Shown here piece after piece: positions 1 through 44,908 of a stretch of DNA of 44,908 nucleotides. The stretch comes from an uncultured Clostridia bacterium (GTDB lineage: Bacteria; Bacillota; Clostridia; Oscillospirales; Ruminococcaceae). The first letter of the stretch is position 1. Every line of letters starts with the position of its first letter. Both the position numbers and the translations under genes were made by a program. The stretch is from assembly GCA_947626755.1 (NCBI GenBank), contig CANQTP010000017.1, positions 1 to 44,908 of the forward strand, in the 5' to 3' direction. Under the pieces are notes generated by a model. It was not told where the DNA came from and ran no database searches. It saw only the letters and a list, made by a program, of their open reading frames with translations.

Positions 1-97
1 TGACAATTTGAAAACTTTATCCCGGCAAAACTGCGTTATTACTTGTTTTTCGGTGTTTTGCTCAGGGCTATTATAATTATAAAAAGGAGAATGATAT

Positions 98-622
98 ATG
101 TCTGAAATTAAAATTGATCTTAATATTCCCGATGAGGAACGGGAAGCGGAGATCCGCCGAAGCAGACAGCTTTGTTTTAAACTTGGAAATACCATGCCTA
201 TGACCGAGGAATATTCTGCGCTTATCAACGAGCTTTTCGGAAATAATATCGGCGAAAATTCAAATATAGATGCTCCGCTTTATATCCACACTGCAAAGGA
301 TATTAAGATCGGGAAAAATGTTACCGTACTTAACGGTTTTAAATGTATGTCTATGGGCGGGATAAGCATAGGGGATAATGTGAGCATTTCTTTTAACTGC
401 ACTATCGTTACAAATAATCACGATCTTAAAGATAAAAATATACTTATTTGCAAGCCCGTAATTATAAAAAATAATGTCTGGATAGGTGCAAATGTTACGA
501 TACTTCCGGGAGTTACAATAGGGGAAAATTCCGTGATCGGGGCGGGCGCTGTTGTTACAAAGGATATTCCGTGCAATTGCGTTGCCGTGGGAAGTCCCGC
601 AAAACCAATAAAAAACATATGA
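98..622 (+). CDS. Sugar O-acetyltransferase (LacA/Maa/NodL type)
   Basis: Probable cytosolic acetyl-CoA-dependent O-acetyltransferase acting on a sugar (174 aa). The C-terminal two thirds is a left-handed beta-helix made of imperfect hexapeptide repeats (IGKNVTV, IGDNVSI, IGANVTI, IGENSVIG). The TNNHDL stretch carries the His used as general base in the galactoside/maltose acetyltransferase family, and the end (AVGSPAKPIK) is typical of that family. The start is fixed by AAAAAGGAG about 7 bases upstream of ATG 98. It is slightly shorter than usual (about 180-200 aa) because the N-terminal helical Mac domain is compact. The physiological acceptor cannot be read from sequence; the neighbouring surface-protein genes do not settle it. 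Confidence 0.85.
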   Translation: MSEIKIDLNIPDEEREAEIRRSRQLCFKLGNTMPMTEEYSALINELFGNNIGENSNIDAPLYIHTAKDIKIGKNVTVLNGFKCMSMGGISIGDNVSISFNCTIVTNNHDLKDKNILICKPVIIKNNVWIGANVTILPGVTIGENSVIGAGAVVTKDIPCNCVAVGSPAKPIKNI

Positions 623-640
623 TATTATTTTTATGAACAT

Positions 641-675
641 TTTCCCCGATTTGACATAAAATAAAAGCGGGGAAA
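641..675 (+). terminator. Weak hairpin downstream of the acetyltransferase
   Basis: TTTCCCCG (641-648) pairs with CGGGGAAA (668-675) around a 19-base loop. Only a loose T-rich stretch follows (TTCTGCATTTCC), so termination is possible but not convincing. Confidence 0.35.
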
Positions 676-770
676 TTCTGCATTTCCATAATTTATTGCA
701 GCATATCTCACCGCAAATTCTATACCGTCAGATCATTGATTTTTCCCACGGCGGAAATTTCCCTTTTATA

Positions 771-1331
771 ATGAAGGGAAGTGATCTTATCAAACGTAAC
801 AAACAGGAAAATAAAAATAATATTCCGATACCGCTTATTATTTTAATAATTCTTTTAATATTGTTTTTAATAATTATCAGCATATTTTTTTCAAAGAAAA
901 TTATTTATTATAAATATGAACGGCAATTGCCTGCCGGTGTAAATCTTACTGTAGATCCGGATTCAAAATACAAAAATAATTCTCCTGAAAATTTTAATGA
1001 AGAACACGGCGTAGCTGTTTCCGGAATAAATGTAATGACGATCCGGGCGGACACCGAATATGTCAGCACGGATCTTTACAATCCTAAAGAAAATTACGGG
1101 TACTATTTCATGACATTTGAACTCAGGATCTGCACAAGCGAAACAGAGCAGGAAACGCTTTACACCTCAGGGCTTGTAGAACCGGGAAAACATATTTATA
1201 ATATAACGCTTTCACACTCGCTTGAAAAAGGCGTTTACAATGCTGTTTTACACATTCAGCCGTATCGTATGGACAGAGAAAAAACTCCTACCAATAATGC
1301 CGATATAAAATTCAGGCTTGTTGTTGAATAG
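771..1331 (+). CDS. Membrane-anchored protein of unknown function, uncertain start
   Basis: The product has a short basic N-terminus, one strongly hydrophobic segment (about 20 residues of I/L/F after IPIPLIILIILL) and a roughly 140-residue polar domain predicted outside the cell. That domain is beta-rich, with NVMTIRADTEYVSTDLYNP and a C-terminal NADIKFRLVVE. I do not recognise the family. ATG 771 is the only in-frame ATG before the membrane segment but has no ribosome site. A better-placed AAGGGA (774-779) precedes an in-frame ATC at 789, which would give a tidy IKRNKQENK start. Translation may therefore begin at a near-cognate codon, or the ATG was lost. The next gene encodes a secreted protein and is probably functionally linked. 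Confidence 0.6.
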   Translation: MKGSDLIKRNKQENKNNIPIPLIILIILLILFLIIISIFFSKKIIYYKYERQLPAGVNLTVDPDSKYKNNSPENFNEEHGVAVSGINVMTIRADTEYVSTDLYNPKENYGYYFMTFELRICTSETEQETLYTSGLVEPGKHIYNITLSHSLEKGVYNAVLHIQPYRMDREKTPTNNADIKFRLVVE

Positions 1332-1410
1332 TATATCCGATAACGGAATTTTAAGGGAATTTATAATTTAAATTTCAGATCTTAATTTTTAAAATTCGGG
1401 AGGGATCAAT

Positions 1411-1914
1411 TTGAAAAAAATATTTTTAAATATTTTTGCCGCTGCTTTTATTATTGCGGCGTCAGCTTTTCCGACTGCGGCAGAGGAAATTATTGATCAG
1501 GATTCTTTAAACAAAAACGGAAGCACTAATGTTTCATATAATGAGGAAGTATCTTATACCGTGGTAATCCCTGCAGATGTAACTTTTACCGATGCCGATG
1601 CGGAAAACGGATATTCTGTAGAAAGAGGGCTTTATGCTCAGGACGTCAGACTTGATTACGGATCGGAACTGAAAGTAAGCGTTGAAAGCCTTAACGGTTT
1701 TAAAATGACAAATAACAGCGGATATATAGACTACACTCTTTCCGCAAATACTACAGTTCTTCCCGTAGGAAGTCCTCAGGATATTCTCATTGTAGATGCA
1801 GGAAAAACATCAGGTTGGACACAGCTCACTTTTACCGCACAGTCGGACAGATCAAATGCAGTCTATGCAGGAACTTACAGCGATACACTAACATTTACAG
1901 CATATATAGAGTAA
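1411..1914 (+). CDS. Secreted beta-sandwich-like surface protein, function unknown
   Basis: 167 aa starting at TTG 1411, chosen because GGGAGGG lies 6-8 bases upstream and a clean signal peptide follows (MKKIFLN, then a hydrophobic run AAAFIIAASAF, likely cleavage near TAA-EE). The mature part is Thr/Ser/Tyr-rich with alternating hydrophobics (VSYTVVIPADVTF, YAGTYSDTLTFTAYIE). It resembles the small adhesin/WxL-like beta-sandwich proteins of Firmicutes, but no WxL motif, sortase signal or lipobox is seen. The similarity call is by pattern only. It lies 79 bases after the membrane-anchored gene on the same strand and ends at a strong terminator, so the two probably form one transcript. Confidence 0.7.
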   Translation: MKKIFLNIFAAAFIIAASAFPTAAEEIIDQDSLNKNGSTNVSYNEEVSYTVVIPADVTFTDADAENGYSVERGLYAQDVRLDYGSELKVSVESLNGFKMTNNSGYIDYTLSANTTVLPVGSPQDILIVDAGKTSGWTQLTFTAQSDRSNAVYAGTYSDTLTFTAYIE

Positions 1915-1920
1915 ATTTTT

Positions 1921-1957
1921 GCTCCCGCTCGGAAATTTTCCGAACGGGAGCATTTTT
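1921..1957. terminator. Bidirectional intrinsic terminator
   Basis: GCTCCCG (1921-1927) pairs with CGGGAGC (1945-1951), extended by an inner TCGG/CCGA; TTTTT follows on the plus strand. It sits between convergent genes (the secreted protein and dapB) and can serve both. Confidence 0.85.
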
Positions 1958-1970
1958 ATAATTATAAAAT

Positions 1971-2726
1971 TTATCTGTTAAGAAGTGAAGCCATGTCGTA
2001 AAGTCCTGCGGGACATTCGGAAAGATATACCGCCGCGTTTACCGAACCCACTGCAAAAACTTCCTTTGAAGCCGCCGAATGGGAAAGGGTAATTACCTCG
2101 TCCCGACCCGCAAATATAATTTCGTGTTCGCCGACTATCGTTCCGCCGCGGACGGAGTGAATACCTATCTCGTTTTTATCCCGCTTTTTCCGCTGGGAAT
2201 GTCTGTCGTAAATGTAATTGTATCTGTTGTCGAGAGTCTCGTTTATGGCATTTGCAAGCATTATCGCCGTGCCGCTGGGAGCGTCTATTTTCTGGTTGTG
2301 GTGTTTTTCAACTATTTCAATGTCGAACTGCCCGCCCAGAACTTCCGCAGCGGTCTTTGCAAGCTTGCAAAGCAGATTTATTCCAAGTGACATATTGAAT
2401 GTGAAGAATATGGGGATCTCTTCCGCCGCTTTTTTTATTGCAGCAATCTGTTCTTCGTTATAGCCTGTTGTGGCAATTACCGCCGCCGTTCCTGTGGAAA
2501 GGCAGTATTCAATCAGGCTGTCAAGGCAGGACGGGTGGGAATAGTCGATTATAACATCGGGCTTTTGGGGAAGTTCCTGCGGCTTTGAATATACAGTGAA
2601 AGTTTCCGCAGGTGCGGTGTTAAGGTCGATCCCCGAAATTACCGTGCAGTCGTCCCTGTCCTTTATGACCGAAGCGATGACTTTGCCCATTTTTCCGTTT
2701 GCTCCGCAGATAGTTACATTTACCAT
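1971..2726 (-). CDS. dapB: 4-hydroxy-tetrahydrodipicolinate reductase
   Basis: Reduces 4-hydroxy-tetrahydrodipicolinate to tetrahydrodipicolinate with NAD(P)H, the second step of the lysine/diaminopimelate branch in the cytosol. The 251-aa product has the N-terminal nucleotide-binding GANGKMGK (8-15), the cofactor-side ATTGY (85-89) and the substrate/catalytic block EKHHNQKIDAPSGTA, with the His pair at 142-143 and Lys146. Length is normal for the family. It lies 25 bases downstream of dapA on the same strand, so both are probably one transcript. No lysine riboswitch is visible in front of dapA, unlike asd further right. Confidence 0.96.
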   Translation of the reverse strand: MVNVTICGANGKMGKVIASVIKDRDDCTVISGIDLNTAPAETFTVYSKPQELPQKPDVIIDYSHPSCLDSLIEYCLSTGTAAVIATTGYNEEQIAAIKKAAEEIPIFFTFNMSLGINLLCKLAKTAAEVLGGQFDIEIVEKHHNQKIDAPSGTAIMLANAINETLDNRYNYIYDRHSQRKKRDKNEIGIHSVRGGTIVGEHEIIFAGRDEVITLSHSAASKEVFAVGSVNAAVYLSECPAGLYDMASLLNR

Positions 2727-2751
2727 TTTTTCATCATTCCATTCTAAAAAA

Positions 2752-3642
2752 TTACTTTATCAGACCGTATTCTTTCATAGTTGCGGCAAGTTTTTCTATC
2801 TTGCTCTGCTCCATTTTCAGAAGCGGCAGACGGCATTCTCCCGCTTTCCAGCCCATAAGGTTCATGGCTTCCTTTACGGGTATCGGGTTGACGTCCATAA
2901 ACAGGTCGCTTGCAAGTTTCAGATATTTTATCTGGAGTTTTGCCGCTTCGGCAAAATTGTTGTCAAGGCAGTATTTTGTTATCATATGTGTCTCTTTCGG
3001 CATAACATTTGAAAGTACGCTGATAACGCCTTTGCCGCCGAGTGACATTATAGGCACGATCTGATCGTCATTTCCGCTGTAAACGTCCATGCAATCTCCG
3101 CATTCTTCGATAACTTTGGCAATTGCTGAAATATTTCCGCTTGCTTCTTTAACTGCGGCAATGTTCTCGTGTCTGCAAAGTTCCTTGTATGTATCAAGGG
3201 AAATGTTAACGCCTGTCCGTGAAGGAACATTGTACAGTATTGCGGGAATGTGTATACTGTCGGCAATTGCTGTGAAATGCGCCGCAAGTCCCCGCTGGGA
3301 AGTTTTGTTGTAATACGGAGTAACGAGAAGAACAGCGTCTGCGCCCAGTTTTTCGGCTTCTTTGGAAAGTTCAACGGCATATCTTGTGTCGTTGCTTCCC
3401 GTTCCTGCAATAACAGGAACGCGTTTATTCACTCTTTCAACGCAATAGCGGATACATTCAACGTGTTCCTCATCGGTCATTGTGGAAGATTCGCCCGTGG
3501 TCCCGCAAACGATAATGGCGTCGGTCTGATTTTCGATCTGGTTGTCGATGATCCTGCCGAATTCATCATAATTTATAGAGCCGTCGGCGTTCATAGGAGT
3601 GATTATCGCAACTCCCGCACCGGTAAAAATAGTTTTTTTCAT
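2752..3642 (-). CDS. dapA: 4-hydroxy-tetrahydrodipicolinate synthase
   Basis: Condenses pyruvate with aspartate-4-semialdehyde, the first committed step to diaminopimelate and lysine. The 296-aa TIM-barrel protein carries the GTTGES loop (48-52), Tyr137 in ILYNVPSRTG and the Schiff-base Lys165 in AAVKEASGN. The start is set by GAAAGGA about 8 bases upstream of ATG. It is transcribed divergently from the dinJ-yafQ pair, and the roughly 100-base spacer carries a clear promoter only for the opposite strand. Its substrate is made by asd, encoded 1.1 kb to the right. Confidence 0.97.
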   Translation of the reverse strand: MKKTIFTGAGVAIITPMNADGSINYDEFGRIIDNQIENQTDAIIVCGTTGESSTMTDEEHVECIRYCVERVNKRVPVIAGTGSNDTRYAVELSKEAEKLGADAVLLVTPYYNKTSQRGLAAHFTAIADSIHIPAILYNVPSRTGVNISLDTYKELCRHENIAAVKEASGNISAIAKVIEECGDCMDVYSGNDDQIVPIMSLGGKGVISVLSNVMPKETHMITKYCLDNNFAEAAKLQIKYLKLASDLFMDVNPIPVKEAMNLMGWKAGECRLPLLKMEQSKIEKLAATMKEYGLIK

Positions 3643-3687
3643 AGCAATTTTCCTTTCATAATTCTAAATATTTTTGATTGCAAATGC

Positions 3688-3716
3688 TTGACATTGTAAA
3701 CTAAAAGACGTATAAT
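3688..3716 (+). promoter_or_regulatory. Consensus sigma-A promoter of the dinJ-yafQ pair
   Basis: TTGACA (3688-3693), a 17-base spacer and TATAAT (3711-3716): both boxes perfect. The pair starts 31 bases downstream. I found no obvious long palindromic operator over it. Confidence 0.88.
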
Positions 3717-3747
3717 AAAAACATAAGCTCATAAAGGAGATGTTAAA

Positions 3748-4023
3748 GTGTCAACTGTTCCTACACAGATACGGATAGATTCGGAAACCAAGCAGAAAGC
3801 GTCTGAACTTTTCAACACTCTCGGGCTTGATATGTCCGGCGCGGTGAATTTGTTTCTTCATCAGTGCATTCTTCATAACGGGCTGCCTTTCGCGGTGGAG
3901 ATACCGACTTACAGCGAAAAGACTCTTGCGGCTATGGAAGAAGCCCGCCGTATATCCTCCGACCCTGACATTAAAGGATATACTACTATGGAAGAACTTA
4001 AAGCCGCTCTGCTTGAAAATTGA
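3748..4023 (+). CDS. dinJ: Type II antitoxin, RelB/DinJ family
   Basis: 91-aa antitoxin expected to bind and neutralise the YafQ-type RNase encoded next and to repress the operon. The N-terminal ribbon-helix-helix is clear (STVPTQIRIDSETKQKASELFNTLGLDMSGAVNLFL), followed by the family's LPFAVEIP block and an acidic toxin-wrapping tail. It uses GTG at 3748, supported by AAAGGAG 7 bases upstream. Its stop overlaps the toxin ATG by one base (TGATG), implying coupled translation. A perfect-consensus promoter suggests high expression unless autorepressed. Confidence 0.92.
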   Translation: MSTVPTQIRIDSETKQKASELFNTLGLDMSGAVNLFLHQCILHNGLPFAVEIPTYSEKTLAAMEEARRISSDPDIKGYTTMEELKAALLEN

Positions 4024-4301
4024 TGTATACCGTTAAATTCACATCGGCTTATAAGAAAGGTTACAGGCTGATGATAAAGCGCGGATTTGATGTTTCTCTT
4101 CTTGATAATGTTGTTGATATGCTTCGTCAGGGAAAGCAGCTTGAAGAAAAATACAATGATCATGCGCTTCACGGAAAGCAAAAAGGGTTCAGGGAGTGTC
4201 ATATTGCGCCTGACTGGCTGCTTGTGTATATGCCTGAAAACAAGACCTTGACACTTACCCTTATTGACACCGGAACACATTCCGATATTTTTAATATGTG
4301 A
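4023..4301 (+). CDS. yafQ: Type II toxin, YafQ-like ribosome-dependent mRNA endonuclease
   Basis: 92-aa RelE-superfamily toxin. Residues matching the YafQ active site are present: His47/His50 in DHALHG, His60 and Asp64 in CHIAPDWLLVY, His86 and Phe90 in GTHSDIF. It is therefore likely an active mRNase that cuts in the ribosome A site, held in check by the upstream DinJ. ATG 4023 is preferred over the in-frame TTG at 4020 because of the TGATG overlap with the antitoxin stop. Length is normal and no frame damage is visible. A terminator follows directly, so this is a self-contained two-gene module inserted between dapA and the asd operon. Confidence 0.92.
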   Translation: MYTVKFTSAYKKGYRLMIKRGFDVSLLDNVVDMLRQGKQLEEKYNDHALHGKQKGFRECHIAPDWLLVYMPENKTLTLTLIDTGTHSDIFNM

Positions 4302-4305
4302 CTGT

Positions 4306-4334
4306 AAGTCTCCGTTATTCGGAGACTTTTCTTT
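4306..4334 (+). terminator. Intrinsic terminator after yafQ
   Basis: AAGTCTCCG (4306-4314) pairs with CGGAGACTT (4320-4328) around TTATT; TTCTTTT follows. The site lies between convergent genes. Confidence 0.85.
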
Positions 4335-4787
4335 TCAGAATTTTATATTGAAAGTTATCCAATCTTCGTCGCGAACACCGCCGAGTCTGTCATAAAATGC
4401 AAGTGACGGTTCGTTCCATTTAAGGCATTTCCATTCTATTTTTCCGCATTGGAAATTTTTCGCGATCTTTTTAAGTTCCGCAAAAAATTGTGTGCCGATG
4501 CCTTTTCCCCGCTCTTCGGGGATTATATAAAAATCTTCAAGATACAAGACCTTTTTCCCCGAAAATGTGGAAATTTTATAGAAATAATAGGAAGCAATGC
4601 CGATAATTTTCCCGTCTTTTTCAGCGCAAAGAACGTTCAGCGAATGTTCCTCAAAAATAAGTTTGCGGAACATTTCAGCCGTGATATTGCAAAGCTCCGA
4701 AAGATGTTCGTATTCCGCCAGTTCTTTTGTAAGCTCAACAATGCGGGGAACGTCTTTTTCTTCCGTCTGACGGATCACAATGTCCAT
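4335..4787 (-). CDS. GNAT-family N-acetyltransferase
   Basis: 150-aa cytosolic GNAT protein. Visible are the beta1 start (MDIVIRQTEEKDVPRIVEL), the acetyl-CoA pyrophosphate loop EERGKGIGTQFF (Q/R-x-x-G-x-G/A type) and the late WNEPSLAFYDRLGGV block shared with diamine/thialysine N-acetyltransferases. Its ATG overlaps the asd stop by one base (TGATG), so it is translated with asd and falls under the same lysine riboswitch. The thialysine/diamine resemblance plus lysine control makes an amine or amino-acid substrate plausible. That is inference from family and context only. Confidence 0.85.
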   Translation of the reverse strand: MDIVIRQTEEKDVPRIVELTKELAEYEHLSELCNITAEMFRKLIFEEHSLNVLCAEKDGKIIGIASYYFYKISTFSGKKVLYLEDFYIIPEERGKGIGTQFFAELKKIAKNFQCGKIEWKCLKWNEPSLAFYDRLGGVRDEDWITFNIKF

Positions 4788-5869
4788 CAGTCAAAATATC
4801 CTTTCGCTGCAAGAAGTTCCGCCATAAGAACAGCGCCGCCTGCCGCACCTCTCAGGGTGTTGTGTGAAAGGCAGACAAACTTGTAGTCATACTGGGTATC
4901 TTCGCGGAGACGTCCGATAGAAACAGCCATGCCGTTTTCGAGCATTCTGTCAAGCTTTGCCTGCGGACGGTTATCCTCCTCAAAGTAGTGGAGGAACTGT
5001 TTCGGCGCGGAGGGAAGCTGTAGTTCCTGCGGAACGCCGCTGAAATTCTTCCACGCTTCTATCATCTGTTCCTTGGTGGGCTTTTTCTTGAATGAAGCGA
5101 AAACCGCCGCGGTGTGTCCGTCCGAAACGGGAACTCTCAGGCACTGTGCGGTAATTGACGGTTCGGAAGCGTTGACTATCTTGTTTCCTTCAATGTGTCC
5201 CCAGATCTTCAAAGGCTCCTGCTCGGACTTTTCCTCTTCGCCGCCTATGTAGGGGATAACGTTGTCTACAATTTCGGGCATTGTGTCAAAAGTCTTGCCT
5301 GCGCCGCTTATCGCCTGATATGTGCAGACGAGAGCCTTTTCCACGCCGAATTCCGCCATCAGCGGGTGAAGTGCGGGAACGTAGCTTTGCAGTGAACAGT
5401 TGGATTTTACCGCGATGAAGCCGCGCTTTGTGCCGAGACGCTCGCGCTGTGCTTTTATAATTTCAATATGATCGGGATTGATCTCGGGAACTACCATAGG
5501 AACATCGGGAGTTCCCCTGTGAGCGGAATTGTTTGAGACAACGGGACATTCCGCCTTTGCGTAGCGTTCTTCCAGAGCCTTTATCTCGTCTTTTTTCATG
5601 TCCACCGCGCAGAAAACAAAGTCTACCATGGAAGCGATCTTGTCAATATCGGCAGTTGCGTCCATAACGATCATATCCTTGATGTTTGCGGGAATAGGGG
5701 AGGTCATAGCCCATTTTGCGCCTACTGCGTCCTCATAACGCTTTCCCGCACTTCTGGGGGAAGCGGCAACTGCCGCTACATTGAACCAAGGGTGATTTTC
5801 CAGAAGCAGGGAGAACCTCTGTCCTACCATGCCTGTTGCGCCGATAATTCCTACGTTGAACTTTTTCAT
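4787..5869 (-). CDS. asd: Aspartate-semialdehyde dehydrogenase (archaeal/fungal type)
   Basis: NADPH-dependent conversion of aspartyl phosphate to aspartate-semialdehyde, the branch-point precursor of lysine, threonine and methionine. The 360-aa protein has the Rossmann motif GIIGATGMVGQRF (8-19), the catalytic Cys158 in VKSNCSLQ and QAISGAG/GHTAAVF blocks that identify the archaeal/fungal class rather than the usual bacterial one. The frame stays open upstream to 5974, but the start is ATG 5869: AAAGGAG lies 7-13 bases in front, and the longer form would read through the riboswitch terminator. It is coupled to the GNAT gene and preceded by a lysine riboswitch. Confidence 0.95.
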   Translation of the reverse strand: MKKFNVGIIGATGMVGQRFSLLLENHPWFNVAAVAASPRSAGKRYEDAVGAKWAMTSPIPANIKDMIVMDATADIDKIASMVDFVFCAVDMKKDEIKALEERYAKAECPVVSNNSAHRGTPDVPMVVPEINPDHIEIIKAQRERLGTKRGFIAVKSNCSLQSYVPALHPLMAEFGVEKALVCTYQAISGAGKTFDTMPEIVDNVIPYIGGEEEKSEQEPLKIWGHIEGNKIVNASEPSITAQCLRVPVSDGHTAAVFASFKKKPTKEQMIEAWKNFSGVPQELQLPSAPKQFLHYFEEDNRPQAKLDRMLENGMAVSIGRLREDTQYDYKFVCLSHNTLRGAAGGAVLMAELLAAKGYFD

Positions 5870-5892
5870 AACTTTTGCTCCTTTAACAGATA

Positions 5893-5921
5893 ATAAAAAA
5901 ATCGGTTTTTTACGACCGATA
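5893..5921 (-). terminator. Riboswitch-controlled terminator of asd
   Basis: On the minus strand ATCGGT (5920-5915) pairs with ACCGAT (5906-5901), followed by a run of Ts down to about 5893 and then the asd ribosome site. The 5' arm (TATCGG) is complementary to CCGATA of the riboswitch P1 strand, which gives a plausible antiterminator. Confidence 0.8.
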
Positions 5922-5955
5922 ATCATGTTATATAACAGAAATACTGACATTAAAT

Positions 5956-6127
5956 GTCGATAGCACTCCATCATATAAGAATGATGACAATCCCATACCT
6001 GTTCGGCATAGGATCAGGGAAACGTCAGCCGCGGCGTTTTCCTTCGGCAGTATTGCCTTTCCCGAACCATGCAAGCGGCTTGGCAGCCTTTGGGACGGTA
6101 CTTATCTTTACTGCGCCTCTATCGGGG
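5956..6127 (-). ncRNA. Lysine riboswitch (L-box) upstream of asd
   Basis: Read on the minus strand, the 170-base leader holds the L-box landmarks in order: a P1 5' strand CGATAG followed by AGGCGC, AAGATAAGTA, CAAAGGCTGCCAAG, GAAAGGCAATACTGCCGAAGG, GGCTGACG, GGGATTGTCA and the closing P1 strand GTGCTATCG. These match the conserved core of the class known from lysC leaders. It is followed by an intrinsic terminator, so lysine binding should stop transcription before asd. Open frames covering this leader on both strands are not genes. Confidence 0.92.
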
Positions 6128-6138
6128 TTGATACATAT

Positions 6139-6167
6139 ATTATATACGCTTGCGGGACGTTTGTCAA
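6139..6167 (-). promoter_or_regulatory. Sigma-A promoter of the lysine riboswitch-asd transcript
   Basis: Minus strand TTGACA (6167-6162), a 17-base spacer, TATAAT (6144-6139). The transcript would start close to the first riboswitch stem. Confidence 0.9.
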
Positions 6168-6205
6168 TACTTTTTAAAAAATATCTGCCACAATATAAAG
6201 TTGAG

Positions 6206-6413
6206 GCAGGCTGAGCCTGCACCCATGCAGGCAAAGTTTTGTGACTTTATGTCTAAATATACCGTGCATGAAGCGAAGTGTAATCTGCAAACAAAAATTT
6301 TCCCGTCCATATGGACGGGAATTTTGTTTGTAGATTACGCTTTACTTTACCTCACGGCAGGTACATACGGTTTCAAGCAAAATAATGCCTGAAAGGGTGC
6401 AGGCTCAGCCTGC
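6206..6413. repeat. Palindromic interspersed repeat (MITE-like), full-length copy
   Basis: The ends are 19-base inverted repeats: GCAGGCTGAGCCTGCACCC (6206-6224) and its reverse complement (6395-6413). Pairing continues inward imperfectly (CAGGCA, TTTTG, GTAATCT/AGATTAC) to a perfect centre, CCCGTCCATATGGACGGG. The whole 208 bases could fold into one long hairpin. Partial copies occur at 18199, 18955 and 33946. No coding sequence is apparent inside. The right end overlaps the 3' end of trpA. Confidence 0.85.
6288..6330 (-). terminator. Probable trp operon terminator inside the palindrome
   Basis: CCCGTCC pairs with GGACGGG around ATAT. On the minus strand the stem is followed by AAAATTTTTG, giving a T run; A/T-rich arms extend the pairing. 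It lies about 75 bases after the trpA stop and 120 bases before the asd promoter. Confidence 0.7.
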
Positions 6414-7193
6414 TAACGCCGCTTTGAGTGAGTGAACAAACTCTCCCACTTTGTCGGCGGAATCCTTTCCGTATTCCGCGACTATCTTTACTACCGCACT
6501 TCCAACGATCACACCATCGCAATAGCTGCTCATCTTCTGCGCCTGTTCGGGGTTGGAAATTCCGAAGCCAACCATGGCGGGCACTTTGCAGCTCTTTTTT
6601 ATTTCACCGAAGAATTCATCAAAGTTCGTGGTGAACTTGCTTCTCGTTCCCGTTACGCCAGTTGAGGAAACGCAGTACAGGAATCCTTCCGCTTCGGAAG
6701 CTATATCTGCGATCCTCTGGTGCGAAGTGGGGGCAACCATGCTGATGGCAATTATTCCGTTGCTCTTTGCACTTGGCTTTATCTCGTTCCGCTCCTCATA
6801 GGGCAGGTCGGGAACGATGACCCCGTCCACGCCTTTTTCCTTGCAGAGCGCGAAAAATTTCTCCGTTCCGAAACGGAAGATAGTGTTAATGTACATCATA
6901 AGTATAAGCGGCTTATCGGTCTGTTTGCGGAGTTTTTCTACCATTCCGAAAATTCCCGTCAGATCCGTTCCGTGAGAAAGAGAACGCAGACTTGCCGCCT
7001 GAATGACCTTTCCTTCCGCAACGGGATCGGAAAAGGGAACGCCTATTTCTATAATATCCGAACCGCTTTCAAACATTTTCAGCACTAATTTCTCGGTAGT
7101 CTCTAAATCGGGGTCGCCAGCCGTTACAAATGTTATAAGCGCTTTCTCGCCTTTGCTTTTAAGTTCGGCAAGAGTTTTTTCTATTCTGTTCAT
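6405..7193 (-). CDS. trpA: Tryptophan synthase alpha chain
   Basis: Splits indole-3-glycerol phosphate into indole and glyceraldehyde-3-phosphate, passing indole to TrpB. The 262-aa TIM barrel aligns in E. coli numbering: catalytic Glu49 is kept in IIEIGVPFSDP, but the catalytic Asp60 position is Glu (VAEGKVIQ). The phosphate-binding end (GFGISNPEQ, GVIVGSAVV) is present. The start is ATG 7193 with AGGAAG upstream. The last codons and the TGA stop lie inside the palindromic repeat (LAG-stop is encoded by the repeat terminus). It is the last gene of the operon, 18 bases after trpB. Confidence 0.95.
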   Translation of the reverse strand: MNRIEKTLAELKSKGEKALITFVTAGDPDLETTEKLVLKMFESGSDIIEIGVPFSDPVAEGKVIQAASLRSLSHGTDLTGIFGMVEKLRKQTDKPLILMMYINTIFRFGTEKFFALCKEKGVDGVIVPDLPYEERNEIKPSAKSNGIIAISMVAPTSHQRIADIASEAEGFLYCVSSTGVTGTRSKFTTNFDEFFGEIKKSCKVPAMVGFGISNPEQAQKMSSYCDGVIVGSAVVKIVAEYGKDSADKVGEFVHSLKAALAG

Positions 7194-7211
7194 AGGTATG
7201 CTTCCTTTCTA

Positions 7212-8402
7212 TCAAGAATTGACAACGTCTTTTCCGCGGTATCTTGCTATGGAATAAACGTCCTTGTCGCCCCGTCCCGAAAGGTTTATGACAAGTATCT
7301 GATCCTTGCCCATTGTGGGAGCGATCTTGCGGGCAACAGCTACTGCGTGGGCGGATTCGATAGCGGGAATTATTCCCTCTGTCCGTGAAAGATATTCAAA
7401 CGCTTGGACTGCTTCTTCATCGGTTATGGGAACATATTCCGCGCGCCCTGTTTTGTACAGCATGGCGTGCTCAGGACCTATTCCCGGGTAGTCAAGTCCT
7501 GCGGAAATGGAGTAAACGGGGTCTATCTGTCCGAACTCATTTTGCAGGAAAAGCGACTTCATTCCGTGGAAAATGCCTGTAGTTCCCTTTGCAATAGTTG
7601 AAGCGTGCTTACCCGTTTCAACGCCCAGTCCTGCGGCTTCCGCGCCTACAAGACGGACGGACTTATCGTTTATAAAATCATAGAACGCGCCCATGGAGTT
7701 TGAACCGCCGCCGACACAAGCGCATACGCAGTCGGGAAGTTTTCCCTCTTTTTCCATAAGCTGTTCGCGGATCTCTTCCGAAATTATCTTCTGGAAATCG
7801 CGTACCATTGTGGGGTATGGGTGAGGACCCATTACCGAACCTATGCAGTAGAATGTGGTGTTGACGTTTTCCGCCCAGTCGCGCATGGCGGCGTTGATAG
7901 CGTCTTTCAGCGTGTCCGTTCCCTCATGGACTGCAACTACGCTTGAACCGAGAAGTTCCATTCTGTAAACGTTCAGCGACTGGCGAACAGCATCTTCCGC
8001 GCCCATGTAGACCTGACATTCCAGTCCGAAAAGCGCACAGGCGGTCGCCGTTGCAACACCGTGCTGACCCGCTCCCGTTTCCGCAATAATGCGGGTCTTG
8101 CCCATTCTTTTAGCAAGAAGTATCTGTCCGAGAACGTTGTTTATCTTGTGCGAACCTGTGTGGTTCAAATCCTCGCGCTTGATGTAAATTTTCGCGCCGT
8201 CCAGATCCTTGGTCATTTTTTCGGCATAGTAAAGCAGGGACGGTCTGCCCGCGTAATCCCTGTAAAGGGCTTTCAGTTCGTTCTTGAAATCGGGATCGTC
8301 CTTGTATTTCGCGTAAGCCGCATCAAGTTCGTTTACCGCGTTCATAACGGTTTCGGGAACGTACTGTCCGCCGAATATGTCAAATCTTCCTTTTTCAGAC
8401 AT
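7212..8402 (-). CDS. trpB: Tryptophan synthase beta chain
   Basis: PLP enzyme that condenses indole with serine to give tryptophan. The 396-aa protein has the cofactor Lys86 in HTGSHKINN, the [10 protein letters not shown] phosphate-binding loop and the ETGAGQHG block. The start is ATG 8402 with GAAAGG 9 bases upstream. An in-frame TTG three codons earlier sits too close to that site. The first 8 bases overlap the end of trpF (ATGTCTGA), indicating coupled translation. It is a canonical TrpB1 that pairs with the adjacent trpA. Confidence 0.97.
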
Positions 8403-9021
8403 TTTTATCAACCTTTCGTACTGATCTCATAATTGCTTGTATTTTGGCTGGATCTTTCACGCCGTCAGTCTCCGTTCCGCCCGAAATATCCACGCCATAG
8501 GGGGAAATTTTCATAGCTTCGGAAATATTATCCGCGTTTATCCCTCCCGCTAAAAGGTAGGGCATGGAAATTTCCGTCCGCCGTATAAGTTCCCAGTCGG
8601 CGGTCTTTCCAGTGCCGCCGTTGGCGTTTGGTGAATAGCTGTCAAGGACAAGCATATCCGCGCCAAGTTTTTCCGCGGCGGAAATATCCGCCGCACTCTG
8701 TACCCGAACGGCTTTCCAGATCTTCACATCGGAAATTTTCCTGAGCTTTGAAATATACTCCCCGTCCTCGTTTCCCTGTAACTGAACGGCGTAAAATCCC
8801 GCTTTTGCGGCGGTTTCCGCAACAAATTCCGCAGGCTGGTCTATGAAAACGCCCACCGCTTTCACCGCAGGGTCAAGCTGTTTTGCAAGCGTTTCCGCAG
8901 TTCCGGGGGAAATTGTCCTGCGGTAGCCCTCCGCAAGGATAAACCCCGCAAAATCGGGTCTTGCCTCGTTTATATAGGAAATATCTTCGGGACGCCTTAA
9001 CCCGCATAGCTTTATCATCAT
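8395..9021 (-). CDS. trpF: Phosphoribosylanthranilate isomerase
   Basis: Amadori rearrangement of phosphoribosylanthranilate to CdRP, the third step from chorismate. This 208-aa TIM barrel has [11 protein letters not shown] at the N-terminus with the catalytic Cys, the Asp in MLVLDSYS, and the phosphate-binding [10 protein letters not shown] and [10 protein letters not shown] near the end. The start at 9021 overlaps the trpC stop by four bases (ATGA); a second ATG follows immediately. It is separate from trpC here, unlike the enteric fusion. Confidence 0.95.
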
Positions 9022-9806
9022 AAAAGTGTTTTCAACTCCTTAACAGCTGAAACGGGATCGCCGCTCCGCATAAGAGTTTCCCCGATAAGAACGGCTTTTG
9101 CGCCGCAGTCGGAAACGAATTTTATATCTTCGGGAGTCTTTATGCCGCTTTCCGAAACTATCACGCCGCCCTCGGGAACAAGTTCCGCAAGGGATTTTGT
9201 GGTTTCGAGAGTTACGTTGAAAGTTTTCAGATCGCGGTTGTTTATCCCGAATATCCTACAGCCCGCTTCCGCAACGGCATTGAGTTCCTCGGCATTGTGA
9301 CTTTCGGCAAGAACGTCCATTTTAAGCGATTCCGCGATCTGCCTGAATTCCCGCATTGTGGGAACGTCCAGCATTGCCGCTATAAGAAGTATGGCGTCCG
9401 CGCCCATGGTTTTTGCCTCGTAAATTTGATACTGGTGGATAATGAAATCCTTTCTCAGCATGGGGATATTCACTTCTTTACGCACCGCCGCGAAAATTTC
9501 CGCCGAGCCTTTAAAATAGTATTCCTCGGTAAGGCAGGAAATAGCCGCCGCCCCTGCGGAAACATACGCCCGCGCCTGTTCGATGGGACGGAAGTCCTCG
9601 CTTATTATCCCCTTTGACGGTGAAGCCTTTTTTATCTCTGCTATGAACGCGGGGGACGGTGCGGCGGTTATCGCCTTTTCAAAACTCCGTCCCGTGTCGG
9701 TCTTTGCGGCTGTTTCCGCCGCTCTGCGCACTTCCTCAAAGGGAACTGCGGACATATCACGTTCAAGCTGTTGGCGGCGCTTTGCCGCAATATCATCAAG
9801 TATCAT
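9018..9806 (-). CDS. trpC: Indole-3-glycerol phosphate synthase
   Basis: Decarboxylative ring closure of CdRP to indole-3-glycerol phosphate. The 262-aa TIM barrel shows the family's AEIKKASPSKG (catalytic Lys), LRKDFIIHQYQIYEA, the GINNRDLKTF loop and VSESGIKTPEDI near the end. It starts 10 bases after trpGD with a GGAAAG ribosome site, and its stop overlaps the trpF start. Confidence 0.97.
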   Translation of the reverse strand: MILDDIAAKRRQQLERDMSAVPFEEVRRAAETAAKTDTGRSFEKAITAAPSPAFIAEIKKASPSKGIISEDFRPIEQARAYVSAGAAAISCLTEEYYFKGSAEIFAAVRKEVNIPMLRKDFIIHQYQIYEAKTMGADAILLIAAMLDVPTMREFRQIAESLKMDVLAESHNAEELNAVAEAGCRIFGINNRDLKTFNVTLETTKSLAELVPEGGVIVSESGIKTPEDIKFVSDCGAKAVLIGETLMRSGDPVSAVKELKTLL

Positions 9807-9816
9807 AAATCTTTCC

Positions 9817-11448
9817 TTATACTCTGTTGGTAAAATCTCTCATCTTCTCGAATTTTGCAAATGCCTTGCCGCTGTCTATCGATTCGCGAGCCATGGCAAT
9901 TCCCTCCTCAATGGAAGCCGCCGCGCCTGTGCAGTAGATAGCACTTCCCGCGTTGAGAAGAACTATATCGCGCTTTGCGCCCTTTTCAATGCCTTTGAGA
10001 ATGTTAAGAGTTATCTGTGCATTTTCGTCGGGAGTTCCGCCTACAACTTCGGAACGGTTTGCAATTCTCATGCCGAAATCCTCGGGAGAAATTTCGTACT
10101 TGATAAGCTTTCTGTCGCGGAGTTCGCAGACTTTTGTAATTCCGCATACGGTCATTTCGTCCAGACCGTCACCGTAAACTATCATCGCGCCCTTAACGCC
10201 GACGTTCATAAGAACTTTTGCCATAGTTTCAAGAAGTTTCTCATCATAAACGCCCAGCAGGATATAATCCGAAAGCGCAGGGTTCGCAAGAGGTCCGAGG
10301 ATATTGAAAACAGTTCTTACGCCTATTTCCCGTCTTGCAGGACCTACAAACCTCATAGCCTTGTGGAAAGACTGGGCAAACAGGAACGAAATTCCCGTTT
10401 CTTTCATACAGGCGGCAGCCATGGCGGGAGTAAGATTCAGCTTTACGCCGAGGGATTCCAGAACATCAGCCGCGCCGCTCTTGCTGGAAACGCTTCTGTT
10501 TCCGTGCTTGGCAACATTCAGACCCGCGCCCGCAATTACAAATGAAGATGTTGTGGAGATATTGAAAGTATTTGAAACGTCGCCGCCCGTTCCCACAATA
10601 TCCACGGCGGAACGAGCCGAAGGAACTATGCTTGCTTTCTGCCGCATAATTCTTGCAAATCCCGTAATTTCCTCAATTGTCTCGCCTTTGCAGCGGAGAG
10701 CCATAAGGAACGCCGCGATCTGTGCGTCCGTTGCGCCGTCCGACATGATGATGTTCATAGCCGTTTCCGCATCTTCCTGCGAAAGATCCTTGCCGTCCGC
10801 AGCCATAGCAATATATTTTTTCAGAGCAACGCGCTTTTCCTTGGGAAGGGAAGCGGTCTCAACGCCCACGCTCTTTATTCCCGCAGTGCGCAGGAAGTTT
10901 GCAAGTATAGCCGCGCCCTGTTCTGTGAGAATGGATTCGGGGTGGAACTGTACTCCGAATGTGAGGTGGGTTTTGTGGCGGACAGCCATTATCTGACCTT
11001 CGCCGTCGGTAGCAACAACGGTTATGCAGTTGGGGATAGTGATGGAATCAACGATCAGCGAATGGTATCTTGCGGCATTTATCTTGTCGGGAAGTCCCTC
11101 AAATATAGGACAGTTTGTGTTTATGGAAATTTCCGTACCCTTGCCGTGCATAGGAAGTTTCGCCTTTACTATCTTTCCGCCGAAAGCTTCCGCAATTGCC
11201 TGATGTCCGAGACAAATTCCCAGAATGGGTATCTGTCCGCTGAAACGCTTTACCGCTTCCACGGAGATCCCTGCGTCGGCAGGATAGCCGGGACCGGGAG
11301 AAATTATAAGCGCTTCGGGAGAAAGCTTTTCTATTTCGTCAAGAGTGATCTCATCGTTTCTGACAACTTTTATATCGGGGTAGATCGTTCCGATAAGCTG
11401 ATAAAGATTATAAGTGAAACTGTCGTAATTATCTATCATCAGTATCAT
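9817..11448 (-). CDS. trpGD: Bifunctional anthranilate synthase glutaminase / anthranilate phosphoribosyltransferase
   Basis: Two trp enzymes fused in one 543-aa chain. Residues 1-190 are the class I glutamine amidotransferase that feeds ammonia to TrpE: Cys79 in GICLGHQAIAEAFGG, and the His/Glu pair in GVQFHPESIL. From about residue 205 the anthranilate phosphoribosyltransferase follows, with the PRPP loop VGTGGDVSNTFNIST and the KHGNRSVSSKSGAAD motif. The domains are joined by a short linker, as in enteric TrpGD. It begins 17 bases after trpE. Both active sites look intact. Confidence 0.96.
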   Translation of the reverse strand: MILMIDNYDSFTYNLYQLIGTIYPDIKVVRNDEITLDEIEKLSPEALIISPGPGYPADAGISVEAVKRFSGQIPILGICLGHQAIAEAFGGKIVKAKLPMHGKGTEISINTNCPIFEGLPDKINAARYHSLIVDSITIPNCITVVATDGEGQIMAVRHKTHLTFGVQFHPESILTEQGAAILANFLRTAGIKSVGVETASLPKEKRVALKKYIAMAADGKDLSQEDAETAMNIIMSDGATDAQIAAFLMALRCKGETIEEITGFARIMRQKASIVPSARSAVDIVGTGGDVSNTFNISTTSSFVIAGAGLNVAKHGNRSVSSKSGAADVLESLGVKLNLTPAMAAACMKETGISFLFAQSFHKAMRFVGPARREIGVRTVFNILGPLANPALSDYILLGVYDEKLLETMAKVLMNVGVKGAMIVYGDGLDEMTVCGITKVCELRDRKLIKYEISPEDFGMRIANRSEVVGGTPDENAQITLNILKGIEKGAKRDIVLLNAGSAIYCTGAAASIEEGIAMARESIDSGKAFAKFEKMRDFTNRV

Positions 11449-11465
11449 AGCATTGTTCCTCCTTG

Positions 11466-12938
11466 TTAAATGTTAGAAGCTTCCGCAATGGCGTTTACAA
11501 CTGCGAGAGCCTTATTTCGCGTTTCCTCGTATTCCTTTTCGGGAACGCTGTCGTAAACGATACCCGCGCCTGCCTGAACGTAAGCCTTTCCGTGGCGGAA
11601 AAGCACCGTTCTTATAGCTATGCAGGTGTCAATATTTCCGCTGAATCCCAGATAGCCCACTGTTCCGCCGTAAAGACCGCGCTTCTTGTTTTCCAGTTCG
11701 TCAATTATCTCCATGGCGCGGACTTTCGGAGCGCCCGAAAGCGTTCCCGCGGGGAGAACGGACATCAGCGCGTCAAGAGCAGTTTTACCCTCTGCAAGAC
11801 GTCCCTGAACGTCGGAAACAAGGTGCATTACCTTTGAATAGCGTTCAACGCGCATAAAGTCGGTAACGTTCACCGTTCCGAAGCTGCAAACCTTGCCCAC
11901 GTCGTTTCTGCCGAGGTCAACAAGCATTGTGTGTTCGGCGCGTTCCTTGGGATCGGAAAGAAGCTGTTTCTCGAACTTCTTATCTTCCTCGTCAGTTTTG
12001 CCTCTGCCGATAGTTCCCGCGATAGGCTTGGTAATTACCGAACCGTCCGTAACGCTTACGAGCATTTCGGGAGAAGCTCCCGCAATACAGTAATCCTTGT
12101 GATCAAAATAGTAAAGGTAAGGCGACGGATTTGTGGAACGGAGCATACGGTAAACATCGAAAGGTGCAGGCGGGTCGGCAACTTCAAATCTCTGGGAAAG
12201 TACCACCTGACTTATATCGCCGTTCACGATGTGTTCCTTTGCGGCTTCCACCATGGAAATAAATTCTTCCTTGGTGACATTTGAAGTTACGTGAATATCC
12301 TTGCCCTCGCCGTTTCCCGACTTGAAGGAAGGATTTGCGGCGGCAAGTATCTGACCTATTTCAAAGGATTTTTTCAGGCATTCCTCGTATTTTGTCTCAA
12401 CATTGTCCCCCGCATTGATGTTCAGGATAATTACCGCCTTGTTTGTAAGGTGATCGTAAGCGACTATCTCGTCATAGAGGAACATATTTGAATCGGGCAT
12501 TTGCAGATCGTCCTCGGGAACGTTTACCAGTTTCTTTTCAAAACGCCTTACCGTGTCATAGCCGAAATATCCTATAAGACCGCCGGTAAGTTTCGGTCTG
12601 TTAAGGAAAACAGGGGAAGTTCTCTTTTCCAGAATGGAATTGAAAAGCTCGATAGGGTTATTGCAGTTTTTTGTCTCGGTCTTTCCGTTCTCTACTATCT
12701 CGGCTTTGTCTCCGAAAATGCGGACTTCCATTTTGGGGTTTATGCCGATAAAGGAATAACGTCCCCACTGTTCGGTGTTGTCAACGCTTTCCAGAATAAA
12801 GCAGTTGTCAAATTTTTCTTTAAGAGCCGCAAAAAGTCCCACAGGCGTACAGCCGTCAATGAGCATTTCATAGAACACAGGAACTGTTTTGTAGTTCAGA
12901 AGCAGATTTTTTACTTCTTCCTTAGATGGATACAACAT
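11466..12938 (-). CDS. trpE: Anthranilate synthase component I
   Basis: Chorismate plus ammonia to anthranilate, the committed step of tryptophan synthesis, in complex with the TrpG domain of the next gene. The 490-aa protein has the N-terminal feedback-site motif FILESVDN (LLES type, suggesting tryptophan inhibition) and the catalytic core [26 protein letters not shown] and [13 protein letters not shown]. The frame is open to 13037, but ATG 12938 is chosen: GAAAGGAG precedes it by 7 bases, and the extension would run through the T-box terminator. Confidence 0.97.
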
Positions 12939-12970
12939 AAAAAGACTCCTTTCAGATCGGACGATCAAAA

Positions 12971-13410
12971 TAAAAAGAGGTCTGATCTCCGTTTCCCGAA
13001 AAATCGGAAAACGGGACGATAGACCTCGTGGTGCCACCCGTATTCGCGGATAAAAAAATCCGCCTCATTGGATACAAACAAGCGCGGAACTTCAACAAAC
13101 ACGTTCAAGTACGCCGCTTGTGCAGATATACCCTATCCACTAACGCAGGAAATCGGCGCGGACTACTAAGGGAATACCGCTTTGCAAATTGCCGCTCCAA
13201 GCTTTTCGCCGCCATGCTGTCTGACGTTTCACTGTCCTACAGCCCTTGCCGCCTTGCCGCAATTGCATAAACACCCCGTTTGCCTTTGCTTCTCACAAAT
13301 CCATTCGCAGATACCGTTATGACCCGCACTCACACCAACGGCGGATTCTCTGATTCATCGGCATATCTGTTACTTACTTTTGATCATCGAATTTAGAAAT
13401 ATTAAATTAC
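12971..13410 (-). ncRNA. Tryptophan T-box leader of the trp operon
   Basis: On the minus strand the leader holds the T-box signature GGGTGGCACCACG (around 13039-13027). It overlaps the 5' arm of a terminator, GAGGTCT (13027-13021), whose 3' arm AGACCTC (12983-12977) is followed by TTTTTA. Upstream are an AGAGAA stretch and a GGTGTGAGTGCGGGT segment like stem I, then GAATGGATTTGTGAG, where UGG (13303-13301) fits the Trp specifier codon. Uncharged tRNA-Trp binding would favour antitermination and trpE expression. At about 430 bases it is rather long for the class. Confidence 0.93.
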
Positions 13411-13416
13411 GATATT

Positions 13417-13445
13417 ATTTTACGCCCCCTTATAATGTTTGTCAA
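13417..13445 (-). promoter_or_regulatory. Promoter of the trp T-box transcript
   Basis: Minus strand TTGACA (13445-13440), a 17-base spacer, TAAAAT (13422-13417). Confidence 0.8.
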
Positions 13446-13457
13446 TAGCCGAAATGC

Positions 13458-13481
13458 AAAATTGTAGGACTGTACAATTTT
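13458..13481. promoter_or_regulatory. Dyad symmetry upstream of the trp promoter
   Basis: AAAATTGTA (13458-13466) and TACAATTTT (13473-13481) form a perfect 9-base inverted repeat around GGACTG, 12 bases from the trp -35 box, in the roughly 200-base spacer between the trp leader and rpiB. It could be an operator for either direction. No other gene or RNA is visible in the spacer. Confidence 0.35.
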
Positions 13482-13584
13482 TGATATATAAATTTATGAA
13501 AACACTACAAATTGCTGCTTTAGAAATGCGGATAGATCATACTGTTAAAACTGCCGTGTTTTTAAAATATTTGTCTGAAACTAC

Positions 13585-13613
13585 TTGAATACAGCAATTT
13601 TTTGTGATATAAT
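13585..13613 (+). promoter_or_regulatory. Sigma-A promoter of rpiB
   Basis: TTGAAT (13585-13590), a 17-base spacer, TATAAT (13608-13613), 31 bases before the rpiB ATG. Confidence 0.85.
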
Positions 13614-13644
13614 GTTACTGTATTTATTTTTCGGAGGTCTTACT

Positions 13645-14085
13645 ATGATTTCTATCGGAAGCGACCATGCGGGTTATCAGCTTAAAAAGGAAATTATTGC
13701 ATGGTTTGAAGAAAAAAATATCCCATATCTGGAATTCGGCTGCATGAACGGTGAAAGCTGCGATTATCCGTTAGTTGCACGCGAAGTCTGCGAGCGCGTT
13801 GTTACAGGCAATTCCGAATCAGCTGTGCTTGTCTGCGGAACGGGTATAGGCATTTCAATAGCGGCAAATAAGGTCAAAGGCATACGCGCTGCTGTCTGCA
13901 CCGATACATACACCGCTAAATATACAAGGCTCCACAATAACGCCAATGTTCTCTGCCTTGGCGGCAGGGTAACGGGTCCCGGTGTTGCTCTTGAAATTGT
14001 GGAAACTTTTCTGAACACGCAGTTTGAAGGCGGACGCCATCAGCGCAGAGTGGATCAGATCACCGAAATTGAAAACAACAACTGA
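13645..14085 (+). CDS. rpiB: Ribose-5-phosphate isomerase B
   Basis: Interconverts ribose-5-phosphate and ribulose-5-phosphate in the pentose phosphate pathway. The 146-aa RpiB/LacAB protein starts MISIGSDHAGYQLKKEI and carries the catalytic Cys in VLVCGTGIGISIAANK and HNNANVLCLGGR. ATG 13645 is chosen because CGGAGG precedes it by 7-8 bases and the family N-terminus begins there; the frame is open upstream through the promoter. It lies 15 bases before upp, so ribose-5-phosphate (PRPP precursor) and PRPP-using salvage are co-transcribed. Confidence 0.95.
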   Translation: MISIGSDHAGYQLKKEIIAWFEEKNIPYLEFGCMNGESCDYPLVAREVCERVVTGNSESAVLVCGTGIGISIAANKVKGIRAAVCTDTYTAKYTRLHNNANVLCLGGRVTGPGVALEIVETFLNTQFEGGRHQRRVDQITEIENNN

Positions 14086-14100
14086 AAGGATCGGATAATT

Positions 14101-14739
14101 ATGGATATTATGGATAATGTTATCATTTTAGAACACCCTCTGGTTCAGCACAAAATTTCACTTATGCGCGACATTAACACAGGCGCAAAGGAGTTCAGGG
14201 AGCTTGTTTCCGAAACGGCTATGCTTATGTGCTATGAAGCTACACGGGATCTTCCCCTTAAGACTGTGGAAGTGCAGACTCCGCTTGCAATTGCAAAAAC
14301 AAAGGTGATTTCAGGCAGAAAGCTGGCGTTCGTGCCGATCCTCAGAGCGGGTCTCGGAATGGTTGAAGGCGCAGTAAAGCTTGTCCCTGCCGCAAAGATC
14401 GGGCATATAGGAATTTTCCGCGATCCCGAAACAAAAAATGCCGTGGACTATTACTGCAAACTTCCTTTTGATATTGCGGAAAGAGACGTTATCGTTACAG
14501 ATGTTATGCTTGCAACGGGCGGAACTGCGGTTAAAACCGTGGAGATCCTCAAAAAAGCAGGAGTAAAGAATGTAAAGGTGATGTGCATAATAGCCTGTCC
14601 CGAGGGAATTGAAGCCGTTCATAAGGTTTACCCGGATGTGGAAATTTACTGCGGTGCTGTTGACGAGGGTCTGGACGACAAACTTTATATCGTTCCCGGA
14701 ATGGGCGATGCGGGCGATAGGATCTTCGGAACAAAGTGA
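14101..14739 (+). CDS. upp: Uracil phosphoribosyltransferase
   Basis: Salvage of uracil: uracil plus PRPP gives UMP. The 212-aa protein has the substrate loop [11 protein letters not shown], the PRPP-binding block [14 protein letters not shown] and the family C-terminus [30 protein letters not shown] lies about 10 bases before ATG 14101. It is second in the rpiB-upp transcript; glmS follows after 64 bases without a visible terminator. Confidence 0.97.
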
Positions 14740-14803
14740 TAGTATATTCGTGATAAGATCAAATATAATTATATATGTGAATTTCTGAAAGGAGCACTTT
14801 CAT

Positions 14804-16627
14804 ATGTGCGGTATTGTGGGATTTATAGGCAAAAGAGCCTGCACGGACGTACTTATAGACGCTTTGAAAAGGCTTGAATACAGAGGCTATGACTCCGCGG
14901 GAATAGCAATTTTCGAGGGGGATAAAATAAAAACGATCAAAGCAAAGGGAAAGATAAAAGAAGGCTTGGTGGAGAAGCTGAAAACCGAGCCGATATTCAC
15001 CGCCGTATGCGGCATCGGACACACCCGCTGGGCTACTCACGGCGAACCCTCGGACGTAAATTCTCACCCCATAGGAAACGGCAGAGTTTCCATTGTCCAC
15101 AACGGAATTATCGAAAATTACCGCGAAATAAAAAGCTTTCTAATGGGAAAAGGCTACGGCTTTGAAAGCGAGACCGATACCGAGACTGTTGCAAAACTTC
15201 TTGACTATTACTATGAGGGCGATCCCATTGAAGCTATTGAGAAAGCCGTTGGCGTAATTCAGGGTGCGTATGCTCTGGGAATAATTTTCAGAGAGCACAA
15301 AAACAAGATATTTGCCGTCCGCAAGGACAGTCCGCTTATTGTGGGAAAGGGCAAGGGCGAAAGCTTTATCGCTTCCGACATAACGGCTATCCTCGAATAC
15401 ACAAGGGAATATTACTGCCTTGAACGGGGAGAAATTGCAACTCTTGACGAGAACGGCATACACTTCACCGACCTGCACGGCGAACCTATCGAAAAGGAAC
15501 TTTTCACTGCGGACTGGGACGTGGAATCCGCACAAAAAGGCGGCTACGAGCATTTCATGCTGAAAGAGATCCACGAGCAGCCCGACGCGGTGAGAAATAC
15601 CATTTCTCCGAGAATAAAGGACGGTCTGCCCGATTTCGGCGAATGCGGACTTACCGCTGAAAAACTCCGCGCCTACAAGCATATTTTCATAGTGGGCTGC
15701 GGTTCGGCAATGCACTCGGGAATGGTGGGCAAATACCTTATTGAGGATCTGGCGCGGACTCCTGTCATTGTGGATATTGCTTCCGAATTCAGATACAGAA
15801 ATCCGCTTGTTGCGGAAGGGGATCTTGTAGTTATAGTTTCCCAGTCGGGAGAAACAGCCGATACCCTCGAAGCACTGAAACTTTCCAAGGCAAAAGGCGC
15901 GGACACCCTTGCGGTGGTAAATGTTGTAGGCTCGTCAATTGCCCGTGAAGCGGACATGGTAATTTACACCAACGCGGGACCTGAAATTTCAGTATGCTCC
16001 ACAAAGGCATATGCGGTTCAGGTTGCGTTCATGTATCTGCTTGCTTTTGAAGTTGCTTACGCCCGCGGACATATAGATGAAGCCCGCTGCAAAGAACTTG
16101 TAAACGGACTTCTGGACGTTCCCGAAAAAATTCAGGAATGTCTTAACGACCTTTCAATTTACCAGTATGTGGCTTCTAAAATTTTCAATGCCGACAGTCT
16201 GCTTTATATAGGACGCGGGCTTGACAACGCTCTCAGTATGGAAGGTTCTCTTAAATTGAAGGAAATTTCTTACATACACAGTGAAGCATACGCAGCAGGC
16301 GAGCTGAAACACGGAACCATCTCGCTTATTGAGGACGGCACTCCGGTAATTGCGGTAATGACACAAAGCGCATTGTTTGAGAAAATGCTTTCAAACGTCC
16401 GCACCGTAAAGAGCCGCGGCGCGAAAGTCGTTGCGATCTGCCGCGAAACGGAAGATCTTGATGCCGACTGTGCAGACTATAAAGTAGGACTTCCGGAAGC
16501 GGACGATCTGTTCCTGCCGCTTATCTCAACGGTGGCAATGCAGCTTATCGCTTACTATACCGCTGTTCAGAGGGGCTGTGATGTTGACAAACCGAGGAAT
16601 CTTGCAAAATCCGTAACGGTCGAATAA
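14804..16627 (+). CDS. glmS: Glutamine-fructose-6-phosphate aminotransferase (isomerizing)
   Basis: Makes glucosamine-6-phosphate for UDP-GlcNAc and cell-wall synthesis. The 607-aa enzyme has the Ntn glutaminase domain with catalytic Cys2 (MCGIVGFIG), HTRWATHGEP and NSHPI. Two SIS isomerase domains follow (GCGSAMHSG, VSQSGETADT; IGRGLDNALSMEGSLKLKEI), with the classic DKPRNLAKSVTVE end. The ribosome site is GAAAGGAG. The 64-base spacer upstream is too short for a glmS ribozyme and I see none. The glycosyltransferase gene follows within 25 bases. Confidence 0.98.
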   Translation: MCGIVGFIGKRACTDVLIDALKRLEYRGYDSAGIAIFEGDKIKTIKAKGKIKEGLVEKLKTEPIFTAVCGIGHTRWATHGEPSDVNSHPIGNGRVSIVHNGIIENYREIKSFLMGKGYGFESETDTETVAKLLDYYYEGDPIEAIEKAVGVIQGAYALGIIFREHKNKIFAVRKDSPLIVGKGKGESFIASDITAILEYTREYYCLERGEIATLDENGIHFTDLHGEPIEKELFTADWDVESAQKGGYEHFMLKEIHEQPDAVRNTISPRIKDGLPDFGECGLTAEKLRAYKHIFIVGCGSAMHSGMVGKYLIEDLARTPVIVDIASEFRYRNPLVAEGDLVVIVSQSGETADTLEALKLSKAKGADTLAVVNVVGSSIAREADMVIYTNAGPEISVCSTKAYAVQVAFMYLLAFEVAYARGHIDEARCKELVNGLLDVPEKIQECLNDLSIYQYVASKIFNADSLLYIGRGLDNALSMEGSLKLKEISYIHSEAYAAGELKHGTISLIEDGTPVIAVMTQSALFEKMLSNVRTVKSRGAKVVAICRETEDLDADCADYKVGLPEADDLFLPLISTVAMQLIAYYTAVQRGCDVDKPRNLAKSVTVE

Positions 16628-16651
16628 AATTTGTGTGGTGAACCAAAAGGA

Positions 16652-17608
16652 ATGGAAAAAGAGCTTATCTCGCTGATAGTTCCCTGTTATAATGAAGAGG
16701 AAGTGCTTCCGCTTTTCCGTGACGAGATACTTCGCGTTACGGGAGAAATGAAAAGCCGCTTCCCTCATCTTGAATTTGAATTTCTGTTTATAAATGACGG
16801 TTCGCGGGACAGGACCCTTGACATTCTGCGGGAATATTCCCTTGCGGACAGCCGTTTCAGGTACATTTCCTTCAGCAGGAATTTCGGAAAAGAGGCGGGA
16901 ATGTTCGCAGGACTTGAAAACTGCAAAGGCGATTACGCGGTGATCCTTGACGCCGACTTGCAGCACCCGCCGAAACTTATCCCGCAGATGTACGAATATG
17001 TCAAAAGCGGCGAATTCGACTGCGCCGCTACAAGACGAATTTCAAGAAAGGGCGAGCCGAAGCTGCTTTCCTTCTTTTCGGAATGCTTTTACAAGGTAAT
17101 AAACAAAATTTCCCAGACATATATTATCAACGGAGCGCAGGATTATCGTTTCATGACAAGACAAATGGTTGACGCTATCCTGTCAATGCGTGAATACAGC
17201 CGTTTTTCCAAAGGAATATTCAGCTGGGTAGGATTTCGCACAAAATTCATTGAGATCGAAAACACCGAGCGCGCTGCGGGAAAGACCACATGGAATTTTT
17301 GGAAACTATTAAAATACTCCTTTGAGGGGATATTTGCATTTTCAACATTTCCGCTGTCGCTTGCGGTAATTTTTGCGGTAATATCGTTTATTGCGGCAAT
17401 TATCCTGCTGATCTTTGCAATAGCAAAGACATCGGAAATGCTTGGGATAATGTGTCTTATATGCTTTATAGGCGGGATACAGTTATTCTGCATCGGAACA
17501 TTGGGGCAATATATAGCAAAGGCGTATCTTGAAGTCAAGAAACGCCCTGTATATATAATAGGTGAGACCGAAGAAATTTATAAAAAAAGGAAGGAAATAA
17601 AACCATGA
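16652..17608 (+). CDS. GtrB/DPM-like family 2 glycosyltransferase with two C-terminal membrane helices
   Basis: Likely transfers a sugar from a nucleotide-sugar to a polyprenyl phosphate at the cytoplasmic membrane face. The GT-A core shows SLIVPCYNEEE, FLFINDGSRD, NFGKEAG and the metal-binding ILDADLQHP. The C-terminus has two hydrophobic helices (FPLSLAVIFAVISFIAAIIL and the stretch from LGIMCLICFIGG), as in bactoprenol glucosyltransferases. The start is uncertain: ATG 16652 gives the natural 318-aa form, but its AAAAGGA abuts the ATG. An in-frame TTG at 16631 adds 7 residues without a ribosome site. Its last bases overlap ppa (ATGA). Confidence 0.87.
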   Translation: MEKELISLIVPCYNEEEVLPLFRDEILRVTGEMKSRFPHLEFEFLFINDGSRDRTLDILREYSLADSRFRYISFSRNFGKEAGMFAGLENCKGDYAVILDADLQHPPKLIPQMYEYVKSGEFDCAATRRISRKGEPKLLSFFSECFYKVINKISQTYIINGAQDYRFMTRQMVDAILSMREYSRFSKGIFSWVGFRTKFIEIENTERAAGKTTWNFWKLLKYSFEGIFAFSTFPLSLAVIFAVISFIAAIILLIFAIAKTSEMLGIMCLICFIGGIQLFCIGTLGQYIAKAYLEVKKRPVYIIGETEEIYKKRKEIKP

Positions 17609-18156
17609 ACATCTGGCATGATATTTCACCGAACCGCATTACAAAGGACAACTTTTTTGCCGTTATCGAAATTGAAAAGGGCAGCAAAATGAAGTACGAG
17701 CTTGACAAGAAAACAGGATTCCTTATGCTTGACAGAGTTCTGTACACGTCCACCCACTATCCCGCGAACTACGGGTTCATTCCGAGGACATATGCCGAGG
17801 ACGGTGACCCGCTGGACGTTCTGGTGTTATGTTCGGAGTCCATACGCTCACTTGCTCTTGTAAAATGCTATCCTATAGGGGTAATTTCCATGCTGGACAA
17901 CGGTGCGCGGGACGATAAAATTATCGCGATACCTTTCAACGATCCAACATACAACACATACACCGATGTGAGCGAACTGCCCAAGCACATATTTGATGAA
18001 ATGTCCCACTTCTTTGCGGTTTACAAGTCCTTGGAGGGAAAAGAGACTGTCATTGATGAAATGAAAGGCAGAGAGGAAGCTATTTCCATTATTGAAAATT
18101 GCATAGACCGATACATAGACAATTTCTGCAAGGGCAAAGTTGATATTAATGCGTAA
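17605..18156 (+). CDS. ppa: Inorganic pyrophosphatase, family I
   Basis: Soluble Mg-dependent hydrolysis of pyrophosphate, pulling biosynthetic reactions forward. The 183-aa product has the family signature with metal-binding aspartates in EDGDPLDVLVL, the substrate-side YPANYGFIPRT and DDKIIAIP. Its ATG overlaps the glycosyltransferase stop by four bases, so the two are translated together. Transcription with upp and glmS may be coincidental, but upp releases pyrophosphate. Family I soluble enzymes are less common than family II in Clostridia. Confidence 0.95.
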   Translation: MNIWHDISPNRITKDNFFAVIEIEKGSKMKYELDKKTGFLMLDRVLYTSTHYPANYGFIPRTYAEDGDPLDVLVLCSESIRSLALVKCYPIGVISMLDNGARDDKIIAIPFNDPTYNTYTDVSELPKHIFDEMSHFFAVYKSLEGKETVIDEMKGREEAISIIENCIDRYIDNFCKGKVDINA

Positions 18157-18167
18157 TTCGTAATTAA

Positions 18168-18345
18168 AGAGTTGAGAGTTAAGAGTTAAGAGTTGAGAGC
18201 AGGCTGAGCCTGCACGCTTTCAGGCGTTATTTAGTGATTTCTAACTTAATACCTGCCGTGAGGTAAAGCAAAGTTAAATATACAAAAGTATTGAATATTG
18301 AGATATAAGCTTTACTGCAATATCTCAACTCTCAAATCTCCACTC
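18168..18345. repeat. Intergenic repeat: GAGTTGAGAG arms around a palindromic-repeat fragment
   Basis: Tandem GAGTTGAGAGTTAAGAG units (18168-18198) are matched in reverse orientation by TCTCAACTCTCAAATCTCCACTC (18323-18345). Between them lies a half copy of the palindromic element (18199-18290): GCAGGCTGAGCCTGCAC, CTTTCAGGCGTTATTT and CCTGCCGTGAGGTAAAG, matching the right half of 6206-6413 in reverse complement. No gene fits in this 208-base spacer. Confidence 0.75.
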
Positions 18346-18364
18346 TATATCAGGAGGAATTTAT

Positions 18365-18934
18365 ATGAGAAAAAATTTAGGAGTACAGCCCGCACTGTTC
18401 CCGATGCCTGTGGCAATAGTTGCGGCTTACGATGAAAGCGGAAAGGTATGCGCCATGAACGCCGCATGGGCGCAGATATGCGATATGGACAAAATTGCGC
18501 TTTTCATTGACGAGGAACACAAGACCACCAAAAATATCAGGCAAAGCAAGGCGTTCACTGTCAGTATTGCGGACGTTCCCAACATGGAAGCGGCAGACTT
18601 TTTCGGGATAGCAACAGGAAATAAGATGTCCGACAAATTTGAGCGTACAGGTTATCATGCCGTAAAGAGCGAATTTGTCAACGCGCCCGTAATTGCGGAA
18701 TTTCCCGTTACTCTTGAATGTGAACTTGCGGAAATAGTAAACACTCCCAATCTTCATGCTGTTGTTGGAAAGATAGTAAATGTCAGTGCCGATGAGAATG
18801 TAGTAGGCGACAAGGATAAGATAGTTCCCGAAAGAGTAAATGCGCTCATATTCGATCAGTTCCGTTCCGGATATTATTCTGTCGGAGAAAAAGTCGGTCA
18901 GGCATGGAATGCGGGAAAAGGACTGATGGCTTGA
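18365..18934 (+). CDS. Flavin reductase-like (NAD(P)H-FMN binding split-barrel) protein
   Basis: 189-aa flavoprotein-fold protein of the DIM6/NTAB flavin reductase family. Features are PMPVAIVAAYDESGKVCAMNAAWAQ at the start, the FMN-side TTKNIRQSKAFTVSI, and MEAADFFGIATGNKMSDKFERTG with the family's late GKIVNV strand. It probably binds FMN and acts as an NAD(P)H:flavin oxidoreductase, or as an uncharacterised member of the fold. The ribosome site is CAGGAGGAATTTAT before ATG 18365. No clear operon partner; repeats flank it on both sides. Confidence 0.88.
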   Translation: MRKNLGVQPALFPMPVAIVAAYDESGKVCAMNAAWAQICDMDKIALFIDEEHKTTKNIRQSKAFTVSIADVPNMEAADFFGIATGNKMSDKFERTGYHAVKSEFVNAPVIAEFPVTLECELAEIVNTPNLHAVVGKIVNVSADENVVGDKDKIVPERVNALIFDQFRSGYYSVGEKVGQAWNAGKGLMA

Positions 18935-18954
18935 CAATGCGTAATGCGTAATTA

Positions 18955-19023
18955 GCAGGCTTTCGGGCAAAGTTTTGTGGTTTCCGGTTTATGTATAATG
19001 TGCATGACACAAAATGCGATCTG
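18955..19023. repeat. Fragment of the palindromic repeat (left half)
   Basis: GCAGGCTTTCGGGCAAAGTT, then a TTATGT..TAATGTGCATGA stretch ending ATCTG, follows the order seen at 6222-6288 (GCAGGCAAAGTTTTGTG, TTATGT, GTGCATGA, AATCTG). It lies between the flavin reductase and the XRE gene and may supply the latter's upstream region. Confidence 0.65.
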
Positions 19024-19050
19024 AAAAAAATATATTTCAGGTGATGGATA

Positions 19051-19263
19051 ATGCGTCTGAAAATAAGAGATATGCGAGAGGACAGAGATCTCACACAAAA
19101 ACAAATAGCAAAATATCTTATGTGCGATCAATCGTTATATTCAAAGTATGAACGTGAAGAAAGAGAAATACCTCTCCATCTTCTGATAAAACTTGCTGAT
19201 TTTTATAATGTAAATCTTGATTACCTTGTTGGCAGATGCAAAAATTCCGAGCGTATAAAGTAA
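19051..19263 (+). CDS. Small XRE-family helix-turn-helix regulator
   Basis: 70-aa protein that is essentially one Cro/C1-type HTH: RDMREDRDLTQKQIAKYL, DQSLYSKYEREEREIPLHLL, then the tail DFYNVNLDYLVGR common to small Clostridial XRE regulators. It is probably a DNA-binding repressor; its target is unknown. ATG 19051 has AGGTGA 8 bases upstream. It is followed by a strong hairpin terminator and stands alone, next to the toxin-antitoxin remnant on the other strand. Confidence 0.88.
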   Translation: MRLKIRDMREDRDLTQKQIAKYLMCDQSLYSKYEREEREIPLHLLIKLADFYNVNLDYLVGRCKNSERIK

Positions 19264-19269
19264 AAATTT

Positions 19270-19300
19270 CCCCTTCGGAAATTTCCGAAGGGGATTCTTT
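19270..19300. terminator. Bidirectional terminator between XRE gene and TA remnant
   Basis: CCCCTTCGG (19270-19278) pairs with CCGAAGGGG (19285-19293). It is preceded by A-rich and followed by T-rich sequence, so it can end the XRE transcript and the minus-strand TA transcript. Confidence 0.8.
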
Positions 19301-19475
19301 ATTTGTAAAATGTTGTCAATAATTTTTTTGATCTGTCAAAGACTTCATCAGATGTATAGCGAACATCGGTGCTGTCTGCTTCTTTATCGGCTTCATCAAG
19401 TGCAGATTCAATATCTTGCGTCTGCCAATAAAGATAATCTTCAAATGCTTTTTCTGTAAATGAAAAGTTATTCAT
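19299..19475 (-). pseudogene. Chimeric remnant: YoeB toxin N-terminus fused in frame to an antitoxin C-terminus
   Basis: 58-codon frame whose ATG overlaps the stop region of the upstream DinJ (GATGAATAAC). Residues 1-21 (MNNFSFTEKAFEDYLYWQTQD) are the conserved start of Txe/YoeB RNase toxins. From residue 22 the sequence changes to ESALDEADKEADSTDVRY and TSDEVFDRSKKLL, which looks like the acidic tail of a RelB/DinJ- or Phd-like antitoxin. The YoeB catalytic parts (central Glu, late Arg, C-terminal His-Tyr) are missing, so it cannot be a functional YoeB RNase. A deletion joining a toxin 5' end to the 3' end of a neighbouring antitoxin gene is the simplest reading. The frame is intact, so a short product may still be made. 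Confidence 0.75.
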
Positions 19476-19740
19476 CAGCCATCTTTTCCAATTCTTCCAG
19501 AGTTTTAGTTACGACTTTTCCTTGTTCCATTTGAGCAGCAGACCGTCTCAGCCTTTCCATATTTTCATCGGAATAAAACGGATCTGCCGAAACTTCAAAA
19601 GGTATGCGTTTTTCACGGGTCATCTTTTTGGCAAATATTGTTATTGCTGTCGTCATTGACATTCCAAGATCGCTGCATATGCTGTCAAAATCCTTTTTTA
19701 ACTTTTCGTCCATTCTTACACTTATTGTAGTTTGTGACAT
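19468..19740 (-). CDS. Type II antitoxin, RelB/DinJ family (YoeB partner type)
   Basis: 90-aa antitoxin: ribbon-helix-helix MSQTTISVRMDEKLKKDFDS, then MSMTTAITIFAKKMTREKRIPFEVSADPFY and a charged tail. In Clostridia this subtype usually precedes a YoeB-type toxin, as it does here in remnant form. ATG 19740 is chosen over the upstream in-frame extension because AAGGGAG lies 8 bases in front. The gene looks intact although its toxin is not, so it is an orphan antitoxin that could still repress its promoter or cross-neutralise related toxins. The yafQ partner antitoxin at 3748 is a different subtype. Confidence 0.92.
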   Translation of the reverse strand: MSQTTISVRMDEKLKKDFDSICSDLGMSMTTAITIFAKKMTREKRIPFEVSADPFYSDENMERLRRSAAQMEQGKVVTKTLEELEKMADE

Positions 19741-19764
19741 AATGCACACTCCCTTTCTGATATT

Positions 19765-19793
19765 ATTATAATACAATATCCTGTCAATGTCAA
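19765..19793 (-). promoter_or_regulatory. Consensus sigma-A promoter of the orphan antitoxin
   Basis: Minus strand TTGACA (19793-19788), a 17-base spacer, TATAAT (19770-19765), both perfect. A second TTGACA directly follows the first inside the spacer, a short direct repeat that could be an operator half-site. Confidence 0.88.
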
Positions 19794-19810
19794 TACAATG
19801 TGCAAATATT

Positions 19811-21163
19811 TTATTTCATAAACACAAAATTTTTCAGTTCAAACAAGCACCTGTTTCTGAACGGTTCACCTGTCCAGTCGTCGGCATAGTCTGTTGTTAT
19901 TCTGAAAAATACCGAGTGCCGTCCCGTAACAGCTTTTACCGCAGTGCCGATAACGCCGCCGTTCCTGCCTATGTCACAAACGCCTATTTCTTCGCCGTCC
20001 TCGCCGTCAATGAGAATGTGCATATGACAGTCGCAGCCGCAGCCTATGGTTTCTGCGGAAAAGTCCATTGTTTTGCTGCCGAAATCGTCCCCGAAATCAT
20101 AATATTTATATCCGATGACCGCGCCGTCGGTAATGTTTGTAACAACACGTTCAAAAATGTTCTTTTCGGTAATTATCGCGCCGCCTTTGAGAACGCAGGC
20201 AATTTCCGCGGCGGTGATCTTATATGGGTTCAGGGAATCTTCAAACCCGAGAGAAGTCATTTCTACAGGCGGAATAGTTCCGTCAGGGAGAATTTCTATC
20301 TTTTCCGCACAGCCGCGGCGGGACATTATGGTGCCGTTTGTCATTCTGTGGTAGAAAATGTACCATTGCCCGTTGATGTTCGCAATTGAGCCGTGATCGT
20401 TTCCTCCGGGATAGTCAACGCCGTTGTCAACAATATATCCGCGGTATCTGAACGGTCCCGTGGGACTGTCGGAAGTGGCGTATGCAAGACGGCTCCCGCG
20501 CAGCGGAGAATATATCATATAGTATGTTCCGTTGACTTTCCGCGGCGAACAGGCTTCAAAGAAAAGTGTATCACGTTCTGTGAAACCGTCCTCGGGACGT
20601 TCTTCACAGGGAATGAAATGCTCAATGCAGCTGCCGTCAAGGATCTCATACATATTGTCGCTGTTGACTTCCGCAAGGAAGGAACGCTCAAAGCCGCAGT
20701 ATATGTAAGTTCTGCCGTCATCGTCCACAAGGACTCCCGGGTCAATGAACCAGCCGTTGCAGCATATTTCATCGGGAATTGTATACTTGTACTTTGAAAG
20801 CAGCCTGAACGGTCCTTCGGGACGATCGCTGACCGCAACGCAGCCTTTTGCATTTACAATGTAAGCGTAAAGATAATATTTGCCGTCTTTTTCCACAACA
20901 TCGGGAGCATAAAGCTGACAGCGCCTGTCCGTCCAGTCGGTGTCGGCGGGATAGTCACGGGTAGCCTGTGTCCTGAAAATATCCCCATGGCATACCCAGT
21001 TGTTAAGATCGTTAAGGGGAGCGCTCCAGCATTTCAGAACATAGTCGCAGAATTTGTCCGAGCCTGCAAGGTCGTGTGAACCGTAAACATAGATCCTGTC
21101 GCCAAAAACACGGGGTTCGCCGTCGGGAATGTACTCCCAGCCCGGAAGATAGGGATTTGCCAT
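19811..21163 (-). CDS. Glycoside hydrolase family 43 (arabinofuranosidase/xylosidase-like)
   Basis: 450-aa protein without signal peptide, so likely acting on imported arabino- or xylo-oligosaccharides. The five-bladed propeller shows the catalytic base in EPRVFGDRIYVYGSHD, the pKa-modulating Asp in WFIDPGVLVDDDGRTYIY and the proposed acid Glu in LFFEACSPRKVNGTYYMIYSP. The last ~140 residues form a CBM6-like beta-sandwich (YYDFGDDFGSKTMDFSAE, GRHSVFFRI). The exact substrate cannot be told. It starts 13 bases after the transglutaminase gene with a TAAGGAGG site, making it the fourth gene of the MoxR-DUF58-transglutaminase operon. Confidence 0.9.
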   Translation of the reverse strand: MANPYLPGWEYIPDGEPRVFGDRIYVYGSHDLAGSDKFCDYVLKCWSAPLNDLNNWVCHGDIFRTQATRDYPADTDWTDRRCQLYAPDVVEKDGKYYLYAYIVNAKGCVAVSDRPEGPFRLLSKYKYTIPDEICCNGWFIDPGVLVDDDGRTYIYCGFERSFLAEVNSDNMYEILDGSCIEHFIPCEERPEDGFTERDTLFFEACSPRKVNGTYYMIYSPLRGSRLAYATSDSPTGPFRYRGYIVDNGVDYPGGNDHGSIANINGQWYIFYHRMTNGTIMSRRGCAEKIEILPDGTIPPVEMTSLGFEDSLNPYKITAAEIACVLKGGAIITEKNIFERVVTNITDGAVIGYKYYDFGDDFGSKTMDFSAETIGCGCDCHMHILIDGEDGEEIGVCDIGRNGGVIGTAVKAVTGRHSVFFRITTDYADDWTGEPFRNRCLFELKNFVFMK

Positions 21164-21176
21164 AGATAATTCCTCC

Positions 21177-23765
21177 TTAAATAATACAGTATATATATTT
21201 TGCGGTGAATCGTTTCCACGCGGAAAGAGAAGCGGAGTAACTCTTTGAAAGACTTCCTACGGCAAGTACCGCATTGTGCGCGTCCTCGGAAGTGAGCTGC
21301 CTTCCGCCGAATGAAGCCTTTAAAGCTGTTCCGATAACGGTTTCCGCAGTCCCGTCCGAAAGCAGGGGAGAGCCCTCCGAAAGTTTCCGCGCGTATTCCA
21401 TGCTTCCCATATCGCCCTGTTTGGGAAGTTTCAGCATACCTGCTATGCGCAGGAATTTTTTATATGCCGCCAGAACGGCAGTTTTCCCGCCGTGAGCGCA
21501 TTTTCTGCGGTAGAGGAGCAGACATATTCTACGCCTTATTATAAATGCCGCAGGAACTGCAAGTATTCCCAGCAGAATGAAGAATTCGTCCGTAAGATCG
21601 TAGAAAATATCAGATTTTCCTTTGCCCTTGATCCCGAAAATGCCAAAACCTACTGTCGGCGGGGAGTTTTCCTCTTCGGTCGGTGCGGAGATCTCACTTT
21701 CATCGCGGAAAGCCGTTGACTGCGGGGCGGTAGTTTCCGCAGGCTGCTGCGCGGAGCTTTCACGGGCTGTTACTGTGGTCTGTGCGATCTCGCTTTCTGC
21801 TTCGGTGTCGGAAACAACGGTGGTTTCTTCCGTCTCTGTTTCGGTCTCGGTCTCGCTTACGGTTTCGGGGGGAGTTGTCTCGGTGGGAACGGCAGTTCGG
21901 ACATTTCCGTAGCCTGAAGTGAATTCCATTGGATACCAGCCAAAGCCGTCAATATAGATCTCTGCCCATGAATGGGCGCGGGAGTCGGTTATGTCAATAG
22001 TGGCAGTTTCGCCTGTTTCAACGCCTGCGGGGAAGTCGGAGGACGGTTTTATGATATATCCTTCCACATATCTTGCGGGAATGCCCGCGTATCGGCACAT
22101 CATCACGGCTGTGCTTGCAAAATGCGAGCAGCTGCCTTTTTTGGTGTCGAGAAAATAGTCTATAAAATCCCGTCCCGCAGGGAGTTTTCCCGCTTTGAGA
22201 CTGTATTCGCAGTTGTTTCTCAGCCAGCTTTTGATGTAGTAGAGTTTGCGGCTGAAAACGGTCATTTCATCAAGAGTGCTTTTGCCCGTCATTGTTTCTT
22301 CGGAGGAAATATATCTTAAATATTCGTTTCCGAAAATGCTGTCAAGCCGTTCCGTTTCGCTTGGAAGTTCAAGGTAATTTTCATAGACGAAATTCCTGTA
22401 AGCGGCTTCATCGGCATTCATAGTTCCCGAAATATTCCACCTCATGCGGAATATCCTCTGATAGCCGTAATATTCCGACGGATCGTAAAACTGTCCGAAA
22501 TAGGAAGTTTCGCCGCCAGAAAATCCGCCGCCCGTTTCCGATGCGTAATGCGACACGCTTTCAGGGACAAGATCGTAGGGCATATAAAGATAATCCCGTC
22601 CCGCGGAGATATTTTTTACCGAAAAGCTGTATTTTGGTATGGAAACGCCTGCGTATTTCAGGCTGAACCCGTCAAAAAGCATGGTGGAAAGTCCGTCAAC
22701 GGAGAAATTTTCCGTAATGCTTTTAAGTTCGTTCTTTGCAGAGCCGGAAAGTTCCTTCCAGCTGTTTCCCGTGTAATCCGCGCCGACAAATCCGCGCAGA
22801 TAAACAGTCTCATCGGGTTTTGGCATAGTGATGCGCAGAACGGGTCTCCCGTCAAAATATATCTCGTCAAATTCGCCCAGTTTGCCGTGATTTATAGCGC
22901 CTGTGCGTCCCGTATCGCGGGTCACTATCGTAACTACGTTGTCAATGACATTCTGTATCCCGCCGCTTTCGATGTATCCTGTAACGCTGTTGTAAATATC
23001 ATTAAGTTTTTGCGGACGTTCGTAGTCTGAAACGCCTACCGCCGCAGAAATTACCGAAAAGCATATGAACGCAGCAGCCGCGGCGGCAAGTCCGCTGCAT
23101 GAAGCCGCATATTTATGTGTTGAAGCGCTTAGACTTTCAGCACAGCCGTTTTCCAGAGCAATAGAAGCCGCGCAGCCTGCCACAACTGCGGAAAATGCAG
23201 TATGATCGGGTTCAAGACCGAACATCATCAACGCTATCGGCAGGATAAGCGGAGGTATGCAAAGCCCGACCGCGTACCATTCCTTTGAAATGAAATAAAC
23301 AGCGGCAAGGCAGATAAAAGCTGTAAAGAAGCAGAGAAACACCGTTGTGAAATATCCTGCATTTTCGGTATCGGAAATAAAGATAAACGGTCCATTTCGG
23401 AATTCCTTTTTGATCCGAGCAAGATAAATGTTAAGGACGTTTGCAAGTCCCGCGCAGATGCTGTTTCTGAATATATAGGTAAGTATAATGAATATTGCCG
23501 ATGCGGAAATTGAAGCGATCCCGCGCAGCTGTTTTTTCATTCTTAAAGTAAACGTAAAGACGGTGCAGACTGCCGCCGCCGAAATTATGACGGGAAAAAT
23601 TTTTACAGGAAGATCAAAGCAGGAAAGGAATGAAAACACCGATCCAAGACAGGAAATAACGGCAAGCAGCAGCGCAGTGACCGCAGGAACAAGGCTTTTG
23701 CGGTGCTTTTTGGAAATATTAAGGCTTGCGGATATGGCAGCGGCAGGGCTTGCACTGTTTTTCAA
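21177..23765 (-). CDS. Transmembrane transglutaminase-like protein (TgpA type)
   Basis: 862-aa membrane protein. Several hydrophobic helices occupy the first ~250 residues. An extracellular region then holds the papain-like transglutaminase core with Cys546 in KGSCSHFAS, His598 in RAHSWAEIY and an acidic residue (Glu614) in GWYPMEFTSG where Asp is usual. A Thr/Glu/Ser-rich linker (SETETETEETT) follows, then one more helix and a cytoplasmic DUF4129-like tail (MEYARKLSEGS, LKASFGGRQLT). Start TTG 23765 has AAGGAAG 7 bases upstream. With the MoxR and DUF58 genes it forms a widespread trio of unclear role, probably processing or cross-linking surface proteins. Confidence 0.88.
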   Translation of the reverse strand: MKNSASPAAAISASLNISKKHRKSLVPAVTALLLAVISCLGSVFSFLSCFDLPVKIFPVIISAAAVCTVFTFTLRMKKQLRGIASISASAIFIILTYIFRNSICAGLANVLNIYLARIKKEFRNGPFIFISDTENAGYFTTVFLCFFTAFICLAAVYFISKEWYAVGLCIPPLILPIALMMFGLEPDHTAFSAVVAGCAASIALENGCAESLSASTHKYAASCSGLAAAAAAFICFSVISAAVGVSDYERPQKLNDIYNSVTGYIESGGIQNVIDNVVTIVTRDTGRTGAINHGKLGEFDEIYFDGRPVLRITMPKPDETVYLRGFVGADYTGNSWKELSGSAKNELKSITENFSVDGLSTMLFDGFSLKYAGVSIPKYSFSVKNISAGRDYLYMPYDLVPESVSHYASETGGGFSGGETSYFGQFYDPSEYYGYQRIFRMRWNISGTMNADEAAYRNFVYENYLELPSETERLDSIFGNEYLRYISSEETMTGKSTLDEMTVFSRKLYYIKSWLRNNCEYSLKAGKLPAGRDFIDYFLDTKKGSCSHFASTAVMMCRYAGIPARYVEGYIIKPSSDFPAGVETGETATIDITDSRAHSWAEIYIDGFGWYPMEFTSGYGNVRTAVPTETTPPETVSETETETETEETTVVSDTEAESEIAQTTVTARESSAQQPAETTAPQSTAFRDESEISAPTEEENSPPTVGFGIFGIKGKGKSDIFYDLTDEFFILLGILAVPAAFIIRRRICLLLYRRKCAHGGKTAVLAAYKKFLRIAGMLKLPKQGDMGSMEYARKLSEGSPLLSDGTAETVIGTALKASFGGRQLTSEDAHNAVLAVGSLSKSYSASLSAWKRFTAKYIYCII

Positions 23766-23792
23766 GAGATCACTTCCTTTTGCGGATCGAAG

Positions 23793-24992
23793 TTATTCGG
23801 AATAGGGTTTTCCCACATTGTGGAGTCTTCGGAAATTATCGTCAAGTTCCTCGGCGGAAGAATATATTATTTCTGCGGAGGAAGGCGCGGCGTCCTTGCG
23901 GTCGGAAGGCGAAGCGGCGCAGAATATGGTAAGTGCCGTTTCTCCGCAAAGCTGTGAAAGCTCGTCCGCAAATGCCTTGCTGTCGTCTGTGGAAACTGCC
24001 AGCACCCTCGAGCAGCCTTTTCTTATCATTTCGGAAATTTCTTGGGTCAGGATTTCATCGGTAATTCGCTTTCCGAAAGAAGCCTGTCCGCAGCAGATGT
24101 CGGAAAATGCGGTTGTCATGCTTTCGTTGTCATTTATCGGCAGCGAAAGCAGCGTTCCGTCGGCTGACGGGGCAGTCAGAGTGTGAGAAGCCTGTATTTT
24201 TACAAGAAACGCCGATATAGTGGCGGCAATGTCAAGAACAGCGTCTGTTTCCGAAGCTGTACGGCAGGAACCCGTATCGCAGAGTATAAGTATCCTGCTT
24301 GCGGTGGGCTTTGAAAGCTCCTTTACGATGAATTCTTCTCCGCGGCTGCTAAGTTTCCAGTGTATGCGGTTCACGCTGTCTCCGGGGCGGTAAGTTCTCA
24401 GTTCAAATATCTCCGAGGGATCGTCTCCCGCGGAAGTTTCGGAAAAAGTGCTGCTTTCCATGTCGGAGGAAAGATCCCTTTCGGTATCGGGGAAAAATTC
24501 GTATGTGTCGGGAAGAATGGTTATCCTGTCGTTCAGACCGATCTTTTTTGTAATGAATGTAAGCCCGATCATGTCGTTTACGATCGCATTTTTAAGGGAA
24601 ATATCCGCATATCCGCAGTGGAGCGGAGTAAATCCCACAGTTACCGTTTCTTTTGCACGCAGACTTATCGGAACATTGAGAAGATATTTCCCGTTATGCT
24701 GCTTGTCAGGCGGGGAATATACCACATATCTGAATTTCAGCATACATGAAGCGATGGGAAGGAAGGAGCGGTTCTCAAAAGTTATGCGGATCGTTTCCTG
24801 CCTGCCGCGGGCGGCGGCTTGTGAACTGCCTTCCGCACGGATAGTAAGGAAAGCAGATTGAACGGCAAGCACCGCAAAAAGCATTACGGGAAGAACGAGA
24901 AGAAATATCATCAGTATGAACGACAGATCCCCTTTATACAATATATGGAAAATACATATCAGCAAAGTAAGTATCGGGTAGGTGATACGCAA
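23793..24992 (-). CDS. DUF58 domain protein (MoxR partner)
   Basis: 399-aa protein with two N-terminal hydrophobic segments (ILTLLICIFHILY; FILMIFLLVLPVMLFAV). A beta-rich region follows, then the DUF58 core FELRTYRPGDSVNRIHWKLSSRGEEFIVKE, which adjoins a von Willebrand A-like fold (ILILCDTGSC). Such proteins accompany MoxR AAA ATPases, whose activity is thought to remodel or insert a metal in the vWA partner. TTG 24992 is the start, with AAAGGAGG 9 bases upstream. It follows moxR by 17 bases and precedes the transglutaminase gene by 27. Confidence 0.9.
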   Translation of the reverse strand: MRITYPILTLLICIFHILYKGDLSFILMIFLLVLPVMLFAVLAVQSAFLTIRAEGSSQAAARGRQETIRITFENRSFLPIASCMLKFRYVVYSPPDKQHNGKYLLNVPISLRAKETVTVGFTPLHCGYADISLKNAIVNDMIGLTFITKKIGLNDRITILPDTYEFFPDTERDLSSDMESSTFSETSAGDDPSEIFELRTYRPGDSVNRIHWKLSSRGEEFIVKELSKPTASRILILCDTGSCRTASETDAVLDIAATISAFLVKIQASHTLTAPSADGTLLSLPINDNESMTTAFSDICCGQASFGKRITDEILTQEISEMIRKGCSRVLAVSTDDSKAFADELSQLCGETALTIFCAASPSDRKDAAPSSAEIIYSSAEELDDNFRRLHNVGKPYSE

Positions 24993-25009
24993 TGCGTGCC
25001 GCCTCCTTT

Positions 25010-25966
25010 CTAAATTTTCGGAGCGGGAATGCGTGCGCTTATATCGTTCAGCACATCTCTTGCGGAAGTTCCTGCCGCTTTGGCTTTCGGGGTAAGGAGA
25101 ATACGGTGTTCCGCGGTATCGTTCAGGACAAATTTCACATCTTCGGGGATAACATATCCCCGTCCGCGGAGAAGCGCTGCCGCCTTGGACATTGCAGACA
25201 CCGCGATAGTTCCTCTGGGACTAAGTCCGAGCCGCACCTGAGAGTGGGAACGGGTAGCAGCGGCAATTGAAGCGATATACTTGTAGATCCTGTCGTCTGC
25301 GAAGATCTCTTCCGCTGCTTTCTGCATGGCGATAATATCTGCTGCCGATGCCACAGGGACGATCTTTTCCGTATTTTCGGAGCTTTCCTTCGATCTTAGT
25401 ATTGAAATTTCGCTTTCAAGGTCGGGATAGCCCATAGAGAGCCTTACAATGAATCTGTCAAGCTGGGATTCGGGGAGCATTTGCGTTCCCACCGAACCGA
25501 TAGGGTTCTGGGTCGCAATTACGATAAACGGTTTTGGCAGCGGGTGGGTAACGCCGTCCACGGTGACAGAGCCTTCTTCCATGGCTTCAAGGAGCGCACT
25601 CTGGGTCTTGCTGGAAGTGCGGTTTATCTCATCGGCAAGGAACAGGCTGCACAGAGCCGCGCCGGGTTTATAGTCAAAGCTGCCTGTCTGCCTGTTATAG
25701 ACGGTAAATCCCGTAACATCGGCGGGAAGAACGTCAGGGGTAAACTGCATACGCTTATAGTCAAGCGACATGGCTTTTGAAAATGCAACGGCAAGGGTGG
25801 TCTTTCCCACGCCGGGAATATCGTCAAGGAGAATATGTCCTTTTGCAATAATTGCCAGCAGGACTTTTATAATAATATCATTTTTTCCGATAACGGCTTT
25901 CTGCACCTCATCGATCACGGCTTTTGCCATCGGCATTATACTGTTTTTTATTGTCTGTTCGGTCAT
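25010..25966 (-). CDS. MoxR-family AAA+ ATPase
   Basis: 318-aa ATPase, probably a chaperone for the DUF58/transglutaminase partners. Walker A is DDIPGVGKTTLAVAFSK, Walker B SLFLADEINRTSSKTQSALLEAMEE; sensor 1 sits in PFIVIATQNPIGSVGTQMLPE, with the arginine-rich QLDRFIVRLSMGYP after it. The C-terminal lid has SPRGTIAVSAMSKAAALLRGR. ATG 25966 is chosen; GAAAGGAG is 14 bases upstream, a long spacing, and an upstream in-frame TTG at 25990 overlaps that site and is unlikely. First gene of a four-gene operon with its own promoter. Confidence 0.94.
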   Translation of the reverse strand: MTEQTIKNSIMPMAKAVIDEVQKAVIGKNDIIIKVLLAIIAKGHILLDDIPGVGKTTLAVAFSKAMSLDYKRMQFTPDVLPADVTGFTVYNRQTGSFDYKPGAALCSLFLADEINRTSSKTQSALLEAMEEGSVTVDGVTHPLPKPFIVIATQNPIGSVGTQMLPESQLDRFIVRLSMGYPDLESEISILRSKESSENTEKIVPVASAADIIAMQKAAEEIFADDRIYKYIASIAAATRSHSQVRLGLSPRGTIAVSAMSKAAALLRGRGYVIPEDVKFVLNDTAEHRILLTPKAKAAGTSARDVLNDISARIPAPKI

Positions 25967-26006
25967 GGAAAACTGTAAAGCTCCTTTCAATCATGGTTAT
26001 GGTAAT

Positions 26007-26035
26007 ATTATATCATACTTTTCTCCAAAATACAA
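26007..26035 (-). promoter_or_regulatory. Promoter of the MoxR operon
   Basis: Minus strand TTGTAT (26035-26030), a 17-base spacer, TATAAT (26012-26007), about 40 bases before the start codon. Confidence 0.78.
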
Positions 26036-26113
26036 ATTACAATTTGGTTAAAATTATCGTTTTTGGAAGGAAAAATTTGTAATTTGTAATTTGTTAAAAT
26101 TCCGAAATATTTC

Positions 26114-26142
26114 TTGCATTTTTTATTTACATATGTTATAAT
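26114..26142 (+). promoter_or_regulatory. Promoter of the hybrid sensor kinase gene
   Basis: TTGCAT (26114-26119), a 17-base spacer, TATAAT (26137-26142), 39 bases before the ATG. Confidence 0.8.
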
Positions 26143-26181
26143 AAGAGTGCGGTATTCTATGGTGAAAGGAAGCACAGTTTT

Positions 26182-28443
26182 ATGGGAAATGATATTTCCA
26201 ATGAAATGTTGTCGGGCGGAGCGGTAATGATGCCTGAAAGAACGTCGGGCAGCGACCGGGACGTTTTTGATCCGCTGACAGGTCTCTATAACAGAAAATA
26301 CGGCAGGATCGCTGCCGTAAGAATGGGTACGGACAACGGCGGACGTCTCGTTTTTTCCGCTGTTATCGGCATTATCAATTACGATGCCCTGCTCCATACT
26401 TACGGTCAGGCTTTCTGTGACGCAGTCATTGAAGAAGCTGCTGCCATAATCCGCAGAGCTTTTAATGACAGCTGTCTGGTCTACCGCAGCGCTGCGGACG
26501 AATTCGTTCTGGTAGTTCTTACCGACAGCCGCGAAAGCGTAGAGCCTGTTATAAAGAAGATAATTACAGAAATAGAAAATATTTACAGCGGCAGCGGTAT
26601 CATCATTGAATGTGCGGCAGGCGCAAATATCCGTACAGGTGACGATCACTTTGAGATCCTCAGCCGAAAAACTCACCTTGCCGCCGAGACCGCAAAGAGA
26701 TTCCGCAGCAAATATACAGGCTTTGTTTTCTATGACGATGCCGAAAATGACGGCTATATCGCTCACGGCAGCGGAACTGCTCACCGCGAAAACGAAATAA
26801 AGTTCAATAAGCACAGTTCTGCCGATGATTCCGAGATCGTTTCATTTGCTTTCAAGATCTTTGAGAAAACCGCCGATTTTGATGCTGCCGTAAACGCATT
26901 TATGGCAAAAGCAGGCAGAGTGCTGAATATGAAGCGCATACTCATTTTCGATATAAACCACAGCTATTATACCATCAACATCGCTTATCAGTGGTGTTCC
27001 GAGGAAATGGCTCCCATAGAAGCGAAAAAATTTTCGCTGGAAAAGACCAATTTTGAGATAATAGAAAGACGTATGATCATGAATGATTTCCTGCCTTCGG
27101 ACAGGGCTGCTTATGAGAAATATGCCGTCAGCGAAAAAGGCGTTGTAAACGGCGAGGGCGCGGCATATTCCTTCCCGATGTTCAGTGGAGAACATCTTAT
27201 AGGCTGTACGGTCTTTGAACTGAACGGCATGGCTGCGGACGAGGATCTGCTTAAATGCCTGAACAGACTGACGGGGATCGTTTCCGCGCATTACATCAGA
27301 TCAAAGACAAGCCGTGAAAGCAGGGCAAAGAGCGAGTTCCTTTCAAAAATGTCCCATGAAATACGCACACCCATGAATGTTATCATCGGAATGACAAATA
27401 TCGCTCTTTCAAATGAGGGACTTTCCGCAGAAACGGAGAATTGTCTCAGGAAGATAGACAAGGCGTCGCATTACCTTATGTCGCTTATAAATGACATTCT
27501 GGATATGTCCCGCATTGAAAGCGGCAAAATGACCGCCGAGGAAACATATATTGATCTGAACGACCTTCTTGACGGCATTGATACCATGATAAGAGTCCAG
27601 ACCGACATGAAAAATATTTTCCTGAAAGTGGAAAGAAATATTTCCCACCCATATCTTATGAGCGATCCGCTCAAGCTGAATCAGATACTGATAAACATTA
27701 TGGGAAATGCTGTAAAATTCACTTCGGAAGGCGGGATAACTCTTTCTGTCTCCGAAAATCAGGATCTTCACGGTGGAATTGCCGAGATCACATTTTCCGT
27801 TAAAGATACGGGCATCGGCATCGAAGAGGAAAGCATTGACAAGATATTCAACAGCTTTGAACAGGCAAATGAAAAGATCGCGGGAAAATACGGCGGTACA
27901 GGTCTGGGACTTTCCATCAGCAGCAGTCTTGTGGAACTCCTTGGCGGAAAACTTCGGGTAAAAAGCAAGCCGGGGGAAGGTACGGAGTTTTTCTTTACTG
28001 TTCCCATGAAGATAACCGTTCCTGCGGAGAATGTGAGCACAGCCGCCGCAGACACCGATCTTTCCTCAAAACGTCTGTTGGTCGCGGAGGACGATGAACT
28101 TAACCGTGAGATAATCAGCACTCTTCTCGGAAAGGAGAAGATCTCCGCAGAGCTTGCGGAAAACGGTCTTGAAGCTCTGGAGATGTTTGAGCGTTCCGAG
28201 CCGGGATATTATGACGCTATACTTATGGACATTCGTATGCCCGTTATGGACGGTCTTGAAGCTGCAAAAAAGATACGCGCGCTTTCCCGTCCCGATGCAA
28301 AGCTTACTCCGATCATTGCGATGACTGCAAATGCTTTTGACGAGGACGCACAGCGTTCCGCAGAATGCGGTATGAACGGACATCTTACCAAGCCTGTTGA
28401 TATGAAAAAAGTCATGGAAACACTTAAACGCGTGCTTTCATGA
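26182..28443 (+). CDS. Hybrid histidine kinase with degenerate GGDEF, GAF-like and receiver domains
   Basis: 753-aa protein with no membrane segment, so a cytosolic sensor. Residues ~28-175 are a GGDEF fold (DPLTGLYNRKYG), but the signature reads SAADEF (AADEF 104-108), so it is probably not a cyclase and may bind nucleotide. Residues ~225-380 look like a GAF domain. The kinase follows: phospho-acceptor His392 in KMSHEIRTPMN, N-box NQILINIMGNAVKF, DTGIGIEEE and GTGLGLSIS. The C-terminal receiver has acidic EDDE, Asp683 in LMDIRMPVMDG and Lys in LTKPVD. No output domain or neighbouring phosphotransfer partner is seen. The ribosome site is GAAAGGAAG. Confidence 0.92.
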   Translation: MGNDISNEMLSGGAVMMPERTSGSDRDVFDPLTGLYNRKYGRIAAVRMGTDNGGRLVFSAVIGIINYDALLHTYGQAFCDAVIEEAAAIIRRAFNDSCLVYRSAADEFVLVVLTDSRESVEPVIKKIITEIENIYSGSGIIIECAAGANIRTGDDHFEILSRKTHLAAETAKRFRSKYTGFVFYDDAENDGYIAHGSGTAHRENEIKFNKHSSADDSEIVSFAFKIFEKTADFDAAVNAFMAKAGRVLNMKRILIFDINHSYYTINIAYQWCSEEMAPIEAKKFSLEKTNFEIIERRMIMNDFLPSDRAAYEKYAVSEKGVVNGEGAAYSFPMFSGEHLIGCTVFELNGMAADEDLLKCLNRLTGIVSAHYIRSKTSRESRAKSEFLSKMSHEIRTPMNVIIGMTNIALSNEGLSAETENCLRKIDKASHYLMSLINDILDMSRIESGKMTAEETYIDLNDLLDGIDTMIRVQTDMKNIFLKVERNISHPYLMSDPLKLNQILINIMGNAVKFTSEGGITLSVSENQDLHGGIAEITFSVKDTGIGIEEESIDKIFNSFEQANEKIAGKYGGTGLGLSISSSLVELLGGKLRVKSKPGEGTEFFFTVPMKITVPAENVSTAAADTDLSSKRLLVAEDDELNREIISTLLGKEKISAELAENGLEALEMFERSEPGYYDAILMDIRMPVMDGLEAAKKIRALSRPDAKLTPIIAMTANAFDEDAQRSAECGMNGHLTKPVDMKKVMETLKRVLS

Positions 28444-28465
28444 CATTAAAAGGAAGTTTTTCAAT

Positions 28466-29335
28466 ATGAGATCCGGAATGAGCCGTAAAAAAGCGGCAGT
28501 TCTGCTTATGCTGCTTTCCGCTCTGAGCTTTACGGGAATGAACGCCTGCGTTCGCATGGCAGGTGACCTTCCCACAGTTCAGAAAGCGTTTTTCAGAAAT
28601 TTTGTGGCAGCGATATTTGCGGTGATAATGCTTGTCCGAAGCCGCACGCCTATAAGGATACAGCGGGGCTGTAAGATCCCGATGTTAATGCGTGCGGTCT
28701 GCGGAACGGTAGGCGTTCTCTGCAACTTTTACGCCGTTGACAAGCTTGACCTTGCGGACGCGTCAATGCTTAACAAACTGTCGCCGTTCTTTGCGGTGAT
28801 ATTTTCCATGATAATATTAAAAGAAAAGACTTCTCCTGCTCAGATCGCCGCAATAATCATGGCGTTTGTCGGAAGTCTTTTCGTGATCCGTCCCACGTTC
28901 TCAAATATGGAACTTGTCCCGTCGCTTATAGGTTTTACAGGCGGAGTGGGAGCGGGCGCGGCATATACGTTTGTAAGATATATGAAGCAGAAAGGGGAGA
29001 AAAGCGCTGTGATAGTGCTTTTCTTTTCAATGTTTTCCTGTCTGGTAACGCTGCCGTTCATGATCGCGGGATTCGTTCCCATGGACGGGGTGCAGTTCCT
29101 CATGCTTATGCTTGCGGGACTCTTTGCAGCGGGAGGACAGTTTGCCATAACAGGCGCATACGCTTTTGCTCCTGCAAAGGAAGTATCCGTTTACGACTAT
29201 TCACAGGTAATATTTTCCACAATAACGGGATACTTCTTATTCGAGCAGATCCCGTCGGTGTACAGCTTTATAGGATATTTTATAATAATTTCTGCGGCGG
29301 TGTGGAATTTTGTGCGAAACGGCAGGGAGACATGA
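28466..29335 (+). CDS. DMT-superfamily permease with two EamA domains
   Basis: 289-aa integral membrane protein with about ten hydrophobic helices in two repeats. Each repeat has the EamA pattern (LSALSFTGMNACVRMAGDLP; a late ADASMLNKLSPFFAVIFSMIILKE and DYSQVIFSTITGYFLFEQIPS). It is probably an exporter or importer of a small metabolite; the substrate is unknown. It starts 22 bases after the hybrid kinase with an AAAAGGAAG site, so both are likely one transcript. It ends 6 bases from the convergent GGDEF gene with no hairpin between. Confidence 0.9.
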   Translation: MRSGMSRKKAAVLLMLLSALSFTGMNACVRMAGDLPTVQKAFFRNFVAAIFAVIMLVRSRTPIRIQRGCKIPMLMRAVCGTVGVLCNFYAVDKLDLADASMLNKLSPFFAVIFSMIILKEKTSPAQIAAIIMAFVGSLFVIRPTFSNMELVPSLIGFTGGVGAGAAYTFVRYMKQKGEKSAVIVLFFSMFSCLVTLPFMIAGFVPMDGVQFLMLMLAGLFAAGGQFAITGAYAFAPAKEVSVYDYSQVIFSTITGYFLFEQIPSVYSFIGYFIIISAAVWNFVRNGRET

Positions 29336-29341
29336 TCCGCC

Positions 29342-31252
29342 TCATGCTCTCGGTTTGCTCCGTACGATCTGCCTTCTGGTGGATTTCTCGGTGTACATAA
29401 GATCGTCCGAAAGTTTTATAAGTTCGTCTACAGCGTCATTCTGAGGTTTGCGGCAGGTCATTCCGAGACTTGCCGCCGCTTTGTACGGCTTGCCTGACTC
29501 GCTGTTGTATTTATCAAGAAATTCATTGAAGCGTTTTCTGAAATTTTCAATGTATTCCGATTCGGAAAGATCGGTGATCCCCGCAACAACAAACTCATCG
29601 CCGCCGAAACGGGCGCAGATACCGCCGTTTTCCGAAGCGTACAGGAGAGCGTTTGCAACGGCTTTTATGGCATTGTCGCCTTCGGCGTGACCGTAATTGT
29701 CATTGATGAATTTCAGACCGTCCAGATCGGCTGAAACTATTGCGACGGTACTTTTGTTTTCAACGGCTTTTTCAAACATCGGAACGGCATACTGATAAAA
29801 TCCGCGCCTGTTGTAAAGCCCTGTGAGAGGATCGCATATGTAGAGCCGTTCCATTGCGGCGTACATTCTTACGTTTCCGAAGCCGTTGCCGAAAGTTTCG
29901 GAGACCTGCTGCATACGCTCGTAGAACACAATATTTACTTCCATGTTCATGCAGATATATCCAAGCGGGATATTCAGGTAGTGCAGAGAGGAAAAAATTA
30001 CAGGTATTTCCATATCGATGTATTTGTCAAATTCAGGAACGATCTCCTTGCGGTCAAACTTTACTACTTCGGTGCTCGGGTCATAATGGTAGTGGAAAAG
30101 TCCTCTGTAGACCATAAGCATTTCATCTGTAAAAGGGTGTTCAACATCGGGATCGGCGTCTGCGGTGCCGTTCTTCATCTGAACGTCAAGGGCGTTGGTG
30201 TTCAGGCAGCAGAAGGAATCGTTGAACATCTCCTTTCCTTCCAGCCCTTCATGGATAAGAGCGGGATTCCGCACGCTGCTTATGTAGGACATAATGTCGT
30301 TCATATCTCCTATGCGCTGCTGATAGCCGTCGAGCCTGTCATGCATTTCCCGCATGATAACGGTGGAATCGTTGGCTTTTTTCTTTACACAGCCGCAGGA
30401 CTGGGATTTTACCATCTCAAAATTTACCAGTATTTCTTCGGGAGCTTCTCCGCCGTTAAAGATATTTTCAAAAGTCTCTACTATGCGTTCGCACATTTCA
30501 CCGCAGCCGCTTCGGCAGGTTGTAAGTCTCGGAGTGTGGTACTCTTCGTCCTCAATGCCGTCAAATCCCGAAACTATGATGTCATCGGGAACGGAATAGC
30601 CCTTGTCTGCAATTACGCTGCAGGCAGTTATTGCCATAGTGTCGTTGCTGCATATGATGGCTTCGGGAAGTTCAACTCCCGGACGAAGGAATTTCTGCAT
30701 GACTCCTCTTGTGGGATAGTCCCAGAAATCGCCGTAGCCGACACGCTCGGGATCGTAGGGAATGCCCTGTTCTTCAAGAACTTTCTTATAGATGTTCAGA
30801 CGTTCTTCGGAAAAGCTGTTGCCTTCTATTCCCGCAATGAAGTTTACCTTTGTAAGCTGATGATCCACGATTATGTGGCGGACGATCTTTTCAAAGCAGT
30901 CTCCGTAATCATAATGAGCGTTTATGCAGCCTTCAACGGGACGTTCCACGGCAATTATCGGGATATTTCTTTCGTTGGCTTTTTTGGCGATAACGTCGGC
31001 AATATCCTTGTCCTTTATCAGCTCGCTGAAAAGGACGATACCGTCTATTATATCATAGTCCATAAGATTGAAAACATAGTATTCGCCGTTATCGTTGCGG
31101 CTGTTCCCGTAAAGCGCGGTACAGGTCTGATACACGAAAAGCGAATAATTATGTTTGCGTGCGCATTTGTTAAGTGTGCTTATGTATCTGAAAGAAGTTC
31201 TTTCGTATGCTTTTGGAATACACAGTGCGATTATTTTTCGTCCATTAAACAT
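29342..31252 (-). CDS. Diguanylate cyclase with LacI-type sugar-binding-protein-like sensor
   Basis: 636-aa cytosolic protein without HTH or membrane helix. Residues ~1-285 resemble the effector domain of LacI-family regulators (KIIALCIPKAYERTSF; AIICSNDTMAITACSVIADKGY; PDDIIVSGFDGIEDEEYHTPRLTT), with a Cys-rich KSQSCGCVKK after it. A middle region of ~180 residues follows, then an intact GGDEF domain (DPLTGLYNRRGF; GGDEF 550-554). It therefore probably makes c-di-GMP in response to an intracellular ligand, plausibly a sugar. The RxxD product-inhibition site is absent at the expected place. ATG 31252 is preferred to an earlier in-frame start because GGAG lies 9 bases upstream. Confidence 0.9.
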   Translation of the reverse strand: MFNGRKIIALCIPKAYERTSFRYISTLNKCARKHNYSLFVYQTCTALYGNSRNDNGEYYVFNLMDYDIIDGIVLFSELIKDKDIADVIAKKANERNIPIIAVERPVEGCINAHYDYGDCFEKIVRHIIVDHQLTKVNFIAGIEGNSFSEERLNIYKKVLEEQGIPYDPERVGYGDFWDYPTRGVMQKFLRPGVELPEAIICSNDTMAITACSVIADKGYSVPDDIIVSGFDGIEDEEYHTPRLTTCRSGCGEMCERIVETFENIFNGGEAPEEILVNFEMVKSQSCGCVKKKANDSTVIMREMHDRLDGYQQRIGDMNDIMSYISSVRNPALIHEGLEGKEMFNDSFCCLNTNALDVQMKNGTADADPDVEHPFTDEMLMVYRGLFHYHYDPSTEVVKFDRKEIVPEFDKYIDMEIPVIFSSLHYLNIPLGYICMNMEVNIVFYERMQQVSETFGNGFGNVRMYAAMERLYICDPLTGLYNRRGFYQYAVPMFEKAVENKSTVAIVSADLDGLKFINDNYGHAEGDNAIKAVANALLYASENGGICARFGGDEFVVAGITDLSESEYIENFRKRFNEFLDKYNSESGKPYKAAASLGMTCRKPQNDAVDELIKLSDDLMYTEKSTRRQIVRSKPRA

Positions 31253-31285
31253 TAGTACCACTCCATTATACAAATAATCAATATT

Positions 31286-31314
31286 ATTTTAACACAAAAA
31301 TAAAAAATTGTCAA
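31286..31314 (-). promoter_or_regulatory. Promoter of the sensor-GGDEF gene
   Basis: Minus strand TTGACA (31314-31309), a 17-base spacer, TAAAAT (31291-31286). The remaining divergent spacer up to 31437 is AT-rich with no other feature I can name. Confidence 0.8.
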
Positions 31315-31437
31315 ATATTTTGCAAGGCAAATATTAAATTTTTTGTATTTTTAAAATGAATGATTATTTAACGTGCTCGGCTTCCCCCGAAAATTTTCGT
31401 GCAAAAAAATATTTTTTATAAAACATCTCAGGAATGG

Positions 31438-31466
31438 TTGACTTTTTCGGAAATTTGTATTATTAT
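31438..31466 (+). promoter_or_regulatory. Promoter of the lipoprotein gene
   Basis: TTGACT (31438-31443), a 17-base spacer, TATTAT (31461-31466), 55 bases before the start codon. Confidence 0.7.
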
Positions 31467-31521
31467 ATTAATGTATAATGCTTTGCAGGATATGTAATTT
31501 TTTATAAGGAATGATGATAAA

Positions 31522-32190
31522 ATGAAATTAAGGAAATTTGTTTCGGCAATACTTGCGGCGGCACTTGCTCTTGCTTGTTTTACAGCCTGCGGCGACAAAG
31601 GGGAAGGAGCAGCTTCGGAAACAGCATATTCGGGCATTCTTACAAGAGTCAAGCTCGGTATGCCGCTTACTAAGATAGTTACGCTCCAGCCTGACGGCGT
31701 TGAACTGTATTATGAGACCGATACCCGGATATGGAGCATAAACAACGATACCGAACTTCGGGAAATAGCGGGACTTATTCCCGAAAACAGCGAGTATTAT
31801 TATGCCGATGATTCCATTATTACATATAATTTCAGGACTGTAAAGGGCGATGATGAGATCTATCTCAACGGCTATATGCAGGAAATAAGCTGCCTTATAG
31901 ACCGTGAGACCGCCGAAAAGTATTTCGCTGCCAAGACTCTTGAGCTTGAAAACAAGCACGGCGAACATACGGGAACGGTGACAGGCATTGAGGATATTGA
32001 CATGGATCTTATCTACAAGGAGACTTTTGACTGCCCGTCCTATACCGTTGTTTTCTCCATGACGGAAACTTATGACACTGTTGACAGCGTTGAAGGCTAC
32101 TATGGCACTCATTTCGCTATAGAGATAACCGAGAAGGAAGTCAAGGACGAAGTTATCAAGAATGTTGACGGCTCGGAAGCTTCGGAGTAA
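31522..32190 (+). CDS. Predicted lipoprotein of unknown function
   Basis: 222 aa with a classical lipoprotein signal: KLRK, hydrophobic AILAAALALACF, lipobox FTAC with Cys at about residue 23, then GDKGEGAAS. It should be lipid-anchored outside the membrane. The mature domain is acidic with many Tyr and Thr residues (YSGILTRVKLGMPLTKIVTL at its start, reminiscent of BLIP/SmpA-like folds where a short repeat begins with R-x-G-M). I do not recognise a family firmly. The ribosome site is TAAGGAATG before ATG 31522. It is divergent from the sensor-GGDEF gene and 127 bases before the isomerase gene. Confidence 0.85.
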   Translation: MKLRKFVSAILAAALALACFTACGDKGEGAASETAYSGILTRVKLGMPLTKIVTLQPDGVELYYETDTRIWSINNDTELREIAGLIPENSEYYYADDSIITYNFRTVKGDDEIYLNGYMQEISCLIDRETAEKYFAAKTLELENKHGEHTGTVTGIEDIDMDLIYKETFDCPSYTVVFSMTETYDTVDSVEGYYGTHFAIEITEKEVKDEVIKNVDGSEASE

Positions 32191-32317
32191 GCGGACGCCG
32201 ACTTTTAAGAAAAATTCTGCGGGAGAAAAAAATACTTTCCGCAGGATCATTCAGTAATTTAATGCGGCAAGGCGGCGGAAGTCGTCTTGCCTAAATTATA
32301 TAAAAAGGAGAATAGCT

Positions 32318-33805
32318 ATGAACACAAACAATATGCCCAAAGTAAAGCTCGGTATCTGCGCGGTGAGCCGCGACTGTTTTCCCATGGAACTTTCCGCAAG
32401 GAGACGTTCCGACGTTGTAAAAGCCTGCAAAGCTGCAGGGATCGACATTTACGAATGTCCCATAACCGTTGAAAATGAAAAGTATATGCTTTCCGCTGTT
32501 GACGATATGAAAAAGGCGGGAGTAAATGCTCTTGTGGTATATCTTGGAAATTTTGGACCCGAAACTGCCGAAACGCTTCTGGCAAAGAATTTCCATGCGC
32601 CCGTAATGTTCACAGCCGCCGCAGAGGAAGGTTCCGACAAGCTTGTTGACGGACGTGGCGACGCTTACTGCGGAATGCTTAACGCAAGCTATAACCTCGG
32701 GCTTCGGAATGTAAAAGCGTATATCCCCGAATATCCCGTGGGAACTGCCGCAGAGACTGCGGAGAAGATCAGGGATTTCATTCCCGTTGCAAGAACGCTT
32801 CTTGGACTTGCTGACCTGAAAATAATATCTTTCGGACCTCGCCCGCAGGACTTCCTTGCCTGCAATGCGCCTATCGCGCAGCTTTACAACGTTGGTGCGG
32901 AGATAGAGGAGAATTCCGAACTTGACCTTTTTGAAGCATACAACAAGCACGCGGGGGATAAGCGCATTCCCGAAGTTATTGCCGACATGGAAAAGGAACT
33001 CGGGGACAGCAACAAGATGGCGGGAATACTTCCCAAGCTTGCGCAGTACGAACTTACGCTTCTTGACTGGGCAGAGGAACACAAAGGCAGCCGCGAATAT
33101 GTGGTATTTGCAAACAAGTGCTGGCCTGCGTTCCAGACCCAGTTCGGATTTGTTCCCTGCTATGTGAACAGCCGTCTTGCTTCAAAAGGCATACCCGTTG
33201 CCTGCGAAGTGGACATCTACGGCGCACTCAGCGAATTTATCGGACAGTGCGTTTCTGACGATGTTGTAACGCTTCTTGATATAAACAACAGCGTTCCCGC
33301 AGATATGTACGAAAACGACATCAAGGGAAAATTTGACTATGCTCACACGGACACGTTCATGGGCTTCCACTGCGGAAACACTGCCGCCTGCAAGCTTTCA
33401 AGCAGGACAATGAAGTATCAGCTCATCATGCACCGCGGACTTGAACCCGACAAAGAACCCGACATTACGCGCGGAACACTCGAAGGCGATATTGCGCCTT
33501 CCGAAATAACGTTTTTCCGTCTGCAAAGTACGTCTGACGGGCTCCTCCGCGCATATGTTGCGGAAGGGGAGATACTTCCCGTTCCAACAAGGAGTTTCGG
33601 CGGCATAGGAATCTTCGCCATCAAGGAAATGGGAAGATTCTACCGTCATGTACTTATTGAGGGAAGATACCCCCATCACGGTGCTGTTGCGTTTTCCCAC
33701 TGCGGAAAGGCGCTGTTCAATGTATTCCGCTATCTCGGAGTCGCGGAGATAGGCTTCAATCAGCCCAAGGGAATGCTTTACAGAACGGAAAACCCCTTTG
33801 CGTAA
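32318..33805 (+). CDS. L-fucose/L-arabinose isomerase-like protein
   Basis: 495-aa cytosolic protein of the FucI-like family (COG2407 type). The N-terminal domain LGICAVSRDCFPMELSARRR and the core CWPAFQTQFGFVPCYVNSRL, CEVDIYGALSEFI and DTFMGFHCGNTAAC (metal-ligand-type Glu/Asp/His) match, with a C-terminal region GRYPHHGAVAFSHCGKALF. It probably isomerises an aldose such as fucose, arabinose or a related deoxy-sugar; family members have diverged and the substrate is not readable. AAAAAGGAG precedes the ATG by 8 bases. The 127-base spacer holds two small hairpins (CTGCGG/CCGCAG; GGCAAG/CTTGCC). Confidence 0.85.
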   Translation: MNTNNMPKVKLGICAVSRDCFPMELSARRRSDVVKACKAAGIDIYECPITVENEKYMLSAVDDMKKAGVNALVVYLGNFGPETAETLLAKNFHAPVMFTAAAEEGSDKLVDGRGDAYCGMLNASYNLGLRNVKAYIPEYPVGTAAETAEKIRDFIPVARTLLGLADLKIISFGPRPQDFLACNAPIAQLYNVGAEIEENSELDLFEAYNKHAGDKRIPEVIADMEKELGDSNKMAGILPKLAQYELTLLDWAEEHKGSREYVVFANKCWPAFQTQFGFVPCYVNSRLASKGIPVACEVDIYGALSEFIGQCVSDDVVTLLDINNSVPADMYENDIKGKFDYAHTDTFMGFHCGNTAACKLSSRTMKYQLIMHRGLEPDKEPDITRGTLEGDIAPSEITFFRLQSTSDGLLRAYVAEGEILPVPTRSFGGIGIFAIKEMGRFYRHVLIEGRYPHHGAVAFSHCGKALFNVFRYLGVAEIGFNQPKGMLYRTENPFA

Positions 33806-33808
33806 GAT

Positions 33809-34012
33809 TAAAGAGTTAAGAGTAGAGAGTTGAGAGTGGAGATGTTGACATAAACCGTTAGTTTTTCTGTTCTCAACTTCGTTGAGGATGATCTCCTCTC
33901 CTTGGAGAATGGCAGAGGTGGGGTTCAAAACTCGCCTCAACCTTGCCTCACGGCAGGAATTAATTTGAAAATAACAAAATAACGCCTGAGTGCCCGCGGG
34001 GGCTTCCCCGCT
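33809..34012. repeat. Intergenic repeat with degenerate palindromic element
   Basis: GAGTTAAGAGTAGAGAGTTGAGAGTGGAGA (33812-33841) repeats the unit found at 18168. CCTCACGGCAGG (33946-33957), AACAAAATAACGCCTGAGTGC and a terminal palindrome GCGGGGGCTTCCCCGC follow. This copies the right half of 6206-6413, except that the usual GCAGGCTCAGCCTGC end is replaced by another GC-rich inverted repeat. No gene lies in this 269-base spacer. Confidence 0.7.
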
Positions 34013-34074
34013 TAATTTGTGGGTATATGAAAATCAAAAAGAAAAAATGACCGGCAGATTTGAGGTGATAAAAA

Positions 34075-34740
34075 ATGACCGTAAACAATATAGCAATGTT
34101 TAAGATAAACGATCGTTTGCTTTACAGAGAATGCGACCTTGTAAAATGTGATTTTGCATATTTATTTGTTTGTATTGACAAAAGCGGACAAAGATATATT
34201 GTTATTGACCTTGACAGCAACGAATTTCTGATAGCTAAAATATCCGCTGCAAAACTTATGAATATGATAAACGACAGAATAACAATGAGAGATGTATTTA
34301 CGGGAGCAAAAGAAGTTTTTTATGTAAGATCCGGGGATTCCTTGGAAGATGATATTATCACCGTAATGTCAGCTTCCGAAATCCCCGAAGAATATCTGCC
34401 CGATACGGATTCATATTTTGAATGCCCCGATGATAAAAAACTTGATGATTATATCAGCAAACTGAAACAGCATATCACAGCTGTATCTTCTGTCCGTCCG
34501 GTAGGAATATTAAAACCATATTCGGGCAATGACAAAAACATATATATTGATGCAAACAACAATCTGTTTGTACCCGTATCGTTGGGGATCATAAAAAATA
34601 TGCCGTATCAGATACGCCGCAGATCGGGAATTGAAAGTAAAGGCTATGTAAAACGTTCAGCTTCACAAGGCAGAAAAACAAAATCAAGTACGGTAAAACA
34701 TTCAAAATTAATTTCATACATGAAAAATAAGATAACCTAA
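34075..34740 (+). CDS. Protein of unknown function, AT-rich accessory gene
   Basis: 221 aa that I do not recognise. The N-terminal ~100 residues are beta-strand-like (YLFVCIDKSGQRYIVIDLDSN, FLIAKISAAKLMNMI), the middle is acidic (IPEEYLPDTDSYFECPDDKK) and the C-terminal 40 residues are strongly basic (KRSASQGRKTKSSTVKH), possibly nucleic-acid binding. There are no membrane segments. GAGGTGATAAAAA precedes ATG 34075. Its base composition is more AT-rich than the neighbouring queH and aminopeptidase genes, and it follows repeat DNA. It also lies immediately before a Cys-rich gene lacking a start codon, which suggests a recent arrival. Confidence 0.7.
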   Translation: MTVNNIAMFKINDRLLYRECDLVKCDFAYLFVCIDKSGQRYIVIDLDSNEFLIAKISAAKLMNMINDRITMRDVFTGAKEVFYVRSGDSLEDDIITVMSASEIPEEYLPDTDSYFECPDDKKLDDYISKLKQHITAVSSVRPVGILKPYSGNDKNIYIDANNNLFVPVSLGIIKNMPYQIRRRSGIESKGYVKRSASQGRKTKSSTVKHSKLISYMKNKIT

Positions 34741-34764
34741 CATTTTACGAAAGGTCTTGATTTT

Positions 34765-34938
34765 ACGTCCCAATTAATTGCTTCTTTCGGAATTGCCGAT
34801 TATATCGCTCTTGCGGTTATCGCGCTGCTGATATTTTCGGCGGTAATGTATCTGAAAAGACGTAAGAAAAAAGGCTGCGGCGGCTGTTCAGGCTGTCCTT
34901 ACGCCGGAAGCTGCCAAAAGAAAAAGGACGAGAAATAA
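34765..34938 (+). CDS. FeoB-associated-type Cys-rich small membrane protein, no normal start codon
   Basis: The frame after the previous gene's stop encodes one membrane helix (IADYIALAVIALLIFSAVMY), a basic stretch KRRKKK and the cysteine cluster GCGGCSGCPYAGSC, ending QKKKDEK. That is the pattern of the small proteins often found with ferrous iron transporters. There is no feoB here. No ATG, GTG or TTG exists in frame before the helix. The best start is ACG 34765, 10 bases after GAAAGG, giving a 57-residue product beginning S-Q-L-I-A-S-F-G. It is either a near-cognate start, a mutated ATG or a 5'-truncated gene. The queH start follows 12 bases after its stop. Confidence 0.6.
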   Translation, partial: TSQLIASFGIADYIALAVIALLIFSAVMYLKRRKKKGCGGCSGCPYAGSCQKKKDEK

Positions 34939-34950
34939 AGCGGTGAACCC

Positions 34951-35580
34951 ATGGAACAAAAAAGAAACTTCCGCCTTGAACAGGAAAAGATAATAAAAAA
35001 TCTTGAAACGCCGCCAACGCTGCTTCTCCACAGCTGCTGCGCTCCCTGTTCAAGCGCGGTGCTTGAATATCTTGCGGAATATTTTAAAATAACCGTTTTC
35101 TACTTTAACCCCAACATTTTCCCCGAGGAAGAATTCCTGCACAGGATCTCCGAACAGAAACGGCTTATTTCAGAACTTCCCTGCAAATATCCCGTGGAAT
35201 TTATCGAGCAGGGTTGGCAGTCAGAACGCTTTTACCAAGCTGTGAAAGGTCTGGAAAATATCCCTGAGGGCGGCGAACGCTGTTTCGCCTGCTATCGTCT
35301 GCGGCTTGAAGAGACTGCAAAACTTGCGGCGGAACTTAAATTTGAATATTTTACAACGACGCTTTCGGTAAGTCCTTACAAAAACGCCGCTAAACTCAAC
35401 GAGATAGGCGAGGAACTTTCCGCAGAATACGGCGTGAAACACCTGCCCTCGGATTTCAAAAAGAAAGACGGCTACAAGCGGAGCATTGAACTTTCCGCAA
35501 AGTACGGTCTTTACCGTCAGAATTACTGCGGCTGTATATTTTCACAGAAAGAAGCGGAAAGCAGAACGCGTTCCGTCTGA
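34951..35580 (+). CDS. queH: Epoxyqueuosine reductase QueH
   Basis: Last step of queuosine synthesis: reduces epoxyqueuosine in tRNA, in organisms lacking the unrelated QueG. The 209-aa protein has the cysteine pairs that hold the Fe-S cluster and metal: LLHSCCAPCSSA near residue 28-37, GERCFACYRLRLEETA in the middle and YRQNYCGC near the end. Length is as usual. The ribosome site is weak (GGTGA before ATG 34951), so translation may depend on the preceding small gene. No other queuosine genes are in the window, suggesting salvage or distant genes. Confidence 0.93.
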   Translation: MEQKRNFRLEQEKIIKNLETPPTLLLHSCCAPCSSAVLEYLAEYFKITVFYFNPNIFPEEEFLHRISEQKRLISELPCKYPVEFIEQGWQSERFYQAVKGLENIPEGGERCFACYRLRLEETAKLAAELKFEYFTTTLSVSPYKNAAKLNEIGEELSAEYGVKHLPSDFKKKDGYKRSIELSAKYGLYRQNYCGCIFSQKEAESRTRSV

Positions 35581-35601
35581 ATTTTTTAAAGGAATGATGA
35601 T

Positions 35602-37398
35602 ATGTCCACGGCAAAGGAAAATATTTCCGCATTGAGAAATGAAATGTCAGATGCGGGTATTGATGTTTATATTGTCCCAACTTCCGATTTCCACGACAGC
35701 GAATATGTCAGTCCCTATTTTGAAGCGCGGAAGTTTCTCAGCGGGTTTACGGGATCGGCGGGAACGCTTGTTGTTTCGCGGGAAAAAGCCGTTCTGTTCA
35801 CGGACGGAAGATATTTTATCCAAGCGGAAAATCAGCTTTCGGGCAGCGGGATAGATCTTATGAGAGCGGGGGAGGAAGGCGTTCCCACGGTCAGGGAATA
35901 TGTAAAAAAAGTACTGCCCGACAACGGCGTTATCGGTTTTGATGGTCGCGTGATCTCGGCAGAATCGGGTAAATATTATGAAAAGACCGCTTCGGAAAAA
36001 GGCGGGAAAGTCGTTTCCCATAAGGATCTTGCGGATAATATCTGGAAAGATCGTCCCGCCCTTGAACATTCGGAAATTTACCGCCTTGATGAGAAATACA
36101 GCGGAAAGACCGTTTCGGAAAAGCTTGCGGAAGTCCGCAAAAAAATTGCCGATGAAAAAGCGGACGTCCACATTATCACGACTCCCGATGATATTTCATG
36201 GCTTTTCAATATCCGCGCCGATGATGTAAAATTCTGCCCTGTGGTGCTTTCCTATGCGGCAGTTACTGCGGAAAAGGCACTGCTGTTTCTTGAAATTTCC
36301 GCTTGCAGAACGGAGATCTCCGAAAAGCTTGCGGAAAGCGGCGTTGAAATATTCCCATACGATGAGATCTACAGCTATGCCGGAAAACTTTCGGGTAAAA
36401 AAGTTCTTCTTGACGAAAAGAGAGTAAATTACCGACTTGTAAATCTCCTTAAAAACTGCGAGATAATTTCCGCTCCCACGCCCTGCACGCTTTTAAAAGC
36501 CGTGAAAAATCCTGTTGAAATTGAAAATATCCGCCGCGCGCACGTTATTGACGGCATTGCTGTCACAAAATTCATGTATTGGCTGAAAAACACCATAGGC
36601 AAGGAGAAAATTTCCGAGGGCGATGCGGGAAATTACATTGACAGCCTGAGGAAACAAGTAGGCGGGGAAAATTATATTGCTCCGAGTTTTGAAACTATCA
36701 GCGCGTACAATTCCAACGCCGCAATGATGCATTACAGCGCGGGGGAGGACGGCGGCGCGATCCTTGAACCGCATGGATTGCTCCTTGTTGACAGCGGCGG
36801 ACATTATCTTCTTGGAACTACCGACATTACCCGCACATTTGCTCTTGGGGAAATTACCGATGAAATGCGTTTCCACTTTACTCTTACGCTGAAGTCGATG
36901 CTGAACCTTGCAAATGCGGTGTTTCTCCACGGCTGCCGCGGGGAAGATCTTGATATTACAGCCCGTGCGCCGATGTGGGAAAACGGTCTTGATTACCGCT
37001 GCGGAACGGGACACGGTGTAGGGTATCTGTTAAGTGTCCACGAAAGCCCCAACAGTTTCCGCTGGAAAATAAGTGATGACCGTCCTGTAAGCGCGGTTCT
37101 TGAAGAAGGAATGGTGACAACGGACGAACCGGGAGTTTACGTTGAAAACAGTCACGGCATACGCATTGAGAACGAGCTTCTCTGCGTAAAAGCGGAAAAG
37201 TGCGAGTACGGACAGCTTATGAAATTTGAGACGATAACCTATGCGCCAATTGACCTTGACTGCGTGGATATTTCCATGCTTGACTATAAGGACAAGGAAC
37301 GTCTCAACGCGTACCACAGAATGGTTTTTGAAAAGCTTTCGCCGCACTTTGAGGGCAGGGAACTGGAGTTCCTTAAAAAATATACAAGAGAAATATAA
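35602..37398 (+). CDS. Xaa-Pro aminopeptidase (aminopeptidase P)
   Basis: 598-aa cytosolic metallopeptidase removing N-terminal residues before proline. Two creatinase-like N-terminal domains (ISALRNEMSDAGIDVYIVPTSDFHDSEY) precede the pita-bread fold. The two-metal site is complete: Asp in LLLVDSGGHYLLGTTDITRTF (two Asp), His in GTGHGVGYLLSVHE, Glu in GMVTTDEPGVYVENSHG and Glu in IRIENELL. It is the long form (about 600 aa) of the family. The ribosome site is AAAGGAATGATGAT. It lies 21 bases after queH and ends at a terminator. Confidence 0.95.
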   Translation: MSTAKENISALRNEMSDAGIDVYIVPTSDFHDSEYVSPYFEARKFLSGFTGSAGTLVVSREKAVLFTDGRYFIQAENQLSGSGIDLMRAGEEGVPTVREYVKKVLPDNGVIGFDGRVISAESGKYYEKTASEKGGKVVSHKDLADNIWKDRPALEHSEIYRLDEKYSGKTVSEKLAEVRKKIADEKADVHIITTPDDISWLFNIRADDVKFCPVVLSYAAVTAEKALLFLEISACRTEISEKLAESGVEIFPYDEIYSYAGKLSGKKVLLDEKRVNYRLVNLLKNCEIISAPTPCTLLKAVKNPVEIENIRRAHVIDGIAVTKFMYWLKNTIGKEKISEGDAGNYIDSLRKQVGGENYIAPSFETISAYNSNAAMMHYSAGEDGGAILEPHGLLLVDSGGHYLLGTTDITRTFALGEITDEMRFHFTLTLKSMLNLANAVFLHGCRGEDLDITARAPMWENGLDYRCGTGHGVGYLLSVHESPNSFRWKISDDRPVSAVLEEGMVTTDEPGVYVENSHGIRIENELLCVKAEKCEYGQLMKFETITYAPIDLDCVDISMLDYKDKERLNAYHRMVFEKLSPHFEGRELEFLKKYTREI

Positions 37399-37402
37399 AA
37401 AT

Positions 37403-37445
37403 ATCGGACGCCTGATTTTAATTTCAATTCGGCGTCCGATTTTAT
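37403..37445. terminator. Bidirectional terminator between aminopeptidase P and parC
   Basis: ATCGGACGCC (37403-37412) pairs with GGCGTCCGAT (37431-37440), a 10-base perfect stem with an 18-base loop; TTTATT follows on the plus strand and TTTTTAT on the minus strand. Confidence 0.85.
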
Positions 37446-39682
37446 TATAATTTCATCTGATCGGGATCAATAAGATCCTTTGCAAGAAGTCCCGCCGCGG
37501 GGATATTCTTTACAAAATATTTTTCTGCATTTTCGAGCATTTCCTCAGTGACGATATACGCATTATCCACAACAGCTTTGGATTTTAATGTCATTACCTG
37601 AACGCCGATGGTGTCCCTTGCAGCTTTGGGAAGTATCATTCCCGTATTGAACACAATAGCCCTGCCGTTTGAGGAGCGGACAAGTATATCCGTGTTTTCC
37701 GTCACCGCAAACATTTTTACAAGCTTTGATTTTGCGGAATATGCATTTGCAAGCTTCTTGCGGTTGGTCTTGGTCTCGTATGCGTTCAGGGGAACTTTCG
37801 CCGCTTTGCCGTTCTCGAAAATCATTATCAGATATCCGCTGTAATCGTTTGTGGCAATAAGCGAGGACACATTTTCATATTCGTCAAAGCCGAGCTTTAC
37901 GGGAACGAAATCGCCCAGCTCAGAAGCCTTTGTATCCTTGAATTCGCTTGCCCGCGACTTGTAGACCTGACATTTATCCGTAAAGAACAGCAGTTCCGTT
38001 TTGTTTGTGGCTTCTTCCGCAAATACCATGATGTCGCCGTCTTTCAGCTTTTGCTGATCCGCCATTCTCAAAGACTGGGGAGTTATTTTCTTGAAATATC
38101 CGCTGCTTGACATAAACAGATTTACCGCGTAATCGGGAGTATCGTCCTCCACTTCCTCCTCTTCCTCGTCCCCTGCGTAATAGAACATTGTGCGGCGTGG
38201 CTGTTTGTATTTTGCGGAAATTTCCTTTAATTCCTCGACTATGATATTCTTTATTTTCTTTTCACTTTTGAGAATTGCCTCCATTTCGGCAATATCTTTT
38301 TCCAGATCCTTAATATCGGCGGTGCGTTTCAGAATGTATTCCTTATTTAAATGACGGAGTTTTATTTCCGCAACATATTCCGCCTGAGTTTCGTCAATTC
38401 CGAAGCCGATCATCAGGTTTGGAACTACTTCTGCTTCTTCTTCCGTTTCACGGACAATTTTTATCGCTTTGTCAATGTCAAGGAGAATTTTCTGCAAGCC
38501 TTTCAGAAGATGCAGCCGCTCTTTTTTCTTGGAAAGTTCAAAGAACGTTCTGCGCTTTATACATTCCGTGCGGAAAGCTATCCATTCGTCCAGAATTTCG
38601 TAAACGCCCATTACTTTAGGCGTTCCGCCTATAAGTATGTTGAAATTGCAGGAATAATTGTCCTGCAAAGGCGTCATGCGGAACAGCTTTTTCATAAGCT
38701 TATCGGGGTCAACGCCGCGCTTTATGTCAATGGCAAGTTTCAGACCGTTAATGTCCGTTTCGTCGCGGATATAGGAAATTTCGCGTATCTTGCCGCCCTT
38801 TATAAGCTCGATGATCTTATCCATAATTGCTTCCACGGTGGTGGTGGGAGGTATCTGGGTAATTTCAATGCAGTTTGATTCCTTGTCGAAATTGTAGCGG
38901 GAGCGGACTTTTACCGAACCACGTCCCGTGCGGTAAATTTTTTCAAGTTCGTCCTCATCGTAAAGCATGAAACCTCCCCCCGCAAAATCAGGACCTTTCA
39001 GGGTGGAGAGAATGTTGTGATCGGGATTTTTGATAAGGGCAATTGTGGTCTCGCAAATTTCCTCTAAATTAAAGGAACATACCGCGCTTGCCATTGAAAC
39101 GGCAATTCCCACGTTTGCATTTACAAGTACGGACGGGAACGCCGCAGGAAGCAAAGTCGGCTCAACCGTTTCATTGTCGTAGTTGGGGACAAAATCCACG
39201 GTGTCCTTGTCAATATCGCGGAAAAGCTCGTTGCAGATAGGGTCAAGCTTTGCTTCGGTGTAACGTGAAGCGGCATACGCCATATCGCGGGAATATGCTT
39301 TTCCAAAGTTGCCCTTGCTGTCAACATACGGGTGGAGAAGCGCTTCATTTCCGCGGGCAAGACGGACCATAGTTTCATATATAGCCGCGTCGCCGTGGGG
39401 GTTAAGCTTCATGGTCTGACCCACAATATTTGCGGATTTTGTTTTCGGACCTGTGAGAAGTCCCATTTTGTACATGGTGTAAAGCAGTTTTCTGTGGGAC
39501 GGCTTAAAACCGTCAATTTCGGGCAGGGCTCGGGAAACGATAACGCTCATGGCATATGGCATATAGTTTTTTTCCAGAGTATCTGTTATCTGTTCCTCGG
39601 CGATAATTCCGCTTCCCGCAATATATGCGTTTGAAGCGGGAGCAGTGTTTTTTGTTTCGGTTTTTTTGCTTTTTCTCGGCAA
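37445..39682 (-). CDS. parC: DNA topoisomerase IV-type subunit A
   Basis: 745-aa type IIA topoisomerase breakage-reunion subunit, partner of ParE encoded 0.4 kb upstream. The core shows MSVIVSRALPEIDGFKPSHRKLLYTMYKMG and the catalytic Tyr141 in AASRYTEAKL. In the quinolone region HGDAAIYETM, the serine position is Ala (Ala99) while the acidic residue is kept (Glu103). The C-terminal ~240 residues form the DNA-wrapping region, where no GyrA box (QRRGGKG type) is seen, arguing for ParC rather than GyrA. An acidic patch EEEEVEDD lies between the parts. The ribosome site is GAAAGAAAT-like, weak. Confidence 0.92.
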   Translation of the reverse strand: MPRKSKKTETKNTAPASNAYIAGSGIIAEEQITDTLEKNYMPYAMSVIVSRALPEIDGFKPSHRKLLYTMYKMGLLTGPKTKSANIVGQTMKLNPHGDAAIYETMVRLARGNEALLHPYVDSKGNFGKAYSRDMAYAASRYTEAKLDPICNELFRDIDKDTVDFVPNYDNETVEPTLLPAAFPSVLVNANVGIAVSMASAVCSFNLEEICETTIALIKNPDHNILSTLKGPDFAGGGFMLYDEDELEKIYRTGRGSVKVRSRYNFDKESNCIEITQIPPTTTVEAIMDKIIELIKGGKIREISYIRDETDINGLKLAIDIKRGVDPDKLMKKLFRMTPLQDNYSCNFNILIGGTPKVMGVYEILDEWIAFRTECIKRRTFFELSKKKERLHLLKGLQKILLDIDKAIKIVRETEEEAEVVPNLMIGFGIDETQAEYVAEIKLRHLNKEYILKRTADIKDLEKDIAEMEAILKSEKKIKNIIVEELKEISAKYKQPRRTMFYYAGDEEEEEVEDDTPDYAVNLFMSSSGYFKKITPQSLRMADQQKLKDGDIMVFAEEATNKTELLFFTDKCQVYKSRASEFKDTKASELGDFVPVKLGFDEYENVSSLIATNDYSGYLIMIFENGKAAKVPLNAYETKTNRKKLANAYSAKSKLVKMFAVTENTDILVRSSNGRAIVFNTGMILPKAARDTIGVQVMTLKSKAVVDNAYIVTEEMLENAEKYFVKNIPAAGLLAKDLIDPDQMKL

Positions 39683-39714
39683 TTTCTTTCACTCCAAATT
39701 AATTATTTATTATA

Positions 39715-40068
39715 TTAAAATGACGAAATGCAATTTTTATAGCGTTTGGGAATTTCAATGGGAACATCATAACCCAGTTTCTTTAATGCAGGCGGAATTA
39801 TTCTGTTTCCCAATTTAAATAATTCGTGATTTTCGGGAAATAAAAATACCCAATCCGCTCCGCCTTTATTTACCACAAGTCGGAAATATTTATCAATGTC
39901 CGTTTCGGGAAATCCCGCTTTTTTAAGCAGGATATGATGTTCAAAGCCATCATCTATCTGCGAAGCAATAATTCTTTCTCCGTCGTGGGAAACAAGCACT
40001 AACAGCGGGTCGTCCACGTCAACTGCGGCATTGAAATTTTCCTCGTCGGGGTATTTTATTATTTCCAT
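39715..40068 (-). CDS. Small conserved-looking protein between parE and parC, unknown function
   Basis: 117-aa acidic protein with no recognised domain, no signal and no membrane segment. It begins MEIIKYPDEENF and contains PLLVLVSHDGERIIASQIDDGFEHHILLKK and GADWVFLFPENHELFKLGN. The ordered hydrophobic pattern suggests a small alpha/beta fold. It lies 23 bases after parE and 32 bases before parC on the same strand, so it is co-transcribed with both topoisomerase subunits. A link to the enzyme is possible only by position. Confidence 0.75.
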   Translation of the reverse strand: MEIIKYPDEENFNAAVDVDDPLLVLVSHDGERIIASQIDDGFEHHILLKKAGFPETDIDKYFRLVVNKGGADWVFLFPENHELFKLGNRIIPPALKKLGYDVPIEIPKRYKNCISSF

Positions 40069-40091
40069 AATAATTCCTCACAATTTTAAAT

Positions 40092-42080
40092 TTAAGAAAT
40101 ATCCGCCATTTCAAGATACTGATTTCCGAATTCGGCAATATAGTCTTTTCTGCCTTGGAGGTTGTCGCCCAAAAGCAGGTCAAACATATTTGCAGTCGCT
40201 TCAATATCTGTGGGAATTACCTTAATAAGCCGCCTTGTAGCAGGGTTCATTGTAGTCAGGGACATCATTTCGGGATCGTTTTCGCCAAGTCCTTTTGAAC
40301 GGTCAATTTTGTATTTCTGATCGCCGATCATTTTCAGAATATCGTCTTTTTCTTTTTCATTATAGGCAAAATACGTCCTGTCTTTTGTGTTTATTTCAAA
40401 AAGGGGAGTCTCTGCAATATAAACATATCCCTCGTCGATCAAAGTAGGCGTAAGGCGGTAAAGCATTGTAAGGATAAGCGTTCTTATCTGGAAACCGTCC
40501 ACGTCCGCATCGGTGGCAATAATAATTTTATTCCATTTTAAATTCTCAATATTGAAGGTAGAAAGTTCCTTATTTGACTTTGAACGCACTTCCACGCCGC
40601 AGCCCAGAACTTTTATAAGGTCGGTGATAATATCGCTTTTGAATATCTTGTCGTAATCCGCTTTCAGACAGTTTAAGATCTTGCCGCGGACAGGAATTAT
40701 CGCTTGAAATTCCGAGTCCCGGGCTGTTTTACACGCACCGAGAGCGGAGTCTCCCTCCACAATGTAAATTTCCCGTCTGGAAAGGTCTTTTGTACGGCAG
40801 TCAACAAACTTCTGGACCATATTTGAAAGGTCGATATTTCCCGCAAGTTTCTTTTTAAGGTTCTGCTTGGTCTTTTCGGCGCTTTCGCGGCTTCGCTTGT
40901 TGAGAATTACCTGTTCTGCGATCTTAAGAGCGTCATCGGGATTTTCAATAAAATAAACTTCCAGCTGATGTTTGAGAAAATCCGTCATTGCCTCGTAAAT
41001 GAACTTATTTGTAATTGCTTTTTTCGTCTGGTTCTCGTAGGAAGTAAGAGTCGAGAACGACGAGGAAATAAGCACAAGACAGTCCTGAACATCAACAAAT
41101 TTTATCTTGCTTTCATTTTTCTGATACTTGTTATTATTTTTCAGATAAGCGTCAATTTGTGAAACGAACGCCGCCTGCACAGCCTTGTCGGGAACGCCGC
41201 CGTGTTCCAGAAAACTTGAATTGTGGTAATATTCTATCTGCGCCACTTTGTTTGAAAATGACACCGCAAAGGAAAGCTTTACCTTGTATTCGGGCTTGTC
41301 CTCACGGTCGCGCCCCTTGCGTTCGCACTGCCAGAACTGCGGCGGAGTGAGATAATTATTTTCTACTATCTCGTTCATGTAATCGGCAATTCCGTTTTCG
41401 TAAAGGAATGTATTTTCCTCAAATTTGCCGTTTTCATTTTCATATCTGAAAACAAAGGAAATGCCGGGATTTACTACAGCCTGCTTTTTTAACGTTTCCT
41501 CAAAATATTCCCTGCTTACGTTTATGTCGGTGAAAACATCAAGGTCGGGACGCCATTTTGTGCGGGTTCCCGTCTGTTTCTTCTTAGTAGCTGTTTTCTG
41601 AAGTCCGCCGATATTTTCGCCCTTTTCAAAATGCAGGTTGAATTTAAAACCGTCGCGGTAAACTTCCACATCGGTATATTCGGAAGCATACTGAGTAGCA
41701 CACGCGCCCAGACCGTTAAGTCCGAGAGAATATTCATAGTCGCCGCTTTCGTTGTTCTGATACTTGCCGCCTGCGTAAAGTTCGCAGTAAACAAGTTCCC
41801 AGTTGTAACAATTTTCCGTCGGGTTGAAATCCACGGGACAGCCACGTCCGAAATCCTCAACTTCAATGGAATTGTCCTGATAGCGGGTGACGATGATCTT
41901 ATCGCCGTGACCGTCACGGGCTTCGTCTATGGAGTTGGAAATTATCTCGAAAACCGCGTGTTCGCAGCCCTCGATCCCGTCCGAACCGAAAATTACCGCA
42001 GGACGAAGCCTTACTCTGTCCGCGCCTTTCAGTTTGGTAATACTTTCATTGCCGTAATCCTTTGATTTTTTTCCTGCCAA
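40092..42080 (-). CDS. parE: DNA topoisomerase IV-type subunit B
   Basis: 662-aa ATPase subunit of the type IIA topoisomerase. The GHKL ATPase site has the Glu/Asn helix in HAVFEIISNSIDEARDG, VEDFGRGCPV and GLNGLGACATQYAS. The transducer and TOPRIM domain follow with IVEGDSALGACKTARD, VRGKILNCLKA and the metal-binding ATDADVDGFQIRTL. Residues around these motifs differ from standard GyrB/ParE (for instance FGRGCPV for NGRGIPV, DGFQIRT for DGAHIRT), as in the divergent clostridial ParE type. Third gene of the prmA operon. Confidence 0.93.
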   Translation of the reverse strand: MAGKKSKDYGNESITKLKGADRVRLRPAVIFGSDGIEGCEHAVFEIISNSIDEARDGHGDKIIVTRYQDNSIEVEDFGRGCPVDFNPTENCYNWELVYCELYAGGKYQNNESGDYEYSLGLNGLGACATQYASEYTDVEVYRDGFKFNLHFEKGENIGGLQKTATKKKQTGTRTKWRPDLDVFTDINVSREYFEETLKKQAVVNPGISFVFRYENENGKFEENTFLYENGIADYMNEIVENNYLTPPQFWQCERKGRDREDKPEYKVKLSFAVSFSNKVAQIEYYHNSSFLEHGGVPDKAVQAAFVSQIDAYLKNNNKYQKNESKIKFVDVQDCLVLISSSFSTLTSYENQTKKAITNKFIYEAMTDFLKHQLEVYFIENPDDALKIAEQVILNKRSRESAEKTKQNLKKKLAGNIDLSNMVQKFVDCRTKDLSRREIYIVEGDSALGACKTARDSEFQAIIPVRGKILNCLKADYDKIFKSDIITDLIKVLGCGVEVRSKSNKELSTFNIENLKWNKIIIATDADVDGFQIRTLILTMLYRLTPTLIDEGYVYIAETPLFEINTKDRTYFAYNEKEKDDILKMIGDQKYKIDRSKGLGENDPEMMSLTTMNPATRRLIKVIPTDIEATANMFDLLLGDNLQGRKDYIAEFGNQYLEMADIS

Positions 42081-42096
42081 TTTGTATCTGCCTTTC

Positions 42097-43251
42097 TTAA
42101 TTTATTGAAATATTGACTGCCAGCGCGGCTTTTGCAATATGCGTTTCGCCGCCGCTTTCGTCGATCTTGTATATGTGTTTTCCGTTTGAAAAAATTACTT
42201 CGCCGCTGTCCGTCAGGTTGAAATCCAGAACGCCCTTTCTGAGAATTTCCTCGCTGCCGTCGGGGGAACGTTTCATAAGCACTCTGCTCAGGGGCATTAT
42301 TCCCGAACTGCTGTCATCGGACGCGCTGTTTATCTTATTAAGTTTTTCGGCGTTGATGATATTTCCTTCAATTATAATATCCTTCTGCGAACGGTTCTTT
42401 GCCTTTGTTCCGTCGGCGGAATCACCGCTTTTTAAGGATTCGCCGCCGAATATCGTGGTGAAAAAGTTCAGAAAGCCGAACAGTCCTTTTATTATACGGT
42501 AGGGGAACATTATAACGTCCTTGAATGTAATTCCCCCATCGGGCTTTTCGCCGCCGTAGGGCTGGCGGATAAAGTAAAGGTTTCCCTGTTTGTCCTCCCG
42601 CGGGTGAAGAAAATCGTATTTCTCATCGGAAACAATTTCCGTAATTGACTTTGCGTTCAGGTCAAGGAAAGATATTGCCCGCGGACTTGTGGCGGAAACG
42701 GATCCGTACTGATCCCTTGCGTGTCCTGCGGCGGAAAAATATATGCCGTTCCTCGTCTGCGACCAGCAGGGATTCTCCTCGGTGGTGTCGCCGTCAGTGT
42801 ATTCGTCAAAATGTCCCTGCATATCCATAACTGAAATATGCAGGAATGAAGCGTTTGCCCCCATGCTGACGGCAAGTTTCCCGTCCTTTACGTCAAACGA
42901 ACCGAAAACAAAGTCATTTGAAGCCCGCACAAGTCCCTCCGTATCATCGGCGGGATCGAAACTCCTGTGGTAAATGCTTCCCACGTCCTCTGAATTCACG
43001 GCATAGACAAGTTCTTCGCCGCAAATGCCGAGTCCTGTTATTCTTGCGGGCAGAAGCTCCGGGTCGATGCTGTCCGCAGTCATTCCCATAAACGCCGCGC
43101 CGCTGCCCGAACTTTTCCACTCTTTCCGCTGCTGTATGCTGCGGACGGTATCGCGGTATTTTATTATCTTTCCGCAGGGAATTTCGGTAACGGCTTTGGT
43201 TTCCGCATCAAGGCAGAAAATTTTGTTTTCCGAGGTGTATATTATCTTCAT
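42097..43251 (-). CDS. Beta-propeller-like protein of unknown function
   Basis: 384 aa with no signal peptide. Repeated short strand units such as SENKIFCLDAETKAVTEI, CWSQTRNGIYFSAAG, DKQGNLYFIRQPYGG and SGEVIFSNGKHIYKID give a YWTN/WD-like propeller pattern of the DUF5050/dipeptidyl-peptidase N-terminal kind. A hydrophobic segment in the middle (MFPYRIIKGLFGFLNFFTTIFG) may touch the membrane. No catalytic residues are recognisable. It lies 15 bases after prmA and 16 before parE, so it is embedded in the operon. Confidence 0.72.
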   Translation of the reverse strand: MKIIYTSENKIFCLDAETKAVTEIPCGKIIKYRDTVRSIQQRKEWKSSGSGAAFMGMTADSIDPELLPARITGLGICGEELVYAVNSEDVGSIYHRSFDPADDTEGLVRASNDFVFGSFDVKDGKLAVSMGANASFLHISVMDMQGHFDEYTDGDTTEENPCWSQTRNGIYFSAAGHARDQYGSVSATSPRAISFLDLNAKSITEIVSDEKYDFLHPREDKQGNLYFIRQPYGGEKPDGGITFKDVIMFPYRIIKGLFGFLNFFTTIFGGESLKSGDSADGTKAKNRSQKDIIIEGNIINAEKLNKINSASDDSSSGIMPLSRVLMKRSPDGSEEILRKGVLDFNLTDSGEVIFSNGKHIYKIDESGGETHIAKAALAVNISIN

Positions 43252-43266
43252 TCGGAACGCCCCCTT

Positions 43267-44232
43267 TTAAAGTCTGAAAGCAGCCGCTGCCCAACCGTCC
43301 TTTTCCCGTGTTTCAAGGTGTGTAAAGCCCATTGCCTTTATTGCGTCAAGAACTTCGTCACAGCGTTCGATGATTATTCCCGAAACTATCAGCACGCTTC
43401 CGCTTTTAATGAAATTTTCAAAGATCGGGGACATGGCAATAAGCACGTCTGCAACTATATTTGCGGTTATGACATCATACTCGACACCTATATCTTCGCA
43501 AAGTCCGCTGTCGGTGACGATATTTCCGCAGAATGTTCTGTATTTATCCGCGGGAATGCGGTTCTTTGCAGCATTTTCGGAAGCAATGTCCACGCTGTTT
43601 TTGTCAATATCCACTGCCGAAACGCTGTCCGCGCCCAGAAGCATGGCGGCAATTGAAAGTATTCCGCTGCCGCAGCCGATGTCAAGGACTTTATTGCCGT
43701 TTCCGAGATATTTTTCCAGAAGTTCCAGACAAAGCTGTGTGGTGTTATGCTGCCCCGTTCCGAAGCTTGACGCGGGGTCTATTTCAAGGATAGTTCTGCC
43801 GTCACTGCCGTTGTATTCTTCCCAAGAAGGCTTTATGACAAGTTTTTCGCCGACGGTAAGGGGCTTGAAATACTGTTTCCAGTTATTAGCCCAGTCTTCC
43901 TCGCGGACGGAATCCAGTTCCACCGAAAGCCGTCCGAAAGCGTTCTCCGGGTCGCGAGCTTTCAGTGCGGACATCTCCGCGCGTATCATGGAAAGCATAT
44001 CCGCCCCCTGCGAATTATCAGGCAGGTACACCGTAACGCAGGTCTCGCAGTTCTTGAGTTTCAGCAGGTCATCGTCCACATAGTCCCAGTTGCCTGTCTT
44101 GTGTTCCAGAAATTCCTCAAAGTCCTTGGGGTCTTTTATTTCAAAGCCCGTGACTCCTGTGTTCAGCAGGCAGCCGCAGACGGGGTCAACGCCCTCGGAA
44201 GTAGTATAGATATTGACTTCTGTCCAGTTCAT
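43267..44232 (-). CDS. prmA: Ribosomal protein L11 methyltransferase
   Basis: Trimethylates Lys and the N-terminus of ribosomal protein L11 with SAM. The 321-aa protein has the PrmA N-terminal domain (MNWTEVNIYTTSEGVDPV; DWANNWKQYFKPLTVGEKLVIKP), the linker GTGQHNTTQLCLELLEKY, the SAM motif VLDIGCGSGILSIAA and the family motif ITANIVADVL in place of NPPY. ATG 44232 is chosen because AAAGGA is 9 bases upstream; an earlier in-frame start lies in the untranslated leader. First gene of a five-gene operon with parE and parC. Confidence 0.95.
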   Translation of the reverse strand: MNWTEVNIYTTSEGVDPVCGCLLNTGVTGFEIKDPKDFEEFLEHKTGNWDYVDDDLLKLKNCETCVTVYLPDNSQGADMLSMIRAEMSALKARDPENAFGRLSVELDSVREEDWANNWKQYFKPLTVGEKLVIKPSWEEYNGSDGRTILEIDPASSFGTGQHNTTQLCLELLEKYLGNGNKVLDIGCGSGILSIAAMLLGADSVSAVDIDKNSVDIASENAAKNRIPADKYRTFCGNIVTDSGLCEDIGVEYDVITANIVADVLIAMSPIFENFIKSGSVLIVSGIIIERCDEVLDAIKAMGFTHLETREKDGWAAAAFRL

Positions 44233-44273
44233 AGGGAACGTCCTTTCACAGATATTTTTGAACATACATTTTA

Positions 44274-44302
44274 ATTATACACCATCAAACGGATTTTTGC
44301 AA
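44274..44302 (-). promoter_or_regulatory. Promoter of the prmA-parE-parC operon
   Basis: Minus strand TTGCAA (44302-44297), a 17-base spacer, TATAAT (44279-44274), about 40 bases before the prmA start. It lies within 35 bases of the transposase stop codon. Confidence 0.82.
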
Positions 44303-44335
44303 GCCCAAAAATTACAAATTGCACGGCAACAGCAT

Positions 44336-44908
44336 TTACTTTTTACGAGCAAAAAGAACAGAAAGTAAGACGTCAGGGTTAAGAGAAGCCTTAAATCTCA
44401 TTCTTTTCTTACTAAGGCGACCATATTTAGCCTGATTTAAAAGAGAAAGTGCAGTTTTACGAAGTATATTCAAATTTAACGGAGAATTATCTTTCCTTGC
44501 CCTTGAAGCATCTTCTCTGAAAATAACATCAAGACACCAATGCAGCTGATTTTCAATAGACCAATGTTTTCGTACAGCATATGCAAATTCATTAATATCC
44601 GTCAGCGATGTAATAAAATATCGTGTGAAATTACTTACATTTTCGCCCTCAATTATTTTTGAACGAACCATTCCCAATGCGTTCAAGTGCGTCCAATCAT
44701 CACGCTGTTCAAGCCAATCAATATCCGTTGTAAGATAATATTCCCTGATTTCAATTCTTCCGTGACCTTTTTCTGAAGTTATGGTTTTATCGCTTTCAGA
44801 TGCAAATTCATTGAAATGATCTTCGGTATCCTTAAAAAGATTCGGCTGATTTTCTTTAAGTGCAATGCAATAATCAGCATTGCCATCGGTTATTTTCTGT
44901 ACGATTTT
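44336..44908 (-). mobile_element. ISAs1-family transposase, 3' part (5' end beyond the window)
   Basis: The 190 codons visible run open to the window edge. They contain the family's GNADYCIALKENQPNLFKD, KGHGRIEIREYYLTTDIDWLE and the late DDE region YAVRKHWSIENQLHWCLDVI with FREDASRARKDNSPLNLNILR. The Glu in the SIENQLHW block is the last catalytic acid, so this end looks intact. I cannot see the inverted repeat of the element in the ~100 bases beyond its stop. Whether the copy is complete depends on sequence outside the window. Confidence 0.9.

Follow-up and report, generated by a model that had tools for sequence, protein, structure and literature searches.

The window analyzed in this study, the whole stretch of 44,908 nucleotides from an uncultured Clostridia bacterium, carries on its minus strand an intact antitoxin gene followed by a 58-codon frame, in which remnants of three toxin–antitoxin genes were recognized. 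The features of the locus are as follows, with missing DNA counted against the corresponding place in G015, a genome of the same genus:

19269..19294, both strands scored: computed terminator-like hairpin between the hybrid frame and a convergent HTH gene
19299..19475, minus: 58-codon hybrid frame, its ATG overlapping the dinJ stop (ATGAATAA)
19300..19332, minus: 3'-terminal remnant of a parE-type toxin gene, read in a shifted frame
19333..19336, minus: junction 2, the word ACAG common to phd and parE, with 298 bp missing
19333..19412, minus: phd/yefM antitoxin remnant coding for the C-terminal half, still in the native reading frame
19412..19415, minus: junction 1, the word GATA common to yoeB and phd, with 457 bp missing
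19413..19475, minus: remnant of yoeB, codons 1–21
19468..19740, minus: RelB/DinJ antitoxin gene, 90 aa, intact, with no adjoining toxin gene
19765..19793, minus: sigma-70-type promoter TTGACA-17-TATAAT upstream of dinJ, 12/12 match

The frame read on the minus strand from 19475 to 19299 encodes 58 residues and lies exactly where the preliminary description had placed it, and the plus strand from 19299 contains stops. Residues 6–23 matched positions 1–18 of the 80 positions of the YoeB profile PF06769 at 16.3 bits, below the cut-off of 27 as expected, since only a fragment remains. At the DNA level, the alignment of the first 64 nt with the start of G015 yoeB scored 52, where 300 shuffles reached no more than 17, which bears out the description of the start as the 21 N-terminal residues of YoeB. 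The hybrid itself is not a member of the YoeB family: in place of a domain of about 80 residues above the PF06769 cut-off it covers profile positions 1–18 only, and it leaves YoeB after residue 21, ahead of the later two thirds of the toxin with the catalytic residues, which we take to be Glu46, Arg65 and His83 in E. coli YoeB. The possibility that a complete yoeB had merely been disrupted, by a sequencing error or a frameshift, was rejected, as the DNA lacks the body of the gene.

The remainder of the frame had been described as an acidic antitoxin-like tail, which holds up to about residue 48 and fails for the last ten codons. Residues 22 to about 48 correspond to the C-terminal half of a Phd/YefM antitoxin; residues 18–53 were 72%, 75% and 78% identical to the Phd/YefM proteins of G015, G017 and G016, respectively, and the DNA score of the remnant against G015 was 63 (shuffle maximum 16). 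The source protein, of about 87 residues, belongs to Phd/YefM by both PF02604 (45.5 bits, cut-off 29.8) and TIGR01552 (34.7 bits, cut-off 20.8) and is followed by a toxin-like gene at the loci L008, L009 and L010, the last being that of G015. The toxin-like gene of G015 passed the Pfam ParE profile PF05016 (31.9 bits, cut-off 23) and failed NCBIfam RelE_StbE (19.3 bits, cut-off 27.9). In G015, the tail belongs to the antitoxin of the neighboring ParE-type toxin and not to that of YoeB; in other bacteria, however, YoeB does have Phd/YefM partners. The PF02604 profile spans residues 2–65 of the intact G015 Phd, and its N-terminal DNA-binding and dimerization domain is absent from the hybrid; about 27 residues of the putative C-terminal toxin-binding segment are kept, with the last residues replaced. 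Residues 22–58 alone matched no Pfam or NCBIfam family, and the idea that they form a short toxin family was rejected, since they align to an antitoxin. Neither of the two outcomes named in the preliminary description as refuting was therefore seen.

For the last ten codons, the match is to the 3' end of the parE-type toxin gene, out of its native frame. The 33-nt piece taken alone scored 19 against G015 (shuffle maximum 15), 22 against G016 (17) and 15 against G017 (16), so that it exceeded the shuffles for two of the three relatives, G015 and G016. When extended by the next 77 nt to 110 nt, the piece scored 62 against the G015 parE 3' end and the DNA beyond it, with a shuffle maximum of 18. 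Among solved structures, the intact G015 YoeB (PF06769, 128.2 bits) retrieved YoeB entries at E<=1e-20 (6 sequences), and the intact G015 Phd retrieved weak matches only (best E 0.028).

Upstream of the hybrid, the preliminary description of an intact DinJ behind a perfect promoter proved accurate. The antitoxin matched TIGR02384 (RelB_DinJ) at 63.3 bits (cut-off 45.65) over positions 1–83 of 85, as a full-length member, and Pfam RelB at 39.4 bits, and it was 84% and 80% identical to the G015 and G017 copies. Both promoter hexamers with the 17-nt spacing also lie upstream of dinJ in G015, G017 and G019. On the contig of the window, the YoeB family search found the 18-position fragment only and the ParE search found nothing, and no toxin gene stands beside the antitoxin, unlike in a functional type II module. 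On the other side, a 70-aa HTH_3 gene (19051–19263, plus strand) converges on the hybrid with the terminator-like hairpin in between, and a sequence resembling the 3' end of this gene also follows parE in G015.

The comparison with G015 shows where the pieces of the hybrid come from. In that genome, an uninterrupted dinJ-yoeB-phd-parE series with all four genes open lies behind the same glycoside hydrolase gene (named by eye) as in the window. The two places share this upstream neighbor, the gene order and the start overlap (ATGAATAA for the hybrid, ATGAGTAA for yoeB in G015), with identities of 84% for DinJ, 78% for the YoeB start and 72% for the Phd tail; they differ in that the window lacks both toxins together with 457 and 298 bp. 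Apart from these two gaps, the first between yoeB and phd and the second between phd and parE, the window is collinear with G015, and each break sits at a shared word of 4–6 nt, which at junction 1 reads AGGATA in both G015 genes and AAGATA in the window. Such short words, common to the two ends, are a usual mark of illegitimate recombination or slippage. The yoeB–phd fusion is in frame, and the parE end is off its native frame.

The C-terminal part of the hydrolase gene was found in 19 of the 21 genomes of the genus, and the DNA behind it was read in nine genomes, namely the own genome, G007, G008 and G015–G020. In G017, dinJ is open, yoeB is cut to 12 codons and a stop, and phd-parE is open; G016 has phd-parE only, with dinJ-yoeB absent. 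G019, the closest by the hydrolase gene (97% over 125 residues), has dinJ cut in frame to 43 codons, with the N-terminal half missing, and yoeB cut to 8 codons, and phd-parE was not seen behind its hydrolase gene. At this locus (L031, about 1948–2110), the dinJ promoter and start are kept ahead of the in-frame deletion, with the C-terminal half of DinJ left. No module is present in G018 and G020, where the hydrolase gene faces a pyrophosphatase gene (by eye), and unrelated sequence follows the hydrolase gene in G007 and G008. The downstream neighbors vary as well: the window and G017 continue with genes for a flavin reductase and a pyrophosphatase (by eye), G015 and G019 with other genes. Given these differing states and neighbors, the place has undergone repeated gain or loss, and the window presents one state of several.

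Across the 21 genus genomes, the 396 family genomes and the 15 loci of a genome_contigs search, the own genome alone yielded the full hybrid. In the genus, the own genome included, 7 of 21 genomes contained matches to the 58 residues at E<=0.01; outside the own genome these were seven places, five matching the tail (about residues 18–53) and two the YoeB start (residues 1–23 and 3–31). The 15 genome_contigs loci, from a search that possibly excluded records of the own genome, comprised six tail and nine YoeB-start matches and none with both. Three of the six tail loci were taken as contigs of G015–G017, and seven of the nine YoeB-start loci carry, by eye, a full-length toxin frame, the other two (L023 and L026) being shifted. 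In these two, from Lachnospiraceae, a frameshifted yoeB accompanies a Phd/YefM-like antitoxin (by eye) near position 3001. Within the family, 11 of the 396 genomes, own included, gave a match at E<=0.001, and none of the eleven places besides the own hybrid spans the whole of it. The longest match, residues 12–53 in G314, is by eye an ordinary Phd-like frame of 87 residues with a ParE-like frame after it; the match to residues 3–31 from the genus search, in G007, is by eye an ordinary pair, in which a YoeB-like frame of 85 residues follows a RelB-like one. Spread by phage or plasmid was also rejected: 29 stretches of viral contigs fitted the search pattern with none encoding a relative, and plasmids and phages gave no match to the hybrid at E<=1e-3. 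No hybrid of this kind appeared in the titles and opening lines of abstracts consulted, which is no proof of its absence.

Elsewhere in the own genome, contig 5 carries a RelB/DinJ–YoeB pair with a full-length YoeB, whose antitoxin is 32% identical to the window DinJ, and contig 10 carries a second pair (L005/L006), in which yoeB is broken: it gives two matches that overlap, and a TAA lies in the second. The Phd relatives of the genome are 41% and (partial) 44% identical and the ParE relatives 33% and 28%; with 33% as the best ParE, no close partner toxin is left for the tail.

These data indicate that the hybrid is very probably the deletion scar of two tandem toxin–antitoxin modules, from which both toxins have gone and one antitoxin survives, in agreement with the simple deletion scar offered as one possibility by the preliminary description. 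The ancestral place would have held dinJ-yoeB and phd-parE as two tandem type II modules, an arrangement preserved in G015. We infer that in this lineage one deletion at a short shared word removed the body of yoeB and the first half of phd, and that another, also at a short shared word, removed nearly all of parE; any order assigned to the two would be conjectural. The start of yoeB would thereby have been fused to the phd tail, in frame by chance, and a few parE codons, read out of frame, would close the hybrid. DinJ and its promoter remain, as an orphan antitoxin. Translational coupling to dinJ may still allow the hybrid to be made, but it is most likely without function and would be expected to erode. 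This reading, although based on one assembly, is strongly supported because the arrangement is uninterrupted in G015, the two gaps carry short shared words and other stages of decay lie at the same place in relatives. The confinement of the whole hybrid to its own genome and the broken yoeB of contig 10 also count in its favor, as does the greater amino acid divergence of the second half of DinJ from G015 (pN 0.258, pS 0.471) than of the first half (pN 0.029, pS 0.344). The contrast between the halves is weakly consistent with a lost toxin partner and kept DNA binding, the comparison of G015 with G017 (second half, pN 0.105, pS 0.656) being of limited value as a reference because G017 has also lost YoeB. 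Counted against the scar are the 33-nt parE piece, with its success in two of three relatives, the disagreement of the two family profiles over G015 parE, and the survivor in G019, which is also an in-frame C-terminal half of an antitoxin.

The frame kept across junction 1, for which the chance is one in three, the retained overlap with dinJ and the little-changed phd tail also count against the scar and make selection on the hybrid possible. Over the 27 tail codons, the window differed from G015, G017 and G016 by 5, 4 and 3 nonsynonymous and 2, 2 and 4 synonymous substitutions, respectively (pN 0.046–0.078, pS 0.121–0.245), and the same codons differed among the three relatives by 1–2 nonsynonymous and 2–4 synonymous substitutions; the tail is thus slightly looser than among the relatives, with counts too few to decide on selection. 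A working antitoxin, whose Phd tail would act with the orphan DinJ as an anti-addiction device and neutralize ParE-type toxins of incoming elements, would profit from the native frame, from the 72–78% identity of the tail and from the retained promoter and overlapping start. The C-terminus of YefM binds the toxin (PMC4803016), which makes a leftover antitoxin peptide possible in principle, and orphan antitoxins are discussed as anti-addiction modules in PMC7192599 and PMC2654758. Nevertheless, the N-terminal half and last residues of Phd are lost, the best ParE of the genome is only 33% identical and the whole hybrid is in no other genome searched; this reading is improbable, and residual activity of the tail would be unlikely, the kept frame being the one feature that speaks for it. 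It is similarly improbable that the decay products surviving at this place are biased toward toxin-free pieces with the toxin-binding half of an antitoxin in frame behind the old promoter, and that such mini-antitoxins protect cells against related toxins of incoming elements, as might be proposed from the Phd tail in the window and the DinJ C-terminal half in G019.

An assembly artefact, with sequence joined or collapsed in the tandem region, is more doubtful still. The genome is a draft of 198 contigs and the single assembly available for the strain; neither break, however, is near an end of the 44.9-kb contig, the shared words measure only 4–6 nt, the pieces differ by divergence from those of every relative compared, and related genomes show similar yet different losses. 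The proposal in the preliminary description of a decoy with the YoeB interaction surface retained, taken here as a decoy or modulator that would titrate antitoxins, hardly deserves credence: residues 1–21 are well-conserved YoeB and a pair with full-length YoeB exists elsewhere in the genome, but 67 of the 88 residues of G015 YoeB are missing, the antitoxin of that other YoeB is distant from the window DinJ (32% identity), the tail comes from the antitoxin of a ParE-type toxin, no whole-length homologue of the hybrid was found in the genomes searched, the hybrid shows no conservation, and its single-sequence structure model, of low confidence and too uncertain to build on (two helices, no strand, mean pLDDT 68.7, pTM 0.37), gives no sign of a toxin fold.

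In previous reports, orphan antitoxins and decaying chromosomal modules are already well described: 2253 orphan antitoxin occurrences were counted in Klebsiella genomes (PMC7192599), orphans are abundant in E. coli (PMC10790755), and chromosomal modules decay by deletion or nonsense mutations (PMC7167474, PMC2654758). As at those loci of Klebsiella, E. coli and ccdO157, the toxin in the window is lost or broken, the antitoxin is kept and the state varies between relatives; the difference is that two modules decayed together here and left an in-frame hybrid remnant. The locus most likely represents an ordinary form of gene decay, of which related genomes hold other stages. It provides a clear comparative example of the decay of tandem toxin–antitoxin modules, here with the loss of both toxins and the retention of one antitoxin, and it illustrates how gene calling could present as a seemingly novel hybrid protein what is no more than a deletion scar.
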